Part shown: piece by piece, positions 1 to 64,000 of the stretch
How positions within the stretch are numbered: the first letter of the stretch is position 1
Layout of the letters: every line of letters begins with the position of its first letter
From: Prorocentrum cordatum
Lineage: Eukaryota > Sar > Dinophyceae > Prorocentrales > Prorocentraceae
NCBI GenBank assembly: GCA_963575745.1
Contig: CAUYUJ010015271.1
Span: forward strand, 563,908 to 627,907
Length of the DNA stretch: 64,000 nucleotides
Direction: 5' to 3'
Notes under the pieces: generated by a model
The model's database searches: none
Seen by the model: the letters and a program-made list of their open reading frames with translations, nothing else
Told to the model about the DNA's origin: nothing
Position numbers and translations under genes: made by a program

Positions 1-2
1 GG

Positions 3-245
3 GTGACGCTGGAACGTCGCTCGGCGGACCAACCCCTTTTGGACAAAGAGTGGGATCTGCAGATTGCGACGAACGGCGTCTGGAATGGCTCCATCCTGAT
101 CCAAATGCCTGACCTCACAGCCGCCGCTGCTCTCCGAGATTCGGCCCAGGGGTCCGGGTTCGAGGTCGACGGTTTGCGACGCGCCCTGGAGGCGGAGATC
201 TACCTTGCGCCGCTGGGCCCCCCGTCGGCGCTGAGGACTCAATGA
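3..245 (+). CDS. Possible tail of a LINE ORF1 (partial, truncated by window edge)
   Basis: An 80-residue open frame begins at the window edge and stops before a 170-bp gap that leads into the endonuclease frame of the LINE. It has no motif I recognise; it is acidic and Leu/Ala rich toward the end. Its position immediately upstream of the LINE endonuclease, on the same strand, is the only reason to suspect the end of that element's ORF1. It could equally be unrelated sequence. The region 246-418 between them shows no gene. Confidence 0.3.
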   Translation: MTLERRSADQPLLDKEWDLQIATNGVWNGSILIQMPDLTAAAALRDSAQGSGFEVDGLRRALEAEIYLAPLGPPSALRTQ

Positions 246-418
246 CTAGGGGTACCAAGACACATTAATTCAGAGGGGATGCCATCTCATGGAGATGACC
301 TGCATATGGGGGATCTTCCGTATTCAGCGAAGCGTCGTCGCATTTCTTCCTCCGATTCCTGCTCCCTTTCTCGCAGCACGAACACAATACCGCATCCGAC
401 GTAATTGACGGTGCCGAT

Positions 419-743
419 TTGCCTTTTTATATTCTGCCGAACGCGGAGGCCAGCTTGCAGTTTTGCAAAGATCCGCCTGGTTGCACTTGGAAAGGGCAGG
501 CGCTGTTCGCCAAGAAGTGTTATCGGCCCCATCCCAAAATGAGACAGGCCTTACGACTAGCACGACGACACGACTTTCTGATGTTACAGGAGACCCACAG
601 CAACATCGGCAGAGCGGAAGCCTTGAAACTGCCGGCTGACATGACAGCTTTTTGAAGCGATGGTACGTCGCATCAAGCGGGAGTTGGGCTAATGGCAAAG
701 CATTCGTTCCTCGCGAACTTCAACCCTGTGGTGCCGCAAGATA
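419..743 (+). pseudogene. LINE endonuclease, N-terminal part (AP-endonuclease fold)
   Basis: The frame contains DFLMLQETHS, the classic LINE endonuclease block in which the Glu of QET is a metal ligand. It then runs into a stop at 653-655, where TGA stands in the place of a Trp codon ahead of SDGTSHQAGVGL, which continues in the same frame to about 740. The next block, ending in DLVTVYLPTG, lies in another frame, so a single-base indel occurred near 743. Together these show the start of the endonuclease domain broken by one nonsense and one frameshift change. Confidence 0.75.
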
Positions 744-2499
744 TGGGCGGAGGTCGCGCCTGGCAGGATCGCGCTGCTACACCTCCGGGGCCCCGCCGGC
801 GCCTTGGACTTGGTGACGGTATACTTGCCCACAGGTACACGAGCCATCTCGGAACGCATTGCAATGCTGCAACGCCTCGGCTTGCACCTGCAGGACCGCC
901 AGAAGGTGCCCGCGATCATCGCGGGCGTCTTCAACTACGTCGTTGCCGAACGGCACTGCGTCAACAAGGACGCCGGAGCTTTCAGGGGGGACGGGGACCT
1001 GCTCGACGAGTCGGCTTTCCAGGAGAAGCCTGCTATGCAGCATGGCCTCCAAGACATGTATCAGGCGCATTTTACTTGTGACTCCTCTCAGGCGAGGCCC
1101 CGGATCGACAGGATCTACACCAACATGCACTTGGTCGACCAGCTCCACCGGCACTGCTCCAGCGCGGCGTTGCAATGGTGCGAAAATCTATCCTGCCATC
1201 GTCACCTCGCCTTTTCGCGGCGGCGATCGGCGCGCCGCAGCGGCTCTACCATCCCGCTCCCGACAGCCCCCATGGATGACCCAGACTGGCTTCCCAGAGC
1301 CCGGCGGGAGTATGCCGCCCTCCTCGCTGCGGACCAGCGCGCTATGCAGCCGCTGGGACGGCTGCTACTTATGAAGGAGGCTATGCGGCAGGTTACCACG
1401 ACGATGAACGCGATGTCGCAGGCGGCCGCGGCGGTAACTACAGAGGACAAGTTGGGCTGGGCCATGTCCTTTTTACGGGCAGCTGACGAAGTGAATCTAC
1501 CTAGGACGTCGGCGCGTGCCCAGGCACATGCACTTTTGGCCGCGCTCGCTGACGCGGGCAATCCGACCCTCCGCACGTCCAGCGATACGCGGGTCCTTCG
1601 CGAGCACATCGTCGAGCTCGCCCGCCAGGACATCACTGACGACCTCGCGGCACTGCAAGCGGACACTTCCACCGAATACCAGCACCACAAGGCCCGGCCT
1701 AAGGAAAACATTCTCGTGAAGCTTCGCCGACTTCTGCCAGGGACATGTACCGGGCTCAACGCGATGGCCGATGAAGACGGCGCGTCGACTGCAGATCCAG
1801 CCGAGATCGCGGGGATTATGCGCAAACATTGGGCCGAGGTATTCTCCAGGAAGACCATCGACAGGACCCTGTTGTCCAGTTGGTTGGAGGATACTTTCAG
1901 GAGGGGTGAGCGGGGTCGGGTGGCCAGCGGGCTCAGAGACACCAGCTCTCCGAGTTGCCAGGTCCGCCGCAGGGGCGTACATCGAGCCATGAAGCTTTCT
2001 GGCAATGGCGCCCCGGGGCCAGGTGGTACCCCCTACAAGGCGTGGAGGAAGGTGGGCGACCTCGGCGTCGAGATATTATTCGAGGCTGTGCTGGACCTCG
2101 CAAAGCCGGATGCTGCCGCCAGGTTGCGATCGGCCTACGGCGCTGAGGAGCACGACTTTAATTTGTCGCTGTTGTCCTGCCCCCCCAAGAAGCGGTCCAG
2201 AGTGCACGAGGAATTGGGCGACTATTGCCTCGCCTCTGCGACCGGGCCCCTGACCATCGGCAACGCGGACAACCGCCTGGTGGCCAATGCCGCCCGATTG
2301 CGATGGGAACCGATTTTCAATGAGTGGGTATCTAAGGTTCAGCGTGGATTTTTGCGCGGACGTTCCATGTTGGCCAATATTGTCGACATCGATTTCGAAG
2401 CAATGCGGATCAGCCTGACGAGACCTTCCGGGGCGTTGGTTTTCTTCGACTTCAAGGCGGCGTTCCCTAGCGAGGACCGCGAGTACCTATGCGCGGTCT
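744..2499 (+). pseudogene. LINE endonuclease C-half and reverse transcriptase N-half
   Basis: This long open frame holds the rest of the endonuclease: IIAGVFNY stands where active copies have Gly-Asp-Phe-Asn, so the catalytic Asp appears lost to Val, and RPRIDRIYTN matches the conserved Ser/Arg-Ile-Asp-Arg-Ile-Tyr block. A linker of about 250 residues follows, then reverse transcriptase blocks: SGNGAPGPGGTPYKAWR, the block ending RPLTIGNADNR in related elements (here GPLTIGNADNR), RGFLRGRSM, and ALVFFDFKAAFPS with the first catalytic Asp. The frame breaks near 2497, where the following block continues in frame +1. Translation of the product as one protein is not possible. Confidence 0.85.
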
Positions 2500-2896
2500 T
2501 GGAACGTCCCCGAGCACTTCCTTAATCTTATTCGGGCTCTTTATGATGGCAACCGTTGTCGACTCATTTGTAAAGGGGGGGACTTCGACGGCTTTGGGAT
2601 CCACGCTGGTATTCGGCAGGGGTGCCCACTGTCCCCCCTCTTGTTTGCCGTCGCGGTAGACGTTCTCTTGCGACGCCTCTTCAGAGCGCCCCCCGACGCC
2701 ACCTTCAGCGCTTGCGGATGACATTGGAGCTGCCTTGGAGGACTTCCTGAAGGACGCGGGCGTGATGGATCGCATTTTCCCAGAGTTTGCTTCGATTTCG
2801 GGGCTGCACCTACTTGGGCTTCTTAGACGGGCCAGGAAAACGGCGAGGTTCGTGGTCGAAGGCGCCCGGTAAATTCCTTGACCGGCGCACCCTCTG
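2500..2896 (+). pseudogene. LINE reverse transcriptase catalytic core, frameshifted
   Basis: From 2500 the frame reads NLIRALYDGN and then GIRQGCPLSPLLFAVAVD, the invariant reverse transcriptase block. After another frame change near 2707, LADDIGAALEDF supplies the two catalytic Asp residues of the Tyr/Phe-X-Asp-Asp box. From 2787 a third frame gives YLGFLDGPGKRRGSW and then KFLDRRTL, a block typical of dinoflagellate LINEs downstream of the catalytic box. Coding sequence stops abruptly at 2896, where the inserted element begins. Confidence 0.8.
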
Positions 2897-2960
2897 CCTG
2901 GAGGTCCTTCGCTTCTTAAAGATAAGAAGCGGAGCTTCGCTTCTTAAAATAAGAAGTGAG
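2897..2960. repeat. Left terminal inverted repeat of the 9.5-kb element
   Basis: Matches the reverse complement of 12330-12412. It contains two short imperfect palindromes built on CTTCTTA...TAAGAAG (about 2909-2930 and 2938-2958), which also occur in the right repeat, so each terminus can fold on itself. Confidence 0.85.
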
Positions 2961-2984
2961 ATCTATATGCATGCGAGTAGCGTA

Positions 2985-3063
2985 TGATCAGCCAAAACGG
3001 CTTGAGCCAAAATGGTACCGCAGCGGATGCCGCAGTGGATGTCTTGAGCCAAAATGGCTACGC
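2985..3063 (-). other. Cluster of relict dinoflagellate spliced leaders in the left end
   Basis: On the minus strand, 3063-3043 reads GCGTAGCCATTTTGGCTCAA plus G, a near-perfect spliced-leader match. A second copy with GGTACCATTTTGGCTCAAG lies at 3020-2999, followed directly by a shorter CCGTTTTGGCT copy. A relict lacking its first bases placed directly after a GGCTCAAG is the pattern described for mRNAs that were reinserted, re-spliced and reinserted again in dinoflagellates. The cluster points outward, toward the left tip of the element. Confidence 0.8.
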
Positions 3064-3069
3064 GAGAGG

Positions 3070-3628
3070 ACAAGAAGGAGGGAGGGAGGGAGGAGGAGGA
3101 GGAGGGAGGTCCTCCCTCCTCCTCCTCCCCTGCACCTCCCTCCTCCTCCTCCTCCTCCTCCTCCTCCTCCTCCTCCTCCTCCTCCTCCTCCTCCTCCTCC
3201 TTCTCTTCCTTCTCTTCTCCTCCTCAGTCTCGTTCGTCTCCTCGCCCTCCTCTCCCCACCCGCGGGTTCTGGCTCGCGCTCCTGCGTCGGGGAGGTGGTC
3301 AGCACGTAGCCGCGGGGCGCGGGTGGGCCGAGGGCGTCCCTCGTCGCCGCCGCCGTCACCACCGCCGCCGTCTTTGTCGTGGAGCCACGACAAAGTCGCG
3401 GAGGGAGGAGGAGGGTGGGAGAGGAGGAAGGCGAACGAAAAACAAATATCTTCGCTCGGACGCAATGCTTGGCAATGCTTGGTGTCGGCGGCGGGCCCCG
3501 TGCCGCCGTGAACGCGGAACCCGTGCGGAGGAGCTAGAGGGGGCGAAGGGAGATCATTAATGATAGGAAGTAGGTAGATCGAGGGGGGGAGGCGGACACT
3601 GGGATCACTATACAAACCAGTGTCTCGA
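3070..3628. repeat. GGA/CCT microsatellites and non-coding DNA
   Basis: 3078-3118 is GGA rich and 3119-3230 is a CCT/CTC array. The rest, to 3628, contains short CCG and GGA runs but no supported gene. The tract lies between the left end and the 3' end of gene T and is mirrored by a CCT array beside the right end. Confidence 0.8.
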
Positions 3629-5987
3629 TCAATCACCGAGCGCTCGCTTCCCAGGCTTGCCGATCACTTTTGACCAAAACGCGAAGAAATGGTACGACCA
3701 AGTTGATCTGTGCAATGTTGCTGCAATATCAGCTGCAGTGCCATTGGCGCTCTCGTCCGTGAAGGTTGCCTGTTTGCTCGGCCTCCCCATGAATTTGCTC
3801 CTGGGGGAGAGGATCGCAAAGAATCCAGCGGCGTCCCATGGTGTCCCGAGTTCGTTTCGGACCCTAGGGCTGCGGTGGGTGTTAACAAATCTTGCCCCAC
3901 TCGATCGTGTTCCCCCCCCCCCTGTGTCCTCCAGGCCATGTGTAGGCCCAGATGTTGCTTCGGTAGAGGGTCGTATTTACACACAGCCATGTACCTGTTG
4001 AACAACTTTAGGCAACCTAGCAGATCCTCAGGATCGAAAAAAAAACAAAGGACGCCAGAGGAGGAGGGGAGGAGGAGGAGCGGAGAGGAGGGAGGAGGAG
4101 GACGATGAGGAGGAGGAGGGAGATGAGGAGGAGAAAGGAGAGGAGGAGGAGGAGGAGGAGGAGAAGGAGGAGGAGGAGGAGGAGGAGGAGGAGGAGGAGA
4201 AGAAGAAGCGGAGGAGGGGAATGCCCCGTTCCTGCACTTCGAGTGTTCGCATTGGTCTTGTATTGTTCCTGAGTATAACCATGAGTTTTAGTAAGGCGTC
4301 CCCTGCTTTTTTCAAGCCTGTTTTATCGACTGGCAGCTGGTACTTGTCAAGCAAGTGACGGCAAAATCGAACAAGTTGTCTGCATTCGGCAGCTTTTGAT
4401 CGCACCATATATCTGTACTCCTCGCCCATGTTGTGAGACGTCCAATCTGATATCTTCGAAAACCGATACTCGGGGTCAATGGTGGATTGAGCGCTGTACC
4501 AGTTCATGAGTTCGGTTCGTATGATCAAGCAAGAGTTTTCCACCAGTTCTTCCTTGTTTGTTCTGCCACCTTGCCCGTCAGAAATTTTGAAAGCGTCGCA
4601 CAACGCCAAAGTCCATAGCACCGCTGCGCAGTATCTCTGGTATATTCCCAAGTTCAACGTATGTAAAGGATCTATAGCAAGTACTTCGATACCTACACCT
4701 GTAAACAAGGAGAACAACGGGTTCCTGTGATGCGTCCACAGACCAGGGTGCCATCTCCAAAAAAGAACTCTACATGGAAATGAATCTATCAGACTGAAAT
4801 CGCCGACGTCATGCAACTCATCGCTTGGTTCAAGGCGATCGCCTACTCGCAATCCCAAGGCCTCCACTGGACGTATTAAGGCCCTGCCACGACCGCCAAA
4901 TTGAGCTTGCCGTTTTCGTTTGTCGTACCTGAGCGACGCCAGCACTGCAGAGTGCACGGCTTTAGTATCGAGTGTGACCCAAATCTCACCGAGCTTGCAA
5001 TTATCCAAATATTTTTCTGTTGTCTTCAATTCCCATGGCCAATTATCTACAGTCACGCCCTGCTGCTCGTGCCAATGTTCTTTAGATGCGAAGCAAAACA
5101 TGCATGGGGCATCAGCGCTTGACCACGAAGGGAGCCCCAAGCTAACTGCGAACTCGCTCCAATCACCCTTTAATAACACAACCGCACCTCTGACAATTGA
5201 GTTGCCAGCTTCGGACTCTCTGGAAAAGTCTGAGTCCTTCCAATCTTGGCCATCGTGTCGGCATGTGGGCATCAGCCCTTTGGCGAGGGCCTGCAACGAC
5301 CAGTCTAATGTCGAGAACAAACAATGTAAAGAACACCACTTCCTGCAGCCACAAGCGCACATGAACGATTTCCGCACGGCCATGCATAGATGTTTTTTTT
5401 TCTGTGAGCAAGTTGTATACCCATATTCCCAGAAAGCCGTCGTGTTTATTGAACGGCACGCCGTCCAGGTAGAGCGCCAAGGGTAGCACTGTGTTTGGTG
5501 GGCTAGAGCGCACGACTGGATGTTTGAGGTAATTGTCAGCCCATTCTTTATTTGTGATGCTTGCGTGAAGTTCCTGAAGTATCTCTGGTCGCTCGAGCAC
5601 CTCTTCGTTTAAAGCCTCGTGGGGCGGTATGCATGGCGTCTCGTGTTTGGTCCTGGCAGCTTCGTATTTCGAATGCCCAGGAACGTCCATCAAATAAAAC
5701 TTCTGTTTGCAACCTGGTAGTTTGAGGTACGAATCGAACTTCCGCTGAAAATGTCCCGATTGGCTCTCTGGCGACAAAGCGAGTTTACCGCAAGGCCCAC
5801 ATGCGCCAGCTTTGCTGGCCCAATAAGCAAGCACACAGCATGTCTTGGATGATATTTTTCCATGCAGTCGTAGATCCACCAACATTTCCGCAAACAAATC
5901 ACCAGCAGCGGATTGTGACAAGTTTTCTGTTTGCTCATCTGAATCGGAATCGCTCTCCCATTTTAAGCTGTAGTCGTTTTTTCCCAT
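3629..5987 (-). CDS. Gene T: transposase-like protein (tnp2/Plavaka-like DDE candidate)
   Basis: The start at 5987 is the first in-frame ATG after a spliced-leader relict. Exons run 5987-4238, 4026-3929 and 3800-3629 (about 672 residues). The first intron is GT-AG (4027-4237, filled with a GGA array); the second is GA-AG (3801-3928) with AGGA at both splice sites. One extra A in a nine-A run (plus strand 5393-5401) breaks the frame between LLTEKK and HLCMAVRKSF; it may be a real mutation or a sequencing error. Transposase-like blocks in order are LALYLDGVPF (candidate first Asp), a Cys-X-Cys block CACGC, KGDWSEFAVSLG with PCMFCFA, DPLHTLNLGIYQ, and C-terminal TFTDESANGTAADIA. The spacing GD...E...LG...PC-x-x-C and D-P-x-H-x-x-x-L-G is like tnp2-type transposases. 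The family is abundant in dinoflagellates; the role as this element's transposase is inferred from location and motifs. Confidence 0.6.
4040..4210. repeat. GGA microsatellite inside the first intron of gene T
   Basis: A nearly pure GGA/GAGGA array fills the 211-bp intron. The Ser tract seen when the exon is read through is translation of this array and not protein. Confidence 0.8.
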
Positions 5988-6040
5988 GCATGAGTTTGAT
6001 AATGTTCCCACGCGTGATATGTGTGTGCGCTCATGTATTG

Positions 6041-6059
6041 AGCCCAAATGGCTACTAGT
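6041..6059 (-). other. Spliced-leader relict upstream of gene T
   Basis: On the minus strand the bases read GTAGCCATTTGGGCTCAAT, 17 of 19 identical to the spliced leader. The gene T start codon lies 54 bp downstream. Confidence 0.75.
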
Positions 6060-6286
6060 GCGACGGTATACAACGCAACGCCATGTTCAACGATCACACC
6101 TGGTACGATGTTATGTTGTTCGTTTTGTTTTTGTTTTTGAGATGTTTATTTCTGGGCTATATCCGTTGTGTGCCACGCTTTCAGGCGAAATTGCTGGAGC
6201 AACTCGTGCGCAACCACGGTGGAGCTCTCGCGTGGGCGGTGGGCCCGAAATTCAAACTCATGCACGCGCTCAGAGAACCTCACCAC
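6060..6286. other. Spacer between genes C and T
   Basis: Open frames exist on both strands but show no recognisable motif. On the minus strand, read-through of gene C past its stop gives a short stretch that could be a further exon after a GTGAGT donor at 6290; I could not find a matching acceptor. Confidence 0.4.
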
Positions 6287-7469
6287 TCACGCAATCTCCA
6301 CAAACTCCAGGCCAAACCATTGCGAGCGGGGGGTCTGGACAGAGCACGCGGACCACACGCCGAACAGCGTAGTCTTCGCATCGACCACGTAGCGAATCCC
6401 ACCCTCGATAGGCCACGACTCATCGCCCATGATCAGATACGCTCTCTCCTGGCTCACCTGCTTGCATTTCTGATACAAGATACCGCAAGTAATCGAAGTG
6501 GAGCTGGAGTTGAAATTGAGGCAACAATTGTCGCACCTGTGGCAACCGAGCTCGCGGCATGTCTCACACTTGTACCTGCAGCTCTCGTACACGGAGGCAC
6601 CGATAAAGTGGCACACCTGAGGGGCGATACAAAAAAAACAGAAAAGTGGAGGAGGAGAGGGTACCCTCTCCTCCTCCACTTTTCTGTTTTTTTTTGGAGG
6701 GGGCGAGGATGCGTGGTGGGTGGGTGGTGGGTGGTGGGTGGGTGGTGGGTGGTGGGTGGTGGGTGGGTGGTGGGTGGTGGGTGGCGGGTGGTGGGTGGGT
6801 GGTGGGTGGGTGGTGGGTGGGTGGTGGAAGTGGGTGGTGGAAGTGGGTGGTGGGTGGGTGGTGGGTTGTGGGTGGTCGGTGGGTGGGGGGTGGGTGGGTG
6901 GTGGGTGGGTCTTACTCTTAGATTCTATCCCGAGTAACCTGCGAAGGAGGCGGGTGAAAGGGCTGGTAGACGCGACTGCTGTAGTCCAAGCTGGAGTGGA
7001 CCGATGTGTTGCTGTCGAAGCCCACGACGTCGTTGGGGAAGTCCTTGATGTGGGTGTTCGCACCAGCCACTGGTGTCAAGGGGAGCTCCGAGAGATCCAC
7101 GATGAAGTCCTCGAAGCCCTTGCTGAAAATGTCCTTGCACCAGTGCTTGCCATAATCTGTCAGGGCTGCCATCTCCATGTTTGGCAGACGGCCAATCGGG
7201 TAGATGAGGCCCTGGTGGGTCGGCCTGCAGGAACTCGGGCATACACTGGCCGACTTGCAGTGCACAAATGTTTCCTTCACGGATTCCACCAAGGACTTGG
7301 AAGCACCAGCGACTGCATACCTCACGTTGATGCCATCTCTGATAGCGATCCTGCCTTTTTGGGTTGACAATTGCTGGCTGTAGTACCTCTTGCAACACCT
7401 CTTGTGAACAAAACGCTGGCTCTCAGGGTGTCTGCCTAGGCATATGAAGCACGTGCGAAGTTTGGTCAT
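6287..7469 (-). CDS. Gene C: Cys-rich protein of unknown function
   Basis: ATG at 7467-7469 follows a degenerate spliced-leader relict. Exon 1 is 7469-6939, exon 2 is 6616-6287 (about 286 residues). The intron is GT-AG with CAG|GT at both ends, keeps the frame, and holds a GGGTGG minisatellite and a 64-bp perfect palindrome. Exon 1 begins with CFICLG and CCKRYY; exon 2 has a dense block of Cys pairs (SCRYKCETCRELGCHRC), so zinc binding is plausible. No family is recognised. The stop at 6287-6289 overlaps a good GTGAGT donor, so a third exon is possible. It sits between genes A and T on the same strand inside the inverted-repeat element, which suggests an accessory or cargo gene of that element. 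Confidence 0.55.
6631..6694. repeat. 64-bp perfect palindrome in the intron of gene C
   Basis: Arms 6631-6662 and 6663-6694 are exact reverse complements with no loop (centre GGGTACCC). On the minus strand the hairpin base ends 12 bp before the 3' splice-site AG at 6618-6617. Confidence 0.95.
6712..6912. repeat. GGGTGG minisatellite in the intron of gene C
   Basis: Tandem GGTGGGTGGT-type units of 7 to 11 bp. Long Gly/Val/Trp or Pro/His frames here are translations of the repeat. Confidence 0.9.
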
Positions 7470-7503
7470 GGACGCTGGTGCGAAACCTTGGTTTCAGAAG
7501 AAC

Positions 7504-7528
7504 CTCGAGCCAAAAAAACTGGGGACGG
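7504..7528 (-). other. Degenerate spliced-leader relict upstream of gene C
   Basis: On the minus strand CCGTCCCCAG, a seven-T run and GGCTCGAG follow one another. This is the leader with a longer T run and a few substitutions, 35 bp upstream of the gene C ATG. It is the weakest of the four. Confidence 0.5.
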
Positions 7529-8055
7529 ACCAAAATCGGCGAAAACACCGGTTCGAACCGGTTCGAACACAACCGGCCCCAGGGGTCCCCAGTTTCATGG
7601 ATTTTCGTGTTTTTTTCATGGATTTTTCATGGTTTCAGGTTTTCATGAAATCTGCCCTTTTCTGGTGTTTTTGTATGCAAAATAGAGATTCATGATTTTT
7701 TCATGGTTTTTTTTCATGGTTTTTTCATGGTTTCCTGGGCCCTGGGGTTTCCTGATTTCCTGGGTTTTTCTTGCCCCGACGTTGGTTTGGCCTCGGGGGG
7801 AGGGGGGTTCGAGGGCGCGGGGGCCGTTTGGGGAGTTGGAGACGAGGTGGGGAGGGCTGAGGGTGCTCCAGAGGCCAGAGGAGGAGGAGGGGGAGGGGGT
7901 GCAAGGATGGGGATCCCCGAGGGGGAGATCGAGAGGCGTTGAGATGGGCAGTTGAGTTACCACCGCACTTGTTGCTCGACTAAATTGTCAGATCGACATG
8001 CATCGTTGATGCGAAGTTGGCGCCCATGATTGACCACGATGCGCTCTGAAATGGC
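7529..8055. repeat. TTTTTTCATGG repeats and non-coding spacer
   Basis: 7540-7570 repeats TTCGAACCGG as overlapping palindromes. 7590-7745 is an array of TTTTTCATGG units of 10 to 12 bp. 7746-8055 is G-rich, with no gene I can support. Confidence 0.75.
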
Positions 8056-8505
8056 ATATGCCGCCCACATCCTCCCCCTCCTCCTCCCAATCGCCCTCCT
8101 CCTCCCTCATCCTGGTTGTTTATCCCCGTGCTCCTCCCCCTCCTCCTCCCTCCCTTCCTCCTCATCCTCCTCCCTCCTCCCTCCTCCTCCTCCTCCTCCT
8201 CCTCCTCCTCCTCTCCTCCTCCCTCCTCCTCCTCCTCCTCTCCTCCTCCTCCTCCTCTCCTCCTCCTCCTCCTCCTTCCTCCTCCTCCTCCTCCCTTCTC
8301 TTCCTCCTCCTCCTCCTCCTCCTTCTCATTCTCGTCATATTATTCCTTCCTCCTCGAATTCCCGTGTCATTGCACTTCGGGAAGCCGTGGGGCAGCAAGA
8401 AGAAACAAACAGCACGCACTATGCACGATGAACCTCGCACTCGGCGCTCAACACTCGGTGATGAACCTCGCACTATGCACGAGAGCGGCACTCGAGATCT
8501 GGTGC
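8056..8505. repeat. CTC/CCT microsatellite and short repeats downstream of gene A
   Basis: 8075-8325 is a long imperfect CTC array. 8405-8490 contains two copies of a GATGAACCTCGCACT motif with intervening CACTATGCACGA. No gene is seen. Confidence 0.8.
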
Positions 8506-9720
8506 TTAACACTCGGTCTTGACAGGCTTCAGCTGGGCGTTGGGCTTCGTCTGAGCATCCTTAATCCGATGAAGCTGATCCACGGCCTCACGAAGATTAT
8601 CAACCTCCGTCTTCATCTCCACGAAATTCTTGCAGTCGACGATCCAGAGGCTCTCGTCCGTCTTGTACTTCTCAAGCTTGGATGCTGCAGCCACACCCTT
8701 CGTGAGGATGAACTCCTGGCTGTCAGCCTTCTCGTTCAGAGCGGCAAAGGCCGTCTCCAGCTCCCTGAGCCAAACCGACTCTTTGGCGAACTCCCACTCT
8801 GGAGACTTGGCCTGCACCTTGCGCATGGCGTTCATTGCACGGGACAGGACCTCGTTGTACTCGCCCAAGACCGCAGTAGCTTGAGCGTTGAGGGACTTCG
8901 GCGTATCGGCCTTCACCTTCTTGCTGGCTCCCCCCTTTAATGTTGGAGCGGGGCGCTTCTTTGAGCCCGAGTCTGGCGTCTCTGTCTGCGGCTCCGTCGT
9001 CCCCTTTTTGGCAGTGACCTTCATCTCCACGTATTTGCGCCATTTCTTAGCGAACGTCTCCTTGTGGATCTTCCTGACGTACAACATCTCCACGCGCTCG
9101 GTCATGTCGTTGTATCTGATCCATTTGCCCTTCATGAGCATGCATTTCTCCGCGTACTTGAAGGCGGCCTTGATGTTCTCCTGCAGATGGAACCCGCCCT
9201 CCTTCTCCACGACACAGGGGAAGGGCAAGTACTCCCCGATCTCGATGTCCTCGACGCTCCAGTCGTGAACTTGGCTGTACTTCTCGACCAATGGTTTGAA
9301 CTGCTTCTCGGCCCAATCCTTGCGGTACGCAATCTTCTCTGGGTTGGGCTTCTTCTTGAACTCTGCTTTCTCCTCCTTACTCAAACTACTCATCATTTTC
9401 TGTGCGACGTTTCCTCTCGGGTCAATCTCGGATTGGGCAAGAGCGAGCTCCAGATCCTTCCCGAACTTGCCTTCGCGGGTGGCTGGCCAGTTGACGCCCT
9501 CCTGATCCTCGACGTTGGCCATCATGGCGTCGCTAATGGTTTTGGAGAACGCCTTCGACTCCGTCGCGGTCCCTACGATTGCCTGAAGGACACCATCCGT
9601 GTCCAGCTTGCCGTCTTCACTCACTTCAGCGTCTTTGATCTTCTGCATGAGAAGCTTGAGATTCTCAAGGGCCTGTGGGCAGATGTCGACATTGTCAGGC
9701 TCGTTGCACAGGACGCCCAT
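8506..9720 (-). CDS. Gene A: Lys-rich hypothetical protein, single exon
   Basis: The start at 9720 is the first ATG after the spliced-leader relict; the frame is open upstream, but that part would read through the leader. The product is 404 residues, stop at 8506-8508, and rich in Lys and Glu. It begins MGVLCNEPDN and has helix-forming stretches, a basic SKKRPAP patch in the middle that could serve as a nuclear localisation or DNA-binding tail, and a C-terminal half with heptad-like charged helices. I recognise no domain. Basic KRPA motifs recur in gene B, which hints that the two work together. It is intact, with no stop or frame change, in contrast to the LINE around the element. Confidence 0.7.
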   Translation of the reverse strand: MGVLCNEPDNVDICPQALENLKLLMQKIKDAEVSEDGKLDTDGVLQAIVGTATESKAFSKTISDAMMANVEDQEGVNWPATREGKFGKDLELALAQSEIDPRGNVAQKMMSSLSKEEKAEFKKKPNPEKIAYRKDWAEKQFKPLVEKYSQVHDWSVEDIEIGEYLPFPCVVEKEGGFHLQENIKAAFKYAEKCMLMKGKWIRYNDMTERVEMLYVRKIHKETFAKKWRKYVEMKVTAKKGTTEPQTETPDSGSKKRPAPTLKGGASKKVKADTPKSLNAQATAVLGEYNEVLSRAMNAMRKVQAKSPEWEFAKESVWLRELETAFAALNEKADSQEFILTKGVAAASKLEKYKTDESLWIVDCKNFVEMKTEVDNLREAVDQLHRIKDAQTKPNAQLKPVKTEC

Positions 9721-9776
9721 CGCGAGGTCGAGAGCGCTTTGCAGGAACAAAGGCAGTCGTGAAATTGCCACAAAAT

Positions 9777-9799
9777 TCGAGCCCAAACTGGCTACGGAA
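9777..9799 (-). other. Spliced-leader relict upstream of gene A
   Basis: On the minus strand TCCGTAGCCAGTTTGGGCTC is followed by GAA. This is the leader including its first bases, with one substitution and one inserted G in the core. It ends 57 bp before the gene A start. Confidence 0.75.
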
Positions 9800-10197
9800 T
9801 GACATGTTTGAGGGGGAGAGCGGTGATCAGGAGGAGATATTGGAGGATGATTTGGTAGTCGGTAGTGACCATCGGGGAGATGCGAATAGTTAAGATGAGT
9901 AGGAAGACCGAGTCGGAGTAGGAGTAAGAAAGGCGGAGGAGCACGAACAGGAGCAAGAGCACGGGCAACGTGGGAGTGCGAAAGTCTGTGAGACGCCCTA
10001 GCCCCGTTCCCAAGACAAGGCCCCAGGTCAGGACGGATCGAAGCGATTGCAGCGTTGCTGAAGATTTTTCGGAACGGAGAATGCGGAGGAGGATGAGGGG
10101 GAGGGAGGGTCGGAGTAGGAGGGTGAGGAGGGAGTGGGATCTCGCCCTCGGTGTTCGGTCAAGGGGCTGGCGGTCTCGAGCTCGCACTGAACGGATC
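9800..10197. other. Spacer between genes B and A
   Basis: Purine-rich DNA with repeated GGAGTAGGAG-like words. Open frames on the minus strand are Leu-rich readings of it with no support as a gene. Confidence 0.6.
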
Positions 10198-11903
10198 CTA
10201 CATGCAGCTTAGGTGCTCTTCCTGTTTGGAAGCCCAGTCGCGGGCCTCCTCCATCATCGATAGCGGAGGCGCCTCTACTACAGCCCCATCGGTCTCCTCG
10301 GGGTCGTCGTCGTCGACGAAAGCGCTGGGCCTCTTCTTGAGATCACGGTTGTCGGCAGCAGCAGCAGCGGGCCTCTTCCTAAGCGGGGCCTTCTCCTCGA
10401 CGTCGACTTTCTTCGAGTCTGGCACCTGGGCAGACGACGGGGAGCAAGAGTAGGATTTATTGTTTTTTACGTAGTGTTTTACGTCGTGTTTTTACGTAGT
10501 GATTTACGTATTGTTGTTTTTATAACGTATTGTGTTTATGTTGTGTTGTTACGTGTTGTTTTACGTGTTGTGTTTCTCACGTTCACTTGTTGTTTGTTTC
10601 GTAGTGTTTTTATTTGTTGCTTTGTCTCAAGGTTTAACTTTATTTTCTCACTGTTGCGAATTACCATTCCTCCTCCTGCTCCCCCCCTCGCCCTCGTCCC
10701 ACTCCTCATCCTCGTCCTTCCTCCTAGGAGCCACGTCCCTAATATTTGATTTGCTATACCGCAATCACCTTGGCGAACAGCTCGTCGCGCTTGGGATACA
10801 GGTCGTCCTTCTCGACCTTCTTCGCCACGAACTCCTCGCCGATCGTGATCATCAGCTTCACGGCGTCAAGCCTGTCGTGAAACCAGCCCGCAGGGATCGA
10901 GCAGACCTGGCGGCCGTCCAAGTACATCGAAACCTCAGGGGGCGGCATGTCGTCTGGCCCGATCCTTTGCGGTGCACCGCAAAGGATCGGGCCAGACGAC
11001 GATCGCACCAGTATCGAAGCCACCCCGCGGGGAGTGAAGGGTGCCATTCGACCTGAGCCGATCCAGCAGATGAGCGGCCGTGAGAACAACTAAGACTGGA
11101 ACTAACAGTCTCCTGTCCGCCCTGTACTTGATCTCCACGGAGGAGCCGTCGACATCTGCTGTCCATGGCAGCGTGGGCATGCCGCTGTCCGTGCTGCCTG
11201 CAGGTGCCGCCGCTGGCCTCTTCATGGGTGCGGCAGCTTCATCTGTGGCTGCAGGCTTTCGAAGATTGCCGCCCGCTGTACCGTTGTATTCGTCGCAAGT
11301 GCAGTCCACAATGGAGTACTCGAACCCGTCATCCCACACAGCAATTATAGGGTCATCTCCATCACCATCAGTTTTATATTTTGTTGCATAATCCTTGTTC
11401 TTTGACGGGCGCTTGGGGTCTGAGCGGTAAGCTTTGCGCACCTCTTCCATCCAATCAACTTTCCAATCGTAGTCCTCATCTTCCTCATCGTCCTGCTGCT
11501 CTTCACCCTGTAGATCGGACCATAGAGGCCGAACCCAATTCGGGATTGAGGTAGATGTAATTGCTTGCATGATGTGGCGGAACTGGACGAACATCCGTTT
11601 CGATTGTGTATCAGACCAGTCCTCGGCATGCTCCACTTGTTTGAACCAGCTTTTTATCGGATCTGTCTCAATAAGTTTGTCGAAACCTGCTTTGAGTTCA
11701 TCCCTTCGGAACACCAGCCGTCCATTACCAAATGTTTTACCCATCTCTGCGTACATTTTGAAATGTGGTGTGATCTCTTTCGGTTGCCGCGGGCATCCAA
11801 TTTTTTCTCCGTAGGTAATGAATTGTATGCGATCAACATATTTACGAAGCATCTTGGCAAACTCATCTGGATCAAGATCGGCTCTTCTTCGCGAGCCTGC
11901 CAT
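10198..11903 (-). CDS. Gene B: basic KRPAA-motif protein of unknown function, three exons
   Basis: The start is ATG at 11901-11903 (MAGSRRRADLD), after a spliced-leader relict. Exon 1 runs from 11903 to about 11090 (donor not resolved), exon 2 is 10934-10769 and exon 3 is 10425-10198. The 343-bp intron between exons 2 and 3 is GT-AG, phase 0, AAG|GTGATT to CCCAG|GTGCC, so DELFAK joins VPDSKKVDVEEK. The intron before exon 2 ends CTGAG|GTTTCG and holds a 52-bp perfect palindrome. The protein has an N-terminal alpha-helical region, an acidic stretch (EEQQDDEEDED) and Ala/Pro-rich linkers with MKRPAAAP, RKRPAAAA and KKRPSAF, and ends HLSCM. No domain is recognised. The KRPAA words resemble linkers common in dinoflagellate proteins and may aid nuclear import. 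Confidence 0.6.
10457..10640. repeat. TTTTACGTAGTG repeats in the second intron of gene B
   Basis: About a dozen imperfect copies of TTTACGTAGTGTT or TTACGTGTTGTT, T-rich on the plus strand and inside the predicted intron. Confidence 0.8.
10950..11001. repeat. 52-bp perfect palindrome in the first intron of gene B
   Basis: Arms 10950-10975 and 10976-11001 are exact reverse complements with no spacer (centre GCGGTGCACCGC). On the minus strand the hairpin base lies 13 bp upstream of the 3' splice-site AG at 10936-10935, almost the same spacing as in gene C. Confidence 0.95.
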
Positions 11904-11943
11904 TCTCGAGAGTCTGCCCCATGGAATGCACGAAATCACACTT

Positions 11944-11969
11944 TGAGCCACAACCTGGCAACGGTGCAC
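11944..11969 (-). other. Spliced-leader relict upstream of gene B
   Basis: On the minus strand CCGTTGCCAGGTTGTGGCTC is followed by AAAG. It aligns with the leader with three substitutions and two or three short insertions, and ends about 40 bp before the gene B ATG. Confidence 0.6.
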
Positions 11970-12193
11970 CAACCTCGATACGAATGCCTTTTCGCATGAC
12001 TCCTTTTCCTCCTCTCACTTCCTCTCCTCTTGGGATTGCGTTTCTTTGGGACCCCAGGGGCGCTCCCGTGTGGAAAAAACGCAATGGGCTGTCTTCTGGC
12101 TGATCGTCTAAAACATCTTCCCCCCATCCTCTTCCTCCCTCCTCCTCCTCCTCCCCCTCCTCCTCCCCCTCCTCCTCCTTTTTGTATTTTTCC
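11970..12193. repeat. Spacer with CCT microsatellite near the right end
   Basis: 12120-12180 is an imperfect CCT array that mirrors the array at the left end. No gene. Confidence 0.75.
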
Positions 12194-12214
12194 ACGTTGC
12201 CATTTTGGCTCAAG
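12194..12214 (+). other. Relict spliced leader in the right end, pointing outward
   Basis: The plus strand reads ACGTTGCCATTTTGGCTCAA plus G, two mismatches from the spliced-leader consensus over 21 bases. It is followed by CATCCGCTGCGG, the inverted counterpart of a motif beside the left-end leaders, so the leader belongs to the extended inverted repeat. Confidence 0.8.
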
Positions 12215-12329
12215 TCATCCGCTGCGGATATGCGCTACGTTTCCACTGGCCTTGGGTCCAATATCGGGACCGACCATGCGTCACTTATGCCATATATAAT
12301 GGCGCGTCGTTTGCATGTACTTACATGCA

Positions 12330-12412
12330 TATAATGTAACGTATATATCGCACTTCTTATTTTAAGAAACATAAGTACGCTTCTTATCTTTAAGAAGCGA
12401 AGGACCTCCAGG
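12330..12412. repeat. Right terminal inverted repeat of the 9.5-kb element
   Basis: Inverted copy of the left end. The outer 35 bp are identical; inner parts differ by a few substitutions and a short insertion. It carries the same CTTCTTA/TAAGAAG hairpins. Looser similarity to the left end resumes at the spliced-leader-like sequences and the adjoining CCGCAGCGGATG motif. Confidence 0.85.
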
Positions 12413-13543
12413 TGGGGCCCCGCGCCGCCGGGCTAGAAGCATTCCGCGCTCACCTGCAACATGTTTGGCATGTCCGTGCTCGGATTCCTGGCTCAGCTGG
12501 AGCAGCCGCCGCCAGAGGTCTTGAAGGCGGAGGCTCAATCCGTCCGAAAATCCGCAGCGGGCCCCACGAACTGGATTATCCCGGAGGACTGCTGGCACCT
12601 GCGGGAGTCTTGCGGGCAGGCGCGGTCCTTCGCATCCTTGCGCTACTTGGCACATGCGGCCCAAATCCTGGCGGCTTGTTGGGGGCAGCTGGGATCCGGC
12701 AGCCTGGGGCGGAGCAAGAGGGCGGCGCATCTTGAAACTTTATCGGGCCAAACAGACTTCCCAGTGAGACGGGCTCGATGGGCGGACTGGCATGGGCGTT
12801 CCCACGCGCGGGCGCTCGCAGCGGCAATGGAAAACTTGAGGCCCCTCGGCATTCGGAGGACAGATGTCGAAGACGCCCTCGCTCGGAGTCCGCGGCCATG
12901 GGCGCCCCAGGTGGCCAAGCGAGTGCAGAAGGGCTTCCAGAGGGAGGTGTACCGCCGGATTGCGGCCGCACGAGCGCCGAACCCAGAAGTGCGCATGCGA
13001 TGCAAGTTGACGCGGTGGCTGCTGCCTGGGTATCCAGCGCGGACGTCCCGACAGTTATGGCGAAACCTCCAGCGCCTCCAGACGTTGGTGGCGCCTCGTG
13101 CGAGCGCGGCCTGCCTCAGCACACTCTGGAACAGGTGGACCACGGCGCGCAGATTTCAAGTTCGCGGGGCGACGCGCTTCATATCCTGGTTGGGCTGCGG
13201 GCCCGGTCGGGAGGACAGCGTGGAGCATTACCTCCGGTGCCCATCAGTCCAGGCCGTGGCTGCTCGTGAACTCCGCCTTCGAGCATGCGACTGGGAGCAT
13301 TTATTACTTGCCGGGAGCGACGTCGATGACGAATCCCTCGCGCGTCTCGCCTTGTTGGCGCGCGCGGCCCACAGCGCGTTCAACTTGTTTCATCGCCGGG
13401 ACCACCCTCCAACAGCAGTGATAGCACAGCAGGCCCTCCTCCAGAATTGTCTGAGTGGGGCGCAGGGCCACGCGGCCAGCGCTCGAGTGCTTGACGGTCG
13501 ATGGGCTCTTCGGCCATCGCAGCGACGCCGATTACTGCAGTGA
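12413..13543 (+). pseudogene. LINE C-terminal domain with Cys/His motif
   Basis: The frame resumes the LINE at Trp-Gly-Pro after the inserted element and runs to 13543, with one TAG at 12434. It contains MFGMSVLGFLAQLEQPP, then NWIIPEDCWHLRES, the post-reverse-transcriptase region of this LINE family. Further on lie LWNRWTTARRFQ and the Cys/His block GCGPGREDSVEHYLRCP, whose spacing C...D-S-x-E-H-Y-x-x-C-P matches the terminal zinc-knuckle-like domain of dinoflagellate LINEs. The stop follows RRRLLQ. This places the 3' end of the LINE coding region 1.1 kb from the insertion site. Confidence 0.8.
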
Positions 13544-14389
13544 AGTTCATGCCTCTCCTTCCTCGCCTCTGCCTCCTTTCGGTTAGTTCCTCGAGTGCGG
13601 AGCCTTGCCCCTGGGGGTGGGGTAGGCTCCTTTTTTCCCGAATCGTTGCATGTCTGGGCGCGCCTAGATTCCTGCCACGCGCGGTGGCGGTCCTGCGAAC
13701 GAAGGCTAGTTCGCTTCATTGTTGCTCTCTTCTTCTGCCTCCTCCCCCTCCCTCCTCCGCCGGCCGGCCCGAGTCCGGAGCGATTGGGTTTTTTTCGCCC
13801 CCCCCCCCCCCGCGGTGCGCGCATTATATAAATGGCTGGCTGGCCATCGCGTCAGCGCTCTCAACGCGATTCACAGGTTTCCCCTCTCGTCGTTCTTCCT
13901 CCTCTCCCTTGTGGCGCTGATACATTCTAGGGCCCATTCGCATCGCCCGATGCGTCTTCCCCGCATTTCGGGGCCGCAATTAGTGACACGGCTGGCCGCT
14001 GTCTTAGGGGGGCAGGATTTGTCCGCCCCAGCCGCGCGGCGTGCAGCTTCGACGTCCGCTCCCATCTTGCCCCTTTTTCTCCTCCTCCGCGCCGGCCGGC
14101 CGAGAAAGGGGGGAGCTCGCCACAAACTTGTTCTACCGCGACAGGGTGGCATCAGAAAAAATAGAGCTATAGAGCTGTAGGGCCACAGGGCTATAGGGCC
14201 ATTGGGCTATAAGGCTGCACGGCGCACCCGGGCACCCGGGCACCCCCGGACGCGCCCGGGCACCCGGGCACGCGGGCGCCCCCGGGCACCCGGGCACCCG
14301 GGCGCGCCGCGAAAATCGGCGGCAAACTCAATTTGGCCATATGAATCCGCTAGGACCCCTACAGAGGCAAGCTCTGATTGGGGAATTAG
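13544..14389. other. LINE 3' flank and GC-rich low-complexity DNA
   Basis: Pyrimidine-rich and C-run sequence with no supported gene. 14160-14210 repeats GGGCTATAG-like words and 14215-14312 is a CACCCGGG minisatellite. A poly(A) tail for the LINE is not visible. Confidence 0.6.
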
Positions 14390-16165
14390 GCGTGCGGGAC
14401 GCATGCGGGCGGCCCCATTGGGGGCTTCGCTGGAGCTCCCTATGGGGCCGCGAAGCGTTGTGCAGGGTGGGCGAAAATGCCAAATGGAATATGGAGGACG
14501 CGTGCGGGCGGCCCCACTGGGGGCTTCGGTGGGGCTCCTTATGGGGCCGCGAAGCGCTGTGCTGGGCCTGTGAAAATGCCAAACGGGGTGTGGGCGGCGC
14601 ATGCGGGCGGCCCCTGTGGGGGACGCACGCGGGCGGCCCCAGTGGGGGCTTCGGTGGGGCTCTCTATGGGGCCGCGAAGCGCTGCACTGGGCGGGTGAAA
14701 ATGCCAGCGGGCGGTCCTGCTGGGGGCCTCGGTCGGGCTCCCGATTGGGCCACGAAGCGCTGTACTGGGTGGGTGAAAATGCCAAATTGGATGTGGGGGG
14801 CGCATGCGGGCGGTCCCACTGGGGGCTTCGGTGGAGCTCCCTATGGGGCCGCGAAGCACTGTGCTGGGTGTGTGTCAATGCCAAGTTGGGCGTGGAGGGC
14901 GCATGCGGGCGCTTCCATTGGGGGCTTCGGTTGGCCTCCCTATGGGGCCACGAAGCGAGTTACTGGGTGGGTGAAAATGACAAATCGGATGTGGGGGGCG
15001 CATGCGGGCGGCCCCAGTGGGGGCTTCGGTGGAGCTCCCTATGGGGCCACGAAGCGCTCTGCTGGGTGGGTGACAATGCCAATTTGGGTGTAGGGAACGC
15101 ACGCGGGCGGTACCACTGGGGGCTTCGGTGGGGTTCCCGGTTGGTCCACGAAGCGTCGTACTCGGTGAATGAAAATGCCAAATCCGGTGTGGGGGACGCA
15201 TGTGGGCGGTACCACGGGGGGCTTCGGTGGAGCTCCCGATGGGGTCTCGAAGCACTGTACTGGGCGTGTGAAAATGCCAAACTGGGCGTGGGGGACGCAC
15301 GCGGGCGGTCCCACTGGGGGCTTCGGTGGAGCTCCCTAGGGGGCCACGAAAAGATGTACTGGGTGGGTGAAAATGCCAAAGCGGATGTGGGGGACGCATG
15401 CGGGCGGTCCCACTGGGGGCTTCGGTGGAGCTCCCTATGGGGCCACGAAGCGCTCTGCTGGGTGGGTGACGATGGCAAATTTGATGTGGGGGACGCATGC
15501 GGGCGGTCCCACTGGGGGCTTCGGTGGAGCTCCCTATGGGGCCGCGAAGCACTGTGCTGGGTGGGTGTCAATGCCAAGTTGGGTGCGGGGGACGCATGCG
15601 GATGCTCCCATTGGGGGCTTCGGTCGGCCTCCCTATGGGGCCACGAAGCGCGTTACTGGGTGGGTGAAAATGCCAAATCGGATGTGGGGGACGCATGTGG
15701 GCGGTACCACTGGGGGCTTCGGTGGAGTTCCTTATGGGGCCACGAAGCGCTCTGCTGGGCGGGTGACGATGCCAAATTGGATGTGGGGGACGCATGCGGG
15801 CGGTCCCACTGGGGGTTTCGGTGGGGCTCCCGATCGGGCCGCGAAGCGTGTACTGGGGGGATATAATGCCAAATTTGATGTGGGGGACGCATGTGGGCGG
15901 TGCCACTGGTTTCGGTGGAGCTCCCTATGGGGTCACGAAGCGATGCATTGGGTGGGTGAAAATACTAAATTATGCGTGGGGGGGGCGCATGCGGGCGGTC
16001 CCACTGGGGGCTTCGGTGGAGCTCCCTATGCGGCCACGAAGCGCTGTATTGGGAGGGTGAAAATGCCAAATCGGGTGTGGGTGACGCATGCGGGCGGTCC
16101 CACTGGGGGCTTCGGTGGGGCTCCCTATGTGGCCACGAAACGCTGTGCTGGGTGGGTGAAACGCA
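14390..16165. repeat. Satellite A, 99-bp tandem array
   Basis: About 18 units sharing GCATGCGGGCGG, CTTCGGTGGAGCTCCCTATG and GGGCCACGAAGCGCTGTACT. Unit starts at 15394 and 15493 show the 99-bp period. Since 99 is a multiple of three, units stay open in several frames and yield long spurious frames on both strands. Confidence 0.9.
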
Positions 16166-16879
16166 TGGAAGAAGGAGGAGGGAAGGGGAGGAGGAGGAGA
16201 GGAGGAGAAAAGGAAAGGAGTGCGGGGACCGTTTCTTCAAAACGAGGACCCAACACCACAGGATGGTTGGGAAAAACGAGTGCTCGCGGCGCTGATGCGG
16301 CAGTCGCAGTTTGATTCGAAAGGGACCCACCTTCCATGAGTGAAGTTGTTTCAAAGTTTCGACGCGAGGGCTACGCTCATGCGACAAGCACATGTTGAAC
16401 AAAAAGGCCCGCCCTCCATCCGTGAAGACCGAACAAAGTTGTCAAGACGAATGTGCGCGGCGCTGGGGCGAGTATCGCATTTTGAAAAAGACCCGCCCTC
16501 CATGTGCGCAACTCCTGCGAACTTGACAAACGAATGCGCGCGACGGTAAAGCGAGAAACATTTGTTGCAAAGGAGCCGCCCTCCATCTTCAAAGCTCTTT
16601 CACATGTTTGGAACGAAAACGCGCGGAGCTAGAGCGACACTTACATTTGACAAGGACCCGCCTCCCATCCGTCCGAATATTCTCAAACGTTTGAAACGGA
16701 TGCGCGCGACGCTCCAGCGAGAGCCGAATTCTGAATAGAACCAGCCCTCCATCCGCGAAGCAGTCGCAAGGTTTTGAAACGAACGTGCGCGACGCTACGT
16801 CGTTAACCACATCTTGAAGACAATTATCCTGGCGAAGGACCCAGCAATATGCAGTTGTAAGTACCGCAATTACGAATAT
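16166..16879. repeat. Satellite B, ~84-bp degenerate tandem array, with junction block
   Basis: After a GGA run and the block CTTCAAAACGAGGACCCAAC (about 16234-16253), units recur near 16325, 16410, 16494, 16578, 16659 and 16745. Each carries CCCGCCCTCCATCCGTGAAG and a downstream TGCGCGACGC word, with much divergence. Confidence 0.8.
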
Positions 16880-18420
16880 CTTCTTCGGTGGCGTTCCCTA
16901 TGGGGCCACGAAGCGCTGTACTGGGTGGGTGTAACGCAGGGAGCAAGGGCTATGCTGGGTGGTGGCTGACGCATGCGGGCGGTGCCACTGGGACCTTCGC
17001 TGGAGCTCCATTTGGGGCCACGAAGCGATGTACTGGGTGGGCTAAGCGCAGGGAACAAGGGCTGTGGCAGGCGGTGGCCGGCGCATGCGGGCGGTGCCAG
17101 TGGGACCTTCGGTGGAGCTCCCTATGGGGCTACGAAGCGTTGTACTGGGTGGGTGAAACGCAGGGAGCAAGGGCTGTGCTGGGTGGTGGCGGACGCATGC
17201 GGGCGATGCCACTGGGACCTTCGCTGGAGCCCCTTATTTGGCCACGAAGCGCTGTACTGGGTGGGTGAAACGCAGGGAGCAAGGGCTGTGCTGGGTGGTG
17301 GCTGACGCATGCGGGCGGTGCCACTGGGACCTTCGGTGGAGCTCCATTTGGGGCCACGAAACGATGTACTGGGTGGGCGAAGCGCAGGGAGCAAGGGCTG
17401 TGCTAGGCGGTGGCCGGCGCATGCGGGCGGTGCCAGTGGGACCTTCGGTGGAGCTCCCTATGGGGCTACGAAGCGTTGTACTGGGTGGGTGAAACGCAGG
17501 GAGGAGGGGGCGGAGGGCCACGAAACGCTGTACTGAGTGGGGGGGGGCGCATGCGGACGGTGGACCTGGAACTTTCGGTGGAGCTTCCTATGGGGCCACG
17601 AAACGTTGTACTGGGTGGGCGAAGCGCAGGGAGGAGGAGGAGGAGGAGGAGGAGGAGGAGGGCCACGAACAGCTGTACTGGGTGGGGGGACGCATGCGGA
17701 CGGTAGACCTGCAACCTTCGGTGGAGCTCCCTATGGGGCGACGAAGCGCTGTACTGGGTGGGTGAAACGCAAGGAACAGGGGGAGGAGGGCCACGAAACG
17801 CTGTACTGGGTGGGGGGGGCGCATGCGGACGGTAGACCTGGAACCTTCGGTGGAGCTCCCTATGGGGCCACGAAACGTGTATTGGGTGGTGAAACGCAAG
17901 GAGGAGGGGGAGGAAGGCCACGAATCGCCGTACTGGGTGGGGGGGGCGCATGCGGACGGTAGACTTGGAACCTTCGGTGGAGCTCCCTATGGGGCCACGA
18001 AGCGTTGTACTGGGTGGGTGAAACGCAGGGAGGAGGGGGACGAAATGCTTTACTGGGTGGGGGGGACGCATGCGGACTGTAGACCTGGAACCTTCGGTGG
18101 AGCTCCCTATGGGGCCACGAAACTTTGTATTGGGTGGGTGAAACGCAAGCAGGAGGGGGAGGAGGGCCACGAAACGCTGTACTGGGTGGGGGGGACGCAT
18201 GCGGACGGTAGACCTGCAACCTTCGGTGGAGCTCCCTATGCGGCCACAAAGCGCTGTACTGGGTGGGTGAAACGCAGGGAGGAGGGGGAGGAGGGCCACG
18301 AAACGCTGTATTGGGTGTGGGGGACGCATGCGGACGGTAGACCTGGAACCTTCGGTGGAGCTCCCTATGGGGCCACGAAGCGCTGTACTGGGTGGGGGGG
18401 ACGCATGCGGACGGTAGGGA
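16880..18420. repeat. Satellite A variant, 112-bp then 120-129-bp units
   Basis: Same core as satellite A, but GCATGC words at 16971, 17083, 17195 and 17307 are 112 bp apart. Later units (for example 18068, 18197, 18326) are 120 to 129 bp, lengthened by GGA runs. This marks a second amplification of the same core with longer spacers. Confidence 0.9.
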
Positions 18421-18830
18421 TGAGGGGGAGGAGGAGAGCAGGACAGGAACGCGGGGACCGTCTCTTCAAAACGAGGACCCAACAACACATGTTGGTTGGG
18501 AGAAAAAGGACCCGCCCTCTATCCGTGACGCTCTGGCACATTTTGAAGACGAGCGTGCGCGACGCGATAACCACATCCTGGAAAGGATCCGACCTCCATC
18601 CGTGAAGCTGTTACAAGTTTTGAGCCCGAGTCTGCGCGTCGCACAGGCGATAACCACACTATGAAAAAGGACCTGCCCTCCGTCCGTGAAGCTCTGTGAA
18701 ACTTTGAAGATCGACGAATGTGCGCGGCGCTATGACCATGGCCTCATGTTGAAAGAGGTTCGCCCTCCATACGTGATACTGTTGCACGTGTTTGAGACGA
18801 GGTTGCGCGGCTCTGAGGCGAGAGCCGCAT
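18421..18830. repeat. Satellite B, second array, ~85-bp units
   Basis: It starts with the same junction block (CTTCAAAACGAGGACCCAAC near 18464) and then units near 18503, 18589, 18674 and 18759. The order A-block-B therefore occurs twice. Confidence 0.8.
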
Positions 18831-19322
18831 TTTCGCCAGAAGGCGGTGGGGGGCATACCATCTCCAGGGGGCCGCCTCCCCTCCCCGGCCGCTGGGCCCC
18901 TCCCCGCGACGGCAGCAGCCCAAAAGTGCGCCCCGGCTCCTCGGCCATGGAGGGCCTTGCGGCGGGCACGCCGCCCGGCGCCGTGGCCTCGCCGCGCAGG
19001 CCTCCCGGCCCCGCATCCCGTGTTCTGTCGAAGCTTCTTGCGGCGATTCATCGCCGCTCGTGCTCCGGGCGGGGCAGGATCTGTCCCCCCGGGCCGGCCT
19101 GCAACGCTGCACGTAGGTCCGGGAGCCTCGAGACGGGGGTCAATGCAAACGGGGGTCAGCGAGAGCGCCCGATCTTGCAGGATCCTGCAGGGCCAGGGTC
19201 GCATTGGCCCGGGCTCGGGCGCGGGATCATCCAGCATCTTGCAGGCTCGTTCGCAGTGACCCAGGCTTGGGTGCAGGATTTTGCAGGATTCTGCAGGGCC
19301 TGACTGCCCCGGGTCTGGACTG
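18831..19322. other. GC-rich DNA without a supported gene
   Basis: 19165-19305 contains several TTGCAGGAT(C/T)CTGCAGGGCC words. Nothing else is identifiable. Confidence 0.5.
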
Positions 19323-19324
19323 TA

Positions 19325-19552
19325 AGTCGGGCCTGTCCCTCTACAGGAGGAACATTCAAAAATAGGAAGAAATAGTCTGGGGACGATGTTTGGAGTATAT
19401 TTGTTTTCGGCAATTTCGGAATTTTTCTGGAGTGTGTTTTACTTTGCGTCCAGAATCCGCACCACAGCCACCAACGGCGCACCACAGCCACCATGCCTGT
19501 CTATAACAAGACTATGCTTGAATATTCCTCCTGTAGAGGGACAGGCCCGACT
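19325..19552. mobile_element. 228-bp MITE with TA target duplication
   Basis: The ends AGTCGGGCCTGTCCCTCTAC are inverted repeats 35 bp long with one mismatch. TA flanks both sides (19323-19324 and 19553-19554). The interior is too short to code. Size, terminal repeats and TA duplication fit a non-autonomous Tc1/mariner-type element. Confidence 0.8.
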
Positions 19553-20130
19553 TAAGGCAAAGCTTGGACCACGTCATTGGACCATGCGTTCCCCCGGCCG
19601 CTGTGGAAGCCTTTCGGGGAGCACGTGGGGAGGAAGAGGAGGATGAGGAGAGGGAGGAAAAGATGAGAAGGATGAGGAGACCTCCTGAGAGCGTCTTGGG
19701 TCATTCTTGGGGCCTCCTGGGAGCATCCTTGGGGCCTCTTGGAGGCCTCTTGTGGGCCTCCTTGGGCCTCTTGGCGGCCTCTTTGGCAGTCTTACGGTGT
19801 GCCTGACCCGTCTGACGCCGTCGAAAGCCGTCTTGGGAGGTTCTCTGGGCAGTCTTGAGGCCCTCTTGGGCGCTTCGGGGTTGTCTTGAAGCCCATCTTG
19901 GGCGTCTTGGAGTCCTCTTAGGCCGTCTTGGCGCCCTTCGGGGACCGTCTTGTGAGCCTCTTGCGCCGTCATCTTGGCTGTCTTGGAGGCCATGTTGGCC
20001 CTCTTGGAGGCCATCTTGGGGCAGTCTTGGGGTATCTTGGGCAGTCATGGGGCCATCTTGGAGGCCTCTTGGGCGATCTTGGGGGCCTCTTGGGCCGTCT
20101 TGGGCCGTCGGATGGCCAAAAACAACAAAT
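19553..20130 (+). repeat. Dispersed CTTGGGGGCC-rich repeat
   Basis: 19690-20130 is built from degenerate words such as CTTGGAGGCCATCTTGGGGC. It ends GGCCGTCGGATGGCC, followed by AAAAACAACAAATGCCACAA. The last 170 bp align closely with 32880-33045, so it is a discrete dispersed unit with a defined 3' end. Confidence 0.75.
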
Positions 20131-20757
20131 GCCACAATCTCCAAAACAGCTAAGGTTTCCCCGCTCGATTGCCGTTTTGTGAGGCTTGTTTCTATGAATG
20201 GTTGCCCAGGCCGTATGGGGTTCACACACAGCGTCTTGTCGCTTCCATTCCGGCGCTGCTTCTTTCCTCGTTCCCCTGTCCCTTCGCTCTTCTCCTCTTC
20301 CTTCCTCGGTCTCGTCCTCATTACAGTCTCGCGCCGTGAAGCCAAGGTTTCGCGTACGGGCTTGCCTATTGCAGGTTGGTTGTTGCGTGGTTCCGGGCTC
20401 GCTTGGTGCATTTCAGTGTCACCATCGCTTGTCACAGGGGAGTGCGATCGCTTTGCAGGAATATTATATCTAATATAAAGATATACAGCCCCCCCGAAAA
20501 GCGCCCCGCCCACCTCCGTGACATCGGGCCCCCTTTTTTCATACCCCTTCCCCGGCGCCTCCAAGGGCCTGCAACACGGCCCCAGGAGGCCCCCAAGATG
20601 GTCCAAGAGAGCCCCGAGATGGCCAAAGATCGCTCCAAGTCGCCCAAACTGGTTCCAAGACGACCCAATAGCCCTCCAAGACGCCCCAAAAGGTGTCCCA
20701 GAAGCTTCCCAAGAGGGCAGAAAGAGATACATGTTTTTTGGTGTTTTCGAAGGGTTC
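20131..20757. other. Non-coding flank of the YR element with an inverted CTTGGG-repeat fragment
   Basis: 20131-20560 has no recognisable gene. 20570-20725 is the reverse-strand version of the CTTGGGGGCC repeat (words such as CCCCCAAGATGGTCCAAGAG). Confidence 0.55.
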
Positions 20758-21190
20758 TGTGCACAACGCCATCGAAAGCGCGCGCGCGCTCGCTTGTGCT
20801 GTGTTGTGCGCGGGCACAAATGTCGCTTCCGCGCCTGGCCCGCGCGCGGGCGTGCGAGCAGTGCGCGCGGGCTGCCTCCCGCTTTCTTGCGCCTCGCGGC
20901 GCGTGGCCCCAAGCGAACGGCCCGCGCGCGCGAGGGGGGGGGGGAAGGGCGACTGCATGTGCGTGGCTGCGCACGGCCCCACGAGAAAGGGCCACCGCGC
21001 GTACGCGGCATCGTTTATGCTTATGTCTGCATCGCGATGCGCGCCCCGTGCAAACGCGCCGCGGGGATCGCGTCGGGGCGGATCGCGGCGCGCCTCGTGG
21101 TCGTGCGGTTTGCAGGCATTGGCGCTTGCATCTTGCATGCATCTGCGGTTGCGTCTCGCCATTGCGGACGGCGGGCGCGCTTTCGCGTCG
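20758..21190 (+). repeat. Split direct repeat A1
   Basis: Aligns along its whole length with 30388-30800. Shared stretches include GCACAACGCCATCGAAAGCG and GGGATCGCGTCGGGGCGGAT. A1 has a 20-bp extra block near 20903. Confidence 0.85.
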
Positions 21191-22560
21191 TGACGTGTCG
21201 TGTCGTGTCGTGCTTGCCGCGGCTGTTGGTTGTCGTGTCGTGGCTGTCTGTCGTGGCTGCCTTCCTGGCTGTCTGCTTTGTGTCGTGGTCGTATGGCTGG
21301 TCGTGTCGCGGCTGTCCGTCGGTCGCGTCGTGCGCGTCGCGTCGTGGCTGTCTTGCCGTCGCGTCGTGGCTGGCTGGCCTGTCGCTCGCCGCCGCGCGCT
21401 CGCGCGCGACGGTCGCCGCTCTCTTCTCCCTGTGCAGGTTCCTTCCCCGCTCCCTCCTCAGTCAGGCGCAGGCGATCCTCCTCCTCCTCCTCCTCCTCCT
21501 CCTCCTCCTCCTCCTCCTCCTCCTCCACGACGAGCTCCCATCGTCTGTTTTGCTGGCTCGAGGTCAGGCAGGACCCTCTTCCTGCGTGGGCTGGCCCGCG
21601 CACCGTCGCCGCTCGGGGCGCGACGTCACGGCTTGCTTTCGCGCGCGCTCGCCCTGCCCGTCTGGCTTTTCCTGGGACTGTCTGCTTCCACTGCTTGTGC
21701 TGGCCAGTGTGGGCCATTTCCGAGCGGGCGCATATTGTCCGTCGGCTTCCAGGGCCCATTCGGCCTCTGCGCCCGGCGGCTCCTGGGCCCACTTGGCTTG
21801 CATCGCTCGTGCTGGACAATGCGGTTTGCCACTGCGCGGGCGCGCTGTCCGTCGGCCCTACGCGGCCATGCGGGGCCAGTGCGGCTCTCGCAAGTGCGCG
21901 GGCACACTCGGCCCAAGCGGACGGCGGCTCTGGGGCCCAATTGGCTTCCACCGCCAGCGCAGGCCAATGCGGCATGTTATTCCACGGGCGCATATTGTCA
22001 GTCGGCCCCGAGTGGCCGCCCGGGGCCAACGCGGCCCTCGCAAATGCGCGGGCCCACTCGGCCCCAGGCTCTGGGGCCCAGTCGGCCCCCATCGCCGGTG
22101 CAGGCCAACACGGCTAGCTTTTTTACGGGTGCATACTGCCCATCGGCCCCGAGTGCCCGTGCGGGGCCAATGCGGCTCCCGCAAGAGCGCGGGCCCATTC
22201 GGCGGGCGGCTCCGGGGCCCAGGCGGCCCCCTTCGCTGGCACGGGCAAATGCGGCCTGTTTCGCGCGGGCGCATCTTGTCCGACTGCCCCAAATGGCCAC
22301 GCGGGGCCAATGCGGCCTTCGCCGCAGTGCGGGCCCGCGCGGCCCAGGCGCTCGGCGGTTCCTGGGATCTGGCGGCGCCCGTCGCAGGTTCTACCTCTTC
22401 GGGCGACGTTGACCGCCGCTTCCCGGGAGCTTTCTATTCGTCGGCTCGAGCGGCCAGCGTGGCGACCCGCGCGTCTGTTGCGGCGCATCGCGGCGCGGGC
22501 GTTGCCGCCGCGCAGTCGCGTCATCGCCCCGTCAGCGTCAAGCGCAGCAGCGGCTGAGTC
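21191..22560. repeat. Tandem repeats in the 5' part of the YR element
   Basis: 21190-21400 repeats GTCGTGTCGTGGCTGTC-like words; 21477-21533 is a CTC array; 21690-22350 is a ~140-bp array with GGGCGCATATTGTCCGTCGG recurring near 21724, 21838, 21986, 22127 and 22267. Long frames here, on both strands, are Ala/Gly/Arg-rich readings of the repeats. Confidence 0.75.
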
Positions 22561-22564
22561 TTAA

Positions 22565-22990
22565 GCCGCGCGCGCAACGCGCCGCTTCGCGCTGGCCGAA
22601 GTCGAGCCAGAGACGCTTCGCGCTTTTCGTGAGCGCGTCGAAGGGGCGGGCGCGCAGGAAGCCGCCTGGTTCGACTCGATCGCAGCGGCGCTGGCGGCCG
22701 AGGAGGACATTACTGCGCCGCCAGAGCTGGCAGGGGCCACGTTCGAGGACTTCCGCTTCCAGAATGCTGAACTGGATGGCGGCAGGAAGCGCTGCGTCCG
22801 CCTGGCCATCAAGACGGCCAGGCAGGCGCGAGAAGGTCGGCGCGCCCCCGAGGCGCGAGTGGCGCGCGCGAGCGCTCGCGCGCAGGGCGAGGGCAAGGAT
22901 CAGCAGGCGGCCGCAGGGTCGGCCAGCCGGGGCGCCAGCGCCGCCCTCCTCGCGTTTCTCCAAAAGGAGGACGAGGTTCGTCGGCGAAAT
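22565..22990 (+). pseudogene. YR element domain X, first copy
   Basis: Read from just after a stop at 22562, the frame gives ALAEVEPETLRAFRERV, then EAAWFDSIAAALAAE, LAGATFEDFRFQNAELDGG and RKRCVRLAI. The same pattern (AAWF-x-x-I-x-x-ALAAE, L-x-GA-x-F-x-DF, LDG-x-x-x-RC, AI) recurs at 28670-28910 just before the recombinase. There is no ATG at the start. Function is unknown; position before the recombinase in the second copy suggests an N-terminal module of that protein. Confidence 0.55.
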
Positions 22991-23099
22991 TGCGCGCGCC
23001 CGCCGCCTCGCGACAGCGCGCACGTCGCGTCGCAGGCTCCCGCGGCGGCCCACGTGGACACATGCGCCTCTTCCAGAACTGCTTCGAAGGTTTGCCCAG

Positions 23100-23620
23100 C
23101 GACCTCCTGCCCCGGCGCCGCCCAGCGCGTCGCGGCGACGCGTGGGCACCATGCTGCGTGCGACACTGGCGGCGTAGCTCCGACCTGGTCGATGAGCTTG
23201 CCAGCGAAGTGGCCGAGCTTCGGAAGCGCGGCATCGAAAATGCCTTCGTCTGCGGGAAAATATTCAAGCGGTTGCCGTATCTCCTCGCGGGGGCGCTTCG
23301 CGATGCCGGTGAAGACACGAAGCTGCGCTTTCGGAGGACTTGAACTCGGCACGGGCGCGGGGCCTTCCCGTCGCGCGCGCCCGCGTCGCGCCCATCTCTG
23401 CGCGCGAGGCAATGGGCGCTCAGCCAGTGGCACCTCGCGGCGGAGCCGCGACGCGGTCGGCGCCCACGCCACGGGCCAGCTGAATTACGCCGCAGCCGCA
23501 GCCCATTGCGACGTCTGCGTGCCATTGGCTGCCCGCAACAAGCGGCGGGTGCAGGTCGCGGTCTATTGCGCCGAGCAGGCCCGCAAAGATTGGGCCGAAC
23601 GTTCGCGCTCGGGCGACTCG
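23100..23620 (+). pseudogene. Coding-like remnants in the YR element
   Basis: About 23183-23343 reads LVDELASEVAELRKRGIENA and continues FVCGKIFKRLPYLLAGAL, amphipathic and unlike the repeats around it. 23470-23620 reads QLNYAAAAAHCDVCVPLAAR in another frame. Both look like decayed protein-coding sequence, possibly the gag-like first ORF. No family is identified. Confidence 0.4.
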
Positions 23621-23629
23621 TCCTTCACA

Positions 23630-24770
23630 ACCCGCCCGCGGGCGCGCGACCGCAACTGGGCGACGCATTTCGACCCGTCCGCGGGCGCGCAACCGCAACC
23701 GCAGCCGGGCGACACATTTCAACCCGCCCGCTGGCGCGCAACCGCAACCGCACCTGGGCGACCCATTTCAACCCGCCCGCGGGCGCGCAACCGCAACTGG
23801 GCGACCCATTTCAACCCGCCCGCGGGCGCGCAACCGCAACCACAACTGGGCGACACATTTCGACCCGCCCGCGGGCGCGCAACCGCAGACGCAACTGGGC
23901 GACACATTTCAACCCGCACGCGGGCGCGCAACCGCGACCGCAACTGGGCGACACACTTCAAGCCGCCCGCGGGCGCGCAACCGCACCTGGGCGACCCATT
24001 TCAATCCGCCCGCGGGCGAGCAACCGCAAACGCAACTGCGCGCCACATTTCGACCCGCCCGCGGGCGCGAAACAGCAGCCGCAAGTGGGCGACACATTTC
24101 AACCCGCCCGCGGGCGCGCAGCCGCAACCGCACCTGGGCGCCACATTTCGGCCCTCCCGCGGGCGCGCAACCGCAACTGGGCGACCCATTTCAACCCGCA
24201 CGCGGGCGCGCAACCGCAACCGCAACTACGCGACAGATTTCGATCCGCCCGCGGGCGCGCGACCTCCACCGCAACTGGGCGACGCATTTCAAACCGCCCG
24301 CGGGCGCGCAACCGCGACCGCAACTACGCGACACCTTCGAAATCGCCCGCGGGCGCGCGACCGCAACCGCAACTGGGCGATGCATTTCGACCCGCCCGCG
24401 GGCGCGCAACTGCAAGCGCTACTGAGCGACGCATTTCAAAAAAAACGCCCGCAGCCGCGCAGCCGCAACAGCGCCTGGGAGACGCATTTCAACCCGCCCG
24501 CGGGCGCGCAAAGGCAAGTGCGCTACGCATTTCGACCCGCCCGCGGGCGCGCAACCGCAACCGCAACTGGGCCACGCATTTCAGTCCGCCCGCGGGCGCG
24601 CACCCGCAACCGCAACTGGGCGACGCATTGCAAACCGCCCGCGGGTGCGCAACCGCATTTGGGCGACGTATTTCAATCCACCCGGCCCGCGGGCGCGCAA
24701 CCGCAATCCCAACTGGGCGACGCATATCAACCCGCCCGCGGGCGCACAACTGCTACCGCGCCGCTCGCCT
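23630..24770. repeat. 42-48-bp minisatellite in the YR element
   Basis: About 24 units of CCCGCCCGCGGGCGCGCAAC plus CGCAACTGGGCGACGCATTT. Units have one or two CGCAAC words, giving 42- or 48-bp lengths. Both are multiples of three, so several frames stay open for hundreds of codons. Confidence 0.9.
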
Positions 24771-26929
24771 GCCGCCCTCCTCCAGAGGATCTGAGGCGGA
24801 GGAAGGGCGGGGCGGAGGTGGTAAGGAGGGGGGGGAGGGGGGGGCTGGAGGGAAGAGGAAGAAGGGGGGGGGGAGGAGACGGAGGGAGGGTAGAGAGCTC
24901 ATAATGATCGGGCGGACAACTTCTGCCCCCCCCCCCCCCCGTCCCACGCAAGTGGATCTCCGCGAGGCTCCAGGCCCTGGATTCCATATCCAAGGCCTCC
25001 ACGGTCTGCTAGCGGGGCGGGCGGGTCCACCCCCCCCCCCCAGGGGGGTGGCGAGGCTTTGACTGAAGCGGTCCGTCGCGCCGCCTAGTTTGAAGTTTTT
25101 TGGGGGGGCGATGCCGCGGGGATCGATCGCGCGTTCGCCCGCGCGCAAGCTGCCCGCGGATGCAGGTGCATCGGCGCCGTCTCATTCACGCAGCCTGCCG
25201 CGTCGCACCCATGATCTGGCGCAGGGGCAGGGGGGGGGGGGGCGGGGGGGGAGGGCGAGGAGGAGGCAAGGGGGGAGGAGGAGCAGCAGGACGAGGAGGA
25301 GGGCGAGGTGGAGGAGGAGCAGCAGAACGAGGAGGAGGAGGAGGAGGAGGATGCCTCAGAAGGTGCACGAGCAGGTGCTTGTTGCGGAGGACTGAGGAGG
25401 ATGAGGTGGTGGACGTCAAGGAGGATGGAGGTGGGTGTCCTTCTCGCGGCCTCTGGGCGTGACACGCGGTTCTCCGCCCGGACATTGCAGCGGGGAATCC
25501 CCCTTCCACGCTGATGCTTTTGATTTTGGTGCGCGCGCGCTTCCGCGTCGCGCTGGCCCCGTCGGTCGCGCGCGGGCGGGTCGCGCGGCAATGCGCTTGG
25601 ATTCTGCGATCCTGGGCCGCGCCGAGGGGGGCTTGCGACCCCGATGAAGCCGCGAACAAGGCGGCGCCGTCTGAGACCAGCGCCACGGGCGGCACCGAGG
25701 GAGCCTGCAAGGGCTGAGAGAGCGCGGCGCAGCACTGGAGCAACGGCCACAGCAGGGGGGGCTCCTGGGACGGGCGGCTCCAGCTGGAGCAAGGGGGGCA
25801 AGCGCTCGCGGTCCCAGTTGGGCGAGCAGCGGAAGCCAAGGACGCTGCCGCGCCCCGCGGGGCGCAAGCCCTAGCGTCGGCTTCGCGCGAGATGCTCGGG
25901 CGGGCGCCTGCAGGCGGCGCGAGCGGTAGCGGCTGGCGCGCAACGCGACGCATCGCGGGATGAGCGCGGCGTCGTGCAATAATTCGCGGGCTGGCGTCGG
26001 CCGGCAGATCGGCTCGCAGCGCGCTTAGCTTTCGCGCTTCGGGGGCCGGGCAAGGCCCATGCAACCAAAAAACCTCGCGGTCCGATTCGCGCCGGAATTG
26101 CGCGCGCGGTTAAAGCGCACCCCGTCAGCCGACAGTTCGGCTCGCGCGCCATTTCATCTTGCAGCGGCCGCTGCAGACGCGGTTTGTTCCGCGCGCTCGC
26201 TTTTAGGGGCGTTGTTTTTTTTTGCTGCGCGCCCGCGTTCGAGGCTGCTCTGGTTGTCGCGTCCGTTCGCAATGCGCGGGCGGCTGCCGCCGCCTCTAAC
26301 AGCGCCGCATTCGGGGCGCGTCTCTGCGCCGCCAGCTCCCCCAACGCGGCGGCGCCCACGGTCTCGCGACGAGTCCTCGACGCAGGTCCCGCGCGCATCG
26401 CGCGCCCCGCATTGTTTCTTGTCGCACTTCGTTTCGCAGGCGGCGATCGACTGGCCGCTCGCGCGCCTCGCCAGGACAGCGTCGACGACGCGGGGGAACT
26501 ACAGTTCGTCGACGACGCGTGCCGTGGGCAAGTCGATTTCGAACCGGCCGTCGACGTCAGCGCAGACGTCTGGGCCGCAGTGGAATGGGTAAACGCGCGC
26601 CACTCTGCCCAGTTTGATGCCGAACGCGAGCGCTTCATCTGCGACGTTGAAGCTGAGGCGCGGGCGCTGCGCGAGTCGGGCGCCGCGGCCCAGCGGCGCG
26701 CAGGCGCGCGCAAGGTGGCGCTTGGCGTCGACGGCCCGCCGATGGAAGCGCTCGCCGCCACTTCTGATGTACAGGGCGCCGCGTGCATCGAATTCTTTCG
26801 CCGCTTCCAGGCTCGAGATGCGGCGTGCCTGTGCAGCGACCCGACGCGCCGCCGGTCTCAACCGCGCTAGGGGGCGCAGCTCAAGCCAGCCGTGCATTGC
26901 TGGCGCCCCTTAAAGAGGGCGCTCATTCG
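24771..26929. other. G-rich and GGA-rich interior of the YR element, with weak coding remnants
   Basis: 24790-24900 and 25215-25400 are GGA/GGGA microsatellites. 25400-26050 has no gene I can support. 26059-26150 reads NLAVRFAPELRARLKRTPSA, and 26380-26870 holds a frame with DVWAAVEWVNARH, which may be upstream parts of the reverse transcriptase polyprotein. Evidence is weak. Confidence 0.45.
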
Positions 26930-28419
26930 GCGACGTTGCTACAGCAGTCTTTGAAAGAAGCGCGCATGGATCGCGCGGCCCAGCCTGTCGCGGCTGAGCA
27001 GGCCGACCCCAGCGCAAACGTGTTGTCGCCGCGTTTCGGGGCTGTGCAAGCGCGGTCCAATGGCGACATGCGCGTTCGGGCAGTAGACGATTTAGCTCGC
27101 GCAAAGGTGAACGGGCGCACCTCGGCAGGCGAAAAGTTTCGCCCCGAGCCCATCGATGCGCTGTATCGCGGGGCGAGGGGCGCGGCGCAGGGCACGCGCG
27201 AACGCGTCGTGTTCTTCGCAGCCGACATCGACTCGGCCTCCCGTAGGCTGCCCGCCATGCCGATGCATCGCCGATTTCTGTCCTTCGTTTTCCTCGCGCA
27301 GGGCGTGGCCCATGTGGCAGGGCACCTGGCCATGCCCTCCGGCGCCGTGGCGTCCGTGCACGCGCGGGAGAGGGTCGGCGCGCTCATATTACACTTTGTG
27401 CGCCGACTACTGTTCATTCCGATGCTGCGTTTCGTCGATGACCTCTTTGGAGCCGCGCGCGGCCTGCGCCGAGCATGCGCTCGGGTGCATCGCGCGGCTC
27501 GCGCGCTGCATCCTCGGGCTTGCTGCGATCGCGGCGGACAAGGTCGCCGCGGGCATGCCGCTTGTCGTTCTGGGCCTTCAGGCCCGCTCAAACCACGGCT
27601 GTTTCTCGTGCCTTCCCTCGCCCGGCGCGGTCGCATCGGCGACGCAGAAGTGGGTCGCAAACCAAGGTCGCCTCGCTGCGGTCGCAAACCAAGGTCAAGA
27701 AGTGGCGCAGCCGCATTGGCGACGCGCTCTCCTCGGGCGTTTTGCGGCCAGGGGACGCGGCGAAGCTTGCGGGCGCACTGATGCGGGCATGCTTGGGCAT
27801 GTTCCATCGCGCGGGGCGCGCGCTAATCCGGCCCATGTTCGCCCACTCGAAGCAGTGCGGCGCGGAAGGCCGCGGCAGCTGCGCGTCGCACTCGAATGGC
27901 GGGCAGACGTCATCGCGCTGGAACTCTGCGAGACTCGTGTCTGGGCACCAGACCGGCGCGAGGCAGCGCAGCTCTTTGTCGACGCGCGCAGCGCGCCGCC
28001 CCGCGTCGCGGCTGTGCTCTTCCTCGACGGGCAGGCCTCCCATTCCGATTGGGCCCCCCCCGTACGCGCCCCGCGCCATTTCAAGGAAAGCGGCGATGCG
28101 CAAATTATGTCCCTCGAGCTTCTTGCGGTCGCGCTTGGCCTTTCCGCATTTAGCGACGCGATCGCGGGCAGGCGCGCGCCGCTGGTCCGACAACGTCGGC
28201 GCCGAGGCCGCCGCGCGGAAAGGCGCCTCCAAAGAGTGGGACAATACGTGTCTCATCAAGTCGCCATGGCGGCAGGCGGCGCACTTGCGCGTCTCGCTCC
28301 GCGTCGACCGCGCCCCCCCGAAACTCCGCGCTGCTGATTTGCCGTCGCTGGGGCAGCTCTGGCTCCTTCGCGAGATCGGCGCTTCTTTCGTTCAGCCGCG
28401 TCTTAGCGAAGCATTCTGA
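26930..28419 (+). pseudogene. Reverse transcriptase and RNase H of the YR element
   Basis: In the first frame RFGAVQ, VRAVDDLARAKVNG, AADIDSASRRLP (first catalytic Asp), HRRFLSFVF, HLAMPSGAVASVHARERVGA and RFVDDLFGAARG (the Tyr/Phe-X-Asp-Asp box, about 27428-27460) follow in the order known for this family. Frame changes follow near 27465, 27690, 27870 and 28180. The RNase H part gives LFVDARSAPPRVAAVLFLDG, QIMSLELLAVALGLS and WSDNVGAEAA, which supply the expected acidic residues, and ends in DLPSLGQLWLLREIG. A 16-bp word (GTCGCAAACCAAGGTC) is duplicated near 27654 and 27680, at one break. The copy cannot make an intact enzyme. Confidence 0.8.
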
Positions 28420-28669
28420 AAGCCCGAGGCCTAGGCATCCCCATCGGCAGCGCGGGCGCCGCTGCGCCGCGCGTGAGCAGCTGCCGGCCGACAGTTCGGC
28501 TTGCGCACCAAATCGTCTTGCGTCGGCGAGCGCGTCTAATGGCAGCATTATTCGTTTCCGCATTGCGTCCGCGAAGGTCGCGCGTGGCGCAGTCGCTCCA
28601 CGCGCGCTCGGCCAACAGAGGCTCGGCGGCGGAGGACCTGCTTGGCGCGCGCCGCCCGTCGGATCGGCA

Positions 28670-28960
28670 ATGGCCGGGCGCGCCATTTCCGCGCGAGTCT
28701 TCCTGGAGAGAGCCGCCGGCCAAGGCAGGCACAAGGCTGCTTGGTTCAACGCAATCGCGGAGGCGCTCGCCGCCGAAAGCGCGTCGCGCCCGTGGGCGCT
28801 CCCCGGGGCCGACTTCAAAGATTTCCTGTTCCTGGGGGCGGACCTCGACGGCAGCCAACAGCGATGCATTCGGGAGGCAATTGCACTCGTCGACGCTCGA
28901 GCAGGTTCGGACACTTCGCGCCGTGCCCCGGCTGCATCGCGCCGCGCCCATGCGCGCGCG
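28670..28960 (+). pseudogene. YR element domain X, second copy, N-terminal to the recombinase
   Basis: Begins MAGRAISARVFLERAAG and carries KAAWFNAIAEALAAE, LPGADFKDFLFLGADLDGS and QRCIREAIALVD, matching the first copy at 22565. The frame continues through Ala/Arg-rich linker to about 29340, where it breaks before the recombinase. In this family such a module normally precedes the recombinase core; why a second copy sits 6 kb upstream is unclear. Confidence 0.55.
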
Positions 28961-29294
28961 CATGTCCAGAGGCTCGCACCCGCGCGGGCGCAGGCCGCCG
29001 GGGGCGCGGCCGTCGACGCGCTCCTCGAAATAAGGGCTGCGGAGGCGCAGGGGGCCCGCGCGCCGCAGTGCGGCGGGGGCCCGCGCGCGGAGCTCCGCAA
29101 TCTTCGCCGGCGGCTCGACAGCTGGGGGGGCCCAGCGAGCGTCGCCGAGCGGCTGTCTTCGGCGCGCGTAGCGGTCCTCCCGGGCGCACGCCCGCGCCCC
29201 ATCGCCTCTTTCAAAAGCGGCGTGGCAGCGCGGTTCGCGTTCGCGCGCGAGGCTCTAGCGCTGCGGGCGCGAGCTGCCGCCCTCCGCCGACGGG

Positions 29295-30120
29295 TTGCTC
29301 GCTCGGGCGCTTTTATTTCGCTCCGACCAGACCTTTTCTAGCTATGACTCTCACGTCAAGCTGGCTTGTCAGGTTTGCGGTCTCCCTGTAGACGTATTTC
29401 TGGACACGCCGCTTCGCCTCGCCAAATGCGCGATCCGCAAGCGCGGCGCTCCCCTGCCCAGGGCACCTCTGTTCACGCGGGAAGACGCAGTTCGCGCGCT
29501 GCTGTATCCAGCAAAAGAGCGGCAGGAGTCCGCCGTCTTCGCGCAGCTCTTTCTTGTCACGCACGCATTTCTCTTGCGCCTCCCCACGGAGGCATTAGGC
29601 GTTTCCTGCGACGGCGTCGCCTTTCGAAAGGCGGCAGGTGCCTCCCTCATTCTGTGCGACGTCTTCCTGCAGCTCAAATTGGCGCGTCGCAAGAACAAGA
29701 AATTCGGATCCATGCTGCAGCGGGCGCGCCGGTGTGCGCGCTGCACCGTGACGCGTCCAGTCCACGCGCGCGGCGCACGGTTCGCGGACCTGCCCGTGGG
29801 CACCAGGCCGTCCACGGGCATTGGCGCGGCTAGCGCGGTGAGCGCGCTGCGCCTTTTGTTCGGCCAGCTCGGCGTCAAAGGCGCGGCGCTCTATTGCACT
29901 CATGACCTGAGGCGCGGTCGCGCATCGGACCTTCAGCAGAGGGGGGTGCACCTTGCGCGAGATCCTGCAAGCGGGAGAATGGCCCCCGCCCGCGTTCCTG
30001 TCGCACCTCGACACGACGCAATTGGAGCTCGGCGCCGTGGTCGAAGCGCACTTGGCCGAGTCTGAGGGCGATTTGGGCTGGGCACCGGCGACCCAGGCGT
30101 CGCGCGTTGTTTTCGTGCGC
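29295..30120 (+). pseudogene. Tyrosine recombinase of the YR element
   Basis: SYDSHVKLACQVCGLPVD opens the DNA-binding part. The catalytic part contains FLLRLPTEAL (first Arg), LARRKNKKFG (Lys), and CTHDLRRGRASDL (His-X-X-Arg). After a frame change near 29940, LQAGEWPPPAFLSHLD follows, where relatives have Tyr in place of the His encoded at 30004-30006; if that is the nucleophile, this copy has lost it by one T-to-C change. The recombinase integrates the circular cDNA of such elements. Frame changes near 29340 and 29940 make the copy non-functional in any case. Confidence 0.75.
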
Positions 30121-30237
30121 GTCTATCTCGTCTTGATGCGTTGCGTCCTCGCGGCGTCGCCGCGCGCGCTACCCGATTTCGCCAGGGGCGCGCGCGCCGC
30201 GCGCGTCGCCGCCGCGCGGCGCACCAGCGCGCATCGG

Positions 30238-30386
30238 CCAGGGGCGCTTGCATCCCTGGCGCCCCGCGCGGCGGCTCAAACTGACGCCGCCAGGCTGACC
30301 GGCGCGGGGGGGGCCGCACCCCTTGTCAAGTGGGCGCGGGCACCTCTGGGTGCGGGAGGCTGCTGGCGCAGCTGAAATTTGTGGTG
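30238..30386 (+). repeat. Split direct repeat B1
   Basis: Matches 30806-30958; shared core CTTGTCAAGTGGGCGCGGGC and CTGCTGGCGCAGCTGAAATT. It abuts A2 directly. Confidence 0.85.
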
Positions 30387-30387
30387 G

Positions 30388-30800
30388 GCGCACAACGCCA
30401 TCGAAAGCGCGCGCGCTCGCTTGCGCTGCGTCATGCGAGGGCGCAAATTTCGCGCCCGCGCCTGGCCCACGCGCGGGCGCGCGAGCAGTGCGCGCGGGCT
30501 GCCCCCCGCCTTCTTGCGCCTCGCGGCGCCCGCGCGCGCGGGGGGGGAGGGGCGACTGCACGCGCGCGGCTGCGCGCGGCCCCGCGAGGAAGGGCCATCG
30601 CGCGCGCGGGGCAGCGTTTATGCTTATGCTTGCATCGCGATGCGCGCCCCGTGCAGGCGCGCCGCGGGGATCGCGTCGGGGCGGATCGCGGCGCGCCTCG
30701 AGGACGTGCGGTTTGCAGGCATTGGTGCTTGCATCTTGCAGGCATCTGCGCTTGCGCCCCGCCGTCGCGGCCGGGGCGCGCGTTTTCGCCCCGCCCTCCC
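30388..30800 (+). repeat. Split direct repeat A2
   Basis: Second A copy, flanked by B1 and B2. Pairwise differences from A1 are scattered substitutions and small indels. Confidence 0.85.
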
Positions 30801-30805
30801 GCTCC

Positions 30806-30958
30806 AGGGGGCACTTGCGTCCCTGGCGCCCCGCGCGGCAGCTCAGACTGGCACCGCCAGGCTGGGCGGCGCGGGGGGGGGGCCGCGCCCCTTGTCAAGT
30901 GGGCGCGGGCACCTCTGGGTGCGGGAGGCTGCTGGCGCAGCTGAAATTCGTAGGGGGT
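30806..30958 (+). repeat. Split direct repeat B2, right end of element
   Basis: Second B copy, ending CAGCTGAAATTCG. Unrelated T-rich sequence follows. Confidence 0.85.
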
Positions 30959-30984
30959 TTTCGTTTTTTCGGCTTCCCGACGTT

Positions 30985-31470
30985 GCAAGACGGCCCATGG
31001 GGCCCCCAAGGTCGCCTCAAGACAGCCGCAGAGGCCCCCAGGACTTCCCCAAGACGGCTTAAGAGGGCCCCAAATGCGGCCCGAGAGGTTTCGAAGACGG
31101 CTCAAGAATGCCTCACGACAGCTCTAGGGGGGGGGGGCCCAGACGGAGGATGCGACCGGACTTTGCGGCCCCTCGGCCCCAAGTGGCCCCCAGAAGCCCC
31201 CGAGAGGCCCCCAACAGTTTTCAAGAGGCTCCCAAGAGGCCCCCAAGAGACCTCTGAGAGGCCCCCAACTCCCAAACACCGAAACGGGCCCCAAGACGCC
31301 TCGGAACTGCTTCAAGGAAGCCTCCGAGAGACCAGCGACGAGATCCGAACGAACTCTCCAGATGCTTCCATGGTGCCCCAGACCCCATCCAGGATAGCTT
31401 CAAGAGCGCTCAAGATGGTCCCAAGACGGCTCAAAAACGACCCGGGATGGCCTGAAGGGTCCCCGAGACG
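30985..31470 (-). repeat. CTTGGGGGCC-type dispersed repeat, reverse orientation
   Basis: It opens with TTTTTTCGGCTTCCCGACG, the reverse of the defined 3' end of the family (compare 33015-33030), then words such as GGCCCCCAAGAGACCTCTGA. Confidence 0.7.
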
Positions 31471-31999
31471 ATTCCATGCCCACACTGCTCCCAATAGAGC
31501 AGTGTGAGGGGTGTGCCGGGATAGGCGGAGGGACGCCATGCGTATTCTGTCCCTGGCACTATTCGTGCAGCTCTGGGGGTGGGCACGCTCCATATGAAGG
31601 GCGCGCAGACCTTGGCGCGGGGACGCGATGTGGACCATGCATTTCTTTGGGGACGTCGGCCAACCTCGCGGGCACCCGGCCACAGTCGTATAACCCTTCC
31701 CCGGATGATTCCTGGGAAGGCTTAGTGTGGTTCAGAGACGGCCCAGGGTGGCGCCAACGCGAACCCTGAGGCTTCGAGACGGCCCAAGAGAGCCCCACAG
31801 CGGCTTAGGCTCGCCTGAACACGGTTCAGGGGGCTTCTTGGACAGCGCAGGCGAGCCTTGAGAGGACCACCAAGAGGGCCTCCGCAGGCACAGAGCATCA
31901 CGTTTCACGTTGTTTTTGTAAGATTACCAGGCTCCCAGATTCACGGTTTCGGGGAGGGATGCTGAGGACGAGGACGGAAGGGGAGTGTAGGATGAGGAG
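31471..31999. other. No gene recognised
   Basis: Mixed sequence without long repeats. Short open frames on both strands have no recognisable motif. 31720-31860 resembles degenerate CTTGGG-family words on the minus strand. Confidence 0.4.
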
Positions 32000-32690
32000 G
32001 ACCCGAGAGGAGGAATGAGGTGAAGGAGGTGAAGGAGCACAAAGAGGAACATATTGAAGAGAGCTGGGATGACAGGGAGGAGGAGAAGGAGGAGGAGGAG
32101 GAGCAGGACGAGGAGGAGGATGAGGTGAAGGAACAGGGATCCTCTTCATGGAGACGCCGTCGAGGAGTCGAGGAGAAGGAGGAGGAGGAGGAGTATATAA
32201 TGATGGGGAGACATCGAACGGACAAGAAGAGGAGGGGGAGGGGTTGCAGTAAACCGGGGATAATGACAACGATGACGCCGATACTAACGATGACTATGCC
32301 GAACACGACGCCGCCGACGACGACGAACACGTTGATGATGCGGGTGATGATGATGAAAATGACGTAGCGATGATGGCGATGGTGATATCGATGTTGATGA
32401 TGATGGCGGTGGTGATGATGATGGTTGTGATGGTGATGATGAGCATGACCATGACGATGACGATGAAGATGATTTGGATGAGGATATCGATGGTGACGAT
32501 GATGGTGATGGCTCTAGGATATATATATATATACAAACATACATACACATACATATACCTATACCTATACCTATACCTATACATATACATATACACATAC
32601 ATATACAAAATCACATACATATGCATATGCATTTACATACACATGTTCATATGTGTATGCGTATGTGCATTAACAAATTCTTCAAACAAC
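32000..32690. repeat. GGA, GATGATG and TATACATA microsatellites
   Basis: 32000-32240 is GGA/GAAGGA rich, 32260-32515 is a GATGATGGTGATG array, and 32518-32660 is a TATACATA/CCTATA array. Met/Asp- and Ile/Tyr-rich frames are translations of these. Confidence 0.9.
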
Positions 32691-32704
32691 CCAAGGGGAA
32701 TCAG

Positions 32705-33045
32705 CGATGTTGGCCTCATCAGGCCTTCCTGGAGGACCTATTGGAGGCCTCTTGGGCCGTCCTGGAGGCCTCCTGGGCCGTCGCGGGCCATCTTGAGGCC
32801 ATCTTAGGCCGTCTTGGGTCCATCACGGGGTGTCTTGAAGACATCTGGGCGCCATCTTGGTCTCATTTTGGGTCATCTTGGCTGTCTTGGAGGCCATTTT
32901 GGCCCTCTTGGAGGCCCTCTTGGGGCAGTCTTGGGGTATCTTGGGCCGTCATGGGGCCACCTTGGAGGCTTATCGGGCGATCTTGGGGGCCTCTTGGGTC
33001 GTCTTGGGCCGTCGGAAGGCCGAAAACAAGCAAATGCCAAAATCC
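32705..33045 (+). repeat. CTTGGGGGCC-type dispersed repeat upstream of the giant gene
   Basis: Aligns with 19960-20150, including the end GGCCGTCGGAAGGCC and then AACAAGCAAATGCCAAAATC. It stops about 65 bp before the giant gene's ATG, so any promoter must lie within or upstream of it. Confidence 0.75.
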
Positions 33046-33111
33046 TTCAACAGCCTCCGCAGCTGTTCGGTTGAAACAGCCAGGAGCTCAGCAGAGGTTG
33101 CAGAGAGCGCG

Positions 33112-35096
33112 ATGCACTCTCCGCGATTACTGGCCGTTCCATGGAGTGAACTATTGGGGTTCGCCTGCGCCGCGGCGGCCGCCTGGCCTGCTGACCGCAC
33201 CGCCGTGCTTTCATCTTCGCCATCGGCTACGTGGCCCCAGCAGGGCGCTAGCGTAGACGCCAGAAGCCTCGAGGCAATCACAAGCGAATACGCGGACGCA
33301 CAGTCCTTGGCGCGACAGTTGCCTCCTCTGGGCCGGCAGCTAACAGACGCTTCCACGACGACTGGATCTACGACAACCGAGACCACGACAAGCCCGACCA
33401 ATTACGTTTTGTTGGCACTTGGCGAGACGTGTGCGTCCGAGGGATACGAGGAGATCTCAGATCCGGCGGAGTGCTTCAACGAGGCAGCTCCTAGCATCGA
33501 GGAGATCGCGGATGTTGACACTGAGGAGACAAGTGGCCCATTTTCTTGTGTGTTTCGATACGGTAAGCTTTGGTTCGGCGACGGAGTTACACAATCACAG
33601 ACTTCCACCACGACTGCAAGTACGACATCCGAGACATCCAGCACGACAGTGTCTTCCACATCTGTTTCGACAACGTCTGGAAGCTCGTCGACCACTGGGA
33701 GTACGACATCCGAGACGTCTAGCGCGACAGTGTCATCCACGTCTGTTTCCACAACTTCTGGTACCTCGTCGACCACTGCGAGCACGACATCCGAGACCAC
33801 TGCGAGTACGACACTGACTTCCATTTCGGGCAGCTCCACCACCACTGCGACGACTACGCCGCATTACGTATTGCTGGGATTTGGTGACACGTGCGCGTCG
33901 CAGGGGTATGAAGAGATCGGAGACTCGACTGAGTGCTTCGGGGATGCGAAGAGCAGAGTTGCGGAGCTCAGCAGCGTGACGTCGTTCGTGCTAGTAAGCA
34001 GCCCATTTGCATGCGTGTTCCAGTACGGGGTGCTCTTCTTCGGCGACGGAAGCGCAGGCATTGCTGACGTCAGTAAGCAATACGTCTGCAAAGGGCCCGA
34101 CCAGTTATCAACGACTACGACCCGGACGACATGGAGCACGTCCATGACAACAACCACCCAAAGATACGACCCTTACAACGTCAGATACCCGGACCTTTGC
34201 CAGATGTGGTATTTTCATGTCGTCAACGACACTACGACAGCGGGTCGCCAGGAGGCTTGCTTTACTGCAGCCGACTCAATGGTAAGCGTCGCAGCTTGGG
34301 GACAGGGCTTCATCAGCCTGCTTCCCGGGACAACTCTCGGAGGCTGCATCTTCACCCTCGGCGGTGACATCATCAATTTTTACGACAGGGATGCCCAAAA
34401 TGCCTACGAGATTTGGCTCGACACTTGCGATGGCCTGACCACATCAACGGAGTCGTCCACCACCACAGCGTCCGGTACATCCACAGAGTCGTCCACCACC
34501 GGGAGTTCAAGTAAGACCCTCTCTTCGACCACAGAGACCTCTTCCACGACAGTGACATCCATAACGGAGACCTCTACATCGACCAAGAGTATGACATCTC
34601 GGACTTCCATTACGACTGCGAGTACGACATCTGAGACCTCTTCAACGACATTGTCATCGGTAACTGCGACCTCGACGACGACATTGACTACGACATCCCA
34701 AACCTCCATTTCGACAGTGTCAACGACATCAGAGACCTCTACTACGACTGCGAGCACGGCATCCGAGACTTCTAGCACGACCACGTCCTCCAGAACTTCG
34801 GGCACCTTTTCCACGACATTGTCATCAACAACAGAGACCTCCGACACCATGACGAAGTCTTCTAGCACGACCCTCTCGTCCACGTCCGCAACGCCGACTT
34901 CGACTGCAAGCACGACATCTCAGACCTCCACCACGACTGCGAGCACGACGTCCAAGACCAGTACCACAACGATGTCTTCTAGCACGACCTTGTCTGCCAG
35001 CACGTCATCGGGGACTTCGAGCACTACCGTGTCTTCTGGCACGACACTGACCACTATCGAGTGGCCTACGGCCAATCCCGCCACCGCGCCTGGGAT
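33112..35096 (+). CDS. Exon 1: signal peptide, Cys domains, Ser/Thr tracts
   Basis: The ATG opens a 28-residue hydrophobic leader ending in an Ala run. A first Cys domain (YVLLALGETCASEGYEEISD to FGDGV) is followed by SETSSTT-type repeats, a second copy (LLGFGDTCASQGYEEIGDST to KQYVCKG) and a distinct domain (RYPDLCQMWYFHVVN to EIWLDTCDG). A long Thr/Ser tract ends in TTIEWPTANPATAPG. Read without splicing, it stops at TAG 35098-35100. The GT at 35097-35098 lies inside that final Met codon, so splicing there removes the stop and leaves phase 2. If unspliced, exon 1 alone encodes a 662-residue secreted protein. Confidence 0.65.
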
Positions 35097-38000
35097 GTAG
35101 ATCAAAGGCCTTTCAAATCCATGTTGGGATCTCTTGGGAGGCCTCTCGGAAGCTTCGTGGATGCAGTTTTGGAGTGGTTTGGGGCCTCTTGGGGGCCTCG
35201 TGGGGCCTCTCGTGGGCCTATTGGGGACCTCCTGGGGCTCCTTGGGGACCTGCTGGCGATCTCAAGGTCAACTCGGGCCGGAGGGCTCGAAATGTCAGTT
35301 CGTGTTCCCACTCTTGAGCCCCTCTTAGTGCCCTCTTGGAACACCTTGGGGCCTCGTCGGCGGTATCGGGGCTATCTTGCGCCTTGGGGTCGTCTTGGGG
35401 TGATCTTGGGGTCCTCTTGGACCGTCTTGGAGCTTCGGGAGCCCGAAAGGCGATACCGCTGACAACCTTCAAATCACCCAGGAACATAGCCCTGTCTAAA
35501 CATATGACGATTATAAGCGGGACCGCCTGGTTGAAATGGATTCACGTACATGTCTGTTGCCCCCGCCCCCCCTTGAACGTTTCGCCAACGAACGCTTGAA
35601 ACATCTCAAAGCCCCAATGCACGCAAGGATTATTGCGATCAACATTGGAGGTGACAAGTCATTCGTTGGCACTCCCAGGAGCTCAAGGATGTGGTGGCAG
35701 CGTCACAGATCGCAGCCCACCCAAGGACGGCGAGGTCTCGATCTGATGCGCGTGCGGTATATAACAAGTCACTGCGCTGGACCTACCAGGAGCTCACGAA
35801 CGTGGCGACAGGCTCGCAGATCGCAGGGAACGGCGAGGTCTCAATCTGGTCTGCGTAAAAGGTCACTGCGCTGGCCCTCCCAGGAACTCATGAAAGAGGC
35901 GACAGTTTCGCAGATTGCAGGCCCCCCATGGATGGCGAGGTCTCGATCTGATGTGCGTACGGTAAGACCTCACTGCGCTGGTTTTCCCAGGAGCTCACGA
36001 TGTGGTCTTCGAGTAAGACTTCACGGTGCTGGGCATCCAAGGTGCTTACCGAAGTGGCGGCAGGCTCGCAGATCGCAGCACCCCAGGGACGGCGAGGTCT
36101 CGATCTGGTCTGCGTAAGACGTCATTGCGCTGGCCCTTCCTTGAGCGCGCGAAGGTGGATACAGGTTCGCAGATCGCCGCCTCCTAAGACGACGAGTTCT
36201 TGATCTGATGCGCGTAAGACGTCACTGCGCTGGGCCTCCCAGGAACTCGTGAAAGAGGCGACGGTTGCGCAGACCGTTGCCACCCAGGGACGGCGAGGTC
36301 TCAATCTGGTCTGCGTAGGAGGTCACTGCGCTGGGCATCCCAAGCCTCACCAAAGTGGCGACTGTGTCGCAGATCGCAGCCCCCCAGGAATGGCGAGGTC
36401 TTGCTCTGGTCTGCGCGTAAGGCGTCACTTCGCTTGCTGGCCCAGGAGCACATTGAAGTGGCGACGGCTTCGCAGATTGCACCCTACCAGGGACGGCGAG
36501 GTCTCGATCTGGTCTGTGTAAGACGTCACTGCGCTGCGACCCCCAGGGCTCACCAACGTGGCGACGGTTTCGCAGGTCGCAGCCTTGCAGTAGCGGCGAG
36601 GTCTCGATCTGGTCTGCGTGAGACGTCATTGCGTTGGGCCTCCCAGCAGCTCACGAATGTGGCGACGGTTTCGCAGACCTTAGCCCCCCCCCCCCCCAGG
36701 GACGGCGATGCCTTGACCTGATCTGCGTGTAAGACGTCACTGCGCCGCTGGCCCCGCAGGAGCCCAATGATGTGGCCACGGGTTCGCAGATCGCAGCCCA
36801 CCCCCATGGACGGCGAGGTCTCGATCTGGTCTGCGCGCAAGCCGTCACTGCGCTGGGCCTCGCGGGAACTCACGAGAGAGGCGACAGGTTCGCAGATCGC
36901 AGCCCCCAAGGGACGGCGACGTCTCGATCTCGTCTGCGTAGGGCCTCACTGCGCTGGGCCTCCCAGGAGCTCACCAACGTGGCGACGAGTTTGCAGATCG
37001 GAGCCCCCCAGGGACGGCGAGGTCTCGATCTGGTATGCGAAAGATGTCATTGCGCTGGGCCTCCCATGAGCTGAAGAACGTGTTGGCACTTTCCTGGATT
37101 GAAGCCTCTAGTTAGGGACTGAAAGGTCTCGGCGCCAGTCACGTCATTGGCGCCTCACCCCCGCCGCCCCGCCCTTTGCATCTCGCATCCTCTCCCTTCA
37201 CGGATGAGGAGGAGGAGGAGGAGGAGGAGGAGGAGGAGGAGGAGGCGGAGGAGGAGAAGGGGGGACGGGGGAAGAGGAGGAGGAGGAGGAGGAGGAGGAG
37301 GAGGAGGAGGAGGAGGAGGAGGATACGAAGAACCCTTTATGGACGGCGCGGCGCCGAGAACATGGCGGCGGTTTCAAGGATGGCAGCCCCCCAGGGACGG
37401 CGAGGTCTCGATCTGGTCTGCGTAAGACGTCATTGCGCTGGGCATCACAGGAGCTCACCAAAGTGGCGATTGCATCGCAGATCGGAACCCCCTAGGGTCG
37501 GCGAGGTCTCGATCTGGCCTACGTAAGACGTCAATGCGCTGGGCCTCCCAGTAGCTCACGAATGTGGCGACGGGATCGCAGACCTTAGCCCCCCCCCCCA
37601 GGGACGGCGATGCCTTGACCTGATCTGCGTGGAAGACGTCACTGCGCCGCTGGCCCCGCAGGAGCCCAATCATGTGGCGACGGGTTCGCAGATCGCAGCC
37701 CAGGGCCTCGCGGGAGCTCACGAGAGAGGCGACAGGTTCGCAGATCGCAGCCCCCAAGGGACGGCGACGCCTCGATCTCGTCTGTGTAGGACGTCATTGC
37801 GCTGGGCCCAACAGGAGCTCACAAACTTGGCGACGATGTCGCAGATCGCAGCCCCCCAGGGGCGGGGAGGTCTCGATCTGGTATGCGAAAGATGTCATTG
37901 CGCTGGGCCCCCCAGGAGCTGAAGAACGTGTTGGCACTTTCCTGGATTGAAGCCTCTAGTTAGGGACTGAAAGGTCTCGACGCCAGTCACGCCATTGGCG

Positions 38001-41000
38001 CCTCACCCACGCCGCCCCGCCCTCCCCGTCCCGCATCCTCTCCCTTCACAGAGGAGGAGGAAGAGGAGGAGGAGGAGGAGGAGGCGGAGGAGGAGGAGGG
38101 GGAGGAGGAGGAGGAGGGAGGGGGAGGAGGAGGAGGAGGAGGAGGAGGAGGAGGAGGAGGAGGAGGAGGAGGAGGAGGAGGAGGAGGAGGAGGAGGAGGG
38201 AGGGAGGAGGAGGAGGAGGAGGAGGAGGAGGAGGAGGAGGAGGAGGAGGAGGGGGAGGAGGAGGAGGAGGAGGAGAATACGAAGAAGCCTCTATGGACGG
38301 CGCGGCGCCGAGAACATGGCGGCGGTTTCAAGGATGGCAGCCCCGCAGGGACGGCGAGGTCTCGATCTGGTCTGCGTAAGACGTCACTGCGCTGGGCCTC
38401 ACAGGAGCTCACCGAAATGGCGACGGCATCGCAGATCGGACCCCCCTAGGGACGGCGAGGTCTCGATCTGGCCTGCGTCAGACGTCATTGCGCTGGGCAT
38501 CCCAGGAGCTCACCAACGTGGCGAAGGTATCGCAGACCGGAGCCCCCCAGGGACGGCAAGGTCTCGATCTTTTCTGCGCAAGACGTCATTGCGTTGGGCC
38601 TCCCAGGAGCTCACCAACGTGGCGACGATTTTGCAGATCGGAGCCCCCCAGGGACGGCCAGGTCTCGACATGGTCTGCGTAAGACGTCACTGTGCTGGGC
38701 TTCCCAGGAGCTCACCAAAGTGGCGACGGCTTCGCAGATCGGAGCGTCCCCCCCAGGGACGGCGAGGTCTCGATCTGTTCTGCGCAAGACGTCATTGCGT
38801 TGGGCCTCCCACGAGATCACAAAAGTAGCGACAGTTTTGCAGATCGCAGCACCTCAGGGACGGCAAGGTCTCGATCTGGTCTGCGTAAGACGTCACTGCG
38901 TTGGGCCTCACATGAGCTCGCAAATGTGACGACGGTTTCGCAGATCGCAGCCCCCCCAAGGACGGCGAGGTCTTGACCTGGTCTGCGTAAGACGTCACTG
39001 CGCCAGGCCTCCCAGCAGCTCACCAAAGTGGCGACGGTTGCGCAGATCGCAGCGCCCCAGGGACGGCGAGGTCTCGCCCCGGTCTGCTTAAGTCGTCACT
39101 GCGCTTGGCCTCCCAGGAGCTCACCAAAGTGGCGACGGCAACGCAGATCGCAGCCCCCAGTGACGGCGAGGACCCGACCTGGCCTGCGTAAGACGTCACT
39201 GCGCTGGGCATCCCAGGAGCTCACCAAAGTGGCGACGTTATCGCAGATCGCAGCCCCCACAGGGTCGGCGAGGTCTCCGATCTGGTCTGCGTAAGACGTC
39301 ATTGCGCTGGGCCTCCCATGAGCTCACCAACGTGGCGACGGTATCGCAGATCGGAGCCCCCCCAGCGGCGGCGAGGTCTCGATCTGGCCTGCGTAAGACG
39401 TCACTGTGCTGGGCCTCCCAGGAGCTCACCAAAGTTGCGACGGTTTGGCAGATCGCAGCCCCCCAGGGACGGTGAGGTCTCGATCTGGTCTGCGTAGGAC
39501 GTCACTGCGCTTGGCTTCCCAGGAGCTCACCAACGTGGCGAAGGTATCGCAGACCGGAGCCCCCCAGGGACGGCAAGGTCTCGATCTTTTCTGCGCAAGA
39601 CGTCATTGCGTTGGGCCTCCCACGAGATCACCAAAGTAGCGACAGTTTCGCAGATCGCAGCACCCCAGGGACGGCCAGGTCCCGATCTGGTCTGCGTAGG
39701 ATATCATTGCGCTGTGCCTCCCAGGAGCTCACCAAAGTGGAGATGGTTTCGCAGATCGGAACCCCTCAGGGTCGGCGAGGTCTCCGATCTGGTCCGCATA
39801 AGACGTCACTGCGCTGGGCATCACAGAAGCTCACCAAAGTGGCGACAGCATCGCAGATCGCAGCCTCCCTGGGACGGTGCGGTCTCGACCTAGTCTGCGT
39901 AGTTAAGATGTTACTGCGCTGGGCCTCCTAAGAGCTCACCAACGTGGCGACTGTTTCGCAGATTGCAGCTCCCCAGGGTCAGCGAGGTCCCGATCTGGTC
40001 TGCGTAAGACAGAGCCTCCCAGGAGCTCACCAAAGTAGCGACGGTATCGCGCGGATCGGAGCCCCCCCCAGGGACGGCGAGGTTACGACCTGGTCTTCGT
40101 AAGACGTCATTGCGCTGGGCATCGCAGGAGCTCACCAGAAATTCGAGACAGCACCGCAGATCGCAGCCCCCCAGGGACGGCCAGGTCTCGATCTGGTCTG
40201 CGTAAGGCGTCACTGCGCTGGGCCTCCCAGGAGCTCACCACGTGGCGACGGTATCGCGGATCGGAGCCCCCCCAGGGGTGGCGAGGTTACGAACCGGTTT
40301 TCGTAAGACGTCACTGCGCTGGGCACCCCAGGAGCTCACCAGAAATTCGAGACGGCACCGCAGATCGCAGCCCCCCAGGGACGGCAAGGTCTCGATCTTG
40401 TCTGCGTAAGACGTCACTGCGCTGGGCCTCCCAGGAGCTCACCAAAGTGGCGACGGTATCGCAGATCGCAGCCCCCGAGGACGGCGAGGTCTCGATCTGG
40501 TCTTCGTCAGACGTCATTGCGTTGGGCATCCCAGGAGCTCACCATCGTGGCGACGATTTCGCAGATTGCAGCCCCCCCTAGGGTCGGCGAAGTCTCGATC
40601 TGGCCTGCGTCAGACGTCATTGCGCTGGGCCTCCCAGGAGCTCACCTAAGTTGCGACGGTTTCGCAGATCGCAGCGCCCCAGGGAGGGCGAGGTCTCGAT
40701 CTGGTCTGCGTAAGACGTCACTTCGCTAGGCCTCCCAGGAGCTCATCATAGTGGCGACGGTTTCGCATATTGGAGCCCCCCAGGGACGGCGAGTTCTCGA
40801 TCTGGCCCGCGTAAGACGTCACTGCGCTGGGCCTCCCAGGAGCTCACCTAAGTTGCGACGGTTTCGCAGATCGCAGCCCCCCAGCGACGACGAGGTCACG
40901 ATCTGTTATGTAAAAGATGTCACTGCGCTGGGCCTCGCAGGAGATCACCAAAGTGGCGACGGTTTCGCAGATCGGAGCCCCCCAGGGACGGCGAGGTCGT

Positions 41001-44000
41001 CTGCGTAAGACGTCACTGCGCTGGGGCCTCCCAGGAGCTCACCAAAGTGGCGACGGTATCGCAGATCGCAGTCCCCCAGGGACGATGTCTCGATCTGGCC
41101 TGCGTAAGACGTCACTGTGCTGGGCCTTCCAGGAGCTTATCAAAGTGGCGACAGCATCGCAGATCGCAGCCCCCCAGCGACGGCGAGGTCACGATCTGTT
41201 CTGTAAAAGATATCACTGCGCTGGGCCTCCCAGGAGCTCACCAAAGTGGCGACGGTTTCGCAGATCGGAGCCCCCCAGGGACGGCGAGGTCACGATCTGT
41301 TCTGTAAAAGACGTCACTGCGCTGGGCCTCCCAGGAGCTCACCAAAGTGGCGACGGTATCGCAGATCGCAGTCCCCCAGGGACGATGTATCGATCTGGTC
41401 TGTGTAAGGCGTCACTGCGCTGGGCCTCCCAGGAGCTCACCAAAATGGCGACGGTTTCGCAGATTGCAGCTCCCCAAGGCCGGCGAGGTCTCCGATCTGG
41501 TTTGCGTAAGACGTCACTGCGCTGGGCCTCCCAGGAGCTCACCAATGTGGCGACGGTTTCACAGATCGCAGCCCCCCAGGCAGCGCAAGACGGGAGGAGA
41601 AGGGGTTTCTCTGTTCATTTCGAGAACCCAACCAGGGGAGGGGTGAGCACAACCAGCGTACAGTGAATGATGTTGACTTCTCGGGGCCCTCTTGGGGAGC
41701 TCCTTCGGTTGCCCATTGGAGGCCCCTTAGGGCGTCTTGGGGGGCGTCTTGGCTCGTCCTTGGGCCATCTTGAGCGTCTGGTAGCGATCTTCGGGCGGCT
41801 CGAGGCCCTCTCGGACAGTCTTGGGGGCCTCTTTGGGGCCCACCTTGCCCGTCTTTGGGCCCACCTGCTTCTGGAGAAGACGCGCGGGGAGCCCCTGAGA
41901 GCGCGCGGGAGCGCCCAGGACATCCGGAACTTGGGACGTGAGCCCACTAGACAAATTTAGCAGGGCTCACAACTGATACCTCGAATGGTCCTCAGGACAC
42001 TCCGCTCCGTTCCCCGAGGCACGGTGGCGGACTTCGGGCAGCTCCACCACCACTGCGACGACTACGCCGCATTACGTCCTGCTGGGATTTGGCGACACGT
42101 GCGCGTCGCAGGGGTATGAAGAGATCGGAGACTCGACTGAGTGCTTCGGGGATGCGAAGAGCAGAGTTGCGGAGCTCAGCAGCGTGACGTCGTTCGTGCT
42201 AGTAAGCAGCCCATTTGCATGCGTGTTCCAGTACGGGGTGCTCTTCTTCGGCGACGGAAGCGCAGGCATTGCTGACGTCAGTAAGCAATACGTCTGCAAA
42301 GGGCCCGACCAGTTATCAACGACTACGACCCGGACGACATTGAGCACGTCCATGACAACAACCACCCAAAGATACGACCCTTACAACGTCAGATACCCGG
42401 ACCTTTGCCAGATGTGGTATTTTCATGTCGTCAACGACACTACGACAGCGGGTCGCCAGGAGGCTTGCTTTACTGCAGCCGACTCAATGGTAAGCGTCGC
42501 AGCTTGGGGACAGGGCTTCATCAGCCTGCTTCCCGGGACAACTCTCGGAGGCTGCATCTTCACCCTCGGCGGTGACATCATCAATTTTTACGACAGGGAT
42601 GCCCAAAATGCCTACGAGATTTGGCTCGACACTTGCGATGGCCTGACCACATCAACGGAGTCGTCCACCACCACAGCGTCCGGTACATCCACAGAGTCGT
42701 CCACCACCGGGAGTTCAAGTAAGACCCTCTCTTCGACCACAGAGACCTCTTCCACGACAGTGACATCCATAACGGAGACCTCTACATCGACCAAGAGTAT
42801 GACATCTCGGACTTCCATTACGACTGCGAGTACGACATCTGAGACCTCTTCAACGACATTGTCATCGGCAACTGCGACCTCGACGACGACATTGACTACG
42901 ACATCCCAAACCTCCGTTTCGACAGTGTCAACGACATCAGAGACCTCTACTACGACTGCGAGCACGGCATCCGAGACTTCTAGCACGACCACGTCCTCCA
43001 GAACTTCGGGCACCTTTTCCACGACATTGTCATCAACAACAGACACCTCCGACACCATGACGGCGTCTTCAAGCACGACCGTTTCGTCCTCGTCCAGAAC
43101 CCTGACTTCGACTGTAAGTACGTCATCCGCGACATCCACTACGACTACGAGCACGACGTCCAAGACCAGTACCACGACGGTGTCTTCGAGCACGACCGTC
43201 TCTTCCACATCGGGAACCTCGGCTACGACAGCGACTACGATATCTCCGACCTCCACTACGACTGCAATTACGACATCCGAGACGTCTAGCGCGACAGTGT
43301 CATCCACGTCTGTTTCCACAACTTCTAGTACCTCGTCGACCACTGCGAGCACGACATCCGAGACCACTGCGAGTACGACACTGACTTCCATTTCGGGCAG
43401 CTCCACCACCACTGCGACGACTACGCCGCATTACGTCCTGCTGGGATTTGGCGACACGTGCGCGTCGCAGGGGTATGAAGAGATCGGAGACTCGACTGAG
43501 TGCTTCGGGGATGCGAAGAGCAGAGTTGCGGAGCTCAGCAGCGTGACGTCGTTCGTGCTAGTAAGCAGCCCATTTGCATGCGTGTTCCAGTACGGGGTGC
43601 TCTTCTTCGGCGACGGAAGCGCAGGCATTGCTGACGTCAGTAAGCAATACGTCTGCAAAGGGCCCGACCAGTTATCAACGACTACGACCCGGACGACATT
43701 GAGCACGTCCATGACAACAACCACCCAAAGATACGACCCTTACAACGTCAGATACCCGGACCTTTGCCAGATGTGGTATTTTCATGTCGTCAACGACACT
43801 ACGACAGCGGGTCGCCAGGAGGCTTGCTTTACTGCAGCCGACTCAATGGTAAGCGTCGCAGCTTGGGGACAGGGCTTCATCAGCCTGCTTCCCGGGACAA
43901 CTCTCGGAGGCTGCATCTTCACCCTCGGCGGTGACATCATCAATTTTTACGACAGGGATGCCCAAAATGCCTACGAGATTTGGCTCGACACTTGCGATGG

Positions 44001-47000
44001 CCTGACCACATCAACGGAGTCGTCCACCACCACAGCGTCCGGTACATCCACAGAGTCGTCCACCACCGGGAGTTCAAGTAAGACCCTCTCTTCGACCACA
44101 GAGACCTCTTCCACGACAGTGACATCCATAACGGAGACCTCTACATCGACCAAGAGTATGACATCTCGGACTTCCATTACGACTGCGAGTACGACATCTG
44201 AGACCTCTTCAACGACATTGTCATCGGCAACTGCGACCTCGACGACGACATTGACTACGACATCCCAAACCTCCGTTTCGACAGTGTCAACGACATCAGA
44301 GACCTCTACTACGACTGCGAGCACGGCATCCGAGACTTCTAGCACGACCACGTCCTCCAGAACTTCGGGCACCTTTTCCACGACATTGTCATCAACAACA
44401 GACACCTCCGACACCATGACGGCGTCTTCAAGCACGACCGTTTCGTCCTCGTCCAGAACCCTGACTTCGACTGTAAGTACGTCATCCGCGACATCCACTA
44501 CGACTACGAGCACGACGTCCAAGACCAGTACCACGACGGTGTCTTCGAGCACGACCGTCTCTTCCACATCGGGAACCTCGGCTACGACAGCGACTACGAT
44601 ATCTCCGACCTCCACCACGACTGCAATTACGACATCCGAGACGTCTAGCGCGACAGTGTCATCCACGTCTGTTTCCACAACTTCTAGTACCTCGTCGACC
44701 ACTGCGAGCACGACATCCGAGACCACTGCGAGTACGACACTGACTTCCATTTCGGGCAGCTCCACCACCACTGCGACGACTACGCCGCATTACGTCCTGC
44801 TGGGATTTGGCGACACGTGCGCGTCGCAGGGGTATGAAGAGATCGGAGACTCGACTGAGTGCTTCGGGGATGCGAAGAGCAGAGTTGCGGAGCTCAGCAG
44901 CGTGACGTCGTTCGTGCTAGTAAGCAGCCCATTTGCATGCGTGTTCCAGTACGGGGTGCTCTTCTTCGGCGACGGAAGCGCAGGCATTGCTGACGTCAGT
45001 AAGCAATACGTCTGCAAAGGGCCCGACCAGTTATCAACGACTACGACCCGGACGACATTGAGCACGTCCATGACAACAACCACCCAAAGATACGACCCTT
45101 ACAACGTCAGATACCCGGACCTTTGCCAGATGTGGTATTTTCATGTCGTCAACGACACTACGACAGCGGGTCGCCAGGAGGCTTGCTTTACTGCAGCCGA
45201 CTCAATGGTAAGCGTCGCAGCTTGGGGACAGGGCTTCATCAGCCTGCTTCCCGGGACAACTCTCGGAGGCTGCATCTTCACCCTCGGCGGTGATATCATC
45301 AATTTTTACGACAGGGATGCCCAAAATGCCTACGAGATTTGGCTCGACACTTGCGATGGCCTGACCACATCAACCGAGTCGTCCACCACCACAGCGTCCG
45401 GCACATCCACAGAGTCGTCCACCACCGGGAGTTCAAGTAAGACCCTCTCTTCGACCACAGAGACCTCTTCCACGACAGTGACATCCATAACGGAGACCTC
45501 TACATCGACCAAGAGTACGACATCTCGGACTTCCACTACGACTGCGAGTACGACATCTGAGACCTCTTCAACGACATTGTCATCGGCAACTGCGACCTCG
45601 ACGACGACATTGACTACGACATCCAAAACCTCCAGTTCGACAGTGTCAACGACATCAGAGACCTCTACTACGACTGCGAGCACGGCATCCGAGACTTCTA
45701 GCACGACCACGTCCTCCAGAACTTCGGGCACCTTTTCCACGACATTGTCATCAACAACAGACACCTCCGACACCATGACGGCGTCTTCAAGCACGACCGT
45801 TTCGTCCACGTCCGCAACGCCGACTTCGACTGCAAGCACGACATCTCAGACCTCCACCACGACTGCGAGCACGACGTCCAAGACCAGTATCACAACGATG
45901 TCTTCTAGCACGACCTTGTCTGCCAGCACGTCATCGGGGACTTCGAGCACGACCGTGTCTTCCGGCACGACACTGACCACTATCGAGTGGCCTACGGCCA
46001 ATCCCGCCACCGCGCCTGGGATGTAGATCAAAGGCCTTTCAAATCCATGTTGGGATCTCTTGGGAGGCCTCTTGGAAGCTTCGTGGATGCAGTTTTGGAG
46101 TGGTTTGGGGCCTCTTGGGGGCCTCGTGGGGCCTCTCGTGGGCCTATTGGGGACCTCCTGGGGCTCCTTGGGGACCTGCTGGCGATCTCAAGGTCAACTC
46201 GGGCCGGAGGGCTCGAAATGTCAGTTCGTGTTCCCACTCTTGAGCCCCTCTTAGTGCCCTCTTGGAACACCTTGGGGCCTCGTCGGCGGTATCGGGGCTA
46301 TCTTGCGCCTTGGGGTCGTCTTGGGGTGATCTTGGGGTCCTCTTGGACCGTCTTGGAGCTTCGGGAGCCCGAAAGGCGATACCGCTAACAACCTTCAAAT
46401 CACCCAGGAACATAGCCCTGTCTAAACATATGACGATTATAAGCGGGACCGCCTGGTTGAAATGGATTCACGTACATGTCTGTTGCCCCCGCCCCCCCTT
46501 GAACGTTTCGCCAACGAACGCTTGAAACATCTCAAAGCCCCAATGCACGCAAGGATTATTGCGATCAACATTGGAAGTGACAAGTCATTCGTTGGCCCTC
46601 CCAGGAGCTCAAGGATGTGGTGGCAGCTTCACAGATCGCAGCCCACCCAAGGACGGCGAGGTCTCGATCTGATGCGCGTGCGGTATATAACAAGTCACTG
46701 CGCTGGACCTACCAGGAGCTCACGAACGTGGCGACAGGCTCGCAGATCGCAGGGAACGGCGAGGTCTCAATCTGGTCTGCGTAAAAGGTCACTGCGCTGG
46801 CCCTCCCAGGAACTCATGAAAGAGGCGACAGTTTCGCAGATTGCAGCCCCCCATGGATGGCGAGGTCTCGATCTGATGTGCGTACGGTAAGACCTCACTG
46901 CGCTGGCTCTCCCAGGAGCTCACGAAAGTCTCACTGGGACGGCGAGGTCTCGATGTGGTCTTCGAGTAAGACTTCACGGTGCTGGGCATCCAAGGTGCTT

Positions 47001-50000
47001 ACCGAAGTGGCGGCAGGCTCGCAGATCGCAGCACCCCAGGGACGGCGAGGTCTCGATCTGGTCTGCGTAAGACGTCATTGCGCTGGCCCTTCCTTGAGCG
47101 CGCGAAGGTGGATACAGGTTCGCAGATCGCCGCCTCCTAAGACGACGAGTTCTTGATCTGATGTGCGTAAGACGTCACTGCGCTGGGCCTCCCAGGAACT
47201 CGTGAAAGAGGCGACGGTTGCGCAGACCGTAGCCACCCAGGGACGGCGAGGTCTCAATCTGGTCTGCGTAGGAGGTCACTGCGCTGGGCATCCCAAGCCT
47301 CACCAAAGTGGCGACTGTGTCGCAGATCGCAGCCCCCCAGGAATGGCGAGGTCTTGCTCTGGTCTTCGCGTAAGGCGTCACTTCGCTTGCTGGCCCAGGA
47401 GCACAATGAAGTGGCGACGGCTTCGCAGATTGCACCCCACCAGGGACGGCGAGGTCTCGATCTGGTCTGTGTAAGACGTCACTGCGCTGTGACCCGCAGG
47501 GCTCACCAAAGTGGCGACGGTTTCCAATGATATGGCCACGGGTTCGCAGATCGCAGCCCACCCCCATGGACGGCGAGGTCTCGATCTGGTCTGCGCGCAA
47601 GCCGTCACTGCGCTGGGCCTCGCGGGAACTCACGAGAGAGGCGACAGGTTCGCAGATCGCAGCCCCCAAGGGACGGCGACGTCTCGATCTCGTCTGCGTA
47701 GGGCCTCACTGCGCTGGGCCTCCCAGGAGCTCACCAACGTGGCGACGATTTTGCAGATCGGAGCCCCCCAGGGACGGCGAGGTCTCGATCTGGTCTGCGA
47801 AAGATGTCATTGCGCTGGGCCTCCCAGGAGCTGAAGAACGTGTTGGCACTTTCCTGGATTGAAGCCTCTAGTTAGGGACTGAAAGGTCCCGGCGCCAGTC
47901 ACGCCATTGGCGCCTCACCCCCGCCGCCCCGCCCTCCGCATCTCGCATCCTCTCCCTTCACGGATGAGGATGAGGAGGAGGAGGAGGAGGAGGCGGAGGA
48001 GGAGAAGGGGGGAAGGGGGAAGAGGAGGACGAGGAGGAGGAGGAGGAGGAGAATACGAAGAAGCCTCTATGGACGGCGCGGCGCCGAGAAAATGGCGGCG
48101 GTTTCAAGGATGGCAGCCCCCCAGGGACGGCGAGGTCTCGATCTGGTCTGCGTAAGACGTCACTGCGCTGGGCATCACAGGAGCTCACCAAAGTGGCGAC
48201 TGCATCGCAGATCGGAACCCCCTAGGGTCGGCGAGGTCTCGATCTGGCCTACGTAAGACGTCATTGCGCTGGGCCTCCCAGGAGCTCACGAATTTGGCGA
48301 CGGTTTCGCAGACCTTAGCCTCCCCCCCAGGGACGGCGATGCCTTGACCTGATCTGCGTGTAAGACGTCGCCGAGCCGCTGGCCCCGCAGGAGACCAGTC
48401 ATGTGGCGACGGGTTCGCAGATCGCAGCCCAGGGCCTCGCGGGAGCTCACGAGAGAGGCGACAGGTTCGCAGATCGCAGCCCCCAAGGGACGGCGACGTC
48501 TCGATCTCGTCTGCGTAGGACGTCATTGCGCTGGGCCTCACAGGAGCTCACAAACTTGGCGACGTTGTCGCAGATCGCAGCCCCCCAGGGGCGGGGAGGT
48601 CTCGATCTGGTCTGCGAAAGATGTCATTGCGCTGGGCCTCCCAGGAGCTGAAGAACGTGTTGGCACTTTCCTGGATTGAAGCCTCTAGTTAGGGACTGAA
48701 AGGTCTCGACGCCAGTCACGCCATTGGTGCCTCACCCACGCCGCCCCGCCCTCCCCGTCCCGCATCCTCTCCCTTCACAGAGGAGGAGGGAGGAGGAGGA
48801 GGAGGAGGAGGAGGAGGAGGAGGAGGAGGAGGAGGAGGAGGAGGAGGAGAGGAGGAGGAGGAGGAGGAGGAGGAGGGGGAGGGGGAGGGAGGAGGAGGAG
48901 GAGGAGGGAGTTGGGAGGAGGAGGAGGAGGAGGAGGAGGAGGAGGAGGAGGAGGGGGAGGAGGAGGAGGAGGAGGGAGGAGGAGGAGGAGGAGGAGAGGA
49001 GGGGAGGAGGGAGGAGGAGGAGGAGGAGGAGGCGGAGGAGGAGGAGGAGGAGGAGAATACGAAGAAGCCTCTATGGACGGCGCGGCGCCGAGAAAATGGC
49101 GGCGGTTTCAAGGATGGCAGCCCCGCAGGGACGGCGAGGTCTCGATCTGGTCTGCGTAAGACGTCACTGCGCTGGGCCTCACAGGAGCTCACCGAAATGG
49201 CGACGGCATCGCAGATCGGAACCCCCTAGGGACGGCGAGGTCTCGATCTGGCCTGCGTAAGACGTCACTGCGCTGGGCATCCCAGGAGCTCACCAACGTG
49301 GCGAGGGTATCGCAGATCGGAGCTCCCCAAGGACAGCGCGGTCTCGACCTGGTCTGCGTAAGACGTCACTGCGCTGGGCCTCCCAGGAGCTCACAAAAGT
49401 GGCGACGGCTTCGCAGATCGGAGCGTTCCCCCAGGGACGGCGAGGTCTCGATCTGTTCTGCGCAAGACGTCATTGCGTTGGGCCTCCCACGAGATCACCA
49501 AAGTAGCGACAGTTTCGCAGCACCTCAGGGACGGCAATGTCTCGATCTGGTCTGCGTAAGACGTCACTGCGTTGAGCCTCACATGAGCTCGCAAATGTGA
49601 CGACGGTTTCGCAGATCGGAGCTCCCCAAGGACAGCGCGGTCTCGACCTGGTCTGCGTAAGACGTCACTGCGCCGGGCCTCCCAGCAGCTCACCAAAGTG
49701 GCGACGGTTGCGCAGATCGCAGCGCCCCAGGGACAGCGAGGTCTCGACCTGCTCTGCTTAAGTCGTCACTGCGCTGGGCCTCCCAGGAGCTCACCTAAGT
49801 GGCGACGGCAACGCAGATCGCAGCCCCCAGGGACGGCGAGGACCCGACCTGGTCTGCGAAAGACGTCACTTCGCTGGGCCTCCCAGGAGCTCACCAAAGT
49901 GGCGACGTTATCGCAGATCGCAGCCCCCCAAAGGACGGCGAGGTCTCGATCTGGTCTGCGTAAGACGTCATTGCGCTGGGCCTCCCATGAGCTCACCAAC

Positions 50001-53000
50001 GTTGCTTCGGTATCGCAGATCGGAGCCCCCCCAGGGGCGGCGAGGTCTCGATCTGGCCTGCGTAAGACGTCACTGCGCTGGGCCTCCCAGGAGCTCACCA
50101 AAGTTGCGACGGTTTGGCAGATCGCAGCCCCCCAGGGACGGTGAGGTCTCGATCTGGTCTGCGTAAGACGTCACTGCGCTTGGCTTCCCAGGAGCTCACC
50201 AACGTGGCGAAGGTATCGCAGACCGGAGCCCACCAGGGACGGCAAGGTCTCGATCTTTTCTGCGCAAGACGTCATTGCGTTGGGCCTCCCACGAGATCAC
50301 AAAAGTAGCGACAGTTTCGGAGATCGCAGCACCCCAGGGACGGCCAGGTCCCGATCTGGTCTGTGTAGGATATCATTGCGCTGTGCCTCCCAGGAGCTCA
50401 CCAAAGTGGAGATGGTTTCGCAGATCGGAACCCCTCAGGGTCGGCGAGGTCTCCGATCTGGTCTGCGTAAGACGTCACTGCGCTGGGCATCACAGAAGCT
50501 CACCAAAGTGGCGACAGCATCGCAGATCGCAGCCTCCCTGGGACGGCGCGGTCTCGACCTAGTCTGCGCAGTTAAGATGTTACTGCGCTGGGCCTCCTAA
50601 GAGCTCACCAGCGTGGCGACTGTTTCGCAGATTGCAGCTCCCCAGGGTCAGCGAGGTCCCGATCTGGTCTGCGTAAGACAGAGCCTCCCAGGAGCTCACC
50701 AAAGTAGCGACGGTATCGCGCGGATCGGAGACCCCCCCAGGGACGGCGAGGTTACGACCTGGTCTTCGTAAGACGTCACTGCGCTGGGCACCCCAGGAGC
50801 TCACCAGAAATTCGAGACGGCACCGCAGATCGCAGCCCCCCAGGGACGGCAAGGTCTCGATCTTGTCAGCGTAAGACGTCACTGCGCTGGGCCTCCCAGG
50901 AGCTCACCAAAGTGGCGACGGTATCGCAGATCGCAGCCCCCGAAAGGACGGCGAGGTCTCGATCTGGTCTGCGTCAGACGTCATTGCGCTGGGCATCCCA
51001 GGAGCTCACCATCGTGGCGACGATTTCGCAGATTGCAGCCCCCCCTAGGGACGGTGAGGTCTCGATCTGGCCTGCGTAAGACGTCACTGCGCTGGGCCTC
51101 CCAGGAGCTCACCTAAGTTGCGACGGTTTCGCAGATCGCCGCTCGCCATGGAGGGCGCGGTCTCGATCTGGTCTGCGTAAGACGTCACTTCGCTAGGCCT
51201 CCCAGGAGCTCATCATAGTGGCGACGGTTTCGCAGATTGGAGCCCCCCAGGGACGGCGAGGTCTCGATCTGGTCCGCGTAAGACGTCACTGCGCTGGGCC
51301 TCCCAGGAGCTCACCTAAGTTGCGACGGTTTTGCAGATCGCAGCCCCCCAGCGACGGCGAGGTCACGATCTGTTATGTAAAAGATGTCACTGCGCTGGGC
51401 CTCGCAGGAGATCACCAAAGTGGCGACGGTTTCGCAGATCGGAGCCCCCCAGGGACGGCGAGGTCGTCTGCGTAAGACGTCACTGCGCTGGGGCCTCCCA
51501 GGAGCTCACCAAAGTGGCGACGGTATCGCAGATCGCAGTCCCCCAGGGACGATGTCTCGATCTGGTCTGTGTAAGGTGTCACTGCGCTGGGCCTCCCAGG
51601 AGCTTGCCAAATTGGCGACAGCATCGCAGATCGCAGCCCCCCAGCGACGGCGAGGTCACGATCTGTTCTGTAAAAGATATTACTGCGCCGGGCCTCCCAG
51701 GAGCTCACCAAAGTGGCGACGGTTTCGCAGATCGGAGCCCCCCAGGGACGGCGAGGTCGTCTGCGTAAGACGTCACTGCGCTGGGCCTCCCAGGAGCTCA
51801 CCAAAGTGGCGACGGTATCGCAGATCGCAGTCCCCCAGGGACGATGTCTCGATCTGGTCTGTGTAAGGCGTCACTGCGCTGGGCCTCCCAGGAGCTCACC
51901 AAAATGGCGACGGTTTCGCAGATTGGAGCTCCCCAAGGCCGGCGAGGTCTCCGATCTGGTTTGCGTAAGTCACTGCGCTGGGCCTCCCAGGAGCTCACCA
52001 AAGTAGCGACGGTTTCACAGATCGCAGCCCCCCAGGCAGCGCAAGACGGGGAGGAGAAGGGTTTTCTCTGTTCATTTCGAGAACCCAACCAGGGGAGGGG
52101 TGAGCACAACCAGCGTACAGTGAATGATGTTGACTTCTCGGGGCCCTCTTGGGGAGCTCCTTCGGTTGCCCATTGGAGGCCCCTTAGGGCGTCTTGGGGG
52201 GCGTCTTGGCTCGTCCTTGGGCCATCTTGAGCGTCTGGGAGCGATCTTCGGGCGACTCGAGGCCCTCTCGGACAGTCTTGGGGGCCTCTTTGGGGCCCAC
52301 CTTGCCCGTCTTTGGGCCCACCTGCTTCTGGAGAAGACGCGCGGGGAGCCCCTGAGAGCGCGCGGGAGCGCCCAGGAGATCCGGAACTTGGGGCGTGAGC
52401 CCACTAGACAAATTTAGCAGGGCTCACAACTGATACCTCGAATGGTCCTGAGGACACTCCGCTCCGTTCCCCGAGGCACGGTGGCGGACTTCGGGCAGCT
52501 CCACCACCACTGCGACGACTACGCCGCATTACGTCCTGCTGGGATTTGGCGACACGTGCGCGTCGCAGGGGTATGAAGAGATCGGAGACTCGACTGAGTG
52601 CTTCGGGGATGCGAAGAGCAGAGTTGCGGAGCTCAGCAGCGTGACGTCGTTCGTGCCAGTAAACAGCCCATTTGCATGCGTGTTCCAGTACGGGGTGCTC
52701 TTCTTCGGCGACGGAAGCGCAGGCATTGCTGACGTCAGTAAGCAATACGTCTGCAAAGGGCCCGACCAGTTATCAACGACTACGACCCGGACGACATGGA
52801 GCACGTCCATGACAACAACCACCCAAAGATACGACCCTTACAACGTCAGATACCCGGACCTTTGCCAGATGTGGTATTTTCATGTCGTCAACGACACTAC
52901 GACAGCGGGTCGCCAGGAGGCTTGCTTTACTGCAGCCGACTCAATGGTAAGCGTCGCAGCTTGGGGACAGGGCTTCATCAGCCTGCTTCCCGGGACAACT

Positions 53001-56000
53001 CTCGGAGGCTGCATCTTCACCCTCGGCGGTGACATCATCAATTTCTACGACAGGGATGCCCAAAATGCCTACGAGATTTGGCTCGACACTTGCGATGGCC
53101 TGACCACATCAACCGAGTCGTCCACCACCACAGCGTCCGGTACATCCACAGAGTCGTCCACCACCGGGAGTTCAAGTAAGACCCTCTCTTTGACCACAGA
53201 GACCTCTTCCACGACAGTGACATCCATAACGGAGACCTCTACATCGACCAAGAGTATGACATCTCGGACTTCCACTACGACTGCGAGTACGACATCTGGA
53301 ACCTCTTCCACGACATTGTCATCGGCAACAGCGACCTCGATGACGACAGTGACTACGACATCCAAGACCTCCAGCTCGACGATTTCTACGACCACGACAG
53401 TGTCGACGGTAACGGAGACGTCATCTACTATTACGAGTACGACATCGTGGACCTCTTCCACGACCGAATCGTCGACAAGTGAGACTTCCAGTAAGACTTT
53501 CAGCACGACTTCTGACACCTCGTCGACTACACGGACGTTCTCCACAACTGTGTCTACGACATCCGCGACATCCAGCAGCACTGCGACTACGACATCTGCT
53601 TCGTCTTCGACCACGCACACGTTTGGCGCATACGTTCGCTACGTCTGCAAAGGAGAACAGCAGACGACCGCAACCACGGAGTCGTCCACGAGCACGGCTT
53701 CCAGCCAAACGGAGAGTTCCAGCACGACCGTTTTTACGACCACCGAGACATTGTTCACGACACTGTCAACGAAAACAGATACCTCAACCACGACCGCGAT
53801 CTCGTCATCCGATTCCTCCAGTACGACTATTTCAACGAAGACAGATACGTCTACCAATACCGTGACCACGATGTCGGATACATCTAGCATGACAGCAACA
53901 CAAACAAGCATGTCGGACACCTCCACCAAAACCAGGACCTCTGACACGACACTGTCAACGAAAACAGATACCTCAACCACGATTGCGATCTCGTCATCCG
54001 ATTCCTCTAGTACGACTATTTCAACGAAGACAGATACGTCTACCAATACCGTGACCACGATGTCGGATACATTTAGCATGACAGCAACACAAACAAGCAT
54101 GTCGGACACCTCCACCAAAACCAGGACCTCTGACACGACACTGTCAACGAAAACAGATACCTCAACCACGATTGCGATCTCGTCATCCGATTCCTCTAGT
54201 ACGACTATTTCAACGAAGACAGATACGTCTACCAATACCGTGACCACGATGTCGGATACATTTAGCATGACAGCAACACAAACAAGCATGTCGGACAGCA
54301 CAGCGCAGGTTGGGACGACTGGCGACGCCGCTACGACAGCGCCCGAGGAGTCGACCTCTCCCGTGGCTGAGACCACAGGTGCCATTAGTACAATACCACC
54401 CGTAGATGGCACTGCGACCAGCACAAGTGGCACCATTGCCGCGCAGAGCAGCACCGGCGCAATCAGCACCACTGCGACCAGCACCACTGCGACCAGCACC
54501 ACTGCGACCAGCACAAGTGGCACCACTACCACGCAGAGCAGCACCAGCGTAACCAGCACCACTGCGACCAGTTCCAGTATCACCGCGACTAGCACCACTA
54601 CGCCGCTTTACGTCGTAATGACTTCCATATGGTTTGAAAGCTCTGGTTCCGAAGAGGAGGTGACAAATGCGGTGACTTCTCATCTATTGAACTTCTACGA
54701 GATAGCTGAGGAACAATTGTCTGTAGCTGTCGTCGCTAACGCGTCCGCATCCTCATCCAGGAGACTTTCCAGCTCGTATGATATCGATGTTGAGATAGTC
54801 GCCCCCATCGATGCTGCCCAGCAAATCTTGGATGTGACAGTCAGTATTGTCAATGATACAGCTAATTTCACAGAGTCTATGCAAGCAACTTTCCAGTCGA
54901 ACGGCATGACTGTGACTGCATCTTCGATCATTATTGCACCACCAGAAATGAAGATTGTTACTGCCACCATGACAACCGTGAGTGCCACCCAGACTAGTGC
55001 GACGGCAACCACCATCTCTCTGACGAGCAGTACCAGCTCGACCAGCAGCACTGGAACCAGCACTGCGACCCGCATCACTCAGACGAGCACCGCGACGTTC
55101 ACAATCACAGTATCTGACACTAGCATAACCACGACCAGTGCGATCAGTACGAGCATGACCCAGACAAGCACCGCTGGCACGACATCCGTGACCTCTACCA
55201 CGACAGTGACATCGGAAACATATTATACGACCGTGCCAACGGCAACAGACACCTCCGTCACGACGACAATTTCATCGGCTGGCACTTCGGCGACCAACAA
55301 TTTCAGCACATCAGTGTCATCTCCACCCGGAGACAGCACATTTCAGGTGGACGCCTTTACGACAGCGCCCGAGGAGTCGACCTCTCCCATGGTGGAGACG
55401 ACAGATGCCGTCAGTACAACACCACCCGGAGACAGCACAGTTCAGGCGGGGACGACTGGCGACGCCGCTACGACAGCGCCCGAGGAGTCGACCACCCCGA
55501 TGGCGGAGACGACAGGTGCCGTCAGTGCAACATCACCGGAAGACAGCACATTTCAGGCGGGGACGCCTGGTGACGCTACTACAACAGCGCCTGAGGAGTC
55601 GACCTCTTCCGTGGTGGAGACGGCAGATGCCGTCAGTACAGCACCACCTGGAGACAGCACAGCTCAGGCGGGGACGCTTGGCGACGCCGCCACGACAGCG
55701 CCTGAGGAGTCGACCACCCCGATGGCGGAGACGACAGGTGCCGTCAGTGCAACACCACCCGGAGACAGCACAGTTCAGGCGGGGACGACTGGTGACGCTA
55801 CTACAACAGCGCCTGAGGAGTCGACCTCTTCCGCGGTGGAGACGGCAGATGCCGTCAGTACAGCACCACCCGGAGACAGCACAGCTCAGGCGGGGACGAC
55901 TGGCGACGCCGCTACGACAGCGCCCGAGGAGTCGACCACCCCGATGGCGGAGACGACAGGTGCCGTCAGTGCAACACCACCCGGAGACAGCACATTTCAG

Positions 56001-59000
56001 GTGGACGCCTTTACGACAGCGCCCGAGGATTCGACTTTTGCCGTGGTGGAGACGACAGATGCCGTCAGTACAGCACCACCCGGAGACAGCACAGCTCAGG
56101 CGGGGACGACTGGCGACGCCGCTACGACAGCGCCCGAGGAGTCGACCACCCCGATGGCGGAGACGACAGGTGCCGTCAGTGCAACACCACCCGGAGACAG
56201 CACATTTCAGGTGGACGCCTTTACGACAGCGCCCGAGGATTCGACTTTTGCCGTGGTGGAGACGACAGATGCCGTCAGTACAGCACCGCCCGGAGACAGC
56301 ACAGGTCAGGCGGGGACGACTGGCGACGCCGCTACGACAGCGCCCGAGGAGTCGACCTCCCCGATCGCGGAGACGACAGGTGCCGTCAGTGCAACACCAC
56401 CCGGAGACAGCACATTTCAGGCCGGGACGACTGGTGACGCTACTACGACAGCGCCTGAGGAGTCGACCTCTTCCGTGATGGGAACGGCAAATGCCGTCAG
56501 TACAGCACCACCCGAAGACAGCACAGCTCAGGCGGGAACCTTTGGCTACGCCGCTACGACAGCGCCCGAGGAGTCGACCACCCCGATGGCGGAGACGACA
56601 GGTGCCGTCAGTGCAACACCATCCGGAGACAGCACATTTCAGGCGGGGACGACTGGTGACGCTACTACAACAGCGCCTGAGGAGTCGACCTCTTCCGTGG
56701 TGGAGACGACAGATGCCGTCAGTACAGCACCACCCGGAGACAGCACAGCTCAGGCGGGGACGACTGGCGACGCCGCTACGACAGCGCCCGAGGAGTCGAC
56801 CTCCCCGATGGCGGAGACGACAGGTGCCGTCAGTGCAACACCACCCGGAGACAGCACATTTCAGGCGGGGACGACTGGTTACGCGAGTACGACAGCGCCT
56901 GAGGAGTCGACCTCTTCCGGGGTGGAGACGGCAGATGCCGTCAGTACAGCACCACCCGGAGACAGCACATTTCAGGTGGACGCCTTTACGACAGCGCCCG
57001 AGGATTCGACTTTTGCCGTGGTGGAGACGACAGATGCCGTCAGTACAGCACCGCCCGGAGACAGCACAGGTCAGGCGGGGACGACTGGCGACGCCGCTAC
57101 GACAGCGCCCGAGGAGTCGACCACCCCGATGGCAGAGACGACAGGTGCCGTCAGTGCAACACCACCCGGAGACAGCACATTTCAGGTGGACGCCTTTACG
57201 ACAGCGCCCGAGGATTCGACCTCTCCCGTGGTGGGGACGACAGATGCCGTCAGTACAGCACCACCCGGAGACAGCACAGCTCAGGTAACGACTGTGAGCA
57301 CCGTATCGACGACCTCCAGCACAACAGTATCAACGAAAACAGGGACTTCCAGCACCACTGGCACGTCCAGCACGACAGTGCCAACTGAAACAGAAACTTC
57401 CGTCACAACTCGAAGTGTGACTTCCGAGACGTCGAGCAGCTCAGAGTCAACGAAAACCGAGACTTCCAGTATGATTGCAAGCACGACCTCCATGAGTGGC
57501 ACGACTGCGAGTATGACTTCAGCTACGTCTAGCAGGACGGTCACATCGAGCACATCTATTTCGACACTGTCAACGAAAACATTGACTTCATTAACGACTG
57601 TGAGCACCGTATCGGCGACCTCCAGCACAACAGTATCAACGAAAACAGGGACTTCCAGCACCACTGGCACGTCCAGCACGACAGTGCCAACTGAAACAGA
57701 AACTTCCGTCACAACTCGAAGTGTGACTTCCGAGACGTCGAGCAATTCAGAGTCAACGAAAACCGAGACTTCCAGTATGACTGCAAGCACGACCTCCATG
57801 AGTGGCACGACTGCGAGTATGACTTCAGCTACGTCTAGCAGGACGGTCACATCCAGCACATCTATTTCGACACTGTCAACGAAAACATTGACTTCATTAA
57901 CGACTGTGAGCACCGTATCGACGACCTCCAGCACAACAATATCAACGAAAACAGGGACTTCCAGCACCACTCGCACGTCCAGCACGACAGTGCCAACTGA
58001 AACAGGAACTTCCGTCACAACTCGAAGTGTGACTTCCGAGACGTCGAGCAACTCAGAGTCAACGAAAACCGAGACTTCCAGTATGACTGCAAGCACGACC
58101 TCCATGAGTGGCACGACTGCGAGTATGACTTCAGCTACGTCTAGCAGGACGGTCACATCGGGAACAGAGACATCGAGCAAGTCAGTGTCAACGACATCTG
58201 AGTCTTCTACCACGACTGCGACTAGGACATCTGGTACTTCTGCCACTACTTGGAGCACGTCATCCGAAACATCAACTTCTAGCACGACTGTGACTACAAT
58301 ATCCGATACTTCCAGCAGCACGGGGACCACCCAGAGTTCAAGCACCACTTGGACCACGACGACCAAAACCTCTTCCTCGACGGTGTCTGCAACCACCGGT
58401 AGCTCTACTTCGACTGGGACTTCGCCAACCAGGACCTCTACCAAGACGGGAACTACGACATCCAAGTCTTCCAGAACGATTGTGTCTACAACCACTGAGA
58501 CCTTTACAACCACTGAGATTTCGACAAGCGAGACTTCCAGCAATACTGGGACTATGACAAGCGAGACCTCCAGCACGACCATGTCTTCCAGTACCTCACT
58601 GACTAATAGTTCGGGCACCATTTCCACGACAATGTCATCGACAACAGAGACCTCCGGCACCACAACGGCGACGTCAAGCACGACCGCCTCGCTCACGTCT
58701 GGAACTTCGACCTCGACTACAAGTACGTTATCCCTGACATCCAGCACGACTCCGAGTACGACGTCTGAGACCTCAAGTGCGAGCTTATCCTCCACGTCAG
58801 TGACCGTGACTGCCACCATAGAGCGGTTGTCCGAGATCCGCAGTACCCTTCGGCTTACATTCGGCACCAACGTCTCCACAGCCGATGCTGCGGCCGCTGC
58901 CCAGCGCGCCGTTGCGTTGTATCTGAACACGTCGGAATCGCTGGTCGTCATCGACGCTGTAACCGTCAATCAAGCAGGCGCATCTCGCAGCGGATGGGGT

Positions 59001-61224
59001 GCGAGAGCACTCAGCAGCCTCGCATACGAAATTGCTTACATTCTCTTTGTAGGGGGATCCGACATTGAGAGGCAGGAAGCAAGCTTGACTGCTCTGTTCC
59101 ATGATACCAGCGCCATCGCTTCAACACTACAGATGGTGGTCGAGCAAATGGGTCTGCCGAATGTAACATCCGTACTTGCAACCATACCAGAAATTCGATT
59201 GTGGTCTGCACCGGCGACAACACACACGTCAACGACGGATCTTGGCACGAGCAGCCCAGAGCTACCGATCGGAGCATGCGTCGGCGGCCCAGAGTTGCCG
59301 ACCGGGTATGAGGTGTGGGATCCAGGCTGCGTCAATATGAGCTACCTGGACGTGTGTAATATCTCATGCTCCGACGGTTACGAACATCTGGGGGGCCCAG
59401 TCCAGATCGATTGCTCTGCCACAGCGGGTTACAGCTGGGTCAACGGCTCGGGAGCTTGCACCGAGAAGTCATGCTACGCGGACTCGGTGCCAGACATGTG
59501 GGGTGTGGCCAGTGCTTCTTCTTGCGTCGGCACTGCAAGCGGCACAAGCTGCTCGCCAGTATGCAACGACTCGTACGAACTGATCGAGCCAATGACGTGC
59601 AACAAGGGCCAATTCGATGAGCTGCCATTGATATGTGTACCTTCCGAGCACGCAGGGACGCTCGAGGTCGTGGACACACTTTTCATTGAGATGACAATCG
59701 CCACCAATGAGTCCCAGTCGGGTCTCACCGCCGAGTGGGCCAGAAGTGCTGGAGGCGAGGCTGCCATCAAGAGCTCGATCGGCAAGACCTTGGGCCTGCT
59801 GCAGGGGCAGATCTTCCTGAAAGGGCAGAAGGACCTGACCTCCGACCGGGGCCCTGCCGCTCCATCGCAGGGGCTGTTCTTAGAGGTCGTGCTCCAGCCG
59901 TACCCGATTGACAACGTGACAGACCTGGAGAATCGCATCCCTGCCCTGGGCGGGGGCAACTTTACCCGCGAGCTCGACGCGGCCCTAAGGAGCTCCGGAA
60001 CCAGCGCCCTGCCTGGCCTCGCCGCGGCCACGCTCGTCGTCGTGGCGCCCGCGCAGGTCAGCTTCACCCTTCCCGTGGCGCGATGGGTTGCCCGCGGTGA
60101 CTGGACGTTGTGCAGCAATCTCTGCGGCCTTCGAGGAAACAATCAGAAGCATGAACTTTCGGAGGTTCGCGCGCATCTCTTGGACTGGAGCTGGACCCCC
60201 CTGGCGGCCCGGGCGTTGCGTAATGGGGGGGGGCGATAAGATGAAGGGGGTCAAGGAAGGTGCACCTCTCGTGCACGAAATGAGACCACAAGGGGTTCCC
60301 TGGGACCCACGAAAAGGGGCACGAAGGGAGTGCGCTTCTTCGCCCCCGTATTTATCGCCCTCCCCATTAAGCAGCGGCCAAGCGGCGCCTCCAGCGCCGC
60401 CCTTCGCGCGTTCCGCGCGCCAGGCCGGGTGCAGCGCCGATGCAAGAAATCCGCCCGCACCTCCGAAAGTTTACGTTTGCACTGTCTTGCTGTTTCCTCC
60501 AGGCGCGGGCGTGCGCACCCGCATGGTGGAGTGCCAGGGTGCGTGGGGGAGCGACGCCGTCGACCTGTGCAACGCCAACGCTGCCCCAGGATTCACCATG
60601 GAGTCGTACATGCCTGCCTCCGAGTCCTGTGAGCAGTACACATTGTGCGCCTACGACTGGACCTGCCCAGGCGGCCCAGATCCTGTGACGGGCGAGGGCT
60701 GCGAGGCGCAGGCATCGGGCGTAGCAGTGGCGCTCTGTGTCACGTTCCTCTGCTGTGTTTGCCTGATGTGCCGACTGGCCCGGAGAAGGTACAAAACGTT
60801 GATGCCGACAGGCATCGTGTGGACGAGGGAAGAAGGACTTGACGACGGTGGCGGGAATCTTCGAGAGACGAACGATACTGCTCCAGAGGCAGCTACGTTT
60901 GACATGGGTTCGGCAACAAGCTTTTCCCACAACGTCTTCCAAAAGGGGCAGACGGTGGATTATTGGTCAGCCGCCACAAAGACATGGCTGCCAGCCGAGA
61001 TCCTCGATGTCAGGGACGCCAGCTACGACATACGGGTTGGGGCTGCCGAGCAGACAGTGCACGGCGTAAGCGTAAAGGACCTGCGCGTGCCATTCGATGA
61101 AGTCGAATCGGCGAAGGTGCACGAGGTTCACACCCCCACACAGAGTGTATCCAACGCCGCAGGGGCACCAGAGCGTGCCACAGCGCACCTAGTGCCGGCG
61201 GCCGAGGATGTTTTCATCGTCTGA
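33112..61224 (+). CDS. Giant mucin-like type I membrane protein, four exons (gene model)
   Basis: Joining 33112-35096, 42042-46022, 52499-60126 and 60503-61224 gives 14,316 bases, 4,771 residues, in one frame. There is exactly one signal peptide (MHSPRLLAVPWSELLGFACA) and one membrane segment (VAVALCVTFLCCVCLMC, about residues 4602-4625). The order is signal peptide; Cys domains alternating with Ser/Thr tracts; an SEA-like domain (~2690-2815); 33/37-residue repeats; 102-residue repeats; a second SEA-like domain (~4090-4225); two sushi-like modules (~4245-4375); a thrombospondin-1-like module across exons 3 and 4; membrane segment; and a cytoplasmic tail with a tudor/Agenet-like QTVDYWSAATKTWLPAEI stretch. 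The expected role is a heavily O-glycosylated cell-surface or adhesion protein. Introns 1 and 2 are inferred from phase-matched GT-AG sites; three separate genes remain possible. Confidence 0.5.
35097..42041 (+). other. Putative intron 1, 6.9 kb, mostly satellite
   Basis: GT-AG, phase 2: GGGAT|GTAGAT to TTCGGGCAG|CTCC. Contents in order: CTTGGG-type repeat (35101-35465), short unique DNA (35466-35640), a ~100-bp satellite (35640-41590) with GGA arrays at 37202-37323 and 38045-38275, a block TTTCGAGAACCCAACCA (41619-41635), and a second CTTGGG-type fragment (41670-41930). The many short Arg/Ser frames are satellite translations. There is no gene inside. Confidence 0.5.
35640..41590. repeat. 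Satellite C, ~100-bp tandem array (first copy)
   Basis: About 58 units built on CAGATCGCAGCCCCCCAGGG, ACGGCGAGGTCTCGATCTGG, TCTGCGTAAGACGTCACTGC and GGGCCTCCCAGGAGCTCACC. Units differ by small indels, so the array is moderately diverged. GGA microsatellites interrupt it. Confidence 0.9.
42042..46022 (+). CDS. Exon 2: three tandem 453-residue modules
   Basis: Three direct copies of a 1,359-bp unit (matching points 42072, 43431, 44790) each encode LLGFGDTCASQGYEEIGDST, KQYVCKG, the RYPDLCQMWYFHVVN domain and a Thr/Ser tract. Copies are nearly identical even at silent sites, which means recent duplication or gene conversion. Both borders are phase 2, so the exon (3,981 bases) can be gained or lost without shifting frame. 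It has no signal peptide or plausible start of its own and ends in the same ATAPGM-stop as exon 1, removed if the GT at 46023-46024 is used. Confidence 0.6.
46023..52498 (+). other. Putative intron 2, 6.5 kb, duplicate of intron 1
   Basis: Same splice contexts and same internal order as intron 1, with high identity throughout: CTTGGG-type repeat 46027-46391, satellite C 46566-52045, GGA arrays 47965-48050 and 48781-49056, terminal block near 52075-52095, CTTGGG fragment 52127-52387. The offset from intron 1 is 10,926 bp at the start and 10,457 bp at the end, the difference being satellite and microsatellite indels. Confidence 0.5.
46566..52045. repeat. Satellite C, second copy of the array
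   Basis: It follows the first array unit by unit, including unit-specific variants (for example the GCATCACAGAAGCTCACC variant near 39820 and 50490). The whole array was therefore copied in one event, not independently amplified. Confidence 0.9.
52499..60126 (+). CDS. Exon 3: main extracellular stalk and adhesion modules
   Basis: It starts with one Cys-domain pair (52517-53100), then Ser/Thr repeats including a 63-residue unit three times (53760-54290). 54600-54960 encodes a folded domain with SSRRLSSSYDIDVEIVAP, SEA-like in length and pattern. 55320-57286 is a 33/37-residue repeat (TAPEESTTPMAETTGAVSAT), and 57287-58150 a 102-residue unit three times. Next come a second SEA-like domain (58797-59210), two sushi-like Cys modules (59266-59640), another folded domain, and the opening of a thrombospondin-1 repeat (GDWTLCSNLCG) at the 3' end. 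The 5' side lacks a signal peptide, consistent with an internal exon. Confidence 0.65.
53760..54290 (+). repeat. Coding 189-bp tandem repeat, three copies
   Basis: Units start near 53760, 53950 and 54139 and encode STKTDTSTT...SSDSSSTT; the last two are almost identical. Confidence 0.85.
55320..57286 (+). repeat. Coding 99/111-bp tandem repeat
   Basis: About 18 units of 111 bp (37 residues) or 99 bp (33 residues, with QVDAFTTAPEDS). GGAGACAGCAC words at 55872, 55983 and 56082 show both spacings. Higher-order pairs of the two unit types recur. Confidence 0.9.
57287..58150 (+). repeat. Coding 306-bp tandem repeat, three copies
   Basis: Copies start near 57287, 57593 and 57899, each encoding TVSTVST(T/A)SSTT, KTGTSSTT and SMSGTTASMTSATSS. 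The third is truncated at its end. Confidence 0.85.
60127..60502 (+). mobile_element. Intron 3: 376-bp fold-back intron (introner-like), GC-AG
   Basis: The exons join as CSNLCG to AGVRTRMVEC, restoring a thrombospondin-1 repeat, with donor G|GCCTTC and acceptor CTCCAG|GCGCGG (phase 1). The two intron halves are inverted repeats: ACTTTCGGAGGT at 60153-60164 pairs with ACCTCCGAAAGT at 60461-60472, GAGGAAAC near the donor pairs with GTTTCCTC near the acceptor, and TAATGGG...GGGCGATAA near the inner ends pairs with TTATCGCCCTCCCCATTA. The inverted repeat runs almost from splice site to splice site, as in introner elements that create introns on insertion. Confidence 0.75.
60503..61224 (+). CDS. 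Exon 4: end of thrombospondin-1 repeat, membrane segment, cytoplasmic tail
   Basis: It opens with AGVRTRMVECQGAW and later Cys residues (SCEQYTLCAYDWTC) that complete the thrombospondin-like repeat. A 17- to 20-residue hydrophobic segment rich in Val and Cys (60717-60775) is followed by RLARRRYK, a positive-inside stop-transfer signal. The ~145-residue tail contains GQTVDYWSAATKTWLPAEIL and DIRV, a short beta-rich module seen in many dinoflagellate proteins and similar to tudor/Agenet folds. Stop at 61222-61224. Confidence 0.75.
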
Positions 61225-62099
61225 TTTTTTTGCTCGATGTCCGAGACTTTTGTTTTGTAGGTCTTAAGGCTGTGGTCAATCTGATCTGGGGAGAATCTTG
61301 GGATTCCGATCGTAGAAAGTGATGCGAGCGAGTGGGCCTCAAGCCGTAGGTTCCTGCACTCTCGACGTGCAGACGATGTGCCAACTGGGAGGGTGTCTAC
61401 CATGCGCACCAAAGTGCACCTTGGTTCGGGGCAACCATAGGGTACCATAATCAAGGCACCATCCGTAGAGCATCAGAGGGCACCAACCAAAGGGCGCCAA
61501 GCGCGTCAACGGCCGACTGCGACTGCCAGCGCACCACAAGGCACCGGCCACAGCCCACCAACCAGAGGGCACCATAGGGCATCAACCACGTAGGGCACCA
61601 CGTGCGCCGGCGGCCGACTGCGTCATCCTAGGCACATAGGGCACCAACCAGAGAACATACTTCCATAGCCATAGGGCACCAACCACCAGACGTCATTCAA
61701 AGAGGGAACCAAGCATGCCAACTGCCGGCTGCGACACCTACGGCACCATAAGGCATCACCCTGCACCAGATGGTAGCCACCATGAGGCATCGGTCGCCAA
61801 CGGCCGACTGCGACACCGTGCCAGGTCTTCAAAGACTTGGTAACAAAACCCCGTCCAAAGCGCAAGCGTACTGATGGGGCAATCACATCCAGGGGGTGAT
61901 AACACATCCGGACACAAGCAACATTTCCTGAGTTCAGGAAAGTGTTGTCTGAAGCACAATGGCTCGTGTGTGTGTGGAAAGCAGTGGATTGGGCGGGGAT
62001 GACGGTTTTGCTGGTCCATACGCCGCGAAAGTTGTAAGGGCTCCCATGTCCTATATCAAAATAGACGGCATCGGACAACAGAGTGTGAACAGGTTGCCG
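61225..62099. repeat. GGGCACCA repeats downstream of the giant gene
   Basis: 61430-61830 consists of AGGGCACCAACCA and CATAGGGCACC words with (C/G)GGCCGACTGCGAC recurring near 61508, 61611, 61720 and 61799, a degenerate repeat of 80 to 110 bp. 61830-62099 has no recognised content. Confidence 0.7.
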
Positions 62100-62447
62100 C
62101 GCGATGCAGTGCCAGGTGCCATGCCTGTTGCCGTGCCGTGCTCAGGTTTCAGAAGGCGAAAAAGTTGTGGTGCCGTGCTGTGCCTTGCCGTACACGCGTG
62201 CCGTGCCGTGCCGCGGTTGTTTTCGAGAGTGCGCAGAAGTTGTCGTTGCGTACCCGCGTGCAGTGCAGTGCCGTGCCGTGCCCGCGTGCCGTGCCGTACC
62301 ACGCTTTGGCTCGAGAGTGCGAAGCAGCTGCCGTGGCGTGCCAAGCCCTCGTGCCGTGTTCTGTTTCGAGGGTGCGACGAATTTGTTGCGTCGTGCATTG
62401 CCGCGCCCGCCAACCGTGCCGTGCTGGATTTCGAGAGTGCGAAAGTC
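62100..62447. repeat. GTGCCGTGCC degenerate repeat
   Basis: GTGCCGTGC words alternate with TTCGAGAGTGCG (near 62222, 62311, 62368 and 62431) at irregular 57- to 90-bp spacing. Confidence 0.75.
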
Positions 62448-62602
62448 GGCGGCGAGCGAGGGGGGGAAATGAGAAGGAAAAGGTTTTTTTTTCTTCGGGG
62501 AAGGCTTAGAACACTTCTCAGAAGGCTGGTGGATTTCCGAACCCTCTGAGAAGGCCCGTCCCTTCTCACTTCCCCCCTTCGCTCGCCGCCGAGAAAAAGG
62601 CT
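62448..62602. mobile_element. 155-bp fold-back (MITE-like) element
   Basis: CGGCGGCGAGCGAGGGGGGG, followed by AAATGAGAAGG at the left end, pairs with CCTTCTCACTTCCCCCCTTC and GCTCGCCGCCG at the right end, about 30 bp with a few mismatches. The interior contains CTTCTCAGAAG and TCTGAGAAGG, so it folds further. No clear target duplication. Confidence 0.65.
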
Positions 62603-63133
62603 GCCGTGCCTCCTTTGCCGTCCTGGGGCCGCCATGTGGCGTCCTGGGTGCATTTTGAATGTGTCTTGGAGCCATGTGTCGCGGCATCGGTGACCAGCCC
62701 AGGCCGTCTTGGAGGCCAGCTTGCACATGCGCCTTGTTGTGCGTGTGGGACCAGTCGGAACGCTCAGGAACTGTCGGGACGGGGAGGGCGGTGCACGCGG
62801 CTGTGTGTTTCGAGGAGAGGGCCTTGGCATTCTGCCAGGTAGTCCTCGGCATTCTGCCACGCCTTAGCCTGCCAGGGAGCACGGTAGCGGGATCTATCCA
62901 TCAACCGTTGGACTCTACGTCAAGGCACCAACCGTCGGACAACCACAGGAAAGTCACCGGACAACCACGCGACCACCAAGCTACCAGAACCACATTTTCA
63001 CCACCAGCATCTTCGTTGTCTTGTTTCATTTCCACTGTCCTCACCATCTCGTTCCTCCTCGAATTCGTCCTCCTCCTTCTCATGTTTATCCTCTCCTGTC
63101 CTCCACCACATTGTGGTCCCCCTCTTTCTCCTC
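62603..63133. other. No gene recognised
   Basis: Mixed sequence; 62830-62870 repeats GGCATTCTGCCA; 62990-63120 is pyrimidine rich ahead of the final element. Confidence 0.4.
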
Positions 63134-63150
63134 AGCCGTTCTGGCTCAGG
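63134..63150 (+). other. Degenerate spliced-leader relict
   Basis: AGCCGTTCTGGCTCAGG matches 14 of 17 bases of the leader and is preceded by a pyrimidine-rich tract. It directly precedes the LINE ORF1-like frame. Confidence 0.4.
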
Positions 63151-63968
63151 CAGTCGCCCGAGCTTGCAACAGCATGCTTATTCGGAACGGCCACGTGTTG
63201 TTGCGAGCCAGCTGGCTCTTTTTCCACCGTGCTCTTGGGAACAATTTCTTCGCCTTGCTGCCCTTGCGGGGGCGGTGTCAACCATCCTGTCCCAGATTTT
63301 CCGCTAGGAGGCACACGGCACCGAAAGCTGATGAACCCGCCGTCCTCCCAGGACCACGTGAACCACGGTGGGGCAGCCCCAAATGCGGACGCAACCAGAG
63401 TTATGCGAGCCGCACTAGATGCTGGTGTGGCAGGATGGCCCCTACGCCGATCATCGCGACAGCACGCCGTGCTGCCCAAGCTGCTGGTCCTGATGGCGGT
63501 AGTGGTGGTTATGTTCAGCGTGGGCCTCGCGGTGCTTGGGTTCAGGGACCACGCAAGAGTATGGATGTCTCTGCCCAGCTCACCTCCATCGAGAAGCACA
63601 TGTTGGAACAGTGCAGGCAGATGTTCAACAAGTCCGTCTCCCCGTCGACGGTGGACCCGAGGCATACTTGTGACGGCGATGATGGTCAGTCCGAAAAGGA
63701 CGAATGTGATGATGATGGTAATGATGGTGCTGAGGGAAACAGGCTTCGTGAGCGCGTCCATCACTTGGGCGAGTCCCTCCAGTCGGTCAAGAAGCGCGGC
63801 GACACCATCTCGGTTGCCGTGCGTAATGAACCCCAGCCAGCGCTTGACACTGCCAGGAAGCTCACTCAGGACAAGAAGCCCGTGTTCTCTCGTTATAATG
63901 CAGACGGGCTCAAGTTGGCGCGATGCAGGCTGCATTTCGACAAAAAGCCAGTCGGACATCAACGATGA
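63151..63968 (+). CDS. LINE ORF1-like protein with zinc finger
   Basis: The frame runs from upstream of the leader relict to the stop at 63966-63968. KCGRNQSYASRTRCWCGR is a compact Cys-X(n)-Cys zinc finger of the kind found in ORF1 of dinoflagellate LINEs. A helical charged region follows (QLTSIEKHMLEQCRQMFNK, then RLRERVHHLGESLQSVKKR), probably a coiled coil for ORF1 multimers and nucleic-acid binding, and the frame ends HFDKKPVGHQR. The first ATG downstream of the leader is around 63174. The endonuclease/reverse transcriptase part would lie beyond the window edge. Confidence 0.5.
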
Positions 63969-64000
63969 AACGTACAGTCGTGTGGCTGATGCTCAACAGG

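Follow-up and report, generated by a model that had tools for sequence, protein, structure and literature searches.

The window, a stretch of 64,000 nucleotides of Prorocentrum cordatum, contains between positions 2897 and 12412 a complete 9.5-kb cut-and-paste transposon, which is inserted in a LINE. As in the preliminary description, the element carries a transposase-like gene (gene T) and three others on one strand, here the minus strand. The features are presented in Table 1.

Table 1. Features of the element (positions in the window).
Feature	Positions	Strand	Basis or remark
Left target duplication, TG	2895..2896		flank read; compared across copies
Left terminal inverted repeat, starts CCTGGAGGTCC	2897..2970	+	sequence and genome search
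Spliced-leader-like, extended left terminal repeat	3043..3063	-	20/21
Transposase gene T, about three exons	3632..6034	-	exon limits and start by eye
Gene T, last E (DES)	3740-3766	-	
Gene T, H(3)H	3937-3963	-	
Gene T, box DPLHTLNLG	4646-4675	-	
Gene T, C(2)C	5093-5107	-	
Gene T, second D (KGDW)	5150-5170	-	
Gene T, CxCGC..WC cluster	5333-5359	-	
Gene T, first D (YLDG)	5451-5471	-	
Spliced-leader relic, directly upstream of likely transposase start	6037..6057	-	17/21
Gene 2, two exons, Cys-rich	6287..7469	-	exon limits and start by eye
Gene 3, single exon, 404 aa	8506..9720	-	limits by eye
Spliced-leader-like, upstream of gene 3	9776..9797	-	one base inserted; by-eye comparison with leader
Gene 4, three exons	10201..11903	-	exons judged by eye
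Spliced-leader-like, extended right terminal repeat	12194..12214	+	19/21
Right terminal inverted repeat	12339..12412	-	35 outermost nt identical to left repeat
Right target duplication, TG	12413..12414		flank read; compared across copies

The reverse complement of the left end closes the element at 12412; when the genome was searched with the left end as query, the match to the right end was 89% over 71 nt. The left terminal inverted repeat holds two imperfect palindromes, TTCTTAAAGATAAGAAG and TTCTTAAAATAAGAAG. When the two flanks are joined with one TG, a single reading frame results (...RRTLW|GPAPPG, followed by TAG), and this joined junction of 200 nt is matched at five other LINE loci in the same 4.13-Gb genome: C13784 (91% over nucleotides 2-200), C16240 and C12314 (79% over 1-190 for both), C5324 (78% over 1-190) and C17704 (73% over 1-192). 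Two of the five, C13784 and C16240, were aligned, and both run across the junction with no gap and with one TG. The restoration of the LINE frame on removal of 2897-12412 and one TG, proposed from the sequence of the window, is in agreement with both the joined frame and the empty loci.

The window family (W) has four further full copies, 97-99% identical, and one copy truncated by a contig end. The five full copies lie on five contigs and share their ends, each with its own 2-bp duplication, so that the ends are not due to chance. Two related families, A and B, are 8.8-9.3 kb long and have distinct ends (CCCTGTG...), those of family A having been defined by comparing copies. Both ends were fetched for nine insertions (five of W, two of the six copies of B and two of the five loci of A), and the target duplication is exactly 2 bp in all nine, with a duplication of 3-8 bp in none of them. 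As a control, the boundaries were shifted outward by 1-4 bases, upon which the flanking 2-mers were equal in only 0-3 of the nine insertions. The terminal bases CC..GG are common to the three families, the first three bases being CCC in A and B and CCT in W. The inverted ends, the TG flanks and the limits 2897-12412 of the preliminary description are confirmed to the base, and neither of the two observations that it had named as speaking against it was made: the ends recur in the four other full copies, three of the genes are kept in the same order in A and B, and no longer duplication is seen in the nine insertions.

Non-autonomous copies were searched for with the 21-nt end, allowing up to three mismatches. 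The 10 exact sites and the one site with a single mismatch are all ends of known copies, and no non-autonomous copy was found among the matches listed. At all mismatch levels taken together, 98 + 113 sites were obtained for the real end and 248 + 253 for a backward control; since the control gives more, the remaining sites are mostly chance matches. One further locus (C13270:66569-72259) combines a homologue of gene 3 with a pair of related ends, and its flanks (CC and CT) show that this decayed pair of ends has no clean duplication.

The order and orientation gene 4 - gene 3 - transposase are identical in W, A and B. Homologues of genes 3 and 4 are present in both A and B, while homologues of gene 2 adjoin the transposase at three related loci. 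The window gene 3 has a match on the same contig for 16 of 62 transposase loci (five in W, six in B and five in others), and by hand comparison all 16 lie on the transposase strand, upstream and within 8 kb; for the other 46 loci this query gave no match on the contig. In a large protein set, one homologue of gene 3 was found (4482 candidates scored). The pN/pS values between copies, all based on few changes, give a mixed picture of selection over the four genes: 2.4 and 1.8 for the transposase, which shows no sign of selection, 1.4 and 0.5 for the exons of gene 2, 0.5 for gene 3, and 2.3, 1.6 and 0.2 for the exons of gene 4.

In the window copy, gene T is not a single open frame: two A-runs interrupt it, one between 6004 and 5982 and the other near 5393. 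Families other than W keep intact open frames, for example one of 752 aa in family A. At least 117 homologues of gene T were collected from 7997 candidates, and 83 of them were aligned for the analysis of motifs. The first D, the second D and both Cys of the C(2)C motif are each present in 82 of the 83, and the D and H of the box in all 83. In the rows that are ungapped at the respective position, the first H of H(3)H is found in 53 of 61, the second in 41 of 53, and the last E in 33 of 37. The box [LVI]D.[LM]H...LG described for TRC elements occurs in 85 of the at least 117 homologues and reads IDPLHTLNLG in the window. Gene T has the CMCT motif layout, which consists of D, D, C(2)C, H(3)H and E, together with the TRC box.

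Pfam scans of the four window genes and of three proteins from families A and B gave only chance-level matches, and for 55 of the at least 117 gene T homologues the best E-value was 0.13 with no transposase among the matches; Transposase_21 was absent from these up to an E-value of 10, within the filters of hmmscan. A PF02992 search of the genome gave no matches, which is uninformative since none of 14 controls gave one either, and a profile search of solved structures returned just two flagellin sequences (E-values of 0.24 and 0.33). The tnp2 comparison was done using hhalign. Default settings gave a probability of 0.6% and a P-value of 0.11 over 63 columns. For the core, the P-value was 0.021 and none of 120 shuffles reached the score, although the reversed profile scored 21.5 against 23.8 for the real one; the P-value rose to 0.44 without context pseudocounts, and global options missed the alignment. 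At full length the P-value was 0.05, and 5 of 100 block shuffles scored as high. A lenient alignment (mact 0.01) against 34 PF02992 proteins, of which the named ones are from plants, covered 582 columns and paired nine named motif residues in register. The similarity of gene T to the plant tnp2 profile is marginal. The preliminary description is supported in that the element is a real DNA transposon with a 2-bp target duplication, a transposase gene and three further co-oriented genes, none of the four having a Pfam family above chance.

Plant CACTA/EnSpm elements have CACTA/CACTG ends and a 3-bp target duplication, and the accessory proteins of En/Spm are TNPA and TNPD. The window element likewise has accessory protein genes, and under the lenient alignment gene T follows the plant enzymes (Transposase_21, DUF4218) in the order and register of D, D, C(2)C, DxxH, H(3)H and E; it differs in its CC..GG ends (CCTGG), its 2-bp duplication and its marginal profile score. 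For fungal EnSpm, excerpts of PMC12730594 give CAC..GTG ends and a 3-bp duplication. The same excerpts give 2-5 bp for the CMCT clade as a whole, with C(2)C and H(3-4)H between the second D and the last E as common features. PlavakaA, a fungal member of this clade, shares the 2-bp duplication and the zinc-ligand layout, whereas its ends are TGT..ACA (PMC12730594, in part); its sequence was compared through the Pfam scans only. There is also a likeness to TRC elements (SmTRC1 and its animal and fungal relatives), placed in the CACTA superfamily, for which excerpts of PMC1636069 describe 2-bp direct repeats at the ends in animals, C-rich first bases (CCC, as in A and B, compared with CCT in W), internal repeats in the terminal repeats, a CxxC after the second D, and the box D-x-[LM]-H-x3-L-G, given there for animal and three of four fungal TRC elements. 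The window element differs from these in having no Transposase_21 HMM match, an extra CxCGC..WC between the two D, and three co-oriented accessory genes. The initial claim that a 2-bp duplication fits no tnp2-like superfamily is not supported, since 2 bp is on record for TRC (PMC1636069) and PlavakaA (PMC12730594) in the excerpts concerned and does not exclude tnp2/CACTA-like elements.

We consider that W, A and B form a lineage that is new within the CMCT clade and carries a conserved module of accessory genes (probability of roughly 0.8), and this multi-gene lineage looks distantly related to the CACTA elements of plants and animals. A separate superfamily, in which the CMCT layout is convergent or very distantly shared, would account for the missing Pfam family, the marginal tnp2 scores, the CC..GG ends and the conserved module of several genes, which is absent from the CACTA accounts in excerpts of PMC1636069 and PMC12730594. 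It is nevertheless unlikely, considering that the alignment with tnp2 keeps the nine motif residues in order, that the TRC box and C(2)C are nearly invariant, and that the 2-bp duplication and C-rich ends are those of animal TRC elements (PMC1636069, in part). The undescribed dinoflagellate DNA transposon lineage suggested earlier stands within the scope of the searches; a position outside the known superfamilies is not established.

KDZ (Kyakuja-Dileera-Zisupton) transposases are zinc-binding DDE enzymes, as gene T appears to be, and accessory genes also occur among them, which could suggest that the element belongs there or to another named superfamily. This is highly improbable, being contradicted by the 8-bp duplication of Zisupton (PMC12730594, in part) as compared with 2 bp in nine of nine insertions, and no Pfam match to a named transposase was found among the 55 homologues. 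The homopolymer frame breaks and perfect palindromes could be assembly errors, but that the locus is an artefact, or an immobile gene cluster between chance inverted repeats, is scarcely credible: it is contradicted by five copies on five contigs with shared ends and their own duplications, by five LINE loci matching across the junction, and by the 21-nt end, whose 11 exact or one-mismatch sites all belong to known copies.

For the CMCT lineage, we infer the fold, the chemistry and all helper functions as follows. Gene T would encode a DDE enzyme that has an RNase-H fold and binds zinc through C(2)C/H(3)H. This enzyme would pair the two CCTGG... ends, probably via the tandem palindromes of the terminal repeats, excise the element and join its ends to target strands 2 bp apart; gap repair after this staggered joining would leave the 2-bp duplication. 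Genes 3 and 4 probably encode element-specific helpers for DNA binding or regulation, in a role comparable to that of TNPA of En/Spm.

Dinoflagellate genomes are huge and rich in unclassified repeats. At first look, this one genome holds 6117 transposase and 1754 gene 3 candidates (63 and 103 matches, respectively, were scored). The lineage offers exact ends, target duplications, empty counterparts, a conserved gene set and, elsewhere, intact open frames, gives repeat annotators a family absent from Pfam, and makes the need for accessory proteins in transposition directly askable. As a tentative and rather doubtful extension, the elements could form a separate dinoflagellate superfamily whose transposition needs the products of genes 3 and 4 and whose encoded spliced leader, before the transposase and in W also in both terminal repeats, serves expression or binding; if true, this multi-component superfamily could, given these candidate numbers, be a leading driver of the growth of dinoflagellate genomes. 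Why transposons carry spliced leader copies is a question that the lineage itself raises, as relics of the leader are found upstream of the transposase in W, A and B.

Searching the G000 genome (4,128,499,153 bases in 21,875 contigs) recovered five full copies of the window's transposon family, W, which differ pairwise by 0.98-2.74%, as well as a partial one (see the table). The window itself spans 563908-627907 of contig C14422. Both termini of the W element begin CCTGGAGGTCCTTCGCTTCTTAAAGATAAGAAGCG, and its right end matches the left by 89% across 71 nt, with weaker similarity extending inward to about 220 nt. The terminal repeat contains two imperfect palindromes in succession, TTCTTAAAGATAAGAAG then TTCTTAAAATAAGAAG, and the left end of family B, one of two related families (A and B) in the same genome, has the same layout, with CCTAAATTTAGG. 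When the W flanks were joined, five other LINE loci matched across the junction, and the two that were aligned run through it ungapped, with a single TG in both. Copy-specific changes among the five full copies are skewed: of 382 scored on the plus strand, 123 are T>C and only 63 are A>G, which on the coding strand amounts to an A>G excess.

Families A and B were reached through P0004, a 726-aa transposase homologue with 46% identity to the window transposase, which gave at least 63 scored matches in 62 loci (from 6117 first-look candidates), long stop-free open frames being present in most of the matches listed. Their ends, located by comparing copies within one family, are CCCTGTGGTCCACC in the two B copies and CCCTGTGACTC or CCCTGTGACCC in the two A copies from which both ends were retrieved; six copies of B were counted by end sequence, and five loci carry the A end. 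The target duplication measures 2 bp in all nine W, A and B insertions with both ends retrieved, and 3-8 bp in none of them. Shifting the boundary outward by 1, 2, 3 or 4 bases left 2-bp identity in 0, 2, 2 and 3 of the nine, respectively. The tenth end pair, W-like but degenerate, encloses a gene 3 homologue and is a decayed relative; its flanks show no matching duplication.

Copies, end pairs and sequence features (window coordinates unless a contig is named)
Feature	Location	Length or match	Flanking 2-mer (W) or target duplication (A, B)	Remark
W full copy	C14422, 2897-12412	9516 bp	TG	window copy
W full copy	C13359	9490 bp	TC	
W full copy	C4669	9457 bp	TA	
W full copy	C14210	9480 bp	TG	
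W full copy	C14050	10,124 bp	AA	~0.7 kb longer within internal repeat
W partial copy	C14223			single end; remainder lost at contig start
B copy	C13430	9104 bp	TT	
B copy	C14675	9265 bp	GC	
A copy	C7258	8804 bp	TG	
A copy	C19444		GA	
Degenerate end pair	C13270:66569-72259	5.7 kb		
Leader-like, W left terminal repeat	3043-3063	20 of 21 nt		outward-reading
Leader-like, W right terminal repeat	12194-12214	19 of 21 nt		outward-reading
Leader-like, directly upstream of W transposase	6037-6057	17 of 21 nt		
Leader-like, in front of a W gene	9776-9797			
Leader-like, upstream of probable A transposase start		21 of 21 nt		
Leader-like, upstream of B transposase frame		16 of 21 nt		
Leader-like, upstream of B gene 4		19 of 21 nt		
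Leader-like, near one A end		18 of 21 nt		outward-reading
Perfect palindrome, gene 4	10949-11000	52 bp		likely intron
Perfect palindrome, gene 2	6631-6694	64 bp		likely intron
Tandem arrays	14181-18605			

The three families share the order gene 4 - gene 3 - transposase on a single strand, with the transposase terminal in the module and its 3' side toward the nearer element end. Taking the better of two search directions, the best E values for W-B, W-A and A-B are 2e-21, 2e-6 and 6e-15 for gene 3, and 7e-9, 3e-4 and 1e-16 for gene 4 (two joined frames in the case of A). A tblastn search for gene 2 in A and B gave nothing better than E 0.075. Three contigs, C1928, C13933 and C20765, do carry gene 2 homologues, each placed between gene 3 and the transposase in shared orientation, and the transposase stretches there show 45-50% identity to P0004. 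These three loci probably belong to one family, C20765 and C13933 matching at 93% over 3.6 kb. The remaining gene 2 matches, compared by hand, are partial and have no listed transposase nearby. Window gene 3 matches the contig of 16 of the 62 transposase loci (also by hand), in every case on the same strand, upstream of the transposase and no more than 8 kb away; these loci are not independent, five being W and six B. Family A lies outside the 16, its gene 3 being detected by direct comparison only. Searched with gene 3, the genome yielded 1754 candidates and at least 103 scored matches, of which many contain 400-750-aa open frames; the gene 3 family is therefore large, mostly without a transposase link so far, and its members could possibly mark many further families of this lineage.

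The transposase has no above-chance match to any Pfam model. The alignment of 83 of the 117 homologues shows as invariant or nearly so D190, a CxCGC..WC cluster, D290, C310xxC313 and D450-x-L-H453-x3-L-G458 (P0004 numbering), and H(3)H and a final E are present in most rows extending that far. The CMCT clade, which holds CACTA-like elements, is described as having duplications of 2-5 bp and, in the interval from the second D to the last E, the motifs C(2)C and H(3-4)H (PMC12730594). For TRC elements, which belong to the CACTA superfamily, the account in PMC1636069 gives CCC ends, CxxC, a box [LVI]-D-x-[LM]-H-x3-L-G, and 2-bp direct repeats in 7 of 14 SmTRC1 copies and also in Tribolium and Aedes. 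A lenient hhalign run (mact 0.01) set a 96-row family profile against 34 tnp2-type proteins (PF02992; those with names are from plants) and aligned 582 columns, pairing the author-named D, D, C, C, D, H, H, H and E with their counterparts and placing a conserved plant G (783) opposite W. All of the profile scores were weak. The default comparison gave Prob 0.6% and P 0.11. The full-length profile gave P 0.05, a score reached by 5 of 100 block shuffles; the core profile gave P 0.021, with none of 120 shuffles reaching its score and the reversed profile at 21.5 versus 23.8, and P 0.44 without context pseudocounts. No comparable alignment appeared under the hhalign global options. From these sequence comparisons we read the transposase as a distant, as yet unproven, member of the CMCT clade. 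Titles and abstract openings of the dinoflagellate DNA transposon, CACTA and EnSpm literature (including PMC9860276) yielded no description of such elements, and the retrieved text of two dinoflagellate genome papers (including PMC10666404) names none; their absence from print is claimed for this searched literature only.

Sequences resembling the dinoflagellate spliced leader, given as DCCGTAGCCATTTTGGCTCAAG in PMC12014239, occur in the extended terminal repeats of W and in front of genes in all three families. No leader match was obtained in 100 window shuffles at up to 3 mismatches, and 45 first-order control sequences gave two at up to 5. The terminal-repeat matches are kept in all five W copies, with one extra change in C4669 (left) and in C14050 (right), and the relic before the W transposase is identical in all five. 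Their presence is a further pointer to a dinoflagellate as the source of the genome. The relics likely arose by passage of genes through trans-spliced mRNA; that they function as promoter or binding site is a guess.

The transposase frame of the window copy is interrupted at two A-runs, and the C13359 copy has an open frame of 667 aa. Based on few changes, pN/pS between W copies exceeds 1 in both parts of the transposase and in exon 1 of gene 4 and is about 0.5 in gene 3; the copies compared provide no evidence that the transposase is under selection. The perfect palindromes of genes 4 and 2 may be either assembly artefacts or introner-like insertions into genes of the transposon itself; gene 4 of family B is a single open frame with no palindrome-bearing intron. 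Outside the element, the window carries long tandem arrays whose open frames repeat WGLRWSSLWG-like and GGAPYGATKR-like units.
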